From: Psychrobacter glacincola
Lineage (GTDB): Bacteria > Pseudomonadota > Gammaproteobacteria > Pseudomonadales > Moraxellaceae
Assembly (NCBI RefSeq): GCF_904846215.1
Contig: NZ_CAJGZK010000007.1
Coordinates: forward strand, 62,001-126,000
DNA length: 64,000 bases
Direction of reading: 5' to 3'
Shown: piece after piece, positions 1 through 64,000 of the stretch
Numbering within the stretch: the first letter of the stretch is position 1
Layout of the letters: each line of letters opens with the position of its first letter
The notes under the pieces: model-generated
What the model saw: only the letters and a program-made list of their open reading frames with translations
What the model was told of the DNA's origin: nothing
Databases searched by the model: none
Position numbers and translations under genes: made by a program

Positions 1-50
1 AAGCCACTCTACTCATTAATAAATGATTTTAGCTTAAGCGGTAGCCGAGT

Positions 51-74
51 CTTGTATTTGTGACAACATACAAG
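51..74. promoter_or_regulatory. Palindrome upstream of lipoprotein gene
   Basis: Inverted repeat with arms CTTGTAT and ATACAAG and a further inner TTG/CAA pairing, about 135 bases upstream of the first gene. It has the size and symmetry of an operator for a dimeric repressor, but no regulator is identified, so this is only a candidate site. Nothing else is seen in positions 1-192. Confidence 0.25.
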
Positions 75-210
75 CATACTCAGCAAAAATGGCAGATGGC
101 TTACCTTGGTGGTTACCGTAAATATTCTATTAGATAGTACCGCTAATGATAGACTGTCCTTAGCGTTTAAAATGCTTGAACAATCATTATAAATGGATAG
201 CTATCTTATT

Positions 211-822
211 ATGAAAACTTACTTTTTTACTTTTATAAAGTCAAAACCTTACTTTCAAGCTGCAGCTGCCGTTTTTTTAAGCCTATCACTATTGAGTGCC
301 TGCCAAAAAACACCCGAGCCTGAAACAGCTAATGAGACAACCACAGAAGCGGCAACACAAACGACGCCAGTCACCTCTAATATTAATGCACCGACAGTTG
401 CTGATGAAGAGGCCTCTACTACAACTCCAGAAACAGATATTAGCTTAAAAGAGCTAGAAGGCAATCTTGGCACAACTGATACCTCAATCGATAACCCCGC
501 TCCAGCGCCCAATCCAGAGCAAGCCATCAAAGGTGCCCAAATCACCGATGTTCGCTATAAAAGCGCCGCAGGCGAATCGTTATCCGTTACCTTTGAGACC
601 TCGGCAGCAGGTATGCTTAATGCCATCATCACCTTACCGAACAAACCCAAAATGACCTTGAGCGCACCTGAAGGTCAAGGGAACAATCCTACCTATCGCT
701 CAAGCAATGGTCAGATTCAGCTGGTCAGTCATGCTGGCGGCGGCACGATAGATTTCATCCAAAATAATAAAATGACAAGCTTTGATGCTGTTAGTGCCGA
801 TGCAGAAGTCATCACAGAGTAA
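211..822 (+). CDS. Putative lipoprotein with MliC-like C-terminal domain
   Basis: Exported lipoprotein of about 203 residues from the ATG at 211; a start at 193 is also possible and neither has a strong ribosome site. Basic N-terminus, hydrophobic stretch, then lipobox LSAC with the lipidated Cys at residue 31. The next ~75 residues are Thr/Glu/Pro/Ala-rich and look like a flexible tether. The last ~90 residues (from GAQITDVRY) are beta-rich and resemble the MliC/PliC lysozyme-inhibitor layout: a Y-x-S-x-x-G-E-S-L-x-V-x-F strand, then a L-P-rich hairpin, then a G-x-I-x-L strand. The Cys pair usual in MliC is absent. The lipoprotein call is firm; MliC similarity is my inference and no function is established. 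Single gene with its own terminator. Confidence 0.75.
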   Translation: MKTYFFTFIKSKPYFQAAAAVFLSLSLLSACQKTPEPETANETTTEAATQTTPVTSNINAPTVADEEASTTTPETDISLKELEGNLGTTDTSIDNPAPAPNPEQAIKGAQITDVRYKSAAGESLSVTFETSAAGMLNAIITLPNKPKMTLSAPEGQGNNPTYRSSNGQIQLVSHAGGGTIDFIQNNKMTSFDAVSADAEVITE

Positions 823-848
823 GCGTTATAATCATAGCAACAGGCAAT

Positions 849-888
849 AAAAAGGCGGCAAACGTTGATATCGTTGCCGCTTTTTTTG
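849..888 (+). terminator. Rho-independent terminator
   Basis: GC-rich stem GCGGCAAACG / CGTTGCCGC followed by seven T, just downstream of the lipoprotein gene. The A-run on the other side means it may also serve the converging DUF4112 gene. Confidence 0.85.
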
Positions 889-916
889 CTATTGATGTGA
901 CTTATTTTACCTTTGA

Positions 917-1591
917 TTAAGCAAACCCCGTTGTTTTTCCAAACAAACTCACCAGCCAGCTTATTACCGTCCACAAGCCCCAAGCGATAATAACAATCAC
1001 CATGAGCCCCAACATATCAGGAATATGCAGATACAGCCAAGCAATCACTGGATTGCGCCAAAAAGCCCCAAAGCGACTCTGCTGCTTATCTTCGAGTGAT
1101 TGATGCAAAAATGGTCGATCCATATGGATGGTTTCAGTGATGCCATACTCGTTTTGCAAATGTTCATGGACGATACCCAACGTTTTACGACTGGGACGGA
1201 TAAAGATATCAAGCAGCGTCCCGATACCCGGTACGATACCAACGACCATATCGATAAGCGCCAATCTGACAGCAGGTGTCATTTTATGCGCCGGTACACC
1301 CAGCTGACGACCCAATATAAACGCATAACTTGTCAATGCCAGACCCGCCAAGTCACCTGCCAGCGGAATGGTCGAAAGTGCGGCATCAGCGCCCATGCCT
1401 TGTTTGGTAAAAGGCACACGCACCAGAGAATCCATGGTATTGGCAAACTTTGCCAGCTTACGCTCAGTAGCAATGACTTGCTCGCGTGTGAGCCCATGCT
1501 CAGCAAGTCTTGCCTCATAATCACGCTTAGGCGTATCATGCGCGGCTGATTTTTTGGCTTTTAATCTCGAAAATTTATTAAGCTTATCCAT
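917..1591 (-). CDS. DUF4112 domain membrane protein
   Basis: 224-residue protein that reads as DUF4112. Basic N-terminus, then the conserved stretch MDSLVRVPF...[19 protein letters not shown] (residues ~52-85), then [21 protein letters not shown] (residues ~113-133), the family hallmark. A hydrophobic segment near the C-terminus (about residues 185-215) should be a membrane anchor. The biochemical role of DUF4112 is unknown. Its ATG overlaps the ubiA stop by 8 bases (ATGGATAA), so it is probably translationally coupled to ubiA and co-transcribed with it. Confidence 0.85.
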
Positions 1592-2507
1592 TAAACGTCG
1601 TCCATATACAAGCGATGGCTATAAGAGCAAAGACGTAACGCCCTACCCATATATTGGCTAAAAATGCCTGAAAACAGGCTAAAGCGTTGCGACTGGCACA
1701 AGCGCTGTTTTGCTTGGCAAACATCATGGCAACTAAAGCCAAGCCAAAGACTGGCGTAAGCCCTAAACTGGTCGGTGCAAAATAATGCCACATCACCACG
1801 CCCATGATGATTAAAAACAGCGTCTGTAGTAATGAGATGATAATCACATCATAGCGACCAAATAATATCGCGGTTGATTTGACCCCTATCTTTATATCAT
1901 CCTCGCGGTCAGCCATCGCATATTGAGTATCATAAGCGACTGTCCAGCACATATAGGCAATGAATAATAACCAACACCAAATATCAGGCGCGCCTTGTAT
2001 CGCCACATACGCCATCGGTATCGCCCAACCGAAAGCTGCGGCCAAAAATACTTGCGGCAAATGGGTATAACGCTTCATAAAGGGATAAATAAAAGCCAAT
2101 ATCACGGCACCAAGCGACCAATAAAATACTTGAATGGGTAAAAATAGCAGCAGACTGGCGCTTAATAACACCAACACTAAAAAAGCTGCAATGGCCTCTT
2201 TAGCAGACAGACGACCATCGGCTAACGGTCGACCTTTGGTGCGGCTGATATGACCGTCGACTTTACGATCGGCAAAATCATTGATCGCACAGCCTGCCGC
2301 TCGCATCAATATCGCCCCAAGGGCAAAAATAATAAAGACACTAAGACTCGGTAGACCGGCTGTCACGCCCGCGCCTTGTTGCTGCGCCTGCCCCATCGCA
2401 GCGAATAACACGCCCCATAATGTTGGCCATAGTAGCAGCTCAATACCGACTGGCTTATCAAAGCGCGTTAGCTGAATATAGGCTTGTAGTTTGTCATTAA
2501 ATGTCAT
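1584..2507 (-). CDS. ubiA: 4-hydroxybenzoate polyprenyltransferase UbiA
   Basis: Integral membrane prenyltransferase that attaches the polyprenyl tail to 4-hydroxybenzoate in ubiquinone synthesis. 307 residues, normal for the family, with about nine hydrophobic segments. The first Asp-rich motif [20 protein letters not shown] (residues ~76-95) and a second Asp-containing loop ([20 protein letters not shown], ~190-209) are both present; these bind Mg-diphosphate. Upstream chorismate lyase (ubiC) is not next to it. The downstream DUF4112 gene overlaps by 8 bases, suggesting an operon. No strong ribosome site is seen before the ATG. Confidence 0.95.
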
Positions 2508-2611
2508 GGCGTTTTCATTATCATTGATAGCAGGTTTTGCATAATGGTTTCATGGTCTAAAAATATGAAGCATAAAATTTGATACATAACAGTTTGCTAG
2601 CATAAAAGCCG

Positions 2612-2851
2612 CTAGACTTGTTGCCACATCTTATTTGCTTCAATAAGTGATAACTCAGGATATTGTTTGCGTAAAGCTTTAATGGCAGGGGTTTTATTTT
2701 TCTTTGCTGCTTGTTGGCGCAAAAATGCCACTTGCTCTTGTGGGTTACTAAGCTCTCTTAAACGCGCTTCAAGCCTCAAAATTCTGGTACGTAGCATAAT
2801 ATTGATTAGTAATAGCGCCGCACCCATCACCCAAACGATTAACACAGACAT
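2612..2851 (-). CDS. Small single-pass membrane protein, unknown function
   Basis: 79 residues. A strong ribosome site (GGAGCAGGGA directly before ATG) and codon use like its neighbours support a real gene. N-terminal hydrophobic segment (residues 3-21) followed by a basic amphipathic helix rich in Arg, Leu and Gln that could form a coiled coil, ending in a conserved-looking YPELSLIEANKMW. No recognised family. It lies upstream of ubiA on the same strand, about 100 bases away. Confidence 0.65.
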   Translation of the reverse strand: MSVLIVWVMGAALLLINIMLRTRILRLEARLRELSNPQEQVAFLRQQAAKKNKTPAIKALRKQYPELSLIEANKMWQQV

Positions 2852-2908
2852 TCCCTGCTCCTAAACTCGTTAAACGTAAACACTCTGATTGTATTCACTA
2901 AATATATT

Positions 2909-3190
2909 TATAGTCGATACCATATAAAATAGATACGTTATTTTATGACGCAAGACTGGGATGACTTTTTCTAGTTTGCTGTGCCTACGCCGACAGAGAC
3001 TACAGTCAGTGAAAAGTAATATCGACACATTATGTACTGCGGGTATAAATTTTTCTTGCTTGCTGTGCCTACGCAGACAGAGGCTGCAAAAAATTTATAC
3101 CCGCAGCACCGTAGCGTTTTTAGAGTATTTTGACTATACAAAAAAATCATCCCAGTCTCGCGGTATCATCTCTACATTGAACTGACTATA
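2909..3190. repeat. MITE-like hairpin element, interrupted by a second copy
   Basis: Outer copy of the window's dispersed element. It starts TATAGTCGATACC and ends TTGAACTGACTATA. The inner arms GACTGGGATGA and TCATCCCAGTC are complementary but are separated by another copy (3001-3138) that landed in the outer core after GACAGAGAC. Without the insert the outer element would be about 146 bp. It occupies most of the gap between rsmJ and the small membrane protein. Confidence 0.85.
3001..3138. repeat. MITE-like hairpin element (inner, type B), TA target duplication
   Basis: About 134 bp between flanking TA dinucleotides (3001-3002 and 3137-3138). Left end CAGTCAGTGAAAAGTAATAT (first T changed to C), right end GTATTTTGACTA. 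Arms GCGGGTATAAATTTTT / AAAAATTTATACCCGC flank the conserved core CTTGCTTGCTGTGCCTACGC. Interruption of the outer element at TA is direct evidence of transposition. Confidence 0.9.
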
Positions 3191-3196
3191 TCATTA

Positions 3197-4096
3197 TCAA
3201 ACGAAGTAGCCGTCAAAACGCAGCGCTTCATTACTCCAGCTCTCACTTGGCGCTAGATGAGCAAGCAGGGGCGCAAATTGTGGACGCTTAACAATGACGC
3301 GACCTTGCTTTTGTCCCTGCTGTCTGACCATCTTCTGCGCGCTTTGTAGCAATTGTAGCTCTTCATCTAGCGTTGGCGGACGCGCCAATTGATGTAATGC
3401 TTGCATATGCTTACCTACTTTTGCCCCTTTGCCCGTCTTACTGTCTTGATAGCTGTCTTTTGGAAACATAGGGTCAAGATATACCACATCAACGGCTTGA
3501 TCATTAGCAGTAACTGATTCATTGTCAAAGCTTGCAAAATAACTGAGTGCATTGGTATTAATAATATGCAAACGTGACATCAATTTTTGCCAATTTGGCA
3601 ACGCATTCATACGCAGCTGTTCTGCTAACAACAGTAGCGCCATCAAAGGCTGCTGCTCAAGCATGGTAACTTGGGCACCAGTACTGGCCAATATTAAACT
3701 ATCATGACCAAAGCCTGCGGTCGCATCAATCACGTAACTATCCGCGGTGATTCTCGCTGCCTGCAATAACAACTCAGACTTGCGCCCTGCACTGACTACG
3801 CGCCTCTGCAGTTTATCCCATTCGGGGGTAACGCTTAATCCATCACTCAGCCATGACAGTTTGTTTTTATCATCTAATAAGAGTACAGGCTGAGTGAATT
3901 CTTGACTTAATTGCTGACGACGTTTTTGAGTGATTTTATCGACTAATATCTCAGCAATTAGGACGAGTGGCAATTTATGCTCAGCTATCAGCGCTTGCAG
4001 GCTCTCAACTTGGACTGCCTGCGACTCGCTAATATAAAGTAATTGGCAGTGCATAATGTGACCACTCTCTTTAAAATCTGTGCGTGAAGCAGTCAT
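3197..4096 (-). CDS. rsmJ: 16S rRNA (guanine-1516-N2)-methyltransferase RsmJ
   Basis: SAM-dependent methyltransferase predicted to make m2G1516 in 16S rRNA. The Rossmann SAM-binding region VIDATAGFGHDSLILAS and the catalytic-type motif VVYLDPMFP are both clear, and the C-terminal FDGYFV tail resembles the family. The start at 4096 (MTASRTDF) is chosen because AAGGAAAG lies 6-8 bases upstream; the frame extends to 4165 and an inner ATG at 4054 is also possible. At 299 residues it is slightly longer than E. coli RsmJ. It follows uppP on the same strand at 46 bases. Confidence 0.9.
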   Translation of the reverse strand: MTASRTDFKESGHIMHCQLLYISESQAVQVESLQALIAEHKLPLVLIAEILVDKITQKRRQQLSQEFTQPVLLLDDKNKLSWLSDGLSVTPEWDKLQRRVVSAGRKSELLLQAARITADSYVIDATAGFGHDSLILASTGAQVTMLEQQPLMALLLLAEQLRMNALPNWQKLMSRLHIINTNALSYFASFDNESVTANDQAVDVVYLDPMFPKDSYQDSKTGKGAKVGKHMQALHQLARPPTLDEELQLLQSAQKMVRQQGQKQGRVIVKRPQFAPLLAHLAPSESWSNEALRFDGYFV

Positions 4097-4142
4097 TGCT
4101 ACTTTCCTTATGCGCCTTATTAAGCCAGCCCTACAATCGACT

Positions 4143-4985
4143 CTAGCCTGCCATCTGATAGCCAAAACCCCAAGCGGCTACTAATACCAATACACCGGTG
4201 ATAATACGTAACCATGCAAAGATTTTAAAGTCACGGCGACTGACCCAAGCGACCAATAAGCGAATACAAAGCAAAGCGATGATAAAGGACACGACAGTAC
4301 CGATACCTAGCACCAACCAATCTTCGCTACTGGTTAAAACGTCACGATGCTTAATAAAATCTAGGAGAGCCGCACCAATGATGACAGGAATACCCAAAAA
4401 GAAGGAAAACTCAGCGGACGCTTTACGTGAGACGCCAAGCCATAGCGCACCAATAATGGTCGCACCTGAGCGCGATGTGCCGGGTATCAATGCCAAACAT
4501 TGCAGCAAACCTATCATCAAAGCTGTCTTTAGGCTTACGTCTTCTGCTTCTTCTGCAATAATGGCTTTCGGGCGATTCTCGACATAAAATATCAGCAGAC
4601 CGCCGATAATCAGCATAATAGCTACGACAATAGGATTAAATAAGTAGGCTTTAATCTCATCAGCAAAAGTAAAACCAACAATCATCACCGGAATAGTGGC
4701 GACAATCAAGCTAAGTCCAAGCTGACGCGGATTACTCATGCCCTCTGCTTTACCCGTCAGCAGCCCCATTAGTGCTTGCCACAATCTGCCCCAGTAGTCA
4801 TATATGACTGCTAAGATAGCCCCAAACTGCACCACCACCACAAACAAATCGACTTTTTCTTTGGTCCAAAAACCCATCAAATCAGCGGATAAAATTAAAT
4901 ATCCTGTGCTAGAGATGGGCAAAAACTCAGTGATACCTTCAACGATACCCATGATCACAGCTTGAATTAATAAAATGATATCCAC
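4143..4985 (-). CDS. uppP: Undecaprenyl-diphosphatase UppP (BacA)
   Basis: Membrane phosphatase that recycles undecaprenyl diphosphate to the monophosphate lipid carrier for peptidoglycan synthesis. 280 residues with about eight hydrophobic segments. Both signature motifs are present: EGITEFLPISSTGYL (residues ~16-30) and PGTSRSGATIIGALWLG (~168-184), which carry the catalytic Glu, Ser and Arg residues. GTG start at 4985 with AGGA eight bases upstream; an out-of-frame ATG lies just before it. Elevated levels confer bacitracin tolerance in other bacteria. Confidence 0.95.
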   Translation of the reverse strand: MDIILLIQAVIMGIVEGITEFLPISSTGYLILSADLMGFWTKEKVDLFVVVVQFGAILAVIYDYWGRLWQALMGLLTGKAEGMSNPRQLGLSLIVATIPVMIVGFTFADEIKAYLFNPIVVAIMLIIGGLLIFYVENRPKAIIAEEAEDVSLKTALMIGLLQCLALIPGTSRSGATIIGALWLGVSRKASAEFSFFLGIPVIIGAALLDFIKHRDVLTSSEDWLVLGIGTVVSFIIALLCIRLLVAWVSRRDFKIFAWLRIITGVLVLVAAWGFGYQMAG

Positions 4986-5138
4986 AACATTGTTCCTAAA
5001 GAAGCCAAAAACAGTACAGGCGTCTGTTTTATATTGTTATATTCATACTGCTATTGTTATCGCTTGCGCGTGCAAAGCTTAAGCACTTTATAAATACTTT
5101 ATAAGCACCTTATAAACACTTTATCTAGGAAGACCATA

Positions 5139-5822
5139 CTACGCCTTACCTTGTTCTTTGAGCGTTTTCCATGCCTGATTGCGTAAGTACTTTGGTAGCG
5201 CTTGCGCCGCTTCCGTTCCACCATTAACCATAAACTGAGCAATGCCGAGCTGCGCTATCGCAGTAGCGTCAGGATGAATGTCAGCATAAATATTCTGAGC
5301 GTCATGCAGGCTCAATAAACCGGCACCATTACCAACAATAGGAATATCTAGCGTTGTCTGGCTATCATAATCCAGCAACTGCTCGCTATCTTCGCCATTT
5401 TCTTGATTAACGGGCTGCATAATATTATCTATTAATTCATAATGCCCAAAATATACCTGCTGCATACGCGCATCAAGGGCACTATATACTTCGCTCAAAC
5501 CTCGCCGCTCATACGCTGCTTGCGCAATCGCCTGTAAGCTTGAAACGCCCACACAAGGAATATCATGCGCAACCGATAGCGCTTGTACGACAGCGGTATT
5601 AATACGTATACCGCTAAAAGCACCGGGGCCTCGGTTAAAAATAAGCGCTTGTATGTCAGCCAGTTTTAGCTGCGCCTCAGATAATGCCGCGTCAATCATC
5701 GGTAATATCTGCTGCGTCTGCTGGCGTTTGCCCGTTTCAGTTTGATTTGATATAACCTTGCCGCTGCTGTCTAAAATAGCAATCGAGCATTGATCAAACA
5801 CCGTATCCATTGCTAAAAACAT
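5139..5822 (-). CDS. tsaB: tRNA threonylcarbamoyladenosine biosynthesis protein TsaB
   Basis: Partner of TsaD and TsaE in making t6A37 of ANN-decoding tRNAs; an inactive ASKHA-fold paralogue of TsaD. About 227 residues, normal length. Family features: AMDTVFDQCSIAI at the N-terminus and NRGPGAFSGIRI (residues ~65-76). Three in-frame starts cluster at 5828 (GTG), 5825 and 5822 (ATG); 5822 has the best spacing from GAGG. About 150 bases separate it from uppP, so co-transcription is uncertain. Confidence 0.93.
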   Translation of the reverse strand: MFLAMDTVFDQCSIAILDSSGKVISNQTETGKRQQTQQILPMIDAALSEAQLKLADIQALIFNRGPGAFSGIRINTAVVQALSVAHDIPCVGVSSLQAIAQAAYERRGLSEVYSALDARMQQVYFGHYELIDNIMQPVNQENGEDSEQLLDYDSQTTLDIPIVGNGAGLLSLHDAQNIYADIHPDATAIAQLGIAQFMVNGGTEAAQALPKYLRNQAWKTLKEQGKA

Positions 5823-5962
5823 CATCACCTCGACTTATTCTCTTGGCATCATAAAACAGCGCCTATCATAGCATTTAGGACAGATTAATTGACCGACTTT
5901 CTATATTTTTCATAATTTTTAATAGTTTCTTTGTGAGAATTTACTTAAACGGTTAAAACATA

Positions 5963-5998
5963 AAAAAACCTCAACGCTATTCAGCCGTCGAGGTTTTA
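5963..5998 (-). terminator. Rho-independent terminator for ffh
   Basis: Stem AACCTC-A-ACG / CGT-C-GAGGTT with A/T runs on both sides, 31 bases after the ffh stop. The symmetrical runs would allow use in either direction. Confidence 0.75.
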
Positions 5999-6029
5999 TA
6001 AAAAAGTATTGCAAATAGCTTTTAATTAA

Positions 6030-7574
6030 TTAAAAACGTGTCTTAAACTTCTTCGGCGCTTGGTTTTGTAGCTCTTGCATCTGCTTTTGCATCTCTTCAG
6101 TACTTGGCATATTATTTGAATCCAAACCCATCTGTTTTGCCATTTGCTGCGGATTCACATCTTTTGCGCCGCCTTGCTGACCACCGCCGAATAATGGACC
6201 ACCGCCGCCAGCTCCACTGCCGCCGCCCATTAATCCTTGCATCGATTTCATCATTTTGCTGATGCCTTCAGGCTTTGAAATCATCTTCATCATTTTTGCC
6301 ATTTGCTTATGCTGCTTGAGCAAACGATTGACGTCTTGAATCTCACGACCGGAGCCTGCAGCAATACGGCGCTTACGACTTGGATTAATCTTATCTGGAT
6401 TTTTGCGCTCAAATGGCGTCATAGAGTTAATCAAGGCTTCCATCTCACGTACTTTTTCTTCAGGCTTAGCCTCTTCGACAGCTTTTTGCATATCCGAGCC
6501 GCCCATACCCGGCATTTTATCTAAAAAGCCTGCCATGCCGCCCATGCTTTTCATTTGCTGAAACTGGGTCAATAGATCCTCAAGGTCGAAATCACCGCCC
6601 TTTTGCATCTTTTTCGCCATTTTTTCGGCTTTATCACGGTCAATTTTTTGCTCAACTTCTTCGACAAGGCTTAAGACGTCACCCATACCAAGGATACGTT
6701 GGGCGATACGTTCAGGATGGAACAGCTCTAACGCATCTAACTTTTCACCGCGACCCAAAAACTTAATTGGCTTACCAGTAATGGCGCGCACAGAAAGCGC
6801 TGCACCGCCGCGAGCATCACCGTCAGTCTTGGTCAAAATAACGCCCGTTAATGGCAGCGCATCGTTAAAGGCTTTGGCAGTATTTGCCGCATCCTGACCA
6901 GTCATCGCATCAACGACAAATAAAGTCTCAGAAGGATTGACCGCAGCGGTTAACGCCTTGATTTCATCCATCATGGTTTCATCGATAGCCAGACGACCTG
7001 CTGTATCAATAATCAAAATGTCTTGATATTGGATTTTGGCTTCTTCGATAGCACGTAAGGCGATATCAATCGGATTCTCGTCGCTACTTGAATTGACGAA
7101 CTTGGCATTGACTTGCCCAGCGACTTGCTCAAGCTGGGCAATCGCCGCTGGACGGTAAACGTCAGCTGAGACCAACATGACTTTTTTCTTATGGCGCTCT
7201 TGTAAAAACTTTGCCAATTTACCAGCAGTCGTCGTTTTACCGGCACCTTGCAGACCTGCCAGTAGGTAAACAACGGGAGGCTTGCCTGTCATCTCAAGCT
7301 GCTGATTGGCACTGCCCATCATTTCGGTCAGCTCATCATGGACGATTTTGACAAATGCTTGACCTGGTGCCAACTCTTTGAGCACTTCAGCACCAAGCGC
7401 TTGCTCTTTGACACGCTTGACAAAATCGCGAGTAACTGGCAGTGCCACATCGGCTTCTAATAGCGCCATACGTACTTCGCGCAAGGTGTCTTTGATGTTG
7501 TCTTCGGTTAATTGTCCTGTCCCTGCGATATTGCGCAGGCTCGACGACAATCGTTCTGTTAAAGTATCAAACAT
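6030..7574 (-). CDS. ffh: Signal recognition particle protein Ffh (SRP54)
   Basis: GTPase subunit of the SRP; with 4.5S RNA it binds signal sequences of nascent membrane proteins and docks with FtsY. 514 residues. N domain, then the G domain with P-loop GLQGAGKTTTAGKLA (~residues 108-122), DTAGRLAIDE and TKTDGDARGG, then a Met-rich M domain from ~330 with the RNA-binding region NPSRKRRIAAGSGR. A Gly-rich stretch (GGGSGAGGGGPLFGGG) precedes the C-terminus, which ends KKFKTRF. It is divergently placed to the CcsA-like gene, an arrangement known in gammaproteobacteria. Confidence 0.97.
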   Translation of the reverse strand: MFDTLTERLSSSLRNIAGTGQLTEDNIKDTLREVRMALLEADVALPVTRDFVKRVKEQALGAEVLKELAPGQAFVKIVHDELTEMMGSANQQLEMTGKPPVVYLLAGLQGAGKTTTAGKLAKFLQERHKKKVMLVSADVYRPAAIAQLEQVAGQVNAKFVNSSSDENPIDIALRAIEEAKIQYQDILIIDTAGRLAIDETMMDEIKALTAAVNPSETLFVVDAMTGQDAANTAKAFNDALPLTGVILTKTDGDARGGAALSVRAITGKPIKFLGRGEKLDALELFHPERIAQRILGMGDVLSLVEEVEQKIDRDKAEKMAKKMQKGGDFDLEDLLTQFQQMKSMGGMAGFLDKMPGMGGSDMQKAVEEAKPEEKVREMEALINSMTPFERKNPDKINPSRKRRIAAGSGREIQDVNRLLKQHKQMAKMMKMISKPEGISKMMKSMQGLMGGGSGAGGGGPLFGGGQQGGAKDVNPQQMAKQMGLDSNNMPSTEEMQKQMQELQNQAPKKFKTRF

Positions 7575-7845
7575 AAATAACTCTCAGTTAAAATAATTCT
7601 TGATTAAACTTAGCTCTGACTCATATTGAAACTTGGCTCTTAGTAGAGGTTGGCTTCGCGAGTTAAAGCGCTGATAAATACGATTTGAGTATGCGATGGC
7701 AGGCATTGAAGCTCAATTGCCAAGCATTTATCAGGAATACATAAGATGGTGCTCAATTGAGTGCCATTTTATGATAAATTGGGTAATTATTCTAATAATA
7801 CCACTTTAGCATGAAATTAAGCGCGTATTTTGCGCGCATTATGAG

Positions 7846-8652
7846 ATGAGGTTCTTTATCTTGCAACTTGCATTCTTACTTGCTGCGATGGCTTACCTCT
7901 TAGTCAGCATCTATATTGGTTGGGCGCTGATTCAGGATAAATCTATCCATAAAAGCACAAGCCTAAGCTTATTGTTTGTGGGTATGTTGGCACATGCAGC
8001 GCTGCTCTATCCGCACGTAGTCACACTTTATGGGTTAAATTTTAATCTTTTTAATATCATCAGCTTGATCAGTTTGTTCTTCTTATTTTTCTACGTCATG
8101 TTCTCTCTATATCGACCTATTGTCAGTCTGGGTATTCTCGCCGCACCGACCGCCCTTACGGGTATGATAATTGGCTATGTAGGGCGCGCGCCTTATCGTC
8201 CGATTACGGATATTAGCATTGGGCTTGAGGCTCATATATTGCTATCGCTTGCGGCTTATTGTGTGCTGCTGATGGCAGCGGTACAGGCGCTATTTCTGCG
8301 CATACAAATATGTGAGCTTAAGCATCAATCTATTCACCGCTTTTGGGTCAACAAGCTGCCGTCACTTCAAAGCATGGAGAGTCTATTATTCGATATGTTA
8401 TTGGTCGGCTTTGTCCTGCTGAGCATTGCACTGGGAATTGGTTTTATCTACGTAGACGACTTGATGGCGCAGCATCTTGTCCACAAGACAACTTTTAGTC
8501 TGCTGTCATGGCTGCTATTTGGCGCATTGCTCATCGGTAATTGGCGTGTTGGGTGGCGCGGAAGACGTGCTGCCAACATGACCATTTATGCTTTTATTTT
8601 ATTAGCCATTGGTTTTGTTGGTAGCAAGTTTGTGCTGGAGATGCTGCTGTAA
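7846..8652 (+). CDS. CcsA/YpjD-family inner membrane protein
   Basis: 268 residues, eight predicted hydrophobic segments, matching the cytochrome c assembly (CcsA/HemX/YpjD) family that lies next to ffh in many gammaproteobacteria. Conserved features include an HAALLYP region in the second helix pair and a His in GLEAHILLSLAAY. True CcsA proteins export heme, but the YpjD branch has no settled function, so only the family is asserted. A small hairpin GCGCG...CGCGC at about 7821-7839 sits just before the start. The following gene purU converges on it. Confidence 0.85.
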   Translation: MRFFILQLAFLLAAMAYLLVSIYIGWALIQDKSIHKSTSLSLLFVGMLAHAALLYPHVVTLYGLNFNLFNIISLISLFFLFFYVMFSLYRPIVSLGILAAPTALTGMIIGYVGRAPYRPITDISIGLEAHILLSLAAYCVLLMAAVQALFLRIQICELKHQSIHRFWVNKLPSLQSMESLLFDMLLVGFVLLSIALGIGFIYVDDLMAQHLVHKTTFSLLSWLLFGALLIGNWRVGWRGRRAANMTIYAFILLAIGFVGSKFVLEMLL

Positions 8653-8736
8653 ATACGGTTATCTAATAAGAATATGGTTAATCCACTTCTAAAAGGCTAC
8701 AGAACTACTGCTTAGCAAATTTCAATCAAAACGATT

Positions 8737-9660
8737 TTAATTAAAAACCACTGTCTTATTCCCTGCTACGATTACGCGATTTTGTACATGCCAATTGACG
8801 GCGCGTGCCAATACATTGCGCTCGATATCACGACCAATGGCTCGCAGCTCGGTGACGCCTTGACGATGGGTCACGCGGTGCACATCTTGCTCAATGATAG
8901 GTCCTTGATCGAGCTCAGTGGTCACATAATGCGCGGTTGCACCGATAAGCTTCACGCCTTTATCATAAGCTTGGCGATAAGGATCGGCACCGACAAACGC
9001 TGGCAAGAACGAATGATGAATATTGATAATCTGCATCGGCCAGCGCTTTACAAAATCTGACGACAATATCTGCATATAGCGCGCTAAGACTAATAAGTCA
9101 TTGCCTGCCATCAAGTCATGAATTTGCTCTTCTGCTTCTACCTTATTGTCTTTGGTCACTGGAACGTGATGAAAAGCGATACCAAAGTTTTCTACTGATT
9201 GGCGCAAATCTTCGTGATTGCTAACGACTGAGGTAATCTGACAGTCAAGCAATCCGCGCTGATGACGCCATAATAAGTCTAATAAAGCATGGTCAAATTT
9301 AGATACTAAGATACCAACTTTGGTTTTAATGCCATTATCATGTAAGCGCCATTCCATATTGTGGCGTTTGGCAACGGTATGGGCAAAGCTGGCTTCAAAG
9401 TTATCGATAATCTCGCTCAATCCTGCCAAAGCAAACTCTAAACGCATAAAGTATTGACCGCCTTCATGGGCAGTTGAGTACTGATCTAACGTAATGATAT
9501 TGCCGCCATAACGATGAATAAACTCAGATACCGCTTGTACGATACCGGCTTGGTCACGGCATTTAATCAATAGTGTGGCTGTAGCAGTGATAGCGGGAAT
9601 CTCTTTAAATGACACTTGGAGTGACGTTTTCGGTGAAGTAATCGTTGCAGTGTCTGACAT
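8737..9660 (-). CDS. purU: Formyltetrahydrofolate deformylase PurU
   Basis: Hydrolyses 10-formyl-THF to formate and THF, supplying formate for PurT and balancing one-carbon pools. 307 residues: an N-terminal ACT domain (residues ~25-100, ATLLIKCRDQAGIVQAVSEF) and a formyltransferase-fold catalytic domain with NIHHSFLPAFVGADPYRQA and GATAHYVTTELDQGPIIEQD, which include the conserved Asn, His and Asp. Somewhat longer than E. coli PurU because of ~20 extra N-terminal residues. The upstream IS630 element begins about 60 bases from the start codon, so its promoter region may be affected. Confidence 0.95.
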   Translation of the reverse strand: MSDTATITSPKTSLQVSFKEIPAITATATLLIKCRDQAGIVQAVSEFIHRYGGNIITLDQYSTAHEGGQYFMRLEFALAGLSEIIDNFEASFAHTVAKRHNMEWRLHDNGIKTKVGILVSKFDHALLDLLWRHQRGLLDCQITSVVSNHEDLRQSVENFGIAFHHVPVTKDNKVEAEEQIHDLMAGNDLLVLARYMQILSSDFVKRWPMQIINIHHSFLPAFVGADPYRQAYDKGVKLIGATAHYVTTELDQGPIIEQDVHRVTHRQGVTELRAIGRDIERNVLARAVNWHVQNRVIVAGNKTVVFN

Positions 9661-9755
9661 AGTGCGCTCAATTAGAAATTAAATCAAAATTTGCTACTGA
9701 AAATCTAATAGCAGTACTATAGTCAACGAACAATAAATCCGATACAATAACCGTT

Positions 9756-10067
9756 ATGGCATATTCAAAAGATTACCGACAAATGATATTAAGGAAACTA
9801 GAAGACGATCACACCTATCGTCAACTTGCTCTGGAGTATCAAATAAGCACCAGCACCATACAAAGCTGGTGTAAAAACATTGATGGTGTAGAGCGTCAGT
9901 TTAAACCAACAAAAATAGATAATAAAGCACTCATACTAGATGTTGAGTTACATCCTGATGACTATCACTATGAGCGCGCAAGACGTTTCAACTGTAGCGA
10001 TAGAGGCATATCCAAAGCCTTAAAGCGTCTCGGTATTACCCAAAAAAAAGACATTAAAACATCCTAA
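9756..10067 (+). CDS. IS630 transposase, N-terminal frame (orfA)
   Basis: 103 residues. Helix-turn-helix DNA-binding part of an IS630/Tc1-mariner transposase: MILRKLEDDHTYRQLALEY then ISTSTIQSWCKN, and a second HTH-like region (FNCSDRGISKALKRLGITQ). The frame ends shortly after a run of eight A at about 10038-10046, where the downstream DDE frame continues in +1 phase. Translation in the shifted frame gives the KKTLKHPKAD sequence that usually bridges the two parts. Confidence 0.85.
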   Translation: MAYSKDYRQMILRKLEDDHTYRQLALEYQISTSTIQSWCKNIDGVERQFKPTKIDNKALILDVELHPDDYHYERARRFNCSDRGISKALKRLGITQKKDIKTS

Positions 10068-10104
10068 GGCGGACGCTGAACTAAGATGCCTATTCCTGGA
10101 ACAA

Positions 10105-10593
10105 TTGCACCAGTTTGAGAAAGATAATAGACCCATTGTATTTTTAGATGAAAGTGGCTTTAAATCTCATGATAACAGGCCTCACGGTTACTCCAACAAA
10201 GGACAAAAATGCTTTGGTGAGTATAATTGGCAGTTAAAGAACCAGACTAATGCTATAGGGGCAATTTATAACAATCAATTATTTGCTGTCGGACTTTATG
10301 ATTGTAGCGTTAACAGTGACGTTTTTCATAGTTGGGTAAGCCAGTTACTACTGCCTAATCTTCCTGAGAACAGTGTTATCGTTATGGATAATGCTACTTT
10401 CCATAAAAGACAAGACATACAAGAGCTTATCGAAGATGCAGAACATGCCATTTTGTGGCTTCCACCTTATGGTCCAGATTTAAACCCTATTGAGCAAGTC
10501 TGGGCTTGGGTTAAACGCAAACGTAAAGAGTGGCGTCTAGATTGTATTGATACTTTGTTCTTTTATTTCTTATGGCTGTGTGGTAGTTTTTAA
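10105..10593 (+). CDS. IS630 transposase, DDE catalytic frame (orfB)
   Basis: 162 residues from a TTG; the real protein is likely made by frameshifting from orfA. RNase H-like DDE domain with all three acidic residues visible: Asp in VFLDESGF, Asp in VIMDNATFHK and Glu in LNPIEQVWAW. The C-terminus runs into the inverted repeat. Whether one A was gained, inactivating the element, or the A8 run is a programmed slip site cannot be decided here. Confidence 0.85.
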   Translation: MHQFEKDNRPIVFLDESGFKSHDNRPHGYSNKGQKCFGEYNWQLKNQTNAIGAIYNNQLFAVGLYDCSVNSDVFHSWVSQLLLPNLPENSVIVMDNATFHKRQDIQELIEDAEHAILWLPPYGPDLNPIEQVWAWVKRKRKEWRLDCIDTLFFYFLWLCGSF

Positions 10594-10612
10594 GTTCGTT
10601 GACTATATTTTA

Positions 10613-10757
10613 TATAGTGAGTTTATTACAAAAGTGTTATAGCGCTATTGGTATGAATTATTCGCAGCCTCTGTCTGCGTAAGCACAGCAAGCAAGGAAA
10701 ATTCGCCCCAGTAGTGCTTTATAATATTTGTATTTCTTTTGCTTAAGACTGACTATA
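10613..10757. repeat. MITE-like hairpin element beside IS630
   Basis: About 145 bp, starting TATAGTGAGTTTATTAC and ending GCTTAAGACTGACTATA. The core is in inverse orientation (GCAGCCTCTGTCTGCGTAAG, then CACAGCAAGCAAG). The right end is type A; the left end and left arm have diverged so the hairpin pairs poorly. It lies between the IS630 right end and the ETF-QO terminator. Confidence 0.8.
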
Positions 10758-10773
10758 CTAAATATATCCATAC

Positions 10774-10806
10774 AAAAAAATCGCCCTCAAGAGGGCGATT
10801 TTTTTG
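10774..10806 (-). terminator. Rho-independent terminator for ETF-QO gene
   Basis: Perfect stem ATCGCCCTC / GAGGGCGAT with A7 and T7 flanks, about 50 bases after the ETF-QO stop. Symmetric, so it could also stop transcription coming from the IS side. Confidence 0.9.
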
Positions 10807-10853
10807 TAGCTTATTTTAAATAATAATTATCTAAACAATAACTAAATAACAAT

Positions 10854-12755
10854 TTACATGTTCGGATAGTTAGGACCGCCGCCGCCTTCTGGCGTTACCC
10901 ACGTGATGTTTTGTGAAGGGTCTTTGATATCACAAGTTTTGCAATGGACGCAGTTTTGCGCATTGATGACAAATTTAGCACCTTCGGCATCTTTTACGAT
11001 CTCGTACACGCCAGCTGGGCAATACAAACGTGCTGGCTCAGCATATAGTGGCAAGTTGATAGTGACAGGCACCGTTGGATCGGTCAGTTTTAAATGTACG
11101 GGCTGATCTTCAGCATGGTTGGTGTTTGAGATAAATACTGATGATAATTTATCAAAGACCAATTTGCCATCCGGTTTAGCATAGGTTGGCTGATAGGCAT
11201 GAGCCGCACGCTCCAACTGATCATAATCCTTTTGATTATCATGGATGGTTAAAGGCATTTTGCCACCAAGCAAGTTTTGCTCGATAAAGGTAAAGGCGCC
11301 GCCCATCCACTGACCCATACGGTGCATGGCTGGAGCAAAGTTACGCGCTTCATAGTTGTCTTGATACAACCACGACTCTTTATACATGGTGCTATACGCT
11401 TCTACGTCATCATGTTGGCGACCGGCTTGCACTGCCTCAAAAATCGCTTCAGCAGCGAGCATGCCTGACTTCATTGACGTATGCGTGCCTTTGATTTTGG
11501 CAGGGTTCAAGAAACCGGCATCATCACCTGCCAATACACCACCTGGGAAAGTGAATTTTGGCAAGGAGTTTAAACCGCCTTTGGTCAATGCACGAGCGCC
11601 GTAGGACAGACGTTTACCACCTTCCAATATGTTACGAATAAGAGGATGCAATTTTAGACGCTGCATCTCATCAAATGGAGACATATATGGGTTTGAGTAG
11701 GATAAATCGATGACCATACCAAAGCTTACTTGATTGTTTTCATCGAAATATAACCACCAACCACCAGACGAGCCAGTGTCCGTCAATGGCCAGCCTGAGC
11801 CATGCATCACTACGCCTTCTTCATGCTTCTCAGGCGTCACTTCCCATAGCTCTTTTAGACCAATACCATAATGCTGCGGATCTGAGTCTTTATCCAAATC
11901 AAAACGGCTGATTAAGCGTTTGCCCAAGTGACCACGGCAACCTTCGGAAAAGATAGTGTATTTACCAAGCAGCTCATAACCTGGCTCAAAGCTATGCTTC
12001 GCTTCGCCACTGGCAGCCACTCCCATATCGCCTGTAAGGACGCCTTTGACTGAACCATCATCATTATATAAGATTTCATCAGCAGGGAAGCCTGGGAACA
12101 TCATGACTTCTAATTCTTCAGCTTGCTGAGCCAACCAACGAACGACGTTGCCCAATGAGACAATATAGTTGCCTTCGTTATGCATGCTGGCAGGAATGAT
12201 TGAATCCATCAGTTTGGTAGATTTGGTCGCGGAACCCAGCATATAAACGCGGTCTTCAATTGCAGGAACGTTTAGCGGTGCACCTTTTTCTTTCCAATCT
12301 GGAATCAGCTCATCCAAAGCGCGCGTTTCTATGACCGCACCAGATAGAGTATGAGCGCCAAACTCCGAACCTTTTTCGACCACACAAACCATGAACTCAT
12401 CGTTACCTGCTGCGATGGCAAGCTGGCGTAAACGGATGGCAGCTGAAAGACCGGCAGGCCCACCGCCCACGATGATGACATCAAACTCCATCGATTCACG
12501 TTCAACTTCAGGCTCTGCTGCGACAGGTTCGATAGCAGGTTCTGGCGCTTTGTCGACGACAACCGCCTCAGCAACTGGCTCAACGGCTTGCGTCTCTACA
12601 ACGGCTTGCGTATCTACAATAACGGGCGTTTCTTCAGCGAGCACTTCGGGTGTCACCACTGCTGGCTCTGTATTTGGCGTGTCTGTCACATTTGGCGTGT
12701 CGATATTCACAGTATCGCCATCAATAACTGGCGTTTGATTGTCTTGCTCTTGCAT
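10854..12755 (-). CDS. Electron transfer flavoprotein-ubiquinone oxidoreductase
   Basis: Passes electrons from ETF (reduced by acyl-CoA dehydrogenases) to ubiquinone at the inner membrane; works with the fadBA pathway elsewhere in the window. 633 residues. FAD-binding motif VIIVGGGPAGLSAA at ~93-106, the conserved GLNSLPKFTFPGG region, and near the C-terminus YCPAGVYE and NCVHCKTCDIKDPSQN carrying the 4Fe-4S cysteines. The family usually starts near the FAD motif; here an ~88-residue extension rich in Pro, Val, Thr, Glu and Asp precedes it. AGGAGTAGGT just before the ATG supports that long start. No signal peptide is evident. Confidence 0.95.
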   Translation of the reverse strand: MQEQDNQTPVIDGDTVNIDTPNVTDTPNTEPAVVTPEVLAEETPVIVDTQAVVETQAVEPVAEAVVVDKAPEPAIEPVAAEPEVERESMEFDVIIVGGGPAGLSAAIRLRQLAIAAGNDEFMVCVVEKGSEFGAHTLSGAVIETRALDELIPDWKEKGAPLNVPAIEDRVYMLGSATKSTKLMDSIIPASMHNEGNYIVSLGNVVRWLAQQAEELEVMMFPGFPADEILYNDDGSVKGVLTGDMGVAASGEAKHSFEPGYELLGKYTIFSEGCRGHLGKRLISRFDLDKDSDPQHYGIGLKELWEVTPEKHEEGVVMHGSGWPLTDTGSSGGWWLYFDENNQVSFGMVIDLSYSNPYMSPFDEMQRLKLHPLIRNILEGGKRLSYGARALTKGGLNSLPKFTFPGGVLAGDDAGFLNPAKIKGTHTSMKSGMLAAEAIFEAVQAGRQHDDVEAYSTMYKESWLYQDNYEARNFAPAMHRMGQWMGGAFTFIEQNLLGGKMPLTIHDNQKDYDQLERAAHAYQPTYAKPDGKLVFDKLSSVFISNTNHAEDQPVHLKLTDPTVPVTINLPLYAEPARLYCPAGVYEIVKDAEGAKFVINAQNCVHCKTCDIKDPSQNITWVTPEGGGGPNYPNM

Positions 12756-13160
12756 ACCTACTCCTAAACTTGTAGTGGCTTATCTCAGGGCATCATTAGC
12801 TTAACAATTGAATAATAAGGCTTGCGGCGCTAACTTTACTCAGACATATGGCTGCCCGATAAAAAGGGTCTTTACGGTATCAGTTGACGACGTTATGGTG
12901 AAAATGTTTTTAAAAAACTTCAACACATAACGTAAGATGTGTCGTTAGTACAACGCCCACCAGACTATTTTAAATAAAAAATCGTTACTTATTATAAAAG
13001 AAAAGTCGCACAAACACGATACGCATTTCACAACATCAGTGTTAAGGTAAGATTAAGACGGTGGGGGTACAATGACGATATTGTCTCATCATACCCGAAA
13101 CTAAAATTTATAGTAATAACAGATTTGCCAAACTTTGATTACTACGTAAAGGATTTTACG
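12756..13160. other. Intergenic region, divergent promoters expected
   Basis: About 400 bases between divergent ETF-QO and DUF1285 genes. AT-rich; no reading frame, terminator or dispersed element recognised. Promoters for both genes should lie here, but I could not fix any with confidence. Confidence 0.4.
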
Positions 13161-13928
13161 ATGACAGATAACAATAAAGACATCAATGCCGCGACTGTAA
13201 AAGATGCTAAAGCCTCTAATGACAAGCTATCCGAGCTAAATAATATAGACAACTTGAGCCACTACCTAAAGTCTGCGGCAGGGACACGTGAAGGGCGTGC
13301 CATACCGCCACTAGAAAACTGGCATCCTAAGCAAATTGATGATATGGATTTGGTCATCAAAGCCAACGGTGAGTGGTGGCATGAAGGCGGACACATGACC
13401 CGAGAGTCATTAGTCAGTCTGTTTGCTACTATCTTATGGAAAGAAGAGAAAGACGGGGTGACTGAGTATTTTTTAAAGACGCCCGTACAAAAACTGCGTA
13501 TCCAAGTAGAAGATGCGCCACTATTGATTAATGATGTTGGCATCGTCAATGAAGATGCTAATAGTTGGCTAGAATTTACCACGACAACGGGTGATGTGGT
13601 TCGCTTAGATGATGAGCATCCTATTATTTTACGTCCTTATGACGTTGTTAATAACTTTATTAAGGACAATGGTGATGAAAACGAAAATGATTGCTCTACT
13701 GATACGGGTGCGCCTCATAACAACCAAAGTGTAGCAGACAAACACTCAGCAGCTGACGTGCCAATACGCCCTTATATGCTGGTTCGAAATGGGTTGACGG
13801 CACTTATTGGTCGCAATGTATTTTATCATTTAACCGAGATTGGCGAATTGACAGAACAAGATGGTAAGACCACACTAACCCTGCAAAGTGGCGGCAGCAC
13901 TTATACATTATCGATGCCATCTATTTAA
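13161..13928 (+). CDS. DUF1285 family protein
   Basis: About 255 residues from the ATG at 13161, which has AAGGA seven bases upstream; a TTG at 13125 also keeps the frame open. Recognisable DUF1285 features: PPLENWHPKQIDDMDLVIKA, GEWWHEGGHMTRESLVSLFA and YFLKTPVQKLRIQVEDAPLL, and later RPYMLVRNGLTALIGRNVFY. Between residues ~175 and 200 there is an Asn/Asp-rich insertion (NDGDENENDCS region) not typical of the family. Cytoplasmic; DUF1285 has a solved fold in the databases but no established function. Confidence 0.85.
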   Translation: MTDNNKDINAATVKDAKASNDKLSELNNIDNLSHYLKSAAGTREGRAIPPLENWHPKQIDDMDLVIKANGEWWHEGGHMTRESLVSLFATILWKEEKDGVTEYFLKTPVQKLRIQVEDAPLLINDVGIVNEDANSWLEFTTTTGDVVRLDDEHPIILRPYDVVNNFIKDNGDENENDCSTDTGAPHNNQSVADKHSAADVPIRPYMLVRNGLTALIGRNVFYHLTEIGELTEQDGKTTLTLQSGGSTYTLSMPSI

Positions 13929-14098
13929 CGGTGAATAATGCGCTATAATTAGCCAATAATTGCTATCGCTTTCAGGCAAAACCTATTATCTATTTATAGC
14001 CCTCTTTATTCATAGATTTATTGTTGAGAGTGATGTTAGTGAGCTTTATCAGTAGGGTCGGTATGACGGTATTTTTAACAAAACGGCGGTAAAATACG

Positions 14099-15088
14099 AT
14101 GAAAATCGCCGCTGATGTCGTTACTAATAGGGTCAATGCTCATTCAAATATTTTTGATAACAATACCTCTAAAAAAGCGATGGTCAATAGTGTGACATAT
14201 AGTCAGAAAATAGATAATAAAAGGATAAAGGCAGATCGTAGTGCGCCCATTGGTGTATTTGATTCTGGCATCGGTGGATTGTCTGTTTATCTACATTTAG
14301 CGCAGCAACTATCCGATGAGCGTTACATTTATTATGCAGACACCTTGCACGTGCCGTATGGAAATCGTGATAGTGAAGATATTAAGGCATTGACATTAGC
14401 GGCAGTAGATTGGCTATATCAGCAAGGCTGCAAGCTTATTGTCATTGCGTGTAATAGTGCTTCTGCCGATGCGCTAGAGATAGCAAGAAATCATTATCCG
14501 CAGCTGCCGATCGTGGGTTTGGTACCAGCATTAAAACCTGCGGTATTGGCCAGTAAAAGTGGCCATGTGGCAGTACTGGCAACCAAAGCGACTTTAAACG
14601 GAACGTTACTTAACGATGTCATTGCTAAGATAGCCAGTCCAAGTGCAACCAGAGTGACAAAGTATTTTGACCCGCAACTGGTACCTTGGGTAGAATCAGG
14701 CATGCCAGAAAACAGTGAAACTGCTAAAAATCTGCGTCATCAATTACAAGTATTTGCAAAGGATGGGGTAGACCAGCTGGTATTAGGATGTACGCATTAT
14801 CCGTTCTTCAAAGATTTTGTGATGCAAGAGATCAAAGAGCAAAAACTGTCGATGCAAGTGGTTGACTCAGGGCAGGCAATTGCCGAGCGTGTCAAGCAAT
14901 TATTGATAGCCAATAATTTGTCAGCATTGCCTATAGATGGGTTGGATAGAAACAGTGTCGTGAATGTCAGTTTGAGTGATCATCAGATTAAGCCACCGTT
15001 GATATTTTATGCGACCAAATACGACAAACAGATAGATTTGCTGCTAGCACGCTTACTTGGCGAGCAAACGCATTTACAGCACTACTAG
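14099..15088 (+). CDS. murI: Glutamate racemase MurI
   Basis: Converts L- to D-glutamate for the peptidoglycan stem peptide. The catalytic domain starts near residue 50 with IGVFDSGIGGLSV; the two catalytic Cys lie in IACNSASADAL and LGCTHYPF. At 329 residues it is longer than typical MurI (~265-285), due to a ~48-residue N-terminal stretch with no clear homology. An ATG at 14180 would shorten it by 27 residues, and no start has a convincing ribosome site. The last three residues and stop (CAG CAC TAC TAG) match the arm of the hairpin element that follows. Confidence 0.92.
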   Translation: MKIAADVVTNRVNAHSNIFDNNTSKKAMVNSVTYSQKIDNKRIKADRSAPIGVFDSGIGGLSVYLHLAQQLSDERYIYYADTLHVPYGNRDSEDIKALTLAAVDWLYQQGCKLIVIACNSASADALEIARNHYPQLPIVGLVPALKPAVLASKSGHVAVLATKATLNGTLLNDVIAKIASPSATRVTKYFDPQLVPWVESGMPENSETAKNLRHQLQVFAKDGVDQLVLGCTHYPFFKDFVMQEIKEQKLSMQVVDSGQAIAERVKQLLIANNLSALPIDGLDRNSVVNVSLSDHQIKPPLIFYATKYDKQIDLLLARLLGEQTHLQHY

Positions 15089-15202
15089 GGTTCGTTATTC
15101 GCAGCCTTTGTCTACCTAGACCCAAGGCACAAGCCACAGCAAGTAAGAAAAATCAATCCCAGTAGTGATTGCTAGTATTTCTTTTATTTAGGACTGATTA
15201 TA
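15077..15202. repeat. Degenerate MITE-like element overlapping murI 3' end
   Basis: Truncated type A copy. The arm CAGCACTACTAGGGTT begins inside murI and supplies its stop codon. The core is damaged (CAGCCTTTGTCTACCTAGAC, then extra bases before CCACAGCAAGTAAG). The other arm AATCAATCCCAGTAGTGATT and the end TTTAGGACTGATTATA are preserved, with one change from ACTATA-type termini. The far left terminus is missing. Confidence 0.75.
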
Positions 15203-15391
15203 TGCTCACTTTTATTATTAGTATTAGATGCTTATAGGATTAATGTCAATACAGCTGTTATAATCCCGTAGTATATTAATGGAATTGGAAATAAATTAAA
15301 CGCATTCTAGCAATAGTATGCTAGGCTTGTATTTGCCAAAAAGAATATTTAAATTGGGTATTATTGCGCTATTTTTAGAGAACTTACGTTT

Positions 15392-15435
15392 TTTGACCAG
15401 CTAACTAAGATTATTTGACCAGCTAACTGAGATTA
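15392..15435 (+). repeat. 22-bp direct repeat before DUF4062-like gene
   Basis: Two adjacent copies of TTTGACCAGCTAACT(A/G)AGATTA, with one mismatch, ending three bases before the AGAGG ribosome site. The two copies put TTTGACC (resembling a -35 hexamer) twice, but no good -10 follows. It may be an operator pair or a recent slippage duplication. Confidence 0.7.
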
Positions 15436-15444
15436 GAGGTGATC

Positions 15445-16473
15445 GTGCCAAATCGTCGCTACCATATTCATGTTGTATGTGCTGATAACCACCAGTTGTT
15501 GGTATTGGATAGTATTTCGATATTTTTTCAAGGGCGCGCCTTCTTAACCTATGATGTCTCTAGTAAATTACCCAAAGCCTCGTTATATGGGCGTCAATGC
15601 ATTGATGCTTGTGACTATGCTTTGATGGTCATTGGCGATAGCTACGGTACTGCGCAAAATACCGGTGTCAGTCAAATGCATTTGAGCTATCTAAATGCTA
15701 AGGCGAAGCTCAAGCCTCTCTTAATATTAATAAAAAAACATCATACCGGTGCCAATATCAGTCGGCAGTTGCAGGAGTTTACCAGTATGGTGACCTCAAA
15801 GACGGATAAGATTTATTATTATGAGACAGAAAATGACATTGAGCAATTGCTTATCCAAGCCTATTATAAAATGGTTGCCAGTCATCAAATAGGTGCCGGA
15901 TGGGTTAGGGTTGATGAAGAGGCAATGGAGTCTAACAAACCTTCGGTATCTGAGACTCTAGCGGCTAATTTGGCAAATAATAGAATGACAAGGCAAGAGA
16001 ATACTGTCGCCCCTACTCAGAGTATGGACGATAATGTCAGTAAGCCAATCGTATTGACAGATACCTTTGAGATTCACTATAAAGCTCAAGCTTATGAAGG
16101 TGGTAATTTGACCGATGTTACCAGACCTATGGTATTAGCGTGGCAAGACGTGTTAATCACTCTGATAAAAATGCCGGCTACCTTTTCAAGCTATGGCTTA
16201 CAAAGCGGTATCAACCGCTTAATCGCCACTCGAGCTGAGGTCTATATCAAGCGCGAGATGCCAAATGTCCATGCTGTGGCACGTTGCCAAATCTCTCAAG
16301 ATGATCTCAATCATCTCCAGCGGCAACTGATTGCTGCTAATTGGATACAACTGACTACCTACGGAACACGGGTCACACAAGAGCTTTGGAAGCTGACTTT
16401 TTATGCAAAAGGTTTGCTTGGTGAAAAAAAGACAGCGATAGAAAATACTCTTATACCAATCCCTGCCAGCTAG
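15445..16473 (+). CDS. DUF4062-like N-terminal domain protein, function unknown
   Basis: 343 residues from a GTG at 15445 with GAGG five bases upstream; a GTG at 15439 is in frame too. The first ~140 residues follow the DUF4062 pattern: a beta-strand start (YHIHVVCAD), a middle segment, IDACDYALMVIGDSYG (residues ~53-68), a GVSQMHLSYLNAKAK helix and LKPLLILIKKH. DUF4062 is a TIR-like Rossmann domain often found with ATPases or in putative defence and signalling genes. Here residues ~180-340 form a second region of unknown family (EIHYKAQAYEGGNLTDV, VLAWQDVLITLI, winged-helix-like ISQDDLNHLQRQLIAANWIQ). No transmembrane segment. The family call is tentative; the gene stands alone between repeat elements. 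Confidence 0.6.
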   Translation: MPNRRYHIHVVCADNHQLLVLDSISIFFQGRAFLTYDVSSKLPKASLYGRQCIDACDYALMVIGDSYGTAQNTGVSQMHLSYLNAKAKLKPLLILIKKHHTGANISRQLQEFTSMVTSKTDKIYYYETENDIEQLLIQAYYKMVASHQIGAGWVRVDEEAMESNKPSVSETLAANLANNRMTRQENTVAPTQSMDDNVSKPIVLTDTFEIHYKAQAYEGGNLTDVTRPMVLAWQDVLITLIKMPATFSSYGLQSGINRLIATRAEVYIKREMPNVHAVARCQISQDDLNHLQRQLIAANWIQLTTYGTRVTQELWKLTFYAKGLLGEKKTAIENTLIPIPAS

Positions 16474-16518
16474 CTTATAGCATCTGCTATAATTATGAAT
16501 TATCTTCGCTATCACTCG

Positions 16519-16663
16519 TATAGTCAGTCCTAATTAAAAGAAATACAAATGTTATAAAGCACCACTGGGATTCATTTTTCTTGCTTGCTGTGTCTACGCA
16601 GACAGAGGCTGCGAATAATGAATCCCAGTAATGATGTACTCTTTTAAAAGTAGATCAACTATA
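16519..16663. repeat. MITE-like hairpin element, type A
   Basis: TATAGTCAGTCCTAATTAAA at the left, AAAAGTAGATCAACTATA at the right. Arms CACTGGGATTCATTTTT / ATGAATCCCAG flank the core CTTGCTTGCTGTGTCTACGC. It fills the gap between the DUF4062-like gene and the next small gene. Confidence 0.9.
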
Positions 16664-16820
16664 GAACCTCATAAAAATCATGTTTTACTAACACGTTTTT
16701 TGTCTATGGCTACGTTTTGTAATACAAAGTATACGTCGTACCAGTTGTCAATCCCTTTGATAATCGTAATAATGAAAAGATAAACACATAAGAATACTGA
16801 ATAATTAAGGAGAACAGACG

Positions 16821-17120
16821 ATGAGTAATGCCAAAAATGATGCGTTAAAAAGTGAGTTGGATGGCTTAGAGCAAACCATGCATGAGGCAAGTCAGTTTCA
16901 TACGTTGGAAGAGCAAATAGCAGATATGAAGCGCCGCGGTATCGATCCTACCAAAGCCTACAAAGAGTTGGATAGCAAAGAAGAAGATGCAGATTGGGGT
17001 GATGCTACATGGAAAGAAAATGGCAAGTGGGAGCCTAAGACGCCGGCAGATTTAGATGACAAAGCCCGTGAGAACTGGGATGGTGACAATGGTAAACCTA
17101 ATCCACCGCCTATCGTTTGA
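16821..17120 (+). CDS. Small acidic soluble protein, unknown function
   Basis: 99 residues with a strong ribosome site (AAGGAGAACAGACG then ATG). Highly charged, no signal peptide or membrane segment. N-terminal half is a likely helix (LEQTMHEASQFHTLEEQIAD); the C-terminal half is Trp/Asp/Lys-rich (DADWGDATWKENGKWEPKTP) and ends in PNPPPIV. No family recognised. A hairpin element follows 17 bases after the stop and may act as its 3' end. Confidence 0.75.
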   Translation: MSNAKNDALKSELDGLEQTMHEASQFHTLEEQIADMKRRGIDPTKAYKELDSKEEDADWGDATWKENGKWEPKTPADLDDKARENWDGDNGKPNPPPIV

Positions 17121-17137
17121 TTCTTGAGTATTAAAGT

Positions 17138-17275
17138 TATAGTTAAAATATCTCAAAAACGCTACAGTGCTGCTGGTATACATTTTTTGCAGCCTCTGTC
17201 TGCATAGGCACAGCAAGCAAGAAAAATTAATATCAGCAGTACTTGATGTATCGATATTACTTTTCTCTGACTGTA
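17138..17275. repeat. MITE-like hairpin element, type B
   Basis: TATAGTTAAAATATCTC at one end and CTCTGACTGTA at the other (one change from GACTATA). The core is inverse: GCAGCCTCTGTCTGCATAGG, then CACAGCAAGCAAG. Arms GCTGCTGGTATACATTTTT and AAAAATTAATATCAGCAG pair with a few mismatches. Confidence 0.88.
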
Positions 17276-17322
17276 TGATATAAACTGTGTCAAGCCATAA
17301 ATAAGTAGACAACTGACAGAAT

Positions 17323-17355
17323 AAAAAAGCCACGCTTAATTAGCGTGGCTTTTTA
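17323..17355 (-). terminator. Rho-independent terminator
   Basis: Perfect stem AAAAAGCCACGCTAA-type (GCCACGCT/AGCGTGGC) with A6 and T5 flanks, about 30 bases after the lytic transglycosylase stop. It also suits the gene on the other strand. Confidence 0.9.
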
Positions 17356-17386
17356 TTTTTAGTCATCATTGAAAGATATTACCCTA

Positions 17387-18865
17387 TTAAGAGCCTTCAT
17401 CAATACGCACCAGTTTAATGACACCATCAGTACCTGCTACGCGGCGATATCGCATTGATCGCGTTGTGCCTGAGTTTGATGGACTGATCGCTGTAGGCTG
17501 CGAGTAGCTGTTAGGGGTAGTGTTTTGCTGTTGGATCAATTGTCCCATACGATCAGCAGGGGCAGGGTTTAAAGGACGACTGTTTGCTGGTTGTCCATAT
17601 TGATTGCCATATGAGTTATTATGTGTGGTATTACCAACGATGGCACGATAAAATTTCTGCCCTGCGCGTCCATCAGCCGGAAAAATACCACGGCTAGACT
17701 GGTATTGCTGAATGGCAGTACGAGTATTATCACCGATAATGCCATCGACTGCGCCAATATCATACCCTGCATTTAATAATGCTTGCTGAATCGCTCTGGA
17801 TTCTTGACGACCAATACCAGGGTCGTCGGTTGGCCACGCCGTGATAAAGTCAGTTTTACTGCTACTCTCGCGAGTAATCAAATCTGATAAATGAGCAATC
17901 GCCAGTGCATAGCTTTCTGAGGCATTGTAGGAATAAAAAGTATCGAAGTTTTTACCGACTAAGAATGCAGGACCGTCAGGACCTGCGGGTAATAATAATC
18001 CAGCACTACTCAAGTCAGAAGGCAATGGGCTACCATTAGCAAGGGTTAAGCCTTGATTGCGCCAGTGGCTCATTGATTTTTTATCTTTACGATTAGAGGC
18101 TGCCCAAAATCCACTTGGCAGTTTTACCTCATAACCCCATGCTTCGCCTGAACGGTAGCCGCGCTTATCCAAGAAGTTTGCCGTAGAAGCAAGCGCATCG
18201 GGAACACTATTAACTAAGTCGCGGCGACCATCACCATCAAAATCAACAGCCAATTCTAAAAACGTGCTTGGCATAAATTGCGTTTGCCCAAAAGCGCCTG
18301 CCCATGAACCTGTCATGTCACTTGGCGCAATATCGCCATTTTGCACGATTTTTAAGGCATTGGCATACTCACCTTGAAAATAGCTTTGACGACGATCAAA
18401 GCAAGATAAGGTTGCTAAAGACTCAAATAAGGGTTTTTTTCCCAATGTCTGCCCAAAGTTAGACTCCACGCCCCAAACGCCTAAGACATGTTCAGCTTTG
18501 ACACCATAGCGTGATTCAATTTTACGCAACGTATCCGCCCATTGACGGTTGGCACGGATACCATCATCTACTCGTTCGGTATCAACAAGTGATGACAAAT
18601 AATCCCAAACGTCTTTTTGAAATTCTGGTTGATAGTTTAGCGATGCAATCACACTCGGGTCAGGCTGAGAGGGGCGATAGTTATTAAAGGTATAACTATC
18701 AACATCGCGAAATTTGCTAGAGTTTTTTAGCCCATCTAAACACTGTTGAAACTGAGCATTAGACAAGTTTGGGGCGTCTGATTGAGCAGCTTGGGCGGTG
18801 CTGGCAAAGCTTAAGCCAATCGCTGCAGTCAATAAAGATAAGGTGGACAAGTGAGACAAGCGCAT
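17387..18865 (-). CDS. Lytic murein transglycosylase (MltB-like) with peptidoglycan-binding domain
   Basis: Periplasmic enzyme predicted to cleave peptidoglycan with 1,6-anhydro-MurNAc formation. 492 residues. Cleavable signal peptide (residues 1-26, ending STAQA). SLT_2/MltB catalytic domain ~30-340 with catalytic Glu134 in GVWGVESNFG, plus FGQTQFMPSTFLELAVDFDG and YALAIAHLSDLI. A PG_binding_1 domain follows at ~350-410 (QQALLNAGYDIGAVDGIIGD). The tail is Gln/Asn/Ser-rich, then ends in a short ordered RYRRVAGTDGVIKLVRIDEG. No lipobox, so unlike MltB itself it should be soluble. AGGATATTTAT precedes the ATG. Confidence 0.92.
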   Translation of the reverse strand: MRLSHLSTLSLLTAAIGLSFASTAQAAQSDAPNLSNAQFQQCLDGLKNSSKFRDVDSYTFNNYRPSQPDPSVIASLNYQPEFQKDVWDYLSSLVDTERVDDGIRANRQWADTLRKIESRYGVKAEHVLGVWGVESNFGQTLGKKPLFESLATLSCFDRRQSYFQGEYANALKIVQNGDIAPSDMTGSWAGAFGQTQFMPSTFLELAVDFDGDGRRDLVNSVPDALASTANFLDKRGYRSGEAWGYEVKLPSGFWAASNRKDKKSMSHWRNQGLTLANGSPLPSDLSSAGLLLPAGPDGPAFLVGKNFDTFYSYNASESYALAIAHLSDLITRESSSKTDFITAWPTDDPGIGRQESRAIQQALLNAGYDIGAVDGIIGDNTRTAIQQYQSSRGIFPADGRAGQKFYRAIVGNTTHNNSYGNQYGQPANSRPLNPAPADRMGQLIQQQNTTPNSYSQPTAISPSNSGTTRSMRYRRVAGTDGVIKLVRIDEGS

Positions 18866-19119
18866 ATAAATATCCTATAAATATCGAGACAGTCAGTAGA
18901 AAGTGGAGCAAGTCGAGTAAAAGTAGATGCTACTTAGAGTAACCAATCTGCATAATAAAGAAAAGGTCTCGAAGTACTCAGTTACTATAAATTGACGCGA
19001 GCGTGAGGTTAGGAGAGGGTTTTGAGAAATATAGCATTACATGACTTTAGGAAAGGCTCTTAATGCCAATAATTTTAATGCCAGTGATTTTATGGTCGTT
19101 TTACGGTCGTTTTATAAAA

Positions 19120-19833
19120 TTACTTTACCAAAATGCTATCCAGCTCTTTAATAAAACCATGAATACGCTCAGCATTTTTACCCAAATCGCTACCGCCAAC
19201 CCTTGATTTACTGCGTATATCGACCAGACGCTTGTTACCAGTATCCGTAATACGTACAACGACATCATCTTCAAAACCAAACCACATGGTCGTATCAGTC
19301 GCTTCAACAACACCTTCGCTAGTGTCAGTATTTGCTAATTCCCAACCTAAATTTGTGGCGGCTTGTTCGACAGCGTTCACCAATTCAGCTTTTGATTGTA
19401 AGTAGCTCAGCGTTTTTAGTTCTGGATAGCCTTGACGTTGTTGCGCGGCAGCTGCTTCACCAGCGTAGGCGATTGGGTTTGGCGCATCAGCACGTAGTGG
19501 AGCGATAGCGACAAACTCAGGTGGATTTATCAAATCGGTCGAAATATCATGAATGGGCGGTACGCTTTTGCCCTTGCTCAGCATACTAAGTGGTAATCCA
19601 AGAGCAACGGCGGATAACGCAACGGCGATTGCCGCGCTAGCAAGTGTTAGCGTATTGCGCTTGAATATAATTTGTAATGCAAGCAACACAAGCGCTGCAA
19701 CAGCGGTAAATATGCCATATTTGAACCCTGTAAATACCGTACTTAATTCGATAATGTCATATTTATAAAGCGGCCCTGTCAATACAACTAAAAGAAAAGC
19801 AATTAAACTCATGAAACTCACTAAAATTTTCAT
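19120..19833 (-). CDS. DUF1499 family membrane protein
   Basis: 237 residues. Three hydrophobic segments in the first ~110 residues (MSLIAFLLVVLTGPLY, FTAVAALVLLALQIIF, ALSAVALGLPLSML), then a DUF1499 domain with PPIHDISTDLINPPEF, YPELKTLSYLQSKAEL and a VVRITDTGNKRLVDIRSKSR strand pair. The function of DUF1499 is unknown. It starts 12 bases after the tpm stop on the same strand, so the two form an operon with tpm first. GAGAAATCTA precedes the ATG. Confidence 0.88.
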   Translation of the reverse strand: MKILVSFMSLIAFLLVVLTGPLYKYDIIELSTVFTGFKYGIFTAVAALVLLALQIIFKRNTLTLASAAIAVALSAVALGLPLSMLSKGKSVPPIHDISTDLINPPEFVAIAPLRADAPNPIAYAGEAAAAQQRQGYPELKTLSYLQSKAELVNAVEQAATNLGWELANTDTSEGVVEATDTTMWFGFEDDVVVRITDTGNKRLVDIRSKSRVGGSDLGKNAERIHGFIKELDSILVK

Positions 19834-19845
19834 TAGATTTCTCGC

Positions 19846-20505
19846 TTATGGTTTATTCAATAACCAAACATGCTCTGTCACTGTCATCTCAGGCGCGGCG
19901 TTCAACACTGATGGTTCTCCTTCAAGCTTATGAATATTATAGCGCGCGCTATAGTACTGCTGAATCTGCTCATGACTGATTGAAAAGGGCGGTCCTGCCC
20001 ATTCGTTTTGGTCGTAATAGAGTGTCAGTAATAACTGAGGAGCATTTTGACTAAGGTCGATTACTTGTTGGCTATATTGCGGACGCAACTCTGTTGGCAT
20101 GGCAATCAATGCCGCTCTATCATACCCTGCGTCAATGTGACCAATATTATTAGAGTCTAAAGTGAAAATATCAGCAACCCACAACTCTATTGTTTGCTCT
20201 AACAATTGCCCTTGATAGCATTTTATATTGGCGTTTTTACTATGTTCTGTGATCGTATAAGCGATAGCTTGTTCAACAAAAAATTCCCGTATTGCTGACT
20301 CAACCAATTCAATGCCAACGACACCATAACCTTGGGCTGCTAGCCACACCATATCAATGGATTTACCACATAAAGGGACAAGGACACGGCTACCGGTGGG
20401 CAATTCTAGATCTGAAAAGTACTTTATCAATGAGGGATTCACTTCAGACTGATTAAAGCCGATGCGTTTTTCTTGCCAGCGTGTTCGCCAAAATTCTGGA
20501 TTCAT
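19846..20505 (-). CDS. tpm: Thiopurine S-methyltransferase
   Basis: SAM-dependent methyltransferase; bacterial members methylate thiopurines and can methylate selenium or tellurium oxyanions. 219 residues, full length. Family features: EFWRTRWQEKRIGFNQSEVN at the N-terminus, RVLVPLCGKSIDMVWLA (SAM binding), GVVGIELVESAIREFF and GYDRAALIAMPTELRPQY. AAAGGCTAAATCA precedes the ATG. Likely first gene of an operon with the DUF1499 gene. Confidence 0.94.
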   Translation of the reverse strand: MNPEFWRTRWQEKRIGFNQSEVNPSLIKYFSDLELPTGSRVLVPLCGKSIDMVWLAAQGYGVVGIELVESAIREFFVEQAIAYTITEHSKNANIKCYQGQLLEQTIELWVADIFTLDSNNIGHIDAGYDRAALIAMPTELRPQYSQQVIDLSQNAPQLLLTLYYDQNEWAGPPFSISHEQIQQYYSARYNIHKLEGEPSVLNAAPEMTVTEHVWLLNKP

Positions 20506-20620
20506 TGATTTAGCCTTTATTTATCAGGATTTATCTTATTTGTTATTATTTCACTTTGAACTCATCATCATAACGTGTTACTAGATACTGTTAAAGCCAT
20601 TAAAAAGCAGTAAAACTAAG

Positions 20621-20657
20621 AAAGCCAAATACTTATCTTATAAGCATTTGGCTTTTA
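20621..20657. terminator. Hairpin between msrA and tpm
   Basis: Long near-perfect stem AAAGCCAAATACTTAT / ATAAGCATTTGGCTTT. The T-runs are short on both sides, so termination for msrA is plausible but not typical. Confidence 0.6.
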
Positions 20658-20714
20658 TGACATTCTAAACTCAGCATTTACGGTAGACAAATGTGCTTTT
20701 AGGCAAATTGCCGT

Positions 20715-21236
20715 TTAATTCACCATATACTGACTGAATTCTTTACGCAGTTTGGCAAGCTTTGGCGGTATCGCAAAGTTACAATAAGCCTGTCCCGGAT
20801 TACGATTAAAAAAGTCTTGATGTGTGTCTTCTGCTTGATAAAATTCAGCGGCAGGATGTACTTCGGTGACGATACCAATACCCATATCGCGCAGTTTATT
20901 AATGGTACGATCGACGGTTGGTTTTTGTGCTTCATCAGTATAGAAGACCACACTACGATATTGGCTGCCAACATCATTGCCTTGACGATCCATCGTGGTG
21001 GGATCATGGGTGGCAAAAAATACGTCGAGCAGCACTTCTAATGGGACCGTATTTTCATCAAACTCAACTTTAATGACTTCAACGTGACCGGTATCACCGC
21101 CGCAGACCGCTTCATAATTGGCTGATACTGAATCGCCACCCATATAGCCTGATACGACAGACTGTACGCCTTTTACGGATAAAAATACTGATTCGGTACA
21201 CCAAAAGCAGCCGCCGCCTAATATAATGGTTTGCAT
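20715..21236 (-). CDS. msrA: Peptide methionine sulfoxide reductase MsrA
   Basis: Reduces methionine-S-sulfoxide in proteins with thioredoxin as donor. Start placed at 21236 (MQTIILGGGCFWC) because AGGA lies seven bases upstream; the open frame extends to 21290 without a better site. 173 residues. Catalytic Cys in GGGCFWCTESVF; GHVEVIKVEFDE and THDPTTMDRQGNDVGSQYRS are diagnostic. A second Cys in QAYCNFAIPPKL may act as a recycling residue. Monofunctional, without a fused MsrB domain. Confidence 0.95.
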   Translation of the reverse strand: MQTIILGGGCFWCTESVFLSVKGVQSVVSGYMGGDSVSANYEAVCGGDTGHVEVIKVEFDENTVPLEVLLDVFFATHDPTTMDRQGNDVGSQYRSVVFYTDEAQKPTVDRTINKLRDMGIGIVTEVHPAAEFYQAEDTHQDFFNRNPGQAYCNFAIPPKLAKLRKEFSQYMVN

Positions 21237-21480
21237 AATAATTCCTATTTTTGTTGTCATTTTTTTAGCTATGTAGTATGCGCCAAGCATGTATTACGAA
21301 TCTAGTTTGCTTAGCGATATACATTTAGCTTAACAGCGCAGTTGACTGCGATAAGTAACAAACAGTAATGTTATAATGGGCTTTTGCTACGCTAAGACGC
21401 TCGTTCCTATCAGCTGCTTGTCATCAATAGCGTAAGTCAAAATAATTACATACTTTAAAGTTTAGTTTTATCCCCAAAGA

Positions 21481-22266
21481 ATGAGTCACCCAATGAGCCA
21501 AAAGCCTGACACTATTAAACATGATACCCTATTCACTACGCCACTAGATAAGGCGGCGCGCTTTTCATTTGATGAGCAAGTGGTGGCTTGTTTTCCGGAT
21601 ATGATTCGTCGCAGTGTCCCAGGTTATGGTCAGGTCTTGGCGATGTTGCCTATATTTGCTCGTCGTCATTGTAAATATCGACAACAGGGCGATAATGGTC
21701 AGCGTGTCAGTCGCATTTATGATTTGGGCTGCTCACTGGGTGCCGCAAGTATGACGTTGGCTGGCGAGTTTGAGCCACAAGATTTGCAAATTAAAGCGAT
21801 TGATATTTCACCTGCGATGACCAGTGAAGCGACTACTTTGCTGAATGACAATTATCCTAAGCATGACATAGAGGTCATCACTGCGGATATTCGTGATATT
21901 GAGCTTGAGCCATGTGATATGGTGATTTTGAATTTAACCTTACAGTTTTTGCCCGCTGCCGATAGAGTGGCGGTACTTGAGAAGATTTATGGCGCATTAA
22001 GTGAAGGTGGCATATTGGTATTGACCGAAAAGACGCATGCTTTTGATGAACAATACGATGCGTGGTTGGTTGAGCGTTATTACGATTTTAAACGGGCTAA
22101 TGGCTATACCGAAATGGAAATCAGCGGAAAACGTAATGCGCTAGAGAACGTCCTGATTACTGATACTTTAGATGAGCATCATGCACGCTTGAGTGACGTT
22201 GGCTTTCAGCGTCATCTCACTTGGTTTCAATTTTTAAACTTCATCTCTATTGTGGCATTTAAATAA
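21481..22266 (+). CDS. cmoA: Carboxy-S-adenosyl-L-methionine synthase CmoA
   Basis: Makes carboxy-SAM from SAM and prephenate, the donor used by CmoB to form cmo5U34 in wobble tRNAs. 261 residues. N-terminal [23 protein letters not shown] motif [13 protein letters not shown], and [14 protein letters not shown] are family hallmarks. Two Met codons (21481, 21493) are possible starts. cmoB follows after 61 bases, giving a cmoAB operon as in other gammaproteobacteria. Confidence 0.95.
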
Positions 22267-22327
22267 CAGCTACGTTCTTAACGTTAAATGTCAGCCTATC
22301 TTTTGATCAACAGAGTAATCCGTTTTT

Positions 22328-23371
22328 ATGCTTAACGACACTATCATCCACGCTGAACGCGAACTATATTTAACCTTACTAGCATGGGCGCAGCAGCAGC
22401 CGAATGCTTATGAGTGGCTCAAGCAGTTACCAACTTGGTTAAATGATATAAAAGATAAAGCCAACTACGCTCATGCGCCAGGTTATCAAGCGTCGGTCGC
22501 GCGTTTGCCAAACTTAATCGTTGATAATGTGCAGTTAGATAATGATACATTGACAATCAATGCAACATTGACTGACTCTGAGTACAAGCAAGCGACGGCA
22601 TTATTGAAGCAGCTGATGCCATGGCGCAAAGGACCTTTTCAAATTGGTAATGACGAAGGCAATTCGATATTTATTGATACCGAATGGCACAGTGATTGGA
22701 AGTGGCAACGAGTTGCACCGTATTTGAGTCCTCTAAAAGGACGCCGTGTGTTAGATGTAGGCGGCGGCTCTGGCTATCATGGCTGGCGTATGGCAGGCGC
22801 GGGTGCTGATACGGTCATCATCATTGACCCATCGTGCTTGTTTTATCATCAGTTTATGGCGATTCGGCATTTTGTAGGTCGCGCCGATGCTGATGCTCAT
22901 GGCAAAGGCCGTTATCGTACCCACTATATTCCAGTACCGCTAGAAGCACTGCCTGAAAATAGTCAGCTGTTTGATACGGTATTTAGTATGGGCGTGCTCT
23001 ATCATCGTCAGTCGCCCTTTGAGCATTTACAAAAGCTAAAAGGTCAACTGGTAAAAGGTGGCGAGTTGGTACTTGAGACCTTGGTCATTGATGGCGGTGC
23101 CAATACCGTACTGGTGCCGCACGACCGCTACGCTCAGATGAATAACGTGTATTTTTTACCTTCGGTGGCGGCGTTGATTGGCTGGTTAGAGAAAGCTGGT
23201 TTTAGCGAGGTGCGCTGCGTCGATGTGGCAGTGACCTCAACCGATGAACAGCGCAAAACTGAATGGATGACTTATCATTCGTTAGCAGATTTCTTAGATT
23301 CTAATGATCCAACAAAGACCATTGAAGGCTATCCTGCGCCGATGCGTGCTACTCTAATTGCCAAAAAATGA
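22328..23371 (+). CDS. cmoB: tRNA U34 carboxymethyltransferase CmoB
   Basis: Transfers the carboxymethyl group from carboxy-SAM to 5-hydroxyuridine-34 of tRNA. 347 residues, slightly longer than the E. coli protein. MPWRKGPFQIG, VLDVGGGSGYHGWRMAGAGA (SAM-type fold), FDTVFSMGVLYHRQSPFEHL and PMRATLIAKK are conserved. The stop codon is only four bases from a hairpin element that begins TATAGTCC, which may define the transcript's 3' end. Confidence 0.95.
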   Translation: MLNDTIIHAERELYLTLLAWAQQQPNAYEWLKQLPTWLNDIKDKANYAHAPGYQASVARLPNLIVDNVQLDNDTLTINATLTDSEYKQATALLKQLMPWRKGPFQIGNDEGNSIFIDTEWHSDWKWQRVAPYLSPLKGRRVLDVGGGSGYHGWRMAGAGADTVIIIDPSCLFYHQFMAIRHFVGRADADAHGKGRYRTHYIPVPLEALPENSQLFDTVFSMGVLYHRQSPFEHLQKLKGQLVKGGELVLETLVIDGGANTVLVPHDRYAQMNNVYFLPSVAALIGWLEKAGFSEVRCVDVAVTSTDEQRKTEWMTYHSLADFLDSNDPTKTIEGYPAPMRATLIAKK

Positions 23372-23375
23372 GTAC

Positions 23376-23522
23376 TATAGTCCGTTCAAAATAAAAGCGA
23401 TACGATTGTAATAACGTGCTATTGGCTATAATTTTTTCTTGCTTGCTGTACTTACGCAGACAGAGGCTGCAAAAAATTTATAGCCAACAGCACTGTATCG
23501 TTTTTAAAATGAATCGACTATA
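23376..23522. repeat. MITE-like hairpin element after cmoB
   Basis: TATAGTCCGTTCAAAATAAA ... AAAATGAATCGACTATA. Arms GTGCTATTGGCTATAATTTT and AAATTTATAGCCAACAGCAC complement each other although they differ in sequence from other copies. Core CTTGCTTGCTGTACTTACGC, AGACAGAGGCTGC. Confidence 0.9.
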
Positions 23523-23546
23523 GAAGTGATAAGTCGTCAATAATAC

Positions 23547-23765
23547 TTAGATAAACCAGCGTGTAAATGCCATTTCTAGCAATATCTTTAAGATAAAACC
23601 GATAAAACCAGCACCAAGCGCCAAAAACATCCAAAACGTACCGGCGCGACCTGCACCAGACTGTTTTGATAAGTCCCAAATGATAAAGAATAAAAAGGCA
23701 ATAAAAATGGGCAATAAGATGTAAAGTCCCCAACTGGTAACGGTACTGGCAGCAATAGCAAACAT
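23547..23765 (-). CDS. DUF2788 small membrane protein
   Basis: About 72 residues from the ATG at 23765, chosen because AGGA lies eight bases upstream; the frame is open to 23801. Two hydrophobic segments separated by the charged loop DLSKQSGAGRAG, followed by TFWMFLALGAGFIGFILKIL. This is the DUF2788 pattern seen in Acinetobacter and relatives. Function unknown; inner membrane location expected. Confidence 0.8.
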   Translation of the reverse strand: MFAIAASTVTSWGLYILLPIFIAFLFFIIWDLSKQSGAGRAGTFWMFLALGAGFIGFILKILLEMAFTRWFI

Positions 23766-24193
23766 AATTTTATCCTGTATATAAAGGTAGTAAAGTACCA
23801 CGTTCTCTGTTCGTTATTTTTATGACTTTTGAGTGAAATAATTACGAATAGTTGAATAAGTATTTAAGCGTCACGATATTTAGAGAAAATAGCCAACAAA
23901 TGGCGTCATTATAACGCGGAATAGGCGAGGTATGAATATGTCACTAAGCTTAGGAAACAGGAACGCTACAATAGCTCTAATATATAAGTTATCTGCACAT
24001 CATAATAGTCCTCAAACGCCAAATAAACCTTAGATAAGCCCTAGGACTTTGCTATAAATAGGATTTTATCGCTATTTTTGGTACAAATAGTGCAATAGCA
24101 GGTAAAGGTTGTTATATTTATAGGTTACTTATCTTTTTGTACTAGTTTATATCCTACCGTTTTTATTATTTATTTATCTGAGTTTATAGTCCT
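23766..24193. other. Intergenic region before argS
   Basis: About 430 AT-rich bases between the divergent DUF2788 gene and argS. No reading frame, hairpin terminator or dispersed element recognised. It presumably carries the argS promoter. Confidence 0.4.
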
Positions 24194-26023
24194 ATGTCAC
24201 AAGCCCAAATCGATACGCTCACCTCACTGTTTGACAGTGCGATTGAAGTCCTCAAAAATGACGGCGAATTACCGGCTGATTGGCAAAATAATAGCCAAAT
24301 TACGCGTACTAAAGATACTAGCCATGGTGACTTTGCGAGCAATATCGCTCTGACTGCCGCCAAAGCGGCCAAAGCCAATCCGCGCCAAGTGGCTGAAAAA
24401 ATTGTCAATGCATTGCCTGAGAATCAAGATATCCGCCAAATAGAAATCGCAGGTCCAGGGTTCATCAATGTATTTTTGAACACTGAAGCCAAGTTCGCTG
24501 TGTTAGACGACATTTTTAATTTGCAAGATAGCTTTGGCCTAAGCAAGCAGTTCGAAGGCCAAAAAATACAGGTTGAGTTTGTCTCTGCCAATCCAACCTC
24601 TAGCTTGCATGTCGGTCATGGACGCGGCGCCGCATTTGGTATGAGCGTATCAAACTTGCTTGAGGCGATTGGCTATGATGTCACGCGTGAGTACTATGTC
24701 AATGACGCCGGTCGCCAGATGGATATCTTGGCAACCAGTACCTATTTGCGCTATCTAGAGACCAATGGTGAGACGGTGATCTTCCCCGTCAACGGCTATC
24801 AAGGTGACTATGTCAGTGATATTGCTCAAACATTAAAAACGCAGCATACTGATACTTACGTACATCGTTTTGCCAAAATTGCCAAAGGTGTGCCAGAAGA
24901 TGCGCAGTTTGAAATAAATGCTGATGACGAAAAAGTACTGTTATCAGGTGATAAAGAAGCGCATATTGATGGGCTAATTGCCAATAGTAAAGCTTTGCTT
25001 GGTAGTGGCTATGAGCTGTTTTTAAACGCGGCTTTGAGCAGTATTTTGGCTGATATCAAAGACGATCTAAATGACTTCGGTGTGAGCTATGAATGCTGGT
25101 TTAGCGAAAGATCAATTGATAGCGAGATTGAGCCAGTCTTACAGATTTTAGAAGATAAGGGCTATCTCTACGAAAAAGACGGCAATATCTGGTTTAAATC
25201 AACGGACTTTGGCGATGAAAAAGACCGTGTCGTACGCCGCGCCAATGGTCAAAGTACCTATTTTGCCTCTGATATCGCCTATCATAAAAATAAATTCGAT
25301 CGCGGTTTTGACAAAGTAGTGAACGTTTGGGGTGCAGACCATCATGGCTATGTACCGCGCGTAAAAGCGGCGTTATTGGCGCTTGGTATCGATGCCGACC
25401 GTTTGGATGTGGTGTTGGTGCAGTTTGTCGCATTATGGCGCGGTGATGAAAAAGTACAAATGTCATCACGCTCTGGAAAATTTGTGACCTTACGTGAGCT
25501 ACGTCACGAAGTCGGCAACGATGCAGCGCGTTTTTATTACGTCGCGCGTAAGCCTGAAGTACACGTTGATTTTGACTTAGAGCTTGCCAAATCGCAAAGT
25601 AAAGATAACTTGGTTTATTACATTCAATATGCACATGCCCGCGTTTGCCGTGTGTTAGAAAAACTAGAAGCCAGCGGTTTAAGTGTGGATGATGCGATAG
25701 GTGCGGCGCAGCAGGAATTGCTTGTTGCACCAAGCGAAGAGGAGCTCATTAAATTGCTTGCCGCTTATCCTGCTACCTTGATGCGCTCAGCGACAGGTTA
25801 TGAGCCGCACATCTTGACCAACTATCTTAAAGAGTTGGCGGCATTATTTCATGGTTGGTACGACAGCAATCGTATTTTGCCTGTGAGCCTGACTTCAGGC
25901 GAAACACCAAGCGCCGATGAGATGGTGATGATGCAAGCTCGTTTGCGCTTATCTAAAGCAGTACGTCAAGTTATCAGTAATGGGCTTGGTTTATTAGGGC
26001 TGTCTGCACCGTCTAGCATGTAA
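24194..26023 (+). CDS. argS: Arginyl-tRNA synthetase
   Basis: Class I aminoacyl-tRNA synthetase charging tRNA-Arg; cytoplasmic. 609 residues. Arg-specific N-terminal domain, HIGH signature as SSLHVGHGRGAAFG (~133-146), a VQMSSRSGKFVTLREL region in place of the KMSK loop, and a DALR anticodon-binding domain ending ISNGLGLLGLSAPSSM. The ribosome site is weak. The SPOR gene follows within 70 bases; argS followed by an FtsN-like gene is also the Pseudomonas order. Confidence 0.97.
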   Translation: MSQAQIDTLTSLFDSAIEVLKNDGELPADWQNNSQITRTKDTSHGDFASNIALTAAKAAKANPRQVAEKIVNALPENQDIRQIEIAGPGFINVFLNTEAKFAVLDDIFNLQDSFGLSKQFEGQKIQVEFVSANPTSSLHVGHGRGAAFGMSVSNLLEAIGYDVTREYYVNDAGRQMDILATSTYLRYLETNGETVIFPVNGYQGDYVSDIAQTLKTQHTDTYVHRFAKIAKGVPEDAQFEINADDEKVLLSGDKEAHIDGLIANSKALLGSGYELFLNAALSSILADIKDDLNDFGVSYECWFSERSIDSEIEPVLQILEDKGYLYEKDGNIWFKSTDFGDEKDRVVRRANGQSTYFASDIAYHKNKFDRGFDKVVNVWGADHHGYVPRVKAALLALGIDADRLDVVLVQFVALWRGDEKVQMSSRSGKFVTLRELRHEVGNDAARFYYVARKPEVHVDFDLELAKSQSKDNLVYYIQYAHARVCRVLEKLEASGLSVDDAIGAAQQELLVAPSEEELIKLLAAYPATLMRSATGYEPHILTNYLKELAALFHGWYDSNRILPVSLTSGETPSADEMVMMQARLRLSKAVRQVISNGLGLLGLSAPSSM

Positions 26024-26089
26024 TAAAGCTAGCAACTGATAGTAATAATTCGATAATGACAGATAGATTCAGTAGGGAGAATGCGATCC

Positions 26090-26881
26090 ATGTTAGCCAA
26101 AAAACCAAGAGGTGCCACTGAAAAGCGCAAAACAAGTAGTGCGTCAGGCTTATTATGGATGTTTGTCGGTGCCGTATTGACACTGATGATTGGGGTGTTT
26201 TTATACCTGTCACCATGGTTTAATTTTAGTCCCGCTGATACGGCTGCAGATCCCAATAAGCAAATACAGCAAAGAGTGGATACGGATGCAGACAATGGTG
26301 ATTATGAGTTCTATGATATTTTACCCAATCAAGAGATGGCAACCGTCCCTGATGAAGAGTTTGATAAGACCGACAGTGACCAATTGGGTGAGATCATAGA
26401 TTTTGAACCGGATGTGATCGTCAATCAAACTGACAGTACCGTGCCTGGTGCTAATGATGGTACGGGTAATATCTCTGAAGGTACAATAAGTGCACCAAAT
26501 GCCGGCACTAGCAGTAGTAATGATGATATCGTTATTATTGAAGAAGACGCAACCTATGACGGCACGCCAGCGACAAGCAATACGGGTATGAGTGCAAACA
26601 AACCCAATGCTGGTAACGCAAGTATTCAAGCTGCCAAGCCTGCTGCCACGTATATTTTGCAAATTAACAGCTTTGGTGATGCTGATGAAGCTGACCGCCG
26701 CCGTGCGCAAGTACTGATGGCAGGTGTCGATGCGAAAGTCGTCAAAAACACGACCGGTAATGGCTTGCCTATTTATCAAGTGATCTCACGCCCGATGACC
26801 AGTCGCCAAGCGGTTGCTACTGCGCAGCAGCGCCTACAAAATAACGGTATTGATTCTATTATTGTCGAACAGCGTCGTTAG
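26090..26881 (+). CDS. SPOR-domain membrane protein, FtsN-like
   Basis: About 263 residues. Short basic cytoplasmic tail (KKPRGATEKRKTSS), one transmembrane helix (LLWMFVGAVLTLMIGVFLYL, ~25-44), a long acidic Ser/Thr/Asn-rich periplasmic linker, and a C-terminal SPOR domain from YILQINSFGDADEADRRRA. SPOR domains bind denuded peptidoglycan at the septum. Architecture and position after argS match the Pseudomonas FtsN locus, so a role in division is likely but inferred. Start at 26090 has GGAG ten bases upstream; ATG 26081 is too close to it. Confidence 0.85.
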   Translation: MLAKKPRGATEKRKTSSASGLLWMFVGAVLTLMIGVFLYLSPWFNFSPADTAADPNKQIQQRVDTDADNGDYEFYDILPNQEMATVPDEEFDKTDSDQLGEIIDFEPDVIVNQTDSTVPGANDGTGNISEGTISAPNAGTSSSNDDIVIIEEDATYDGTPATSNTGMSANKPNAGNASIQAAKPAATYILQINSFGDADEADRRRAQVLMAGVDAKVVKNTTGNGLPIYQVISRPMTSRQAVATAQQRLQNNGIDSIIVEQRR

Positions 26882-26901
26882 ATTTAAATTTATTTTTTTA
26901 T

Positions 26902-26929
26902 AAAAAAGCGTCACAATGACGTTTTTTTT
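26902..26929 (+). terminator. Rho-independent terminator after SPOR gene
   Basis: Stem ACGTCA-type (AAAGCGTCA / TGACGTTTT) followed by eight T. It argues against any start of the next gene upstream of about 26930. Confidence 0.8.
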
Positions 26930-26975
26930 ATCCCTTTTTTTTAGTACCTTCTATCAAACTTCATATAAGAGCATA

Positions 26976-28073
26976 ATGATGACTGTCACTAATTCAGAAA
27001 CTGTACCCGTCGGTATGATGAAAGCATTTTTTCAAAAATACTTTATTGATGCATTTACTGGTATGGCATTAGGGCTTTTTGTCACCCTCATAGCGGGTCT
27101 TATCATCTCGCAAATCGGAGGCTGGCTAAATATACCAGCACTCATTGCGGTTGGTAAGCTGGCATCCGTGCTAATGGGCGCAGGTATCGGCGTCGGCATT
27201 GCTTATTATCTAAAAGCGCCAACTTTGGTAATGCTTAGCTGCTTAGTCGCTGGTATGCTGGGCGCTCACTCTGAAGCACTAATGGCAGGTAATCTGTTTA
27301 TTGCGCAAGAAGCAGGTCCTGCCACCTTTGCCGCGTTACCGGGTAATCCGATTGGTGCGTATTTGGCGTCAGTTTTTGCCTATCGTGCTGGTACATGGGT
27401 TGCTGGTAAAACTAAGCTTGATATTCTATTGGTGCCTTTGATAGTCTGCGCGGTGGCATTGGCGGTATGTGCGCTACTAAATCCTCCTATCGTTGCCGCA
27501 GTCAATGCGATTGGTCAAGGCATTCAAGCAGCAACGACCCTTCAGCCATTATTAATGGGTATTGTTATTGCTGTCGTCGTCGGTATATTGCTGACCATGC
27601 CGACATCGAGTGCTGCTATTTGTATTGCAATTGGACTTGGCGGTGTCGCAGGTGGGGCGGCAGTCGTCGGCTGCGCAGCGCATATGATTGGCTTTGCCGT
27701 CGCCAGCTTTAAGGATAATGGCATCAGTGGGGTCGTGTCTCAGGGTTTGGGCACCAGTATGCTACAAATCCCTAACGTCCTCAGAAAACCTATCATTTTA
27801 TTACCTGCTGTCATAGCAAGTGCTATCGTCGGTCCGATAGCAACCGTCGGCTTTGAGCTGGCTTGTACCGCAACAGGCGCCGGTATGGGTACCGCTGGAT
27901 TGGTCGGCGTGTTTGGTGTGATTGAAGCATCACAAGAGATTATGAGTACCGGTCAGTTATGGACGGCGATTATTTTATTGATGTTTGTATTACCCGCTGT
28001 GATTGCTGGACTGGTGGCTTATATGATGCGCCGATTTGGTTGGTTGGTCGATGGCGATATGAAACTGCCTTAG
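26976..28073 (+). CDS. PTS-IIC-like membrane protein (PTS_EIIC_2 family)
   Basis: About 365 residues, roughly ten hydrophobic segments, matching the PTS_EIIC_2 family of standalone IIC-like proteins. Gly/Ala-rich helices such as LTMPTSSAAICIAIGLGGVA and GCAAHMIGFAVASFKDNGIS are typical. No IIA or IIB partners are nearby, so sugar transport by a PTS is unproven and the substrate is unknown. The frame is open from 26916, but that part lies over the previous terminator; the paired ATGs at 26976/26979 are preferred. Confidence 0.82.
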   Translation: MMTVTNSETVPVGMMKAFFQKYFIDAFTGMALGLFVTLIAGLIISQIGGWLNIPALIAVGKLASVLMGAGIGVGIAYYLKAPTLVMLSCLVAGMLGAHSEALMAGNLFIAQEAGPATFAALPGNPIGAYLASVFAYRAGTWVAGKTKLDILLVPLIVCAVALAVCALLNPPIVAAVNAIGQGIQAATTLQPLLMGIVIAVVVGILLTMPTSSAAICIAIGLGGVAGGAAVVGCAAHMIGFAVASFKDNGISGVVSQGLGTSMLQIPNVLRKPIILLPAVIASAIVGPIATVGFELACTATGAGMGTAGLVGVFGVIEASQEIMSTGQLWTAIILLMFVLPAVIAGLVAYMMRRFGWLVDGDMKLP

Positions 28074-28104
28074 TATCCATTAAAAAACAAAAAGCATTCA
28101 TTAC

Positions 28105-28158
28105 CTTGATTAAAAAAGCGCTTAAACGCGATAACGTTTAAGCGCTTTTTTAATCAAG
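28105..28158. terminator. Bidirectional terminator with perfect 24-bp stem
   Basis: Left arm 28105-28128, loop CGATAA, right arm 28135-28158, all 24 pairs perfect. The GC centre GCGCTTAAACG is flanked by A6/T6 runs. It lies between the converging IIC-like and SDR genes. Confidence 0.93.
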
Positions 28159-28202
28159 ATTTTTTATGACAGTTTGCTTGCTATTACTGATTCAATATTA
28201 AG

Positions 28203-29249
28203 TTATTTAGCGGTGATAGCCTTATTAGCAGCATTTTTAGAATGCTTTTTACCTTTGAGTTTACGAGACAGTATATTCATATCATTTAATACCTTGCTAT
28301 AACGTGATGGGAACACGCGCTGGACCGCATCTATCATTTTGGCGTCACTTCCAATCAAGCAGCGCGGCTGGTTCGTCGCTGCAGCATGCAAAATAATCCA
28401 AGCAGCTTCGCTTGCATCAAATTTTAAAAACTTATTAAAGCTACTGATGGATTTACGACCACCACGCATACCGATATCTTTGACGCTGTCGTTACCACGT
28501 GCACTATTGGCGATATTGGTTTTAATACCACCAGGATGAATACAGGTTGCTGAAACGCCGCAATGCTGAATATCTAGCTCTTGGCGCAAACTCTCGGTAA
28601 AGCCACGTACGGCAAATTTACTGGCGTTGTAGGCGGATTGTGAAGGCTGAGCGGTCAAGCCAAATAGGCTTGAGATATTGACGATATGACCATGTTCTTT
28701 AAACTGGCGGGATTTTTTGTTCTTATCATTACTATTGGATTTATTAGCACTAATATCAATTTCGCTTTGTTTAACACTGTTTTTAATCAGTGGTAAAAAT
28801 GCTTTGGTCCCATAGACGACGCCCCAAAAATTGATATCCATCACCCATTCAAGCTCGCTAATGCTGCTGCCTTCGACCGTGGAGTACAGCGCTACGCCTG
28901 CATTATTAAAGATAAAATTCACTTTACCGTGCTCTGCCATGACATTATCAGCCCATGCTTCAACGGCTTTGTTGTCCGAGACATCAAGTACCGTCGTAGT
29001 CGCTTTAATATCGTAATTAACGAGCATCTCTTTGGTTTGTATGAGCTGCTCAGCGTTGATATCAGATAATGCCACATGACAGCCCATTTTGGCTAAATGA
29101 ATGGCAAGCTCGCGACCCATACCAGAGCCTGCACCAGTAATAGCAGCGACATGATTATGGTAATAAGGCGCAATATCAAAGTCGGGATCGACAGAAAAAG
29201 GCAAGTGTTGACGTAGGGAGGTTGCTATAGCAAATACGTTATTAAGCAT
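28203..29249 (-). CDS. Short-chain dehydrogenase/reductase
   Basis: NAD(P)-dependent oxidoreductase; substrate unknown. ATG at 29249 has AGGA nine bases upstream (an in-frame TTG at 29258 overlaps that site). 348 residues. Cofactor motif AITGAGSGMGRELAIHLA, NNAG as FIFNNAGVALYS, catalytic Ser in VNISSLFG and YxxxK as YNASKFAVRG. A Lys/Ser/Asn-rich insert (~residues 165-183) and a basic Lys-rich tail (SRKLKGKKHSKNAANK) are unusual additions. Similar SDRs lie next to monooxygenases or esterases in Moraxellaceae, but here it stands alone. Confidence 0.88.
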   Translation of the reverse strand: MLNNVFAIATSLRQHLPFSVDPDFDIAPYYHNHVAAITGAGSGMGRELAIHLAKMGCHVALSDINAEQLIQTKEMLVNYDIKATTTVLDVSDNKAVEAWADNVMAEHGKVNFIFNNAGVALYSTVEGSSISELEWVMDINFWGVVYGTKAFLPLIKNSVKQSEIDISANKSNSNDKNKKSRQFKEHGHIVNISSLFGLTAQPSQSAYNASKFAVRGFTESLRQELDIQHCGVSATCIHPGGIKTNIANSARGNDSVKDIGMRGGRKSISSFNKFLKFDASEAAWIILHAAATNQPRCLIGSDAKMIDAVQRVFPSRYSKVLNDMNILSRKLKGKKHSKNAANKAITAK

Positions 29250-29373
29250 GATGAACAATCCTTTGTTTCATTAATAATATTGGTAGACAATGGTGGTCTA
29301 CTGGTATTGCTACCTTAGCATGCTTTATGAAAAATACTGATAGCGATTGATAAACGCAGCTGTCATTTTTAAG

Positions 29374-29510
29374 TATAGTCAGGGAAAAGTAATATCGATA
29401 CATCAAGTACTGCGGGTATCAATTTTTCTTGCTTGCTGTAGCTAGCCGACAGAGGCTGCAAAAAATCCATACCAGCAGTACCGTAGCGTTTTTGAGATAT
29501 TTTAACTATA
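29374..29510. repeat. MITE-like hairpin element, type B
   Basis: TATAGTCAGGGAAAAGTAAT ... GATATTTTAACTATA. Arms GTACTGCGGGTATCAATTTTT / AAAAATCCATACCAGCAGTAC pair with a few mismatches. The core is altered to CTTGCTTGCTGTAGCTAGCC, then GACAGAGGCTGC, the same variant as the copy at 56594-56737. Confidence 0.88.
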
Positions 29511-29549
29511 TATTAGAGCAAGTAAATAAAGTGAGAACTAAGCAGACAT

Positions 29550-29588
29550 AAAAAAAGCGTCTGGCATAAAATATGCTAGACGCTTTTT
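29550..29588 (-). terminator. Rho-independent terminator for clpX
   Basis: Stem AAAAAGCGTCTGGCATA / TATGCTAGACGCTTTTT with one mismatch and T-runs both sides, about 20 bases after the clpX stop. Confidence 0.9.
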
Positions 29589-29609
29589 CTATAAAGCAAG
29601 TAAGACTTT

Positions 29610-30923
29610 TTAAGCATCTATCGCTATTTGCTCTGAGTCATCGGTAGAGAAGGTGATTTCAGGGATTTTGCCTTCGTTAATCACTTGTTCATCAACGAGT
29701 ACTGTCTTAGCATTTTTCATAGAAGGCAGCTCATACATCGTCTCAAGAAGGGCATTTTCAACGATAGAGCGCAGTCCACGAGCACCCGTTTTGCGCGCCA
29801 TGGCTTTTTTGGCAATGGCATCAAGGGCTTCTTTGGTAAACGTAATGTCAGCGCCTTCCATATCAAACAGATACTTATACTGCTTAACCAAAGCGTTTTT
29901 TGGCTCCGTCAATATTTGAACCAATGCATCTTCGTCAAGCTCTTGCAGCGCAGCAAGGACAGGAAGACGACCGATGAGCTCTGGGATAAGCCCAAACTTA
30001 ATCAAATCTTCAGGCTCTACTTGTTGTAGCAGCTCTGAGCTACGTTTACTATCGTCTTTTGAGCTCACATCAGCATTGAAGCCAATGCCTGTTTTTTCAG
30101 TACGCTGCTGAATGACTTTATCAAGACCTGCAAATGCACCACCAACAATAATCAAGATATTGCTGGTATCGACTTGGATCAGCTCTTGCTGTGGATGCTT
30201 ACGACCACCGTGTGGCGGAATAGCAGCAACTGTACCTTCGATAAGCTTTAGCAATGCTTGCTGAACGCCTTCACCAGACACATCACGCGTGATAGAAGGG
30301 TTGTCACCTTTTTTGCTGATTTTATCAATCTCATCGATATAGATAATACCTTGCTCAGCTTTGCTTACATCATAATCCGATGCTTGTAGTAGCTTTTGGA
30401 CGATGTTTTCAACGTCTTCACCGACATAACCTGCTTCGGTCAAAGTCGTCGCATCTGCCATTGCAAAGGGTACATCTAGTAGGCGTGCTAAAGTTTGTGC
30501 CAGTAAGGTCTTACCAGAACCGGTCGGACCAATCAGCAAGATATTACTCTTTGCCAATTCTACCATCGCATCATCAGCGCCGATCTTCGCTTTTTTGCTG
30601 TCATTGGCTAAAGTTTGACTGACTTTTAAGCGTTTATAATGGTTATAAACCGCAACCGCCAATGCTTTTTTGGCAGCATCCTGTCCAATGACGTATTCAT
30701 CGAGTTTGGCGCGCAGCTCTTTTGGTGTTGGCAGCTTTTTATTGACCCAAGAAGTATCAATGTCGCTATCGTCATCACCATGGTCATCACTGTCGGCGAT
30801 AAGGTCAGTACATAGCTCAATACATTCATTACAGATATTGGCATCGTCAGCAGCAATCAGCTGCTTCACTTCACTTTTTTCTTTGCCGCAAAACGAGCAA
30901 TACGGGATATTATCTTTTGCCAT
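29610..30923 (-). CDS. clpX: ATP-dependent Clp protease ATP-binding subunit ClpX
   Basis: AAA+ unfoldase that feeds substrates to ClpP. 437 residues. N-terminal zinc-binding domain with CSFC and CNEC pairs (residues ~8-36), Walker A GPTGSGKT, Walker [10 protein letters not shown], pore-loop region GYVGEDVEN, and sensor region [11 protein letters not shown]. The C-terminal IGF-type ClpP loop is seen as KTGIGF. About 140 bases downstream of clpP on the same strand; order tig-clpP-clpX is the classical one. AGGAG lies ten bases before the ATG. Confidence 0.98.
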
Positions 30924-31063
30924 ATACAGGCACTCCTAAAATTTTATACTTATAAATAGTCTGATGTTTGCATCAAGGCTTAAGTACCTAATACAGAGTA
31001 CTTAAGCATGAGGACACGGCTCGGTTACTAGCTACATGGATACGGCTGCTAATAGAGTCGCTA

Positions 31064-31759
31064 TTATAAAGACGCAGGGCGACGCTCTAATACTTCATCA
31101 ATCAGACCATATTCTTTGGCTTCTTTGGCGTCAAGCCAATAATCACGCTCGACGTCTTTTTCAATTTTCTCGACCGGTTGACCCGTACGCTCAGCCAAAA
31201 TCTCGTTTAAGCGCGCACGAGTTTTTAGGATTTCACGCGCATTTATTTCGATATCACTTGCTTGACCTTGCGCGCCACCTGAAGGCTGATGAATCATCAC
31301 GCGAGCGTTAGCCAATGCGTAACGTTTGCCTTTCTCGCCAGCCGCCAAAAGGAATGAACCCATGCTGTAAGCACCGCCCATACAAATAGTCGATACTTCA
31401 GGTTTGATAAAGTTCATGGTATCGAAGATTGCCAAACCGGCACTGACTGAGCCGCCTGGCGAGTTGATATATAAATGAATGTCTTTGTCAGGGTTTTCAG
31501 CTTCCAAAAATAGCAACTGCGCGACGATTAGATTGGCCATATGGTCTTCGACTTGACCCGTCAAAAAGATAACACGCTCACGTAATAGACGCGAGAAAAT
31601 ATCAAACGAGCGTTCACCGCGTGCTGATTGTTCTACAACCATAGGAACCAATGCAGCTTGAGGTGCACTTTGAGTATATTGCGCGCTTTGAGCAGTATTG
31701 TGCGCACTCATCAGCATATCAAAATGTGGGTTGGCAGTGATGCGATCATAATCTGTCAT
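31064..31759 (-). CDS. clpP: ATP-dependent Clp protease proteolytic subunit ClpP
   Basis: Serine protease forming the tetradecameric barrel. 231 residues including a ~40-residue N-terminal stretch that is probably processed or extended. Catalytic Ser132 in GGAYSMGSF, His157 in [10 protein letters not shown] and Asp206 in VERDYWLDA. The active-site loop reads MGGAYSMG where many ClpPs have GQAASMG. AGGATATTTTT precedes the ATG. Confidence 0.97.
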
Positions 31760-32099
31760 AAAAATATCCTGTTTATAAAGATAGAAGATAAAAAGTGGAA
31801 AATCGTTAAATTTTTATTGGTGTTTATCATTGTAAACATTGTCGGTTTATAATAAAACCTATTACGTTAAATGAGACGTGTATCTCGTCAATAGCTGATA
31901 AATAGGGGTAATAAAGGCTAATAGCTTAAAATAATTGAGCCAATGGTAACTTTTTTATCGCGTTAATAGTAACTTTTCAATGTGACAAGTGACTTTCTAT
32001 TCATAACATAAGTAACTCCCTATTAATAGGGCGTTCGTGCGCATTTATCAAGGGCACGGTCTACAATCTATTCATAAAGATAGCCTATAAGCCACCAAT
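31760..32099. other. clpP upstream region with CCCTATTAATAGGG palindrome
   Basis: About 340 bases between tig terminator and clpP start. A perfect 14-bp palindrome CCCTATTAATAGGG is at 32018-32031; the rest is AT-rich without a clear reading frame. It probably carries a separate clpP promoter. Confidence 0.4.
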
Positions 32100-32130
32100 A
32101 AAAATGCCCTAACAAATTTGTCAGGGCACT
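32100..32130 (-). terminator. Hairpin terminator for tig
   Basis: Palindrome TGCCCT(A/G)ACAAATTTGT(C/T)AGGGCA with one mismatched pair; on the minus strand it is followed by T5. It is about 65 bases after the tig stop. Confidence 0.8.
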
Positions 32131-32195
32131 GTGTTAAGGCATTTTTGGATCAATCTTAGCAATCAGTGCCAATGAATGACAAAGGATTTGCTAAA

Positions 32196-33539
32196 TTACA
32201 TCGCTTGCTGTTGTTGCTGCTGAGCAGCTAATAGGTCTTGATAGCTCACTTCTTTGTCAGTGACTTTGCCTTGAGCAATGAGATAATCAACGACTTGGTC
32301 TTCTAGTACCACAGACTCAATGTTGGCGCGCTGTTGCTTGTCAGTGGTGTAGTACTCGATTACCTCGCTTGGATCTTCGTAGTTTTCAGCCGCTTCTTTG
32401 ATGAAAGTCTCAACGCGAGCTTGGTCAACTTCTAAGCCTTTGGTATCGATAACACGAGCAACGATTATGCCAAGGCGTGCCGCACGTAGCGCTTGTTCTT
32501 CAAACAGCTCATTTGGCAGCATGTCTTTATCGAAGCTATCAGCATTGGCACCGAACTGCTGAGAAAAACGTTGCATCATCATGTTGCGTTGACGCTCGAT
32601 TTCTTGCTCTAGCATGGCGTTTGGTACGTCAAACTCGTTCTTTTCTAGTAAAGCATCAAACGTTGCTTGCTTCACTTGGCTACGAGCCGCGTTTTTGATT
32701 TCGCGTTCCATGTTTTTGCGAACGTCGTCTTTTAACTTCTCAACGCCGCCTTCTTTAACACCGAACAGCTCAAGGAACGCATCGTCAATTTCTGGTAGCT
32801 TAGATTTTTCAACCAATTTTACATTGATTTTGAACTGCGCTTCTTTACCCGCCAAGTTTTCAGCTTGGTAATCTTCTGGGAAAGTCACGTCGATGGTTTT
32901 CTCTTCGCCAGCTTTCATGCCTTTGATGCCCGCTTCAAAACCAGGAATCATCTGGTTACTACCGATAACCAGTTTGAAGTCCTCAGCAGAGCCGCCTTCG
33001 AATTTTTCGCCGTCGATAGAGCCTTCAAAATCAAAAGTGACTTGATTGCCTTTGTCCGCTTTACCTTTTTTCTCAACGAATTCTTCACGTTGTTTTTGTA
33101 GGTTTTCGATCATGGTGTCAACATCAGCTTCATCGACTTTAGCGGTATGACGCTCAACTTCGATCTCATCGATACCTTGTACATCAACTTCTGGGAAGAT
33201 TTCAACCGTCGCTTGATATACCAAGAAATCGTCTTCAAGTTTTACGTCGTCGATATTAGGCATGCCAACCGCGCGGATGTCTTCAGATTTGATCGCTTCA
33301 AACACAGTATCACGGATGACGTCGTTGATGACTTCTTGTTGAATGCCAGCTCCGTACTGTGAACGGATATGTGACATAGGGACGTTGCCTTTACGGAAAC
33401 CGTCAATCTTGGCAGTTTTCGCGACTTGACGAATACGGCCTTCAACTTTGTTTTGAATCTTTTCAACGGGTACTTTAACCGTTAACTGAGTTTCTTTGTT
33501 AGATAACTTGTTGGTTGTGACTTGTAAATCTGTAGCCAT
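32196..33539 (-). CDS. tig: Trigger factor
   Basis: Ribosome-bound chaperone and peptidyl-prolyl isomerase. About 447 residues from MATDLQVTT at 33539 (AAAGG ten bases upstream; an ATG six bases earlier is also usable; the frame is open to 33584). Ribosome-binding domain with the signature [10 protein letters not shown], an FKBP-type domain with [20 protein letters not shown], and a C-terminal helical domain. The C-terminus ends in a Gln run ([10 protein letters not shown]). First gene of the tig-clpP-clpX cluster. Confidence 0.97.
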
Positions 33540-33967
33540 GATCATTACACCTTTAGGATTAAATAATAGACAACCATGCCTCAAAATATGGGCGTGTACG
33601 ATTGGTTGCCGTTGGAATAAATAGAGGATAGTGATAGCGAGTCATTCTCAAATCAATGCCTTTAGCAATCGCTGCTGACATTAACTGGCACTAAAATTTA
33701 AAACTTTTCATCTTAGCGGGCGCTATCAAATATCAATAATAAACCGTCAATAGGTCGCATAATAATGCTTTTTGGTGAATTATACGGACAATTAACGGCT
33801 TTCAACAAAATTTCAAAAGTAGAACAGTATAATCTATCTGTTTATTAAAGTAAAAGTTATCTGTTTTTAAGCACGATAGTTGGTTTTATAATGTGAATAT
33901 ACCTTTGTAAAGGCTATAAATTGGTGCATAGCTGTCATTAAGGTCATGGTTCTAATCGAACTGACAG
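33540..33967. other. Intergenic region upstream of tig
   Basis: About 430 AT-rich bases between rdgB and tig, both on the minus strand. No reading frame, dispersed element or clear hairpin recognised. It presumably holds the tig promoter. Confidence 0.4.
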
Positions 33968-34615
33968 CTATAATTGAGCTAATAGCTGTTTAATCGCTTG
34001 ACCGCGATGACTGATGCTGTTTTTGTCAGTAGCACTTAAACTGGCAGCAGTCGCTTGCAACTCTGGCAGCCAAAATAGTGGGTCATAACCAAAGCCACCA
34101 TCACCGAGTGGTACTTCTAAAATCTCACCGTGCCATAGACCTTGCGCGATAATCGGTAAGGGATCATCAGCATGGCGCACCATCGCCAGTACGCAAACGA
34201 ACATACCTTTAATAGGCTCGTTAGGGTGCTCAGCGCGAATAGGCTGTAATTCAGCAACAAGCTTGGCATTGTTTTTGTCATCGTTGCCATGCTCACCGGC
34301 ATAGCGAGCCGAGTAGATACCGGGCGCGTTGCCAAGTGCAGGTACGCATAAACCTGAGTCATCAGCGATAGCAGGCAATCCACTAATACGGCTGGCATGA
34401 CGGGCTTTTATGATGGCGTTTTCGATAAAACTCAAGCCATCTTCAATCGCATCGTCGATATCCAGCTGACCTTGCGGTACAACGGTTACATCCAAATCTG
34501 CTTCGGCAAACAACCTTTTAAATTCAGTAAGTTTGCCTTTATTATTGCTGGCGAGTACCCATTGATTGTGAAATGTGGGTTGGGTCAAGGGTCGCGATGT
34601 ACTTGTAGCACTCAT
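33968..34615 (-). CDS. rdgB: Non-canonical purine NTP pyrophosphatase (RdgB/HAM1)
   Basis: Hydrolyses ITP, dITP and XTP to monophosphates, keeping deaminated purines out of nucleic acids. 215 residues, full length. Motifs: WVLASNNKGKLTEFKRLFA at the N-terminus, IADDSGLCVPALGNAPGIYS, GDGGFGYDPLFWLPE and ISHRGQAIKQL at the C-terminus. Cytoplasmic. Single gene. Confidence 0.95.
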   Translation of the reverse strand: MSATSTSRPLTQPTFHNQWVLASNNKGKLTEFKRLFAEADLDVTVVPQGQLDIDDAIEDGLSFIENAIIKARHASRISGLPAIADDSGLCVPALGNAPGIYSARYAGEHGNDDKNNAKLVAELQPIRAEHPNEPIKGMFVCVLAMVRHADDPLPIIAQGLWHGEILEVPLGDGGFGYDPLFWLPELQATAASLSATDKNSISHRGQAIKQLLAQL

Positions 34616-35089
34616 AGAGAATATTCCGTCGTGTCGTTAGATCTAAAAAAATAGTTATTTATATCAATATGCTATGGCTATAAATGTTTTCTGCTTGCTA
34701 CGCACACGCGCTACTAAGGACGCTTTGCATAACATTTAGTAACTGAGATTTGCTGCTACTATTGCTATAATAGCTGCCAAGCTATCGTGAATTATATCTT
34801 ATAGCTTGTAAATATTAAGTTAATAAATGCCTATAAAGTCAAGTATTTGGCTTGTGAGCGCACAGCAACAAAAGAATAATAGTTAAGTTCATTTTGGATT
34901 CATAATAATACGTGATATGGTATTAAGAAATAACACGTAGTAACGATAGTATTCATTTCAAACAATAAACTCAGCCAATTTAGTCGCTTATTTTATAGGG
35001 TTTTTTGCGCGGTAAAAATAGCGTAAAATCCAATATTTACCATCAGTTTCTGTAAATTAACGACTAAAACTAGCAAGGATAAAAAAATT
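34616..35089. other. Intergenic region upstream of sodB and rdgB
   Basis: About 470 bases between divergent genes. It contains an inverted repeat (34682-34738) listed separately; otherwise AT-rich without a recognisable gene. sodB promoter and any Fur or oxidative-stress site were not identifiable by eye. Confidence 0.4.
34682..34738. repeat. Inverted repeat, possible decayed hairpin element
   Basis: Arms TAAATGTT and AACATTTA enclose CTGCTTGCTACGCACACGCG. The layout (arms around a TGCTTGCT-containing centre) echoes the dispersed MITE core but the sequence is too diverged to call it the same family. Confidence 0.4.
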
Positions 35090-35719
35090 ATGTCGCATAT
35101 TACTTTACCAGAATTACCGTACGCAAAAGACGCATTAGAGCCACATATCAGTGCCGAGACGTTAGAATATCATCATGACAAGCATCACAATGCATACGTG
35201 ACTAAGTTAAATGAATTGCTACCTGGTTCTGGTCTAGAAGACAAAACCTTGCCAGAAATCATCGAAGCCACGGCGAAAGATGACAGCAAGCAAGGCATGT
35301 TTAACCAAGCAGCCCAAGTATGGAACCACACCTTCTATTGGAACTGCATGACGCCAGACAATGGCGGCGGCGAACCTACTGGCGATCTAAAAGGCAAAAT
35401 CGAAGAAGATTTCGGTAGCTATGATAAGTTCCGTGAAGAGTTCAAAAACGCAGCATTGACTCAGTTCGGTTCAGGTTGGGCATGGCTAGTCGCTGATAAA
35501 GTCGGTGGCAAACTGTCTATCGCCAAAACAGCTAACGCTGATACGCCACTTGCACATGACCAAATCGCGGTATTGACTTGTGACGTGTGGGAACATGCGT
35601 ACTACATCGATTATCGTAACCGTCGTCCTGATTACGTCGACACGTTCCTAGACAAACTAGTGAACTGGGACTATGCAAACGCTAAATATAAAGGTCAAGA
35701 TGCTGGTGTTGAAGAGTAA
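35090..35719 (+). CDS. sodB: Superoxide dismutase (Fe)
   Basis: Dismutates superoxide in the cytoplasm. 209 residues. Metal ligands are in the expected places: His in LEYHHDKHHNAYV, His in VWNHTFYWNCM, and Asp/His in DVWEHAYYIDYRNRRPDY. AAQVWNHTFYWNCM and GSGWAWLV point to the iron-type enzyme. AAGGATAAAAAAATT precedes the ATG. Single gene with its own terminator. Confidence 0.96.
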   Translation: MSHITLPELPYAKDALEPHISAETLEYHHDKHHNAYVTKLNELLPGSGLEDKTLPEIIEATAKDDSKQGMFNQAAQVWNHTFYWNCMTPDNGGGEPTGDLKGKIEEDFGSYDKFREEFKNAALTQFGSGWAWLVADKVGGKLSIAKTANADTPLAHDQIAVLTCDVWEHAYYIDYRNRRPDYVDTFLDKLVNWDYANAKYKGQDAGVEE

Positions 35720-35746
35720 TCTTTAAAACTTAAGGTTTTGATTGAT

Positions 35747-35778
35747 AAAAAAGGACGCTGAGAGGCGTCCTTTTTTTT
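35747..35778 (+). terminator. Rho-independent terminator for sodB
   Basis: Stem AAGGACGC / GCGTCCTT, loop TGAGAG, followed by eight T. Confidence 0.92.
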
Positions 35779-35869
35779 GGTTTCATTTTCTTCTTCAAAA
35801 TTTGATATAAATCAAATTCTATAAGTAAGTGTTATCAGATAAAATTGTTATATGAGAATTTAATAGGCA

Positions 35870-36385
35870 TCAACATTTAATTACTTTTAGTTGTATCTCT
35901 ATATCTTTCAGACCATCAAATACTTGAGAAAATAAATTTAATGTAATAGAAGGTGAGTCTACGTGTCTCGTAACTCCTTTAAGATGAGTGTGAGCTTCCG
36001 CATTGCGTATAATCTTGAGAGTACCAAGGGCTGATAAAAGGAGAGCATTTTTCGATGCATCAAGTTTTTTTTCTAATCTTTCAATATTCATGAAACCAAT
36101 TACAGATGAGAGCATTTTAATAAAATGGTTTTTATATTCAAATCCGTAGTTCCGGTCTATAATTTGTCTTTTTATATGAGTTTTAGTTGCTTGTAACTTT
36201 AACAAACGATTTGCACACATCTGGATAATGTTATCCATAGATTCTTCAATCCACCCACAGAGCTCAAGAATTGCAAGTTTCGAATAATACAACTTTCTTT
36301 TATGGCTATTAGTGCCGAAATATAGTTTATTTAATTGTTTGAGGTTATTTTCTATATATTTACGCACAATCATAATTAGATACAC
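35870..36385 (-). CDS. HEPN-like protein, putative RNase partner of DUF262 protein
   Basis: 171 residues from a GTG at 36385 that overlaps the stop of the upstream DUF262 gene by one base (TAGTG); ATG 36373 is an alternative. All-helical, basic. It carries RNAEAH (Arg127...His132), the R-x4-H motif of HEPN ribonucleases, within a helix IIRNAEAHTHLKG, with the polar residue after Arg that active HEPN enzymes keep. An earlier helix (ILELCGWIEESMDNI) resembles the first HEPN helices. The overlap implies coupled translation with the DUF262 protein. HEPN/DUF262-type pairs occur in defence and toxin-antitoxin contexts; which role this pair has is inference. Confidence 0.65.
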   Translation of the reverse strand: MYLIMIVRKYIENNLKQLNKLYFGTNSHKRKLYYSKLAILELCGWIEESMDNIIQMCANRLLKLQATKTHIKRQIIDRNYGFEYKNHFIKMLSSVIGFMNIERLEKKLDASKNALLLSALGTLKIIRNAEAHTHLKGVTRHVDSPSITLNLFSQVFDGLKDIEIQLKVIKC

Positions 36386-37485
36386 TATGAAAAAATTTGT
36401 ATGGATGCTGATATGCGAGCTTGAACTTTCTCTTTTTTAGCAACACCATCATTGAGGTACTCGGTCGCTAGTGAAGAGTGTTCTCGAAGCTTTCTAAAAC
36501 GTAATTTCAGATCTTCTTCTGATAATTTTTCAAGTTTATCTATGTTTTGAGATATACCTGCTAAAAGAGCCTCTAATATTGAAACACCTATTCTTTCATC
36601 TTCATTAAGAATTTTTGTTGCTATTAACCCTACAGTTCTAGTAAAGTTTATGTTTTTACTGTTTAAGAAAGACTCAGTAGGGTTTCTATTAACTCTCATG
36701 TATTCATTCAAAAACTTAGATAAAATACCTTTATATGTAGATAGATTATCGTTGAACGCAAAATGTCTTAATATCATTTCAACATTTTTAAATCTTGAGT
36801 CATCTTTATCTTTTAACCTATTTATTGATCTCCAATGAGTATTTTCGTTTAACTCTTTTAAAAGAGTGTTAAAGGTACCACTAAATATACAGTTTCTTAT
36901 CTCTTGGTTGTTTAATTTAGTACCTCCAGTGTTAAGTCTATGAAATATAGTGAACAAATATTCCATATGTGATTTTTTACTATGGTCACATCTTAAAACG
37001 GTTACTGGTAGAGTCAGGTTCTCTAGTCTTTGATAAAGGATATGATCAACACTACTCTCATCTTTGAAGTGAGAGACTTTCTTACCAGCTAATTTCTTAT
37101 CAATATCATCAAGATCAGATAAGCGCCATGTTTTATCTTCTAAAAAACGAATAATGGCAGTCATTCGCTGTAGACCATCTATCACTTGCCATTTTTGGGT
37201 CTTAAAATCTAAACTAAAACACATGCTTGGTATAGGCAGCTGCTTTATTAATGAGTCAATAAATCTTGTTTGAGCGGGTGGGCTCCAAACTGAATTCCTT
37301 TGAAAGTCAGGTGTTATATTCAGTATGCCTTTGTCATACATTCGATATAAATCTGCACAAGAGCGCAGTTCATTATAGGCAATTATATCTGATGGTGGTT
37401 GCTGATCAGATTCATCTTCATAGAATAAGTTTTCTTCTTCTTTTTCTAATTCTAGTTCTAGATTTATCACTTCATCTATACTCAT
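36385..37485 (-). CDS. DUF262 (GmrS/ParB-like N-terminal) protein
   Basis: 366 residues. DUF262 hallmarks: DFQRNSVW (60-67) in place of the usual P-x-Y/F-Q-R...W, VIDGLQRMTAIIRFLE (101-116, the D-G-x-Q-R motif of the ParB/Srx-like fold) and FHRLNTGGTKLNNQEIRNCI (181-200). DUF262 proteins use nucleotide hydrolysis in GmrSD-type restriction. Here the C-terminal DUF1524 HNH nuclease is missing; the C-terminal half is helical and Lys/Glu/Leu-rich. The overlapping HEPN-like gene may supply the nuclease. Base composition is visibly AT-richer than neighbours and codons such as AGA, ATA and TTA are common, suggesting acquisition. Confidence 0.8.
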   Translation of the reverse strand: MSIDEVINLELELEKEEENLFYEDESDQQPPSDIIAYNELRSCADLYRMYDKGILNITPDFQRNSVWSPPAQTRFIDSLIKQLPIPSMCFSLDFKTQKWQVIDGLQRMTAIIRFLEDKTWRLSDLDDIDKKLAGKKVSHFKDESSVDHILYQRLENLTLPVTVLRCDHSKKSHMEYLFTIFHRLNTGGTKLNNQEIRNCIFSGTFNTLLKELNENTHWRSINRLKDKDDSRFKNVEMILRHFAFNDNLSTYKGILSKFLNEYMRVNRNPTESFLNSKNINFTRTVGLIATKILNEDERIGVSILEALLAGISQNIDKLEKLSEEDLKLRFRKLREHSSLATEYLNDGVAKKEKVQARISASIQIFS

Positions 37486-37560
37486 AAGTCATCTCAATTA
37501 AATTATAGCGTAAAGGTTTTGAATATATATAACCCACATTGTAATAGTATTTAGCTTTTG

Positions 37561-37590
37561 CATCTTAAAATTAATTTTTTCTTTAAGATG
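37561..37590. terminator. AT-rich hairpin after DUF72 gene
   Basis: Stem CATCTTAAA / TTTAAGATG, 12-base loop, between the DUF72 stop and the start of the DUF262 gene. It may end the DUF72 transcript or lie in the promoter region of the DUF262-HEPN pair; weak as a terminator. Confidence 0.4.
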
Positions 37591-37600
37591 GGTATTAATT

Positions 37601-38419
37601 TTACAACACCTCAAATCCAAACCTCCCCAACGCCTCCCTGAGCATCGCAATATTATAATATGCATGCGCATTGACCGTATTTTGAAAGAAGATATATAGC
37701 GTATCAAAATGCTGACGTTGATTAGCAATCGCTTGCGCCCAGTCCTGCATCTCTGTCTCGCTATAGCGATAATCATGACGATCAGCGGCGCTCATCGCAT
37801 CCCACCAGTTTAGATTATTGCCATGCATACGCAGATAGCCAGTGCGCTCGGTAAATATCAACCTTGACGGCGGTAAACCGCTGACTTTGGGATAATCGAC
37901 GCTGCACCAAATCAAACCTTGCTCGATAAAGCTGTCGACCACTTGCGGCGTATGCCAGCCGTTATGACGAAACTCGACGGCGAGTGGATAATCTTGAAAC
38001 CAACTGACAAGGTTTGCGAGATATAGACGATGCTCACGGGTACGGTCAAAGCCGTGCGGAAATTGTAATAATAGTGGCGCGAGCGCATTGGCTTCGATAA
38101 GTGGCGTGAGCGCAGTCAGGAATGCTTGGGCGTGATCGCTAGTGCCTTTACGTGCATGAGTAAAGTCTTGATGCAGCTTGACGGCAAATTTAAGCTGGCT
38201 ATCGGTTTGCACATAGGCTTTATTGACCATACCCGCAAAGGCTTTTTGTCCGATAGGCGCATAAAAAGTGCTATTGATTTCGACCGCGCCATAGTGTTTG
38301 GCGTACTCCCGTAAGAAGTCCGTTTTTTTGGTGCCAGTGGGATACAGCGTACCAAGCAAGTCGGTATCGCTATAGCCACCAGTGCCTAGATAAATACGCG
38401 GAGTAGGGGCACTATCCAT
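37601..38419 (-). CDS. DUF72 family protein
   Basis: 272 residues from ATG 38419 (AAGGG eight bases upstream; the frame opens with a GTG at 38428 that sits on the ribosome site). TIM-barrel-like DUF72 with YLGTGGYSD at the start, YGAVEINSTFYAPIGQ, FAVKLHQDFTH, LLLQFPHGFDR, VEFRHNGWH, YLRMHGNN and IFFQNTVNAHAYYNIAML. Biochemical function unknown. About 70 bases after ispA on the same strand. Confidence 0.92.
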   Translation of the reverse strand: MDSAPTPRIYLGTGGYSDTDLLGTLYPTGTKKTDFLREYAKHYGAVEINSTFYAPIGQKAFAGMVNKAYVQTDSQLKFAVKLHQDFTHARKGTSDHAQAFLTALTPLIEANALAPLLLQFPHGFDRTREHRLYLANLVSWFQDYPLAVEFRHNGWHTPQVVDSFIEQGLIWCSVDYPKVSGLPPSRLIFTERTGYLRMHGNNLNWWDAMSAADRHDYRYSETEMQDWAQAIANQRQHFDTLYIFFQNTVNAHAYYNIAMLREALGRFGFEVL

Positions 38420-38492
38420 GTTGACCACCCTTTGTTATTTTTACTGATTAAAAGATTGAGCGTGTTGTTTCTAAGCTTAATGCTTCTTTTGG

Positions 38493-39542
38493 CTATTTTT
38501 TACGCGCCCAGAGCCACTCGATGAGTGCCATTAGCGCATCATTGTCTGTGCTGTCGTCCAGCTCATCGCTGCTCAACTCACGACTATTTAATTCACGAGT
38601 AAGGGCGGCGCGTCCCTCATCAAACAGCGATTGCGCATAGTTGGTCGCCTTATCAACACCTATTAACTTCACATAGGTAGATTTATCTAACTTTTCATCA
38701 CTGCCGGCAGGTTTGCCAAGCGTATCGGTAGAGGTTGTTACGTCTAGAATATCGTCCTGTACTTGAAAGGCGAGACCGATATGCTGAGCACATTCTTGTA
38801 ATGCCATGCGCTGCGGAGCTGTTGCACCTGCACAGATACCACCCATCAGCATTGCCGCTTCAATTAATGCGCCCGTTTTATCACGGTGAATGGCTTCTAA
38901 ATCGTTTTGTGAGATACCAACAGTAGCTTCGGCATTGAGATCAAGCATTTGACCCGACACCATACGTCTGGCACGTGGGGCAAATATGGCAAATAACTGG
39001 CTTGCGATAGCTGAATCGAAAGGTGCAAAGGTTGGCATCTCGGCGGTCAGTACTTCAAAAGCCAGTGTCTGTAATACATCACCTGCGAGCAGTGCAGTCG
39101 CTTCTTCAAAGACGATATGCGCGGTTGGCTGACCACGGCGTAGCTCGTCATCGTCCATACACGGCAAGTCATCGTGCACCAACGAATAAGTATGCAGCAG
39201 CTCCACCGCCAATGCTGCACGGCGACACATATCATAATCTGAGTCGTTTTCTAACAAATCTTCCAAACCATCAGCGTCAGCCATGCTGTTTTTATTATCA
39301 GCCTCATTATGGCTATAAGTACTGGCAAAGGCGCTGGCGACCAATAGCGGACGTACCAATTTGCCAGTACCTGTCATTACATAACGGCAAGCGTCAAGCA
39401 GCGGACTTGGCAGCTCAGCATAAGCAAACAACACGTCGATATCTTTTGCTAATTGCGCGCGCACATCATGATGGAATTGCTCGGTGCTAATAAAGGGAAT
39501 AAAGCTAACAGGCATAATACTCGGCGTAGAAGAAACAGACAT
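38493..39542 (-). CDS. ispA: Farnesyl diphosphate synthase / polyprenyl synthetase
   Basis: Condenses IPP with DMAPP and GPP to farnesyl diphosphate. Start at 39542 (MSVSSTPS) because AAGG lies eight bases upstream. 349 residues versus ~300 usual. First Asp-rich motif DDLPCMDDDELRRG (~124-137), second QVQDDILDVT, plus GTGKLVRPLLV. The additional length is an acidic Asn/Asp/Glu-rich insert at ~76-105 (NEADNKNSMADADGLEDLLE) and a Ser/Glu/Asp-rich stretch near the C-terminus (ELNSRELSSDELDDSTDND). xseB and dxs are not adjacent here. Confidence 0.93.
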   Translation of the reverse strand: MSVSSTPSIMPVSFIPFISTEQFHHDVRAQLAKDIDVLFAYAELPSPLLDACRYVMTGTGKLVRPLLVASAFASTYSHNEADNKNSMADADGLEDLLENDSDYDMCRRAALAVELLHTYSLVHDDLPCMDDDELRRGQPTAHIVFEEATALLAGDVLQTLAFEVLTAEMPTFAPFDSAIASQLFAIFAPRARRMVSGQMLDLNAEATVGISQNDLEAIHRDKTGALIEAAMLMGGICAGATAPQRMALQECAQHIGLAFQVQDDILDVTTSTDTLGKPAGSDEKLDKSTYVKLIGVDKATNYAQSLFDEGRAALTRELNSRELSSDELDDSTDNDALMALIEWLWARKK

Positions 39543-39658
39543 AACCCAACCTTCTATCAGGTAAATAATAAGAATATCGTTAGTGTAACATGATAGATTA
39601 TATTCCTTATGCCACACCTATCATCCCTAATGTATTTTTTAAAGTTCTATATCAAAAA

Positions 39659-39802
39659 TATAGTCAGTCCTAAATAAAAGAAATACAAATAGTATCAATC
39701 ACTACCGGGGTTAATTTCTTTGCTTGCTGTGCCTACGCAGACAGAGGCTACGAACAATCAACCCTAGCAGTGCTGTACTCTTTTAAAAGTGGATCAACTA
39801 TA
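39659..39802. repeat. MITE-like hairpin element, type A
   Basis: TATAGTCAGTCCTAAATAAA ... AAAAGTGGATCAACTATA; this copy has both canonical type A ends. Arms CACTACCGGGGTTAATTTCT and AATCAACCCTAGCAGTGCTG pair imperfectly around core TGCTTGCTGTGCCTACGCAG. Confidence 0.92.
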
Positions 39803-40445
39803 TAAAGTGCGGTGTCAAAAACAGAAAGCTTAATATGAAAAACGGCATGAAATAATGCAACAAGCCCTCGTTACGTATTGGCGATTTAACTTAGCAGTTG
39901 AATATGTTTTGATAAGAGGCTGTATTTAGAGGTCAATCGCCACAGTCTAATTTAAATATACAAACAATCACTTAAGGGAGATTGGTAGTCAGGTAAAGGG
40001 CTGCTGGCGATTTAAGAGTGACTTGTGAGTATGGTATTAGCTTGTGACAGTCGGGGGCATAATCCCCTACACTAATTGGCGTGCAAATAGTCTGAAGACA
40101 ACACTGACGATGCTATTGTGCTTTTGAACACCGCATCTGATTGATAACGCTCAGTATTGAACCAAATTCCAATCAGCATCTACAACATCAGTACCCATAG
40201 CAGTACTATATAAATGAAGCGCCTTATCTATCGGTGCAATAAAGTTAGTACCGATAAATAGCAATGAGCGCTGGATAATAAAGATATCTTCACTGGTTAA
40301 TCTGTCATGTATTTATGGTTATGATACAGCAGGTTGGCAGTGCTATTACCTGTTTTACTAACAATAACCGGCTATATTTTTTAAACGTAGCTTTTCAGTT
40401 GTAAATTTTATCACACAGCCTTTATAACATAGCAAGGAGTTCCAC
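39803..40445. other. Long intergenic region upstream of fadB
   Basis: About 640 bases with no convincing reading frame. A small hairpin GGGGGCATAATCCCC is near 40054-40068. The fadB promoter must lie here; I found no clear FadR or other operator. Confidence 0.4.
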
Positions 40446-42605
40446 ATGGTATACCAAGGAAATCGCATTACGGTGACAATGCTAGAGGATGGCATCGCCA
40501 ACATGCAATACAACGCCGAAAATGAGAGCGTGAACAAGTTTGATACTGAGACCAATAAGCAGTTTGCTGAAGTCGTTAATGCGTTAGAAAAAGCGGATGA
40601 CATTAAAGGCTTAATTGTGACGTCAAGCAAAGGCGTGTTTATCGCTGGTGCGGACATCACAGAGTTTGTGGCTTCTTTTAAGCAATCAGAAGAAGAGATT
40701 AAAGAGTGGGTTATTAATATCAATGACGCCTTTAATCGCTTTGAAGATTTGCCATTTCCGAAAGTAGCTGCCATCAATGGTGCAGCGATGGGCGGTGGTT
40801 GTGAGATGACATTGGTTTGTGAATATCGTGTCATGAGCGACAAAGCGATCATCGGTCTACCAGAAACCCAACTGGGTATTTTCCCAGGTTTTGGTGGTAC
40901 GGTCCGTAGTACGCGTATCATCGGTATCGATAATGCGCTTGAGCTGATTGCAACGGGCGCACCTAAAAAGGCCCTTGACGCTTTAAAGCTAGGCTTGGTT
41001 GATGCGACTGTTGCTGCTGATGACTTGCAAGATGCTGCCATTGACTTGGTCAAAAAATGTATCTCAGGTGAGCTTGATTGGAAAGCGAAGCGTGAAGAGA
41101 AGCTGGTTCCTGTCAAATTGAATCAGCTTGAGCAAGCAATGGCGTTCAATAGTGCAAAAGGTATGATCTTTGCCAAAGCCAATCCTAAACAGTACCCTGC
41201 ACCAGCGCTTGCTATCGCGGCGATCGAAAAACACGTTAACTTACCACGTGATAAAGCGATTGAAGTAGAAGCCGCTGGTTTTGCAAAAGCGGCTAAAACC
41301 CCACAAGCAGAGAGCTTGGTTGGTTTGTTCTTAAGCGATCAGTTGGTTAAAAAGTTAGCCAAGCAACACAGCAAACAAGCACATGAAATCAATGAAGCTG
41401 CGGTACTTGGCGCAGGTATCATGGGCGGCGGTATCGCTTATCAAGCAGCTAGCAAAGGCTTGCCCATCATCATGAAAGACATCAAGTCTGAGCAATTAGA
41501 CCTTGGTATGAATGAGGCCAGCAAGTTACTTGGCAAAATGGTCGATCGCGGTAAGATGACCGCAACTAAAATGGGCGAAACCTTAAGCCGTATCCGTCCT
41601 ACTTTGAATTATGGTGATTTTGCTGAAACGGATATCGTTATCGAAGCAGTGGTAGAAAATCCAAACGTGAAGCGCGCGGTACTAAAAGAAGTTGAAGGCT
41701 TGGTAAAAGATGACTGTATCTTAGCCTCAAACACTTCAACGATCTCTATTACTTTCTTAGCTGAAGCACTTGAGCGTCCAGAAAACTTCGTCGGTATGCA
41801 TTTCTTTAACCCGGTAAGCCGTATGCCATTGGTTGAAGTCATTCGTGGTGAAAAGTCCTCTGAAGAAGCCATTTCTACTACGGTCGCCTTGGCTACTAAA
41901 ATGGGTAAAGTACCCGTTGTGGTTAATGATTGCCCAGGTTTCCTAGTAAACCGTGTGCTATTCCCATACTTTGGCGCGTTTGATTTGCTACTTAAGCAAG
42001 GCGCTGATTTTGCTCATGTCGATAAAGTCATGGAAAAATTTGGCTGGCCAATGGGTCCTGCATACTTAATCGACGTGGTTGGTTTAGATACCGGCGTACA
42101 CGGCGCAGAAGTGATGGCAGAAGGTTTCCCTGACCGCATGAAGCCTGATTATAAAGGCGCGATTGAGCTTTTATATGAAAACAAACGCTTAGGTCAGAAA
42201 AACGGCGTTGGTTTCTATAAGTACGAAACTGACAAGCGCGGCAAGCCAAAGAAAGTTGCTGATGAAGCAACTTATGAGCTATTAAAAGCCACCACTGATA
42301 GCGACAAGCAAACGTTTGAAGATCAAGCCATCATCGATCGCACCATGCTGGCTTTCTGTAATGAAACCGTACGCTGCCTAGAAGACAACATCGTCAGCAC
42401 GCCTAGTGAGGCTGATATGGCGATGATTATGGGCGTTGGCTTCCCGCCATTCCGCGGTGGACCTTGCCGTTATATCGACCAAATGGGTCTAGATAACTAC
42501 TTGGCACTGTGTGAAAAATATGCGCACCTTGGCAAAGCTTATGAAGCACCGCAAAAGATTCGCGATATGGTAGCAGCAGGCGAGACCTTTTACGCCACGG
42601 CGTAA
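40446..42605 (+). CDS. fadB: Fatty acid oxidation complex subunit alpha FadB
   Basis: Bifunctional enoyl-CoA hydratase/isomerase and 3-hydroxyacyl-CoA dehydrogenase. 719 residues. N-terminal crotonase domain with [25 protein letters not shown] and [17 protein letters not shown]-terminal dehydrogenase with Rossmann [18 protein letters not shown] (~310-327), catalytic His in [17 protein letters not shown] and two C-terminal helical domains ([12 protein letters not shown]). AAGGAG six bases before ATG. fadA follows after 143 bases; the complex is alpha2beta2. Confidence 0.97.
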
Positions 42606-42697
42606 TGGGCAGTCATGACTAGGATAAAGTGCAGTACACGTGCTCGATAAGATTACTGGTAATTTATTTATTATCAGTAACCTTCTAAATTAGATAG

Positions 42698-43921
<1,224 letters not shown>

Positions 43922-43965
43922 GCCTGTAATATTGCAATGATTTTAAAATAATTAATTGTTTTAAT

Positions 43966-43998
43966 AAAAACCCCTAGTCATCATGGCTAGGGGTTTTT
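43966..43998 (+). terminator. Rho-independent terminator for fadBA
   Basis: Stem AAAAACCCCTAG-TCA / TGG-CTAGGGGTTTTT around TCA, about 45 bases after fadA. Confidence 0.93.
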
Positions 43999-44032
43999 GC
44001 ATTTATGGATCATAGTGGTTTTATAAAACTTG

Positions 44033-45095
44033 GATTCAACATCGAAGTGCAACGCACCCGAAGCTAGATTTTACCTCAAGCGGTGTTCTAAACCCTAGCA
44101 CCTTTCTAGGTCGATTATTTAAACTATCTTCAATCGACTGAACTAAGCGCGTGCATAGGTTATCAAGACGCATCGACTTAGGTAGAAACTGACGAATTAA
44201 ACCATTGGTATTCTCATTCGTTCCACGCTCCCAAGAATGATAAGGCTGAGCAAAGTAAATATCAGCCTTCAACGCGGTTGCCATCGTTTCATGGTCAGAA
44301 AACTCTTTACCGTTGTCAAAGGTGATGCTTAACGCCTGTTCACCTTTTAGCATGCCAATACAAGCTTGTGTGACGGCTACTGCCTTGCGATTGGGTAGCG
44401 CTTTGATCTTAGTCTCTCGAGTCGTTCTATCTACTAAAGTAACCAGAACACCTTGATGTCCATGACCAACCACCGTATCTCCTTCATAATCGCCCATACG
44501 ACTGCGCGTATCAATGATACTTGGACGCTCAGTGATATCACAGCGGTTCGCTATCTTTCCACGCCTATCATTGCCTTGCAGATACCGTCTCTTATAACGC
44601 TTTTGACATCTGAGGGCGTTGTGTAGATCACCCCCTGCCTTTTTGTCAGTATAGATGCGTTGGTATATCGATTCATGGCTTGGGACCTCTTGCCAACCCA
44701 GCATTCTCAGTCGCCCTGTGATTTGCTCAGGTGAGCAGTGCTTGCTGAGTAGATGATCAATATAGCACCAGCCAAAGCGGCTGATCTGTGCGCTATTCAC
44801 AACTTTGCGCGCGTTTGCCAAACGATGGGCTTGTTTGGGGCGATAACCCCTTTGTCCCATGTTTCGCCTTATCTCTCGACTCACCGTTGATTTATGACAG
44901 CCAATAATTCTAGCTATTTCACTGAAACTCTTTTTAGCTTGCAATAGCGCTGATATTTGATATCTTTGCTCTTGGGTAAGATGTGTATAGTGTGTCATAA
45001 CGTTCTGATATGTAGGAGTTGAAGTTTGAAATGCAACACGGCACATCTTACTCTTCAACTCATTCTTTTAAAACGTTGCACTTCTTATTTGAATC
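44033..45095 (-). mobile_element. IS30-family insertion sequence
   Basis: About 1.06 kb bounded by imperfect inverted repeats: GATTCAACATCGAAGTGCAACG at the left, written as two parts GATTCAA and GAAGTGCAACG, and the complement of GATTCAA...GAAGTGCAACG at 45074-45095, 18 of 22 matching. One intact transposase. The exact ends and target duplication could not be fixed; the bases outside are ACTTG and TAGGA. It sits between the fadBA terminator and an isochorismatase-like gene, so no gene appears broken. Confidence 0.85.
44036..44998 (-). CDS. IS30-family transposase
   Basis: About 320 residues from MTHYTHLTQ at 44998; the frame is open to 45058. N-terminal HTH (LTQEQRYQISALLQA, then IARIIGCHKSTVSREIRRN) and a DDE integrase core: Asp in GDTVVGHGHQGVLVTLVDR, Asp in ITFDNGKEFSDH, Glu in WERGTNENTNGLIRQFLPK. 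Full length with no frameshift or stop, so likely functional. Codon use resembles the host. Confidence 0.95.
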   Translation of the reverse strand: MTHYTHLTQEQRYQISALLQAKKSFSEIARIIGCHKSTVSREIRRNMGQRGYRPKQAHRLANARKVVNSAQISRFGWCYIDHLLSKHCSPEQITGRLRMLGWQEVPSHESIYQRIYTDKKAGGDLHNALRCQKRYKRRYLQGNDRRGKIANRCDITERPSIIDTRSRMGDYEGDTVVGHGHQGVLVTLVDRTTRETKIKALPNRKAVAVTQACIGMLKGEQALSITFDNGKEFSDHETMATALKADIYFAQPYHSWERGTNENTNGLIRQFLPKSMRLDNLCTRLVQSIEDSLNNRPRKVLGFRTPLEVKSSFGCVALRC

Positions 45096-45251
45096 TAGGA
45101 AATAAAAAGGTCATAAGTTGTTACTATCGCTTATCTCCATTGACGCATTCAGCAAACTATGACTAAATGATAGAGGATTGAACGATGCTAATATCAACTA
45201 TAAAATGATAACAGCTTTTAATAATAAAATAAGCCGTACAAGGAGTGTGCT

Positions 45252-45827
45252 ATGTCCACCATGATTACTGATCGTACCTACCGTATTGACCGTGAAAATA
45301 CCCAAGCGATGATAATCGACGTCCAAGAACGTCTGACCCCGCATATTTATGACCATGAAAATATTATCAAAAAAATAACGACTTTGATTAAAGGACTGCA
45401 AGCGCTTGATATTCCAATTATGCTCAATGAGCAGTATAAAAAAGGCTTAGGCGAAACTTTACCTGAGATTTGTGAGTTATTAGAAGGTGATAATGCCAAA
45501 GGTTTTGAAAAAGTCACCTTTAGTGCCTGCGACAATGATGATTCATGGAATCATCTTGCCCAGCAGAATCGAAGCATTGTTTTATTATTCGGTGTAGAGG
45601 CGCATGTCTGCGTGCTACAAACAGCGCTTGATTTGCTTGATAATGGTATGCAGCCAGTCATTATTGGTGATGCGGTTGGTTCGCGTTTTCCCTATGATAA
45701 AAAGCAAGCGATTCGCCGTATTCGCCGTGCTGGTGGGGTGATTACGACGGTTGAAACCATTCTGTTTGAGCTATGCCGCAGTAGTCAAGACCCTGCGTTT
45801 AAAACCATTAGTAATTTGATTAAATAG
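45252..45827 (+). CDS. Isochorismatase-family cysteine hydrolase
   Basis: 191 residues with AAGGAGTGTGCT before the ATG. The catalytic triad region is visible: Asp in AMIIDVQERL, a central Lys in KVTFSACDN and Cys in VVLFGVEAHVCVLQTALDL-type stretch. Related proteins (YcaC-like) hydrolyse amides such as nicotinamide or unknown substrates. Substrate here unknown; cytoplasmic. Between an IS30 element and an HD-domain gene on the same strand. Confidence 0.9.
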   Translation: MSTMITDRTYRIDRENTQAMIIDVQERLTPHIYDHENIIKKITTLIKGLQALDIPIMLNEQYKKGLGETLPEICELLEGDNAKGFEKVTFSACDNDDSWNHLAQQNRSIVLLFGVEAHVCVLQTALDLLDNGMQPVIIGDAVGSRFPYDKKQAIRRIRRAGGVITTVETILFELCRSSQDPAFKTISNLIK

Positions 45828-45955
45828 TAGATGCAATAAAGGGTTGAGAATGAATGGCGAACTCTTAGCGTTGTTGTTTCAATCATTGTAAATTATTTTC
45901 GTAGATACAGCGCTTGATAAGACAGGCGCTGTATTGCATTTAACCAGAGAGAAAC

Positions 45956-46585
45956 ATGTCCTTAAACACGCCTATAACGCTGACCGACCCAACGCTTGCC
46001 TCAAACATTGATATAGATAATGTCACTCATTTCCTATTAGAGCTTGATGCTCTTAAACGGGTAAGTCGACGTAGCTATGTGACAGGCACCACTCGTTTAG
46101 AGAACTCTGCCGAACATTCTTGGCATTTAGCGATGGCATGTTGGTCAATCGCTGAATTATTCGATTTAGATGTCAATCATGAAAAATTGCTTAAGATGGC
46201 ACTGGTGCATGATTTGGGCGAGATTGATGCTGGTGATACTTTTTTATATGCCGATACTCGTATTGATGCGCACGTTGAAGAGCGGGCGGGCATTGTCCGC
46301 TTACAAAGCGAGTGTGGTAATGGCATTAAAGATTTAAATGAGATTTGGGAAGAGCAAGAGACGGGTAGTAGCAAAGAAACCCAGCTGCTAAAAGTGGTAG
46401 ATCGTCTATTACCGTTTTTGCTTAATTTGCATACCAATGGCAAAACGTGGACTGATTCTAACGTTACGCGGTCACAAGTGAGCGGGGCGCATATGTTTAT
46501 TAAAGACAGTTTTCCAAGTATCTATGATTGGTTAGCCGCGCAGATTGACTTTGCCACTCAGCAAGAATGGTTGATTAATGCGTAA
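45956..46585 (+). CDS. HD-domain hydrolase, 5'-deoxynucleotidase-like (YfbR type)
   Basis: 209 residues. HD-type metal ligands: His in NSAEHSWHLAM, the HD pair in LVHDLGEIDAGDTF and a later Asp in LKVVDRLLPFLLNL. This matches the HD_3/YfbR group, which dephosphorylates deoxynucleoside 5'-monophosphates in E. coli; activity here is inferred. N-terminal ~25 residues (ITLTDPTLASNIDIDN) are not conserved. GAGAG lies before the ATG. A hairpin element follows after ~50 bases. Confidence 0.85.
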   Translation: MSLNTPITLTDPTLASNIDIDNVTHFLLELDALKRVSRRSYVTGTTRLENSAEHSWHLAMACWSIAELFDLDVNHEKLLKMALVHDLGEIDAGDTFLYADTRIDAHVEERAGIVRLQSECGNGIKDLNEIWEEQETGSSKETQLLKVVDRLLPFLLNLHTNGKTWTDSNVTRSQVSGAHMFIKDSFPSIYDWLAAQIDFATQQEWLINA

Positions 46586-46638
46586 ATTTATACCAGTATC
46601 GCCTTGCTAAAAACCTATCTCTTTTAGGTTGAACTGAC

Positions 46639-46776
46639 TATAGTCAGTGAAAAGTAATATCGATACATTACGCACTGCGGGTATTAGTTTTTCTTGCTTG
46701 CTGTGCCTACGCAGACAGAGGCTACAAAAAATTTATACCCGCAGTACCGTAGCGTTTTTAGGATATTTTGACTATA
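46639..46776. repeat. MITE-like hairpin element, type B
   Basis: TATAGTCAGTGAAAAGTAAT ... GGATATTTTGACTATA. Arms CACTGCGGGTATTAGTTTTT / AAAAATTTATACCCGCAGTA. Core CTTGCTTGCTGTGCCTACGC. The bases immediately before it, TTGAACTGACTATA, equal the right end of the outer element at 2909-3190, suggesting a second, mostly lost copy. Confidence 0.92.
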
Positions 46777-46797
46777 TCATGTGAAGTAAAGAAAATG

Positions 46798-47541
46798 CTA
46801 TTTAGAATGTTGTCTACCCAAGCCTGCATCCGTGGTCTGCTGGACAATTTGTTCTACTCGTAAAAAATCCGTATGACGCACATCTTTGCCACTGGCACAA
46901 AAAATGACCAGCTCCGCAATATTACGTGCATGATCGCCAACACGCTCTAATGCGCGCAATACCCATAGGATATTAATCACCTTGGACACATGACGATTGT
47001 CTTCCATGATATAAGTCATCAATGAGCGCGTGGCAGACTGATACTCTTCATCGACCGCCGTATCGCTTTGCAATACTGAAAATGCCTGCTGCGTATCCAT
47101 ACGTGCAAACGCTTCAAGCGCATTGAGTAGCATCAAGCGTACCTGATTGGATAAATGCTGAACCTCTGAGTAGCCTTTTGGGGATGCGCCATCCTCAATC
47201 AACTGGCACGCCATACGGGCGATTTTTTCTGCCTCATCACCCACACGCTCAAAGTCGACAATCCCTTTACTGAGTGCCATCACCAGACGTAAGTCATTGG
47301 CGGTTGGCTGACGTTTGGCAACCAGCAAAATGATTTGCTCATCGATTTTGATTTCTAATTGATTGATTAAACTATCATCAGCAATCACTTGTTTCGCAGT
47401 TGTCTCATCTGCTGCTATCAAAGCACGGGTTGCAATCATGACTTGCTCTGCTGCCATACGCCCCATTTGCATAAACAACTCAACAACTTCATTTAAATCA
47501 TTATCAAAACTCTTTGATAAATGCTTTTCAGTGATTGGCAT
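46798..47541 (-). CDS. phoU: Phosphate-specific transport system accessory protein PhoU
   Basis: Negative regulator linking the Pst transporter to PhoR. 247 residues from MPITEKHLSKSF at 47541, which has AGAGG five bases upstream. Two PhoU repeats with the E/DxxxD metal-binding pattern (VDFERVGDEAEKIARMA and ALERVGDHARNIAELV). The frame stays open upstream through a 15-bp tandem repeat to an ATG at 47649 and beyond to 47778, giving a Thr/Asn/Asp-rich leader; the inner start is preferred. Last gene of pstSCAB-phoU. Confidence 0.94.
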   Translation of the reverse strand: MPITEKHLSKSFDNDLNEVVELFMQMGRMAAEQVMIATRALIAADETTAKQVIADDSLINQLEIKIDEQIILLVAKRQPTANDLRLVMALSKGIVDFERVGDEAEKIARMACQLIEDGASPKGYSEVQHLSNQVRLMLLNALEAFARMDTQQAFSVLQSDTAVDEEYQSATRSLMTYIMEDNRHVSKVINILWVLRALERVGDHARNIAELVIFCASGKDVRHTDFLRVEQIVQQTTDAGLGRQHSK

Positions 47542-47551
47542 GGTAACCTCT

Positions 47552-47649
47552 TTAATCGTATCGGTCTTAATCGTATCGGTCTTAATCGTATCGGTGTTGG
47601 TCGTATCGGTGTTGGTCGTATTGGTGTTGGTCGTATTGGTGTTGGTCAT
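47552..47649. repeat. 15-bp tandem repeat between pstB and phoU
   Basis: Six full units plus eight bases. Units grade from TTAATCGTATCGGTC (two copies) through TTAATCGTATCGGTG and TTGGTCGTATCGGTG to TTGGTCGTATTGGTG (two copies). On the phoU strand they encode pentapeptides T-D-T-I-K and T-N-T-T-N type in frame with PhoU, so copy number changes would not alter frame. The last partial unit contains the ATG at 47649. Confidence 0.95.
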
Positions 47650-47704
47650 AAGGATACTGCCAAAATGATGGTGGTTATAGATGACCGCGCTAAATAAAAG
47701 CAAC

Positions 47705-48622
47705 TTAGCCATAACGCCCGGTAATATAATCTTCAGTCGCTTTTTGTGCTGGGTTGGTGAATATTTGATCGGTTTCACCCATCTCTACCATGTCACCCAA
47801 ATACATATAAGCGGTGTAATCGGATATGCGAGCAGCCTGCTGCATATTGTGCGTCACGATAGCAATCGTATAGTCATTTTTTAAATCCGTAATCAAATCT
47901 TCAATTGCACCGGTTGAGATAGGGTCAAGTGCTGAGGTTGGCTCATCTAATAACAGAACTTCAGGTTTTGTCGCCACACCGCGAGCAATACACAGCCTTT
48001 GTTGTTGACCGCCAGATAATGACAGCCCTGACGCGCGAAGTTTGTCTTTGACCTCGAGCCATAACGCCGATTTTTTCAATGCCCACTCGACACGCTCATC
48101 CATTTCTACTTTGCTCAGCTTCTCATATAGACGTACCCCAAACGCTACGTTGTCATAGATTGACATAGGAAACGGCGTGGGTTTTTGAAATACCATACCG
48201 ACACGCGCACGTAGCAAATTGACATCCATCTCTTTTGCCAGAATGTTGCTGCCATCAAGGATGATTTGACCTTCGGCATGCATGTTAGGATACAAGTCAT
48301 ACATACGGTTAAGCGTGCGCAATAGCGTTGATTTACCACAGCCTGAGGGGCCGATAAAAGCAGTTACATTCTTTTCTGGGATATCGATATTGATATTTTT
48401 TAACGCTTTAAAATCACCATAATAAAAATCTAAATCCCGAATGGCAATCTTAGCAGGAGGCATATTGTCGGGCATGTCTGCCATGGTTTGTTTAGTCAAA
48501 TGAGCGCTATCTGGCTGCTTTTTCTGGCTATTAGTAGATGTTGGCTGACCTAGTAAACGACCTTTGATATTGTTTTTACCTATTTTCTGCTTAGCGGCTT
48601 TTCTTTCTAGTAAGTCTGTCAT
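47705..48622 (-). CDS. pstB: Phosphate ABC transporter ATP-binding protein PstB
   Basis: ATPase of the high-affinity phosphate importer. About 305 residues; ATGs at 48625 and 48622 and a TTG at 48634 are alternative starts, 48622 having the best spacing from GGA. Walker [11 protein letters not shown]-loop [13 protein letters not shown], signature [14 protein letters not shown], Walker [14 protein letters not shown], and H-loop IVTHNMQQA. An N-terminal ~55-residue Gln/Lys/Asn-rich extension precedes [19 protein letters not shown]. The tandem repeat lies just downstream. Confidence 0.96.
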
Positions 48623-48739
48623 CATCTTATCCAATTATTTTAGAATGTTGTCAATACGGGTGCTGAATATCGGTGTTAAAGGCGCGCTAAAAAATTGGCT
48701 ATTCAGTCTTTTTTTAGATAAGCAGTTTTTAATAAGCAG

Positions 48740-49654
48740 CTATCTTGTGTGGTCTTTACCGCCAATGAAGCGCGCGAGAATATTGACCACCAATACCGTT
48801 GCGGTAATCAGCAACGCCGCCGCCCATGCCAACGCATGCCAGTTGTCATAAGGGCTCATGGCAAACTGATAAATGGTGTTCGGTAAGTTTGCCATCGGCT
48901 GGCTCATATCGGTACTAAAGTATTGATTGTTTAATGCGGTGAATAGTAACGGCGCGGTCTCACCAGTGATACGGGCAAATGCCAGTAGCACCCCTGTGGT
49001 CAGACCTGCTTTAGCCGCTTTGAGCGTGACCGTGCTTATTAGCTTCCATTTTGGCGTGCCGAGTGCATAAGCCGCTTCACGTAAAGTGTTTGGTACAAGA
49101 TTTAGCATACTCTCAGTGGTGCGCACGACGATTGGAATCACAATCAAGGCAAGCGCGAATGCACCAGCCCAGCCGGAGAAGCTTTGACCTTTTACCATCA
49201 ATGCATAAACAAACAAACCAATAACGATAGAGGGTGCCGATAGCAAGATATCATTTAAAAAGCGGGTCACTTTACCTAATAGACTGCCTTGTGAGAACTC
49301 TGCTAAATAGATACCTGCCATCATTCCAATCGGTGTACCAATCGCGAGGCCTGACAATGCGATCATCGCTGAACCAATAATAGCATTACGTAAACCACCT
49401 TCACCCATGGGCGGCGGTGTATCTGCCATAAATACTGGCATCTCAATTAACCCTTGAAAACCCTCAACAAAAAGCGTTATCAAAATCCACGTCAGCCAGA
49501 ACAAACCAAAAGCGATGGCTGAGATGGCAAAACCAAGGCCCAATCTATTGATAAGACGGCGCTTGTTATATAAGCGCTTGTCATAGCGATCTTCAAAGCG
49601 TAAAGCGGCCGGGCTGGTTTGGTCAATATCAGTCGTGACAGTCGCTAAAGTCAT
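48740..49654 (-). CDS. pstA: Phosphate ABC transporter permease PstA
   Basis: 304 residues, six transmembrane segments, partner of PstC. EAA-type loop EAAYALGTPKWKLISTVTLK near ~198-217; GGLRNAIIGSAMIALSGLAI and FLNDILLSAPSIVIGLFVY conserved. An N-terminal cytoplasmic tail of ~35 residues precedes the first helix. Lies between pstC (72 bases upstream) and pstB (~117 bases downstream). Confidence 0.95.
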   Translation of the reverse strand: MTLATVTTDIDQTSPAALRFEDRYDKRLYNKRRLINRLGLGFAISAIAFGLFWLTWILITLFVEGFQGLIEMPVFMADTPPPMGEGGLRNAIIGSAMIALSGLAIGTPIGMMAGIYLAEFSQGSLLGKVTRFLNDILLSAPSIVIGLFVYALMVKGQSFSGWAGAFALALIVIPIVVRTTESMLNLVPNTLREAAYALGTPKWKLISTVTLKAAKAGLTTGVLLAFARITGETAPLLFTALNNQYFSTDMSQPMANLPNTIYQFAMSPYDNWHALAWAAALLITATVLVVNILARFIGGKDHTR

Positions 49655-49726
49655 TAGGCGTTTGTCCTTGGTTGGTCGAAGAATTGGGTCAAGTGGTTGC
49701 TTAAAACGGTTGCTTGAAATGATTGC

Positions 49727-50677
49727 TTAATGACCGGCTTTTTGGTCAATACGCATCAACATCAGCTTAGAGATGGACAATACAATAAAGGTAATAACAA
49801 ACAGGATTAAGCCCAAATGCAGTAGCGACGCCAAATGTAATTCACTTGATGCTTCGGCAAATTCATTAGCGAGTGCAGAGGTAATCGTCACCCCAGAGGT
49901 AAACAGACTTGGGCTGATATTAAAGGCATTACCGATTAAAAAGGTCACCGCCATCGTCTCACCCAATGCGCGTCCAAGCCCTAAAATTACGCCACCAACC
50001 ACGCCCGCTTTGGTATAAGGTAAGATGATTTTGAACATGACCTCCCACGTCGTAGCACCCATGCCGTACGCGGATTCTTTTAATAAATCAGGCACCACAG
50101 AAAAAACATCCCGCATGGTGGCCGCAATAAAAGGAATAATCATAATGGCCAGTACTAAGGAGGCGGTAAACATGCCAAGTCCCATCGGCGCGCCGGTGAA
50201 TACTTGACCGATAATAGGCAGAGGACCGATATTTTCAATCAACCATGGCTGAATGTTTTCGCTAAAGTAAGGGGCAAACACAAACAAGCCCCACATGCCA
50301 TAAATAATAGAAGGGATACCTGCCAGTAGCTCAATTGCAATACCCAACGGCTTTTTCAAAAAATTGGGGCACAGTTCGGTCAAAAAAATAGCAATCCCAA
50401 AACTCACTGGCACTGCAATACCGATCGCGATAAGGGAGGTGATAACCGTACCGTAAATAGGCGCAAGCGCGCCGTATTGATCGTTCACCGTATCCCAGTT
50501 ATTGCTGGTATAAAACCCCAGTCCAAACTCCGTAATACTTGGCCAAGCACCCACGATTAATGAGAGAAGAATGCCACCAAGCGACAACAGCACCAAAATT
50601 GCAAAGGCTTTGGTGGCATTGACAAAAATAGCATCGTAGCGTTTTTGTTTTGCCAGTTGGTGTTTTAAATCTGCCAT
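49727..50677 (-). CDS. pstC: Phosphate ABC transporter permease PstC
   Basis: 316 residues, six transmembrane segments. Conserved [40 protein letters not shown] and EAA loop [25 protein letters not shown] precedes the ATG. 72 bases follow pstS; both permeases and PstB form the channel and motor for PstS-delivered phosphate. Confidence 0.95.
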
Positions 50678-50749
50678 AAAAGTCTCAATAATCTGATACG
50701 CTTGTTCTAGGACTGGGGAGTAGGTTAAATAATAAAAGTCTTAATTTAT

Positions 50750-51910
50750 CTAATCTTGACGATAGACAGGTTGACCGTTGCTATCAACGACTTCATTCCA
50801 TTTTGCTTTAAACAAAGCAACGGCAGTATCAGAAAACGGCACATAATCGAGCGCCATTGCGTCCTCATCACCTTGCGTATAAGCCCAGTCAAAGAACTTT
50901 AATACGCCAGCAACTTGCTTGGCATCTTGTGGCTGCTTATGTACTAAGATAAAAGTCGCCGCGGCGATTGGCCAAGCTTGGTCCGTTTCAGAGTTGGTAA
51001 TGACTTTATAAAAGCCTTCTTGCTTTGACCAATCGATGTCACCTGCTGCAGCAAAGGTTTCAGCAGAAGGTTGTACGACATTGCCTGCGGCATTTTTGAG
51101 GGCGACGTGTGCCATGCCGTTTTGCTTAGCATAAGCATATTCGACATAGCCGATAGAGTTTTTCATACGTGTGACATAGCTCGCCACACCTTCATTACCT
51201 TTACCACCAGCACCGGTAGCCGACGTTGGCCACTTGACTGTCTTATCGACGCCAATCTTGTCTTTCCAATCGCTTGATACTTTTGCTAGATAGTCAGTGA
51301 AGTTAAAGGTCGTACCAGAACCATCTGAGCGAAATACCGTGGTAATGGTAGCGTCTGGCAATTTAAGCTCTGGATTCATAGCTACGATGGCAGGGTCGTT
51401 CCATTTACTGATTTTACCAAGATAAATATCGGCAAGCATTTTACCATCGAGCTTTAACTGACCAGGCTTGATACCATCGACATTAACGACAGGTACTACG
51501 CCACCGATGACACTTGGGAACTGAATCAGACCAGCTTCCTCTAATTCTTCTGGTGTCATGGGCGCATCAGATGCGCCAAAATCTACGGTCTTTGCAACGA
51601 TTTGTTTGATACCGCCTGATGAGCCGATAGACTGATAGTTTACCTGACCACCTGTGGCTTTATTGTAGGCATCTGACCACTTAGCATAGATAGGCTGTGG
51701 AAAAGAAGCACCAGCACCGGTAATATTCATCGAGGCACTTTCATTTGCGCTAGCACTAGCGTCGGCACTAGCAGCGGCATTTGATGGCGCTGCGGTGGCT
51801 GCTTCGTTGGTTGTATCGCTCTTGTCGCTCTCGTTGTTACTAGTCGTTTGGTTACAAGCGGCTAATGCCAGAGTGCTAGCGATTGCTACTGCTATGAATG
51901 AATAACGCAT
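50750..51910 (-). CDS. pstS: Phosphate-binding protein PstS (lipoprotein)
   Basis: Periplasmic phosphate receptor for PstCAB. 386 residues. Signal peptide with lipobox LAAC (Cys19, in ALAACNQTTS), then a Ser/Ala/Asn/Glu-rich linker (residues ~20-60) and the binding domain starting MNITGAGASFPQPIYAKWSD. Phosphate-contacting loops SIGSSGGIKQI, DFGASDAPMT and VFRSDGSGTTFNF are intact. AGGAGAAATA before ATG. A Pho box lies ~125 bases upstream; first gene of pstSCAB-phoU. Confidence 0.97.
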   Translation of the reverse strand: MRYSFIAVAIASTLALAACNQTTSNNESDKSDTTNEAATAAPSNAAASADASASANESASMNITGAGASFPQPIYAKWSDAYNKATGGQVNYQSIGSSGGIKQIVAKTVDFGASDAPMTPEELEEAGLIQFPSVIGGVVPVVNVDGIKPGQLKLDGKMLADIYLGKISKWNDPAIVAMNPELKLPDATITTVFRSDGSGTTFNFTDYLAKVSSDWKDKIGVDKTVKWPTSATGAGGKGNEGVASYVTRMKNSIGYVEYAYAKQNGMAHVALKNAAGNVVQPSAETFAAAGDIDWSKQEGFYKVITNSETDQAWPIAAATFILVHKQPQDAKQVAGVLKFFDWAYTQGDEDAMALDYVPFSDTAVALFKAKWNEVVDSNGQPVYRQD

Positions 51911-52032
51911 TATTTCTCCTAAAATTAATCAGTTTTGAGTATTAAGTATTTGTAAAAAACAATGTCAATGGTTTTCTGAGGTTTGCTGAAAATGATGCTG
52001 TGCAGTTAATGAGGAGATTGTGCCAAATGAAT

Positions 52033-52050
52033 ATGACAGTTTAATGACAT
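52033..52050 (-). promoter_or_regulatory. Pho box upstream of pstS
   Basis: On the minus strand ATGTCATTAAACTGTCAT: two 7-base half-sites (ATGTCAT, CTGTCAT) 11 bases apart, matching the PhoB consensus CTGTCAT-N4-CTGTCAT. 123 bases before the pstS start. The phoB upstream site has the same half-sites. Confidence 0.88.
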
Positions 52051-52120
52051 GAAGCGTTGCTATCAAAAAAACGACTGAAAAAAGACAGTGTTAAAAAAAC
52101 GATGTTAAAGGAGTGGGCAC

Positions 52121-52169
52121 AAAAAAAGCATAGGCAGTATTCTAGTTACTGTCTATGCTCATTTTTTTT
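52121..52169 (-). terminator. Rho-independent terminator for psd
   Basis: Stem AGCATAGGCAGTA / TACTGTCTATGCT with A7 and T8 flanks, about 45 bases after the psd stop on the minus strand. Confidence 0.88.
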
Positions 52170-52212
52170 CAACATTACTTATTACACGTGTTTTTTACTT
52201 AGATAAATGGTG

Positions 52213-53046
52213 TTAGATTTTAGTATTGCCTAATAGTTGACCCATTTGTACCGTTGAGCCATGTTTCATGGTGTCTTGCCAATCCGTTTTTGCCGCTTTT
52301 GGTAGCACCACAATCGCTGTTGAGCCCAGATAAAAACGACCAAGCTCATCGCCTTTTTTCAAGCTCATATCATGGTCCGCTTCTTGAATATCATCGGTAC
52401 GGATAATTTTACCCGTCGCGACCGTCTCGATGCCAGCGACAATCATCGCACCGACCATGATGACAGCCGCTTTACCATAGGCCGTATCAAACAGACAAAC
52501 CAGACGCTCGTTGCGAGCAAACAAATCAGGCACGTTAGCTGCTGTGGTGTTATTGACCGAAAATAGCGTACCAGGGACATAGCGGGTTTTGGTTAACATG
52601 CCGTCAAATGGCATATGGACACGGTGATAGTTGCTTGGGGCAAGATAGACCGTGGCAAAACTCCCATCAGCAAAATAATCTCCGTCGGCACTGTCAGCTA
52701 AAAGCTGACCGATATCATAGTCGCGACCTTTGGCTTGTAGTATTTTATGGTCATGAATTTGTCCAAGCTGAGATATCATCCCATCAGCAGGACTGACGAT
52801 ACCATTAATACTGGCATCTATAATACGGGCATTATCTTGGAGCTCACGGGTAAAAAAGTCATTAAAGCTCTCATAAGCGTTTAGGCTTTGACGCTCATAT
52901 TCATCTAAGCTAACATCATATGCTTTGGCGAAACTACGAATAAACGTACGCTTGACCCAAGGGTGGCGACTGGCGGCTAAGCGCCCTGCGACTTTACTGA
53001 TTTTTTGCTGCGGTACAAATTGCTGTAAGGTAGTAAATACATTCAT
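52213..53046 (-). CDS. psd: Phosphatidylserine decarboxylase proenzyme
   Basis: Pyruvoyl-dependent enzyme giving phosphatidylethanolamine. 277 residues. Self-cleavage site LGST is in RFYLGSTAIVVLPKA near residue 240; Ser becomes the pyruvoyl group of the alpha chain. FNDFFTRELQ, VSPADGMISQLG and PSNYHRVHMPFDG are family motifs; catalytic Asp and His are there. Membrane-associated via N-terminal hydrophobic surface. Start has no strong ribosome site. Confidence 0.96.
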   Translation of the reverse strand: MNVFTTLQQFVPQQKISKVAGRLAASRHPWVKRTFIRSFAKAYDVSLDEYERQSLNAYESFNDFFTRELQDNARIIDASINGIVSPADGMISQLGQIHDHKILQAKGRDYDIGQLLADSADGDYFADGSFATVYLAPSNYHRVHMPFDGMLTKTRYVPGTLFSVNNTTAANVPDLFARNERLVCLFDTAYGKAAVIMVGAMIVAGIETVATGKIIRTDDIQEADHDMSLKKGDELGRFYLGSTAIVVLPKAAKTDWQDTMKHGSTVQMGQLLGNTKI

Positions 53047-53225
53047 AATAGATGACCAAAGTAAGGATTAAGAAAACAGTTATTAAAATAAAAATTCGTA
53101 TGAGCAAATTATAGATAGATAGGTGTTTTATAGCCAGATTTATGCATAAATGCAGTTGTAGATAATCACATTTTATCATGGTCAGCAGCAGACTGTATGA
53201 CCATAATCGTTAAAGGAAGTAAGCA

Positions 53226-53681
53226 ATGAGAGCGCTAATCCAGCGAGTCAAACATGCCAACGTCAGCATTGATGGGCATGATGTCGGTGCCATTGAGCAC
53301 GGAATACTGGCGTATATTGGCTTGGGACACGATGATAACTTACCAAGTGCGCAGCGTTTAGTCGATAAAATCCTGACTTATCGACTCTTTGAAAATGATG
53401 ACGATCCAGACAAATACGGTAAACTGGATAAAAATGTCCAACAAGTGGGCGGTGGTCTATTATTGGTCTCACAATTCACCTTGATGGCAAAGACCGATAA
53501 AGGTCGTCGTCCTGATTTTGGTGGCGCGATGGCACCTGATGCGGCGCAAGCGTTGTTTGCACAGTTGGTTGATTACGCAAAGACGCAACATCCAACTGTT
53601 GCAACCGGTCAATTTGGTGCTGATATGCAAGTCATGAGTGTCAATGATGGACCATTAAACTTTTTATTAGAAGTAAATTAA
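53226..53681 (+). CDS. dtd: D-aminoacyl-tRNA deacylase Dtd
   Basis: Frees tRNAs mischarged with D-amino acids (and glycyl-tRNA-Ala). 151 residues, usual length, AAGGAAGTAAGCA before ATG. MRALIQRVKHANVSIDG at the N-terminus and SQFTLMAKTDKGRRPDF carry the first motif. The second motif, usually N-x-G-P-x-T, reads NDGPLNF: the Gly-Pro dipeptide is kept but Thr is Asn. Divergent from psd. Confidence 0.94.
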   Translation: MRALIQRVKHANVSIDGHDVGAIEHGILAYIGLGHDDNLPSAQRLVDKILTYRLFENDDDPDKYGKLDKNVQQVGGGLLLVSQFTLMAKTDKGRRPDFGGAMAPDAAQALFAQLVDYAKTQHPTVATGQFGADMQVMSVNDGPLNFLLEVN

Positions 53682-53722
53682 TCCATTAGAATGACTACTA
53701 AGTATCATGAATTTAAAGGTAA

Positions 53723-53740
53723 ATGTCATCAAGCTGTCAT
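53723..53740 (+). promoter_or_regulatory. Pho box upstream of phoB
   Basis: ATGTCATCAAGCTGTCAT: half-sites ATGTCAT and CTGTCAT with four bases between, same as the site before pstS except for the spacer. 89 bases before the phoB ATG, implying PhoB autoregulation. Confidence 0.88.
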
Positions 53741-53828
53741 AATTAAGTTCTTTAATAAAGGAACGCTTATCTGCATTTATTGCTGTTTTTATAAGCGCTA
53801 TTTTGTCCTCTAACACTAAGAATACACT

Positions 53829-54533
53829 ATGTCTAAAGAGCAAATTTTGATTGTTGAAGATGAAGATGCCATTCGTGAAATGGTCGTCATGACGTTAGAG
53901 ATGGCAGGCTTTGATAGTTTGCAGGCGGCTGATGTGTCAGAGGCGCATCAACAGGTGGTGGATCATAGGCCAGCGCTGATTTTGCTAGATTGGATGTTAC
54001 CGGGTGATAAAAGTGGTATTGATTTTTGCCGTATGCTAAAAAACGATGCGCTGCTCGCTGAGATACCGGTCATTATGTTGACTGCCAAAAGTGAGGAAGA
54101 CAGTAAGGTACATGGTCTTGATGCAGGTGCCGATGATTATATGACTAAGCCGTTTTCTACCCGTGAGCTCATCTCAAGAATCAAAGCGGTATTGCGCCGT
54201 AGTAGCGCGCTAAGCGGCGACAAACCTATCAATATAGGCAAGCTAACTTTAGATGCCAAAAGTCAACGCTTTATGGTGGGTGATGATATCATCGATATGG
54301 GTCCGACAGAATACCGCTTATTGGCGTTTTTTATGAGTCATCCAGAACGTGCTTATACTCGTGCTCAACTGCTCGACCAAGTATGGGGCGGTAATGTCTA
54401 TATCGAAGATAGAACCATTGATGTTCATGTAAAGCGTTTGCGCACCTTACTGCGTCCACATGATTGCGATACATTGATACAGACGGTACGCGGTACTGGT
54501 TATCGATTTTCTAGCCGTATCGAAAAAAGTTAA
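53829..54533 (+). CDS. phoB: Phosphate regulon response regulator PhoB
   Basis: OmpR/PhoB-type activator. 234 residues. Receiver domain with acidic pocket VEDED (9-13), phospho-acceptor Asp54 in LILLDWMLPG, Thr in IMLTAKSEED and Lys in DDYMTKPF. C-terminal winged helix with RLLAFFMSHPERAYTRAQLL, EDRTIDVHVKRLRTLL and TVRGTGYRFS. Identity as PhoB rather than another OmpR-type regulator rests on the adjacent phoR-like kinase and upstream Pho box. phoR begins 236 bases downstream, after a hairpin element. Confidence 0.95.
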   Translation: MSKEQILIVEDEDAIREMVVMTLEMAGFDSLQAADVSEAHQQVVDHRPALILLDWMLPGDKSGIDFCRMLKNDALLAEIPVIMLTAKSEEDSKVHGLDAGADDYMTKPFSTRELISRIKAVLRRSSALSGDKPINIGKLTLDAKSQRFMVGDDIIDMGPTEYRLLAFFMSHPERAYTRAQLLDQVWGGNVYIEDRTIDVHVKRLRTLLRPHDCDTLIQTVRGTGYRFSSRIEKS

Positions 54534-54616
54534 TGGTTATTAATATGAGCATCGTAGGGTGTCGCCTCTCATTTAGAGCGACAATAGTAGAGAAGCAGTA
54601 AAAAATGACGGATAAA

Positions 54617-54765
54617 TATAGTTGATCCAGTTTTAAAATAGCGCAGCACTACTGGGGTTAATTATTCGCAGCCTCTGCCTGCGCAGGCACAGCAAGCAAG
54701 CAAGAAAAATTAACCCCAGTAGTGATTTATAATATTTGTATTTCTTTTATTTAGGACTGACTATA
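54617..54765. repeat. MITE-like hairpin element between phoB and phoR
   Basis: TATAGTTGATCCAGTTTTAA ... TTTAGGACTGACTATA, type A in inverse orientation. Arms CAGCACTACTGGGGTTAATT / AATTAACCCCAGTAGTGATT. Core GCAGCCTCTGCCTGCGCAGG, CACAGCAAGCAAGCAAG with one extra AGCA. Its right end is three bases from the phoR ATG. ATGACGGATAAATATAG just before its left end looks like a reading frame cut by the insertion. Confidence 0.92.
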
Positions 54766-54768
54766 AAA

Positions 54769-55857
54769 ATGCCTATCCAAGATAATGAGCAAGATCAATT
54801 AGATTTAGCCATGCAACAAGATGCCACGGATCAACTTAAAAAAATTGGCAGTGCCTTACGAGCACTACGTGATGCCGTGATTTTGCTCAATGATGATGAT
54901 GGGCTTGAATGGTGGAACCAAGCGGCGCAGGATTTATTATTGTTACAATCTACCGATAAAGGTAGGTGTATTTTTAACTTCATTCAAGTCCCTGATTTTC
55001 TTAAATATTATCAAGAAGCAACGACTCATATGGATGCCCATGAGGGCGTGCACCTCGTCTCGTGGCAAGATCCAAATCGTTATCTAAAGTGTGAACTGAC
55101 ACCCTTTGGCGATGAAAAAATACTGATTATTTATGATGTGACGCGCTTGCAGCATTTGGAGGGGATGCGCCGCGACTTTGTGGCCAATGTCTCGCACGAG
55201 TTACGTACGCCATTGACAGTATTGATGGGCTACCTAGAGAATTTCTCGCATCAACCCGATATGCCTGCGCATTGGCGGCGCGGTTTTGAGCTGATGACCC
55301 AGCAGACGGCGCGCATGAATAGAGTCGTCAATGACTTGCTGCTGCTATCGCGCATTGAAATCGAAGAAACGCATGAGTTTAATGAAATCGACATGACCAA
55401 GCTGCTGACTCATGTCTATGATGATGCACAGGCGTATAACCAAGAGTATAAGCACACCATTCATTTGCATATCGATACCTATGACGGGCTATATGGCTCA
55501 GAGATGTACCTAAATAGCGCATTGTCCAATCTGGTGATTAACGCCATTAAATACACACCAAAAGGTGGCAATATCTCTATCAGCTGGACTAAGACGCTTG
55601 AGGGCTGCCGATTTGCTGTTGAGGATGATGGTATTGGCATTGCCGCGCAGCATCTTATGCGTTTGACTGAGCGTTTTTATCGCGTTGACAGTGGGCGCAG
55701 CCGAACCACAGGCGGGACAGGGCTTGGACTGGCAATTGTAAAACATGTGTTATATCAGCACGAAGCATGCTTGCAAATTGAGTCCGTCGAAGGGGTTGGT
55801 TCGACATTTAGTGCGGTGTTCCCAAACAACCATGTACGATCTACTGCAATGAATTGA
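54769..55857 (+). CDS. phoR: Phosphate regulon sensor kinase PhoR, without membrane anchor
   Basis: 362 residues from ATG 54769; the frame is open only to 54736, inside the preceding hairpin element. PAS-like domain (residues ~20-120, LRDAVILLNDDDGLEWWNQA), H-box FVANVSHELRTPLTVLMGYL with phospho-His, N-box NLVINAIKYTPKGG, G1 VEDDGIGIA and G2 GGTGLGLAIVKH. This is the cytoplasmic part of E. coli-type PhoR; the two N-terminal transmembrane helices are missing, and no upstream frame encodes them. All catalytic boxes are intact. Either this lineage has a soluble PhoR or the insertion removed the anchor. Confidence 0.92.
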   Translation: MPIQDNEQDQLDLAMQQDATDQLKKIGSALRALRDAVILLNDDDGLEWWNQAAQDLLLLQSTDKGRCIFNFIQVPDFLKYYQEATTHMDAHEGVHLVSWQDPNRYLKCELTPFGDEKILIIYDVTRLQHLEGMRRDFVANVSHELRTPLTVLMGYLENFSHQPDMPAHWRRGFELMTQQTARMNRVVNDLLLLSRIEIEETHEFNEIDMTKLLTHVYDDAQAYNQEYKHTIHLHIDTYDGLYGSEMYLNSALSNLVINAIKYTPKGGNISISWTKTLEGCRFAVEDDGIGIAAQHLMRLTERFYRVDSGRSRTTGGTGLGLAIVKHVLYQHEACLQIESVEGVGSTFSAVFPNNHVRSTAMN

Positions 55858-55870
55858 TGCTTAATCCACT

Positions 55871-56461
55871 CTACTCCTTTTGCAAAAGTGGATAAGGGTT
55901 GACCGCACTACCATTAATATAAATCCCATAATGAACATGCGGCGGTGTGCCTTTAGCATTGCCGCTATCACCCACATAACCAATGGTATCACCGGCATTT
56001 ACCCAGTCATTGGGAGAGAGGTCAGCATAGTCTTCCAAATGGGCATAATAATGTCCTGCGCCGCCTGGTCCAATCACGACCACCACACGACCGCCTAACG
56101 TATTCTCACCAACTTTGCTGACGATGCCTTGTGTCGTGGCTTGTATCGGTGTGCCACGCTCGGCAAAAATATCAATCCCTTCATGAGAGCGACCTTGGCT
56201 ACGCGCAGCGCCCCACGTGTCTGTTAGATGCTGCTTGGGTAGCGGATTTGGTAGGCTGTTCTCTGTTGGTAGCGGTTGTTGCAATAGGCTGAGCTGCTGC
56301 CATTTTGCCATCACAAATGATTGGGTTTGTTGGCTGATACTTGGCAGTAATTTGTCAACTATGAATAACAGCATCAGCAATACTGCCGCCTTGATAAGTA
56401 CGCCAATTGCGCGGCTGATAAACGTAGGCTTTGGTTGTTCGTGATTGCCATCTGCTTGCAT
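55871..56461 (-). CDS. M23 family metallopeptidase, membrane-anchored
   Basis: Putative peptidoglycan endopeptidase or activator. About 196 residues; ATG 56461 (AAGAG seven bases upstream) preferred over 56467. One transmembrane helix ([17 protein letters not shown]), short linker, then an LytM/M23 domain: zinc ligands [11 protein letters not shown] (His, Asp) and [10 protein letters not shown] (HxH), with [11 protein letters not shown] between. All ligands kept, so probably active. Converges with phoR, 13 bases apart. Confidence 0.92.
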
Positions 56462-56593
56462 CGACATCTCTTTTTCTGGTTATTCCTGTCATTTATATTA
56501 TATAGATATTACCCTTTGCTCTTCGTATAGCATTGTTATATCTGGTTTTTATCCCCATAAATGAAAAGCTACTGAATCTAATGGCATCTATTA

Positions 56594-56737
56594 TATAGTG
56601 GGTCCTAAATAAAAGAAGTGCAAATGCTATCAATCACTACTTGGGTTAATTTTTCTTGCTTGCTGTAGCTAGCCGACAGAGGCTGCGAGCAATTAACTCC
56701 AGTAGTGTTGTGCTCCTTTAAAAGTGTATTAACTATA
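56594..56737. repeat. MITE-like hairpin element, type A
   Basis: TATAGTGGGTCCTAAATAAA ... AAAGTGTATTAACTATA. Arms CACTACTTGGGTTAATTTTT / AATTAACTCCAGTAGTG. Core variant CTTGCTTGCTGTAGCTAGCC, GACAGAGGCTGCG, as in the 29374 copy although the ends are of the other type. Confidence 0.9.
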
Positions 56738-56819
56738 ACGCTCTTTTTAAACGATCAAAATGGGCTATCATTTATGGCCAACTGGCTATGGTTAAATTTT
56801 TATGACGGCTGCTTTTAAC

Positions 56820-57530
56820 ATGACTGATACTGCGCTTGTTATCGATACCGAAACCGATCAAGGTCGGGATCCACGTCCTATCCAAGTGGCGACGATTAAC
56901 GTAGCCACGGGTTTTGAGTGGATGAAATACTTTAATAGTGGGCGCTCGATATCGCCGGTTGTGATTAGAGTCCATGGCATTACCGATGACGATGTGGCTG
57001 GGCTTGAGCGTTTTGAGCTTGAGCAGTTTGAATTGCCTGAGTACCTTATCGGTCATAATGTACGCTTTGACTGGCGGGTGATTGGCAGTCCTTCCGCTAA
57101 GCTAATTTGTACCGTTAGGCTGGCGCGCGCCGCGTTTCCAGAATGGAGCGCCTATGGTCAGTCCAAATGTATTGAGCAATTATTGGGCAAGGGCGAAGCA
57201 AGTAGTATGACGATTGCCGCTCATGATGCGCTCGGCGATGCTCGTATGTGTTATCTGCTATATCAGGCTTGCTGCGAGCGTTTAGAGATTGCGCCAACTG
57301 ATTTTGCGGCAGCGCATGCTATTGCCAATAAAGCCAATCCAGTCGGTAAAATGCCCTTTGGTAAACACAAAGGTATGCCGATTAAAGACGTCCCTATTAG
57401 CTATGTCAAATGGATGCTTGGTAATATCCATAATATGCAGCCGTCGCTTTATTCTGCATTGACCAAACGCGTCAAGGCAGAAGCGGCAAAAAACGTGAAA
57501 GAATCAATAGACAAATCCGTAATTAAATAG
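56820..57530 (+). CDS. DEDD 3'-5' exonuclease with C-terminal DUF3820
   Basis: About 236 residues from MTDTALVID (an ATG at 56802 adds six). RNase T/DnaQ-type exonuclease fold: first acidic motif VIDTETDQG, second GHNVRFDWRV and third AHDALGDARMCYLL (H-x4-D). A DUF3820 module follows at ~180-210 (MPFGKHKGMPIKDVPISYVK), known as a small domain fused to exonucleases. Substrate unknown; could process DNA or RNA ends. Basic C-terminal tail. No strong ribosome site; follows a hairpin element. Confidence 0.85.
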   Translation: MTDTALVIDTETDQGRDPRPIQVATINVATGFEWMKYFNSGRSISPVVIRVHGITDDDVAGLERFELEQFELPEYLIGHNVRFDWRVIGSPSAKLICTVRLARAAFPEWSAYGQSKCIEQLLGKGEASSMTIAAHDALGDARMCYLLYQACCERLEIAPTDFAAAHAIANKANPVGKMPFGKHKGMPIKDVPISYVKWMLGNIHNMQPSLYSALTKRVKAEAAKNVKESIDKSVIK

Positions 57531-57540
57531 GCTCTGAAGT

Positions 57541-58434
57541 CTATTGATTCTTTAGCCAATCAATCGCCATTTGCCACAGTTTTGGTGCTTTAGCATTGGT
57601 CCTGCTGCTAAAATAACGCATGTGACCGATGCTACTAACACCAAAATCTTTGGGATCTAAAAAGCGTTTTTCTACTGGCATTTTGGTAAATACCTGAATC
57701 ATATCATCCATATTTTTGCTATTGGCAATCTCATCATCACTAAATCCTAGCCACAATGCTGGCATAGCAATCTCATCATAAAAGTGCGTATGTATGCTTT
57801 TTCCAAAGGCGGTCTTGATATAACCTGCGCCATTACACCACTCGCGCCACTGACGAGCGACGCCGCGCGGTAGCGGTTCGCCCATGCCGATTTTATCCGA
57901 TGGCGTGTAGCCTAGCGTCAAGTTAGTAAGTGGAATAAATGCCGCCATAAAACCCATGGCTTTGAGCTTGTAAGGCATGTCCATGTTTTTGATGCGACCC
58001 GATGAGCAGGCGACATTAAATACTGAAGCAATAGACTGGTAATTTGGCATCAAGCCAATCAGCTGACCACCGGCGCTATGACCAATCAAATGATAAGTGG
58101 CATCGGTAAATTCATCTTGCAAGGCATCAAGGACGGCTGGCATGTCATGGCGACCCCAACTGATTAGAGATGCATCACATTTTGCCAAATCAGTGGACAA
58201 TGACTCTCCGATACCTTCATTGTCAAAAGTCAGTACGCCAAAGCCATGCTCGGCTAAGTAAGTGGCAAAGTTATGATAAAACTGACGTTTGATACCCGTC
58301 GCTGGCGCTATCATGACGGCCGTCTTTACAGGCGTTTTGGGACGATAGACAGTCGCGGCCAATGCCTGATTGCGATCATTCATGATGCTTAATGAATAAG
58401 CCTCGGTTTGAGTAATAGTAGAGCTATTTTCCAT
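57541..58434 (-). CDS. Alpha/beta hydrolase
   Basis: 297 residues. Nucleophile elbow GHSAGGQ (~120-126), an Asp/His pair consistent with DDEIANSKN and SSIGHMRYF. A LGYTPSDKIGMGEPLPRGVA region resembles a family of uncharacterised serine hydrolases (COG4757-like). Substrate unknown. AAGGTTAAACC before ATG. Converges with the exonuclease gene, 10 bases apart. Confidence 0.88.
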   Translation of the reverse strand: MENSSTITQTEAYSLSIMNDRNQALAATVYRPKTPVKTAVMIAPATGIKRQFYHNFATYLAEHGFGVLTFDNEGIGESLSTDLAKCDASLISWGRHDMPAVLDALQDEFTDATYHLIGHSAGGQLIGLMPNYQSIASVFNVACSSGRIKNMDMPYKLKAMGFMAAFIPLTNLTLGYTPSDKIGMGEPLPRGVARQWREWCNGAGYIKTAFGKSIHTHFYDEIAMPALWLGFSDDEIANSKNMDDMIQVFTKMPVEKRFLDPKDFGVSSIGHMRYFSSRTNAKAPKLWQMAIDWLKNQ

Positions 58435-58788
58435 GGTTTAACCTTGATATATTATTATCGTTTTTAATCGATTTTATGAATGAGCTTTGCTAGTAAATAT
58501 CGCCTGCTATATTTGCAATAAGCTGCCAGTGCGCAGTCTTAAAAATGTAGTAATTGCGTAGTGATAAATCGTTGCGCCCGCGTGATAGCATTGCTTATGT
58601 TAAAATAAATCTCAGTAGGGAAGGCGCTCAAATATGACTTCTAAGTTCTATCCCCATTTATCTTGCATAATATGATGTATAAAGACTGGAATGAATAACT
58701 ATTTTGACTATTTAATATGTACGGATAAACAGGCATTAATAAACACGTTCTTAATAAAAACAATTGATATAAAAATTAAGGAAGCTAT
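58435..58788. other. Intergenic region before LOG-family gene
   Basis: About 350 AT-rich bases between divergent genes. No reading frame, dispersed element or hairpin recognised; promoters of both neighbours are expected here. Confidence 0.4.
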
Positions 58789-59466
58789 ATGCAAATGAAA
58801 ATTAACAATGACACGTATGAAGTGATTACCAGTCAAGATATTACTGATATCGAAAAAGCCGTGGATAAATCAGCGTTAACCATGCCGCTGGTGGCAGTCT
58901 ATTGTGGGTCGCGTTTGGGTAATGATGTCATATATGAGCAAGCCGCACGAGAGCTTGGGATGGCGTTAGCAGACAATGGCATGGGCTTGGTATACGGCGG
59001 CGCAAGTATCGGGCTGATGGGCGCAGTGGCTGATGAGGTGATTCGAGGCGGTGCAGAAGCAGTCGGTGTTATTCCAACCTTTATGCTCAAGCACGAAATT
59101 GCTCATGAGCAGCTGACCCGTCTACATCTGACGGATACTATGCATACGCGTAAAACAGTGATGGCAGAATATGCCGATGCCTTTATCACTTTGCCGGGCG
59201 GGCTTGGTACCTTAGAGGAAATCATGGAAATCGCCACTTGGCGTCAGCTGTATCAACACGAAAAACCGATGATTATTTTAAACATCAACGGTTTTTATGA
59301 TCGTATGATTGAGCATTTAAAATATACCACTGAGCAAGGGTTTATGAAGCAAGAAGATCTTGAGCGCTTGGTAGTATGTAATACGATTGGTGATGCCATT
59401 GATTTACTGCAGACGATGGTCAAAATAGATGCCGCTGTCAATACAGAAAAGATGGCTGGCAACTAA
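58789..59466 (+). CDS. LOG-family protein (TIGR00730)
   Basis: Rossmann-fold LOG family; the best-studied members cleave nucleoside monophosphates such as cytokinin riboside 5'-phosphate. 225 residues with AAGGAAGCTAT before ATG. VAVYCGSRLGND, YGGASIGLMGAVAD and the catalytic-site motif LPGGLGTLEEIMEIATWRQL are intact. N-terminal ~33 residues (NNDTYEVITSQDITDIEKA) are additional. Cytoplasmic. Function in bacteria unsettled. Confidence 0.93.
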   Translation: MQMKINNDTYEVITSQDITDIEKAVDKSALTMPLVAVYCGSRLGNDVIYEQAARELGMALADNGMGLVYGGASIGLMGAVADEVIRGGAEAVGVIPTFMLKHEIAHEQLTRLHLTDTMHTRKTVMAEYADAFITLPGGLGTLEEIMEIATWRQLYQHEKPMIILNINGFYDRMIEHLKYTTEQGFMKQEDLERLVVCNTIGDAIDLLQTMVKIDAAVNTEKMAGN

Positions 59467-59490
59467 AAGCAAATATATAAGCAAATATGA

Positions 59491-59536
59491 AAAAGGGAGA
59501 GAAGGGCTAAAATAAGCCCTTCTCTCCCTTTTTTTG
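59491..59536 (+). terminator. Rho-independent terminator, perfect 18-bp stem
   Basis: Arms AAAAGGGAGAGAAGGGCT (59491-59508) and its complement (59515-59532), loop of six, then T-run. Ends the LOG gene. Confidence 0.93.
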
Positions 59537-59574
59537 TCCGTTAATTAAAAACGTCTTTCTTAAGTATAGTTAAC

Positions 59575-59702
59575 ATATCTCAAAAACGCTACAGTGCTGC
59601 TGGTATAAATTTTTTGCAGCCTCTGTCTGCGTAGGCACAGCAAGCAAGAAAAATTAATATCAGCAGTACTTGATGTATCGATATTACTTTTCCCTGACTA
59701 TA
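59575..59702. repeat. MITE-like hairpin element overlapping FAD oxidoreductase 3' end
   Basis: TATAGTTAACATATCTC ... CTTTTCCCTGACTATA, type B in inverse orientation. Core GCAGCCTCTGTCTGCGTAGG, CACAGCAAGCAAG. Arms GCTGCTGGTATAAATTTTT / AAAAATTAATATCAGCAG. Its right 19 bases encode the last codons I-V-R-E-K and TAA of the neighbouring minus-strand gene. Confidence 0.92.
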
Positions 59703-61300
59703 CTAGTATTATCTGAATCATTGCTTGAACCATTATTGGTACTTAAATCCTCTAGCGTTTTCTCGCGAATACCGCGATTGACGCCTGCCATTGCCAGCGG
59801 AAAGCCACGCTCTTTTGCCAAATCACGGGCGACTGCCTCAATGGCAAGACTGTCGTTGTGCGCCAGATACGCCCACTCATGAGCATAGCGATTGCGGTTC
59901 ACGGGCGTATCAAGTTCAATCAAACCAAGCTCGCTCAATTCATCAACGATTTGATCTGCCGCAATTAGAGTTGAAGATGCTTTGACATTTTCAGCACGGG
60001 CATAGCGAATATTAGAGTATAAGCTCACATCAGCGACCCGCAGCGTATCATCCTCACCAGGAATTTGCTGCCCACCGTATAAAGCATTGCCGACAGTACG
60101 GGCACTATGAAAGGTCGGTACAAACTCTGCCACATAATCGATCGCTTGTTGGCTACGCGCTTGTAGTGGTGCTTTGTCCCAACCATCTTCGATATAGTGC
60201 ACGTATTGCGGCGGCAGTTTTGGTTGGGCGCTGTCTTTGCTTGAAGCCACCAAGCCATCATTGAACAGCGTGATAAAATTACTCATGCCATGTATCTGAA
60301 AATAGCCACCCGGATAGGGCGTTAGTTGTGCCATCCCTTCTGGTGTACCGCGATTGCCATAAACAATAATCTCTGGTATCTGTCCACCGGTATCTTCCCA
60401 ATGAGTGATATAAGAGGATTTAAACTCTACCATACGCGTGACTTTGACACCGACCATATCATCAATCACCCCTGTACGAAAACCACAGGCATTGACGAGG
60501 TAATCGACTTCGATGGACTCGGTTTTGCTATGAGATTGCGCTTTAGGATCTAAACCAGCGCCTTGCTGATAATCAATACGCCATTTGGTCACATGATGAT
60601 CAGCGTTTGAGCAGTTTTCACAATCGACCGGCATGACCTGCTTTACTTCAGTATCAGTAAAGACATGCGCATGCTCATAACCATCTAATGCCAATTGCGC
60701 CGATGCTGCCAAGCGGAAAATATTCCAGCCATATTCTTGTACCACAATCAGCGGAAATTTAACCTTATTTAAATCCAAATACTTTGCAACCGGTATTATC
60801 CATTCATCAACGGTAGTTGGCACAGTCACTTGCTCACGCTCAGACAATGCAATCAGTTGATCATGGCTATAGAGCTGATAATACTCTTCTGGTTCACCCA
60901 GTACTTTGTTATTGGCATCTTGAGCAATCAGCTCACGATACGCATCGGTCAATATCTCAAGCCGCGGTAGCAAGTCTTCGGGCAAACCCTCATCACGAGT
61001 CGGCACCGCAAATACGGTCGGGCGTACATCAATGGTATAAGGATAAAGACGTAAAATATCGATACACTGCTTGAGGAGGGCGACGCAGTCCTCGTCAGGA
61101 ATTTCGCGATAGAGATTGCCACCAGCATGCAAATGGCACATAGGCGGACCATCAATCAGCGATTTGTTTTTTTCAAACACGTAAGTTTCAAGCCCTAACG
61201 CCGCCAATCGAATGGCAATGGTTGCCCCTGCTGTACCACCACCGAGGATACCGACACGTTGGGTCGCAAGTACTTGATTGTTCATAAGAGAATGAGTCAT
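59684..61300 (-). CDS. FAD-dependent oxidoreductase
   Basis: 538 residues. N-terminal dinucleotide-binding motif VGILGGGTAGATIAIRLAAL with Glu in YVFEKN, MCHLHAGGNLYREI and VNACGFRTG. Resembles flavoprotein dehydrogenases in Moraxellaceae annotated only by fold; malate:quinone oxidoreductase-like chemistry is possible but not shown. No signal or membrane segment. Final residues (SIVREK after EDLSTNNGSSNDSDNT) come from the hairpin element; the Ser/Asn-rich tail before it may be linker sequence. Several short repeats lie upstream of the start. Confidence 0.88.
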   Translation of the reverse strand: MTHSLMNNQVLATQRVGILGGGTAGATIAIRLAALGLETYVFEKNKSLIDGPPMCHLHAGGNLYREIPDEDCVALLKQCIDILRLYPYTIDVRPTVFAVPTRDEGLPEDLLPRLEILTDAYRELIAQDANNKVLGEPEEYYQLYSHDQLIALSEREQVTVPTTVDEWIIPVAKYLDLNKVKFPLIVVQEYGWNIFRLAASAQLALDGYEHAHVFTDTEVKQVMPVDCENCSNADHHVTKWRIDYQQGAGLDPKAQSHSKTESIEVDYLVNACGFRTGVIDDMVGVKVTRMVEFKSSYITHWEDTGGQIPEIIVYGNRGTPEGMAQLTPYPGGYFQIHGMSNFITLFNDGLVASSKDSAQPKLPPQYVHYIEDGWDKAPLQARSQQAIDYVAEFVPTFHSARTVGNALYGGQQIPGEDDTLRVADVSLYSNIRYARAENVKASSTLIAADQIVDELSELGLIELDTPVNRNRYAHEWAYLAHNDSLAIEAVARDLAKERGFPLAMAGVNRGIREKTLEDLSTNNGSSNDSDNTSIVREK

Positions 61301-61333
61301 TGTCGAGGTTATATCCTTAATAGCATTTGCATC

Positions 61334-61391
61334 AAGTGGTACTTAAATTGGTGCTGAAAAGTGGTACTTAACTGGTAATTAACTGGTAATT
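61334..61391. repeat. Iteron-like short direct repeats upstream of FAD oxidoreductase
   Basis: AAGTGGTACTTAA at 61334-61346 and again at 61359-61371, then AACTGGTAATT at 61370-61380 and 61381-61391; a degenerate AATTGGTGCT lies between. The last three begin 11 bases apart, one helical turn. About 35-90 bases upstream of the start codon, where a regulator could bind. Confidence 0.6.
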
Positions 61392-61924
61392 AGCATAGTC
61401 ATGAGATGGCTTATAAGTATTGATATGCGTGCAGAGGCAGTCAAGTTCAACAGTGATAATAAACCCCAATGGTCACATTAGGCATTGTGTAGTCATGCTT
61501 AATTTCTATAGCGATATTCTACAAAAAACATCAGTCAATAAGAGGGCAAATTGGTAAGTGCATACATGATTTTTGTCAACGTTTAACCCAAAATTCTATT
61601 GGGTATAAAATGATTCAATCAAGACAATATCTTTAATGCAGTCTAAAAGCCTCATCCTACTACTAGCATAGGGGGTAAGCAGATTTGCTTTATCTTAAAG
61701 CGGCTAACTATTGATAGTATTAAGTGTTTTTGTTTGGCGAAATTGTAATGTTTATGGGCTTTTGTAAATTTATATAAGGACAAGAATAACAGCTATAAAC
61801 CCTATGCTATATTTAAAATCTCAATAATGGGTTTAAGATATTTGATTAGGGCTTAAATCCTAGAGCGATGAGAACGATTTAATAACAATTAATAATCTAT
61901 GATGACAATGACAAGGAAGTGATT
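61392..61924. other. Intergenic region
   Basis: About 530 AT-rich bases between divergent genes. A short hairpin ACCCAA...TTGGGT is near 61586-61604. No reading frame or dispersed element recognised. Confidence 0.4.
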
Positions 61925-62359
61925 ATGAAACATATATTTTTATTATCTGCTTTTAGTGGCGTGTTAGCGCTTAGCGGTTGTTCAACACTCAATAATATGG
62001 TCGGCAATGACGACTCTGGTATGCACGACGTGCAAGCCACCAATAAAAATACAGCACCGGTCATGAGTAAAAACGGCATGTTGGTTGATACTAGCAACCA
62101 TATGACCTTGTATACCTTTGATAAAGATTCGATGAATAGATCAGAGTGCGGCAGCGCTTGTATGCTAGTTTGGCCAGCATTTATGGCACCTAGTGATGCT
62201 AAAGCCTCAGGTCAGTTTGCAGCTTTCCAACGTGAAGACGGTAAGTATCAATGGGCGATGAATGGCAAGCCTTTGTATTTTTATGCCAATGACGTCAATG
62301 TTGGGGATAAAGATGGCGACAATAAACTTGGCGTTTGGCATATCATTAGAACCAAGTAA
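61925..62359 (+). CDS. Lipoprotein with Yx(F/W)xxD repeats (COG4315-like)
   Basis: 144 residues from the ATG at 61925 (AAGGA seven bases upstream; a GTG at 61919 is in frame). Signal peptide with lipobox LSGC at residues ~17-20. The mature part has the secreted-repeat pattern: LVDTSNHMTLYTFDKDS, a Cys pair in SECGSACMLVWPAF, and GKPLYFYANDVNVGDKDGDN, ending LGVWHIIRTK. Family role is unknown; members are often near redox or metal genes. Single gene with terminator. Confidence 0.88.
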   Translation: MKHIFLLSAFSGVLALSGCSTLNNMVGNDDSGMHDVQATNKNTAPVMSKNGMLVDTSNHMTLYTFDKDSMNRSECGSACMLVWPAFMAPSDAKASGQFAAFQREDGKYQWAMNGKPLYFYANDVNVGDKDGDNKLGVWHIIRTK

Positions 62360-62388
62360 AGGCTAAACATAAAGCTTAATTTTTCTGA

Positions 62389-62422
62389 TCAAAAGCAGCT
62401 ATCTGATGGCTGCTTTTTACTA
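62389..62422. terminator. Rho-independent terminator
   Basis: Stem AAAAGCAGC / GCTGCTTTT around TATCTGATG followed by T-run, just after the lipoprotein gene; converging yceI ends ~60 bases away. Confidence 0.85.
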
Positions 62423-62482
62423 CAATATTTTTGACTGATGATTGCATTAAAAGAGAATAAGATTCGTTGTTGTGATTTTATA

Positions 62483-63106
62483 TTATTTTGCTTTATTCTT
62501 CGTAGTTGCTTTTTTCTCAATAAGCTCACCATCGATTTGAATGGGTACTTCTGTTGTAATGCCACTTGCAAAAGCCGTCATGCCATAAGCAGCGCGGTCG
62601 ATAGTACCGGTGGCACGAAAACCGATAACTGGCTCTTTGGTCATCGGGCTATTGGCTATTTTATTCAAAGTCACATCTAGGGTCAGTGGCTTGGTTTGAC
62701 CGAGCATGGTAAAATCACCCGTGACTGTGGCTTGTTGTGGATTTCTAAATGTGACGTTAGTCGATTTAAAAGTTATGGTTGGATATTTTGCCACATTAAA
62801 AAACTCATCTTTTTTCAAATGAGCATCTCGAGCATCCCAATTGGTATCAATGCTGTCAGTGGCAATGGTGAAATTCATATTGGCTTTATTGGGTGTTTTG
62901 ATATCGTAATTGACCATACCTTTGACATCATTAAAATGACCCATAGTCGTCGAAAACCCTAAATGATTAACCGAAAATCCGACACGGGTATGGGAGTCAT
63001 CTAGCTGCCATTGAGTTGGCAGCGCCGCACTTGCTAGTGTTGTCATCGCAATTGCTGAGCCAAATAGAACAGCTCTGATACTGTTTTTTGCTATTGTATT
63101 TTTCAT
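62483..63106 (-). CDS. YceI-family periplasmic protein
   Basis: 207 residues. Cleavable signal peptide (MKNTIAKNSIRAVLFGSAIA...ASA) and a lipocalin-like YceI barrel: WQLDDSHTRVGFSVNHLGFS, DAHLKKDEFFNVAKYPTITF, VTGDFTMLGQTKPLTLDVTL and GFRATGTIDRAAYGM. YceI proteins bind polyisoprenoids in some bacteria; ligand here unknown. AGAGGAAGATA before ATG. A Lys-rich C-terminus (EKKATTKNKAK) is added. Confidence 0.93.
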   Translation of the reverse strand: MKNTIAKNSIRAVLFGSAIAMTTLASAALPTQWQLDDSHTRVGFSVNHLGFSTTMGHFNDVKGMVNYDIKTPNKANMNFTIATDSIDTNWDARDAHLKKDEFFNVAKYPTITFKSTNVTFRNPQQATVTGDFTMLGQTKPLTLDVTLNKIANSPMTKEPVIGFRATGTIDRAAYGMTAFASGITTEVPIQIDGELIEKKATTKNKAK

Positions 63107-63199
63107 TATCTTCCTCTTATTAAATGTTAGTATTTTATATGCATTGACAAGTACAGTACCACTACTGATTAAATAATATTATTAAATTAATCTAAAAAA

Positions 63200-63229
63200 T
63201 TGATAGTTATTGATTATATTATCTAATAT
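63200..63229 (+). promoter_or_regulatory. Possible sigma-70 promoter for rpmE2 leader
   Basis: TTGATA, 18-base spacer, TAATAT. Reasonable fit to consensus hexamers in an AT-rich region, so only suggestive. It would give a leader of about 300 bases. Confidence 0.35.
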
Positions 63230-63331
63230 TGAATTATACTTTGCTCGTATGTCGTTCTCAATACTATCCACGTTTTAGTGACAAATCAGTACTGATAATG
63301 CTTATAACTGCTGCTTGCATCAAACGCCAAA

Positions 63332-63434
63332 AACCGGTAAAATCGCGGTTTAATTTTCCCGCTGGGGAAAGGCTAAGCGAGCAGAGGTGTGGTATTGGGT
63401 ACTGGAATAAGCCAGTGACGCAGTTGCCAGACTG
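63332..63434 (+). ncRNA. Multi-hairpin 5' leader candidate upstream of rpmE2
   Basis: Four successive hairpins: AACCG/CGGTT (63332-63350), TTTCCC-GCTG-GGGAAA (63354-63370), ACTGG/CCAGT (63401-63416) and CAGT/ACTG (63421-63434). The block is clearly GC-richer than its surroundings. Ribosomal protein L31 genes in other bacteria have autoregulatory leaders, so this may be one. It does not match a riboswitch class I know. No coding role is evident. Confidence 0.4.
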
Positions 63435-63543
63435 AAAGATGTCCTTAGTGCCTCAGTTACGTATGTCATCGTTTGTTGAACGCATCGTTAAAAATGCTGT
63501 TTTGCAAAGGCGTTGTACATACATCGGACATAGAGAGTTTCTT

Positions 63544-63825
63544 ATGCGTAAAGATATCCATCCTAATTACCAAGAAGTTTTATTTCACGACACAAACGCT
63601 GACGTGTTCTTTTTGACTCGTTCAACCGTTAAGACCAAATCTACTCGTGAATATGAAGGGTCAGAATATCCATACTACCCACTTGATGTTTCAAGTGCGT
63701 CGCATCCATTCTATACTGGCGAGCAACGTAAAACTTCTACTGAAGGTCGTGTTGCAAGCTTCAACAAACGCTTTGGTGCGTTTGGTGGCCGTAAAAAAGC
63801 GGCTGATACTGACGCTGCAGAATAA
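63544..63825 (+). CDS. rpmE2: 50S ribosomal protein L31 type B
   Basis: 93 residues from [20 protein letters not shown]. Lacks the zinc-binding Cys of type A L31, so it is the C- paralogue, expected to replace zinc-loaded L31 under zinc limitation. Conserved [20 protein letters not shown] and [10 protein letters not shown]; a basic/acidic tail [14 protein letters not shown]. The frame runs upstream to 63439 but that part is not conserved. GAGAG precedes the ATG. A structured leader lies upstream. Confidence 0.95.
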
Positions 63826-63897
63826 TTCACACGTATTGCGTGATATTATTTTGAGCATGTGTTTTCTTAAACATGCACAGCAATAGTATTAAGAATA

Positions 63898-63931
63898 TAA
63901 AAAACCGCTGACTATTCAGCGGTTTTTTTTG
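63898..63931. terminator. Bidirectional terminator after rpmE2
   Basis: Perfect stem AAAACCGCTGA / TCAGCGGTTTT, loop CTAT, with A and T runs both sides, between rpmE2 and a converging gene. Confidence 0.92.
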
Positions 63932-63964
63932 TTTAAATTTTTAGAAGTAACTGCTTAACGGCTC

Positions 63965-64000
63965 TTACTCAGTCAACTCAGCATCAGAAGGGTTCAGTAA
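63965..64000 (-). CDS. C-terminal end of a gene running off the window
   Basis: On the minus strand the last 36 bases read LLNPSDAELTE then TAA, in the only frame without an early stop. The position beyond a bidirectional terminator fits a converging gene. Too short to identify. Confidence 0.4.
   Translation of the reverse strand, partial: LLNPSDAELTE

Follow-up and report, generated by a model that had tools for sequence, protein, structure and literature searches.

Two-gene and single-chain immunity systems that contain a DUF262 protein or a small HEPN protein provide the closest described relatives of the locus analysed here. PD-T4-2 was reported by Vassallo et al. (2022) as a functionally selected anti-T4 locus, whose deletion from the native host E. 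coli ECOR65 raised T4 plaquing (PMC9519451, in excerpt); its domains are given in a review as DUF262 and HEPN (PMC10952713, in excerpt). According to the same review excerpt, the partner of DUF262 in Menshen is a predicted OLD nuclease (PMC10952713), and the excerpted 2013 survey of Anantharaman et al. places the RiboL-PSP-HEPN and MAE_28990 HEPN families in operons with ParB-fold genes (PMC3710099). In GmrSD and BrxU, the DUF262 domain is joined in one chain to a DUF1524/HNH nuclease domain. MntA-HepT pairs a small HEPN protein with a nucleotide-handling partner, a minimal nucleotidyltransferase. For PD-T4-2 itself, no published mechanism was found in the literature searched (mostly without full text), and the excerpted text of PMC9519451 holds no statement on whether its mode is abortive infection.

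Identity of the gene pair

The window, i.e. the whole 64,000-nucleotide stretch of Psychrobacter glacincola DNA under analysis, contains two adjacent genes whose products match the PADLOC models of PD-T4-2 over nearly their full length. Protein A matches PDLC04027 (PD-T4-2_A) with 537.4 bits over residues 10-365, and protein B matches PDLC04028 (PD-T4-2_B) with 202.6 bits over residues 5-169. The gene order, A then B, adjacent and on the same strand, is that of PD-T4-2, and the scores equal those of an E. coli pair (538 and 213 bits) whose annotation names a DUF262 and a HEPN domain protein. By these matches the pair belongs to PD-T4-2, here at a new location in Psychrobacter, and, since PD-T4-2 was published in 2022, it is a further copy of a known system rather than a new one. 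The defence role proposed in the first-pass annotation, which was made from the sequence alone, is thereby borne out at the level of the family, and we infer that this copy, too, would act against phages.

A search by DNA similarity detected the E. coli pair, at 46% query coverage, in 17 out of 5,426 E. coli genomes; it may or may not be the pair of ECOR65 itself. Window A is 60% and window B 43% identical to it, and the two A proteins are sisters in the phylogenetic tree (97/96 support). The four inspected genomes of these 17 (L094, L251-L253) show the succession of a phage polarity suppression gene, a small ORF, the pair, and an integrase at ssrA, which we take to be the layout of a P4-like satellite. 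Because the E. coli copies lie between the phage polarity suppression gene and the integrase at ssrA, PD-T4-2 seems to travel in P4-like satellites as well. The Psychrobacter pair, in contrast, lies between sodB and a DUF72-type gene, without an integrase.

The other described systems share parts of this architecture. With GmrSD and BrxU, window A has in common the DUF262 domain and the ParB/Srx-type motifs; residues 36-366 of A align with residues 1-419 of BrxU, which comprises most of A and leaves out the C-terminal part of BrxU, and since the rmsd is as large as 15-16 Å the match is domain-wise and not rigid. Yet no DUF1524/HNH nuclease domain was found in the window pair, which has a separate HEPN-like protein instead; on this ground it is distinct from classical GmrSD, as had been supposed. 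Menshen, a system of several genes, likewise includes a DUF262 protein: the PADLOC Nsn models, presumably those of Menshen, give 191 bits for NsnA against window A and a weak match for NsnC against B (E 0.002). Both scores are far below those of the PD-T4-2 models, and in place of an OLD/ATPase partner the only gene coupled to window A is B, for which Pfam shows no P-loop family. The operons of RiboL-PSP-HEPN and MAE_28990 with ParB-fold genes are alike in kind, and the Pfam models of these families match many other DUF262-coupled partners; window B, however, scores below the Pfam cut-off and has PADLOC models of its own (PD-T4-2_B). Solved structures of MntA-HepT are among the best that the fold searches of B returned; the partner differs, being a DUF262 protein in the window pair.

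Organization and boundaries of the locus

Both genes are intact ORFs on the minus strand. Gene A (PD-T4-2_A, 36385-37485) encodes a DUF262 (ParB/Srx-like) protein of 366 aa, and gene B (PD-T4-2_B, 35870-36373) a HEPN-like protein of 167 aa, counted from the conserved ATG. The first-pass annotation had placed both frames correctly and had let them overlap by one base, which needs a GTG start at 36385 and a product of 171 aa (35870-36385). The conserved start is the ATG at 36373, 12 nt downstream of this GTG and 11 nt after the stop codon of A. Because the N-terminus M-I is common to most relatives, and because B begins at the ATG in the 93%-identical relative from Psychrobacter sp. 4Bb (L002/L042), the ATG is the more likely start, and the overlap is probably not real.

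To the left, the pair is flanked by sodB (superoxide dismutase; 35090-35719, plus strand) and to the right by the DUF72-type gene (37601-38428, minus strand); both names are those of the first-pass annotation, and each gene is present in 103 of the 105 genomes of the genus. Gene sodB is convergent with the pair. Between them, a terminator with an A-tract, a GC stem and a T-tract (35747-35776; terminator scan, plus strand) forms the left edge of the slot; judged by eye, it could act for either strand. A similar hairpin was seen by eye 3' of sodB in most of 96 genomes. Comparison with 96 other genomes of the genus shows left-hand homology ending at 35775-35806, just past the sodB terminator, in 83 of them. 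To the right, 77 genomes have a match, and in 66 of these homology resumes at 37588-37613, near the stop codon of DUF72. These edges agree with the boundaries 35779-37600 assigned beforehand to the stretch that A and B occupy here. Its GC content is 0.305, compared to 0.427 for the 64-kb window; among 1,244 sliding stretches of the same size, the lowest value (0.306) belongs to stretches overlapping it, so that the supposed islet is indeed the 1.8 kb with the highest AT content in the window.

A variable cargo site between sodB and DUF72

In Psychrobacter, the interval between sodB and DUF72 is a site of variable cargo (L155-L250), often a single AT-rich gene or a pair of genes on the same strand as DUF72. 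Its length ranges from 104 to 5,946 bp (SD 1,316) in the 97 genomes that carry both genes on one contig, and reaches at least 1 kb in 69 of them. The other eight comprise five with the genes on different contigs, including the 93%-identical relative, and three without one or both genes. The intervals to either side, towards genes which we take to be rdgB and ispA, vary less in length: the SD is 70 for the rdgB-sodB interval, with none out of 96 reaching 1 kb, and 343 for the DUF72-ispA interval, with 3 out of 86 reaching 1 kb; in the remaining 11 genomes ispA was matched at a great distance or on a different contig.

An AT-rich minus-strand cargo ORF occupies the slot in 69 of the 97 genomes, distributed over 42 families, and 77 out of 86 low-GC slot ORFs run with DUF72. 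These ORFs were called mechanically (at least 90 aa), the families result from our own clustering, and 19 core or IS families were excluded by hand; moreover, the genomes of the genus are related, so the slot counts are not independent events. At least 20 of the 97 genomes hold a family whose representative matches PADLOC at 1e-5 or better. Among these families are PD-T7-4, PD-T7-3, RTasSLATT, SoFic, ThsB/TIR and PDC, the ThsB/TIR match coming from a pooled PADLOC scan and having been assigned to its protein by us. Two counts speak against reading the site as a defence slot: 16 out of 30 cargo representatives have any hit in Pfam at E <= 0.01, of which 14 exceed the curated cut-off, and 8 out of 20 representatives scanned singly in PADLOC match at 1e-5, some of them weakly. 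Many cargo families match nothing. The slot may be a simple source of candidate single-gene defence systems in Psychrobacter, many of them without a known family.

Some individual intervals deserve mention. A few hold IS-like genes. In G060 (L214:129-1908), a ParA-type ATPase gene lies beside a gene from the family of the RelA/SpoT-domain protein of L203. The slot of G057 (L229:1193-2775) contains a distant second DUF262 gene paired with a RiboL-PSP-HEPN gene; the two overlap by one base, and the R-x4-H motif reads RHAVVH. Beside this pair, and in addition to the normal copy, the G057 interval has a copy of the sodB terminator (L229:1125-1167). A further copy is located in G072, 1.9 kb after sodB (L248:1935-1965). 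These extra copies might mark past insertion edges.

Within the genus, close copies of A are rare: two of the 105 genomes have one, that of the window included. In the second, the 93%-identical relative, A is open and DUF72 lies beside it, and the end of the contig cuts B. Out of the 103 genomes without a close copy, 26 have a distant DUF262 gene. This distribution, together with the variability of the locus across the genus, favours the horizontal gain that base composition and position had suggested. A finds matches in 747 plasmid records and 61 phage records, none of which reaches 60% identity and most of which are partial; a tblastn search of B against plasmids returned nothing. In scans of viral contigs, A alone found no relative and B found one contig.

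Sequence and predicted structure of A and B

The sole strong Pfam match of A is PF03235 (GmrSD_N; E 1.2e-24, 88 bits against a cut-off of 33.2). As supposed from the sequence, A is without an HNH nuclease: neither HNH nor DUF1524 is listed by Pfam at E <= 1 for A, nor for B. The ParB/Srx-like motifs claimed for it are all in place, i.e. PDFQR (59-63), IDGLQR (102-107) and FHRLN (181-185), and the invariant columns of a 48-row alignment include those of PxFQR, DGxQR, RLN and QEIRN. The AlphaFold model (pLDDT 91.1) has a C-terminal helical region. Its top solved fold match is BrxU (Foldseek E 6.8e-4), followed by ParB, and a second fold search has SspE and sulfiredoxin among its matches. A sequence search of the PDB with A gave no match, and a profile search a weak one to BrxU (E 0.0024). 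NCBIfam lists no model for A or B; in PHROGs, only A was matched, to families without an assigned function. By its predicted fold, A would be a nucleotide-binding sensor resembling the front part of BrxU and SspE, without their HNH nuclease. NTPase activity may be assumed, but use of NTP is not certain because IDGLQR departs at one position from the GmrS consensus DGQQR. We also considered DGLQR as a hallmark of HEPN-coupled DUF262 proteins and rejected it, as within the genus the coupled proteins vary at this motif (DGLQR, DGQQR and others).

Protein B was described in the first-pass annotation as a small HEPN-like protein with R-x4-H. The dyad is present (R-NAEA-H; Arg123/His128 from the ATG, Arg127/His132 from the GTG), and R123 and H128 occur in all 56 rows of a 57-row alignment that reach this point. 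Over 52 rows, nine columns are invariant: K32, E37, G40, W41, E43, D47, G93, R123 and H128. Mean column identity is 34% for B (52 rows) compared to 51% for A (48 rows).

The fold of B is more difficult to assign. The AlphaFold model consists of six helices (pLDDT 93.8), and HepT/HEPN proteins lead the lists of both fold searches with weak matches (best Foldseek E 0.31). In VIA, seven of the top 12 rows are titled HEPN, HepS or HpeT and four more read as the same kind; the Z score of about 8 is below the value of about 13 given by the tool as typical of helical models, and unrelated helical proteins follow close behind. The Pfam HEPN model PF18735 scores 14.1 bits, below its gathering score of 28.4. 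With hhalign, the R-x4-H of B and the RNxxAH of further HEPN proteins coupled to DUF262 line up in register (41 columns, E 1.8e-4, probability 48%), whereas the control against an ATPase alignment gave no match (E 0.28, probability 0.2%). Sequence searches of the PDB with B, as with the other HEPN partners, yielded nothing convincing. We call B HEPN-like because its fold matches are led by HepT/HEPN proteins but weak, its dyad is in register, and its Pfam score is below threshold; a HEPN fold is likely but not conclusive. In keeping with its motif, B would be a HEPN endoribonuclease with RNA as its target.

Coupling of A and B across bacteria

The relatives were collected in 56 loci, consisting of 51 genome loci, one viral contig, three further genomes and the E. 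coli pair. Most were found via B; one of the three further-genome loci was found through A. Co-occurrence of the pair elsewhere, the lack of which had been named as a refutation, is nearly complete: 54 of the 56 loci have A immediately 5' of B and on its strand, with gaps of -11 to +12 nt. The two exceptions are L060, with B without A, and L082, with a broken B without A. The loci span Pseudomonadota, Bacteroidota, Acidobacteriota, Cyanobacteriota, Planctomycetota, Nitrospirota and others. In some of the loci a gene is broken over several frames (A in L047 and L065, B in L080 and L082), and the Microcystis loci L064, L073 and L080 look like near duplicates. Comparison of the two proteins over 50 pairs shows that their evolution is correlated: the pairwise distances of A and B give r = 0.816, a value reached in none of 2,000 permutations.

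Proposed mechanism and alternative explanations

Our preferred reading, to which we assign a probability of roughly 60%, is that the pair is a PD-T4-2 copy in an exchangeable slot, in which A, a DUF262 nucleotide sensor, restrains the HEPN RNase B and releases it on a phage cue. According to this model, A would hold B in check in the healthy cell and would sense a phage feature through binding or hydrolysis of NTP. The leading guess for the trigger is modified DNA, by analogy with GmrSD, BrxU and Dazbog. Once released, B would cut RNA, standing as a separate protein in place of the in-chain nuclease, and phage replication would stop, either by direct inhibition or by shutdown of the infected cell. 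The model also supposes that A and B would form a complex. The invariant residues in the nucleotide-site motifs of A and the nine columns of B would serve as a direct list for point mutants.

A plain toxin-antitoxin system is the alternative that we take most seriously, unlikely as we consider it. A would then be a mere antitoxin that binds or modifies B, and shut-off of A synthesis by the phage would free B without dedicated sensing. The coupling of two genes with a small HEPN-like partner resembles MntA-HepT, whose HEPN toxins rank with the top fold matches of B, and 4 of the 21 systems of the 2022 screen, which the excerpt does not name, have a toxin-like component (PMC9519451, in excerpt). 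A is, however, large and conserved (51% compared to 34% for B), and its nucleotide-site motifs and BrxU/SspE-like folds exceed what an antitoxin needs. Roles could also be reversed, with A as a ParB/Srx-type effector that binds or nicks phage DNA and B as an accessory HEPN protein binding RNA or protein. DNA nicking is reported for proteins of the ParB/Srx superfamily (cited in the excerpted text of PMC12839542), and the excerpted 2013 survey names a ParB nuclease as the operonic partner of a HEPN family (PMC3710099). We regard this arrangement as improbable, given that Pfam finds no HNH or other nuclease domain in A and that the R and H of B are kept in 56 out of 56 rows, as expected of an active nuclease.

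One might further ask whether the pair has any present role in defence, or whether it is a degraded or neutral passenger. An AT-rich stretch with a close copy in two of 105 genomes (its own included), in a slot of changing cargo, would fit such an origin; but both frames are open, the family-invariant residues are kept, and the 93%-identical relative keeps A open, all of which makes a mere passenger very improbable.

DUF262 proteins with different partners

Among the loci listed for short DUF262 genes of the genus, which were chosen by similarity to A, 12 out of 25 are directly followed by a gene with a C-terminal RNxxxH, L004 with RHxxxH included. In order to avoid the selection bias of this set, we scanned 206 genomes class-wide with PF03235 and obtained 90 matches in 61 genomes. 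The resulting set comprises 85 regions, leaving out that of the window and four with open frames shorter than 300 aa; ORFs of up to 470 aa were considered short. A coupled downstream gene with the HEPN motif is present for 9 of the 21 short DUF262 genes, one of the nine being a PD-T4-2 pair already used as a seed, compared to 1 of the 64 long ones (L312; Fisher p 6e-6), and shuffled partners carry the motif at 1.2%. The strict motif DHIxP, tried as a test for HNH in the long proteins, was discarded as too strict, since it matched 5 out of 64; hence the contrast between long and short forms rests on ORF length and not on a proven HNH domain.

The 12 short genes without a HEPN-motif partner are composed of five with P-loop or AAA-like partners (by sequence), one beside a MurJ-like gene, four for which no coupled gene was found, and two with other partners. 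In a pool of 32 coupled partners (17 short class-wide, one long, and 14 from genus loci picked for having a coupled partner), PF18737 and PF18735, both Pfam models of HEPN, find 17 apiece and AAA-type models 7; which partner of the short set matched which family is partly our own reading. DUF262 proteins would thus work with alternative effectors.

Taken together with the cargo site, these associations lead us to a broader and more tentative proposal, which we hold at slightly less than even odds. DUF262 would be an exchangeable sensor or NTPase of immunity, whose output differs from lineage to lineage: in GmrSD/BrxU an in-chain HNH DNase, in PD-T4-2 and many relatives a HEPN RNase acting in trans, and in Menshen-like systems a separate ATPase of the OLD/AAA type. 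Psychrobacter would trade such modules as single small cassettes via one terminator-bounded sodB-DUF72 slot, mostly without an integrase of their own. The class-wide coupling of short DUF262 with HEPN suggests that type IV restriction has a family of relatives armed with an RNase, testable by one assay. Literature searches on a Psychrobacter hotspot, sodB islands, NsnA/NsnC, HepS and Menshen returned nothing of use, and as far as the literature searched extends (mostly without full text), both the short-DUF262/HEPN rule and the genus hotspot are undescribed, apart from the remark of 2013 on HEPN-ParB operons.

Two further arrangements were seen in the course of these comparisons. Six aligned loci (L259, L260, L263, L264, L267 and L011) combine a short DUF262 gene with OLD/AAA-like ATPase genes and resemble Menshen. 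Others have DUF262 genes in tandem, with a frame of 491-531 aa followed by one of 675-686 aa: L318 and L326 (contig C39 of the genome under study), L309/L328, and L312/L327. At the L312 locus, a HEPN-motif gene is third.
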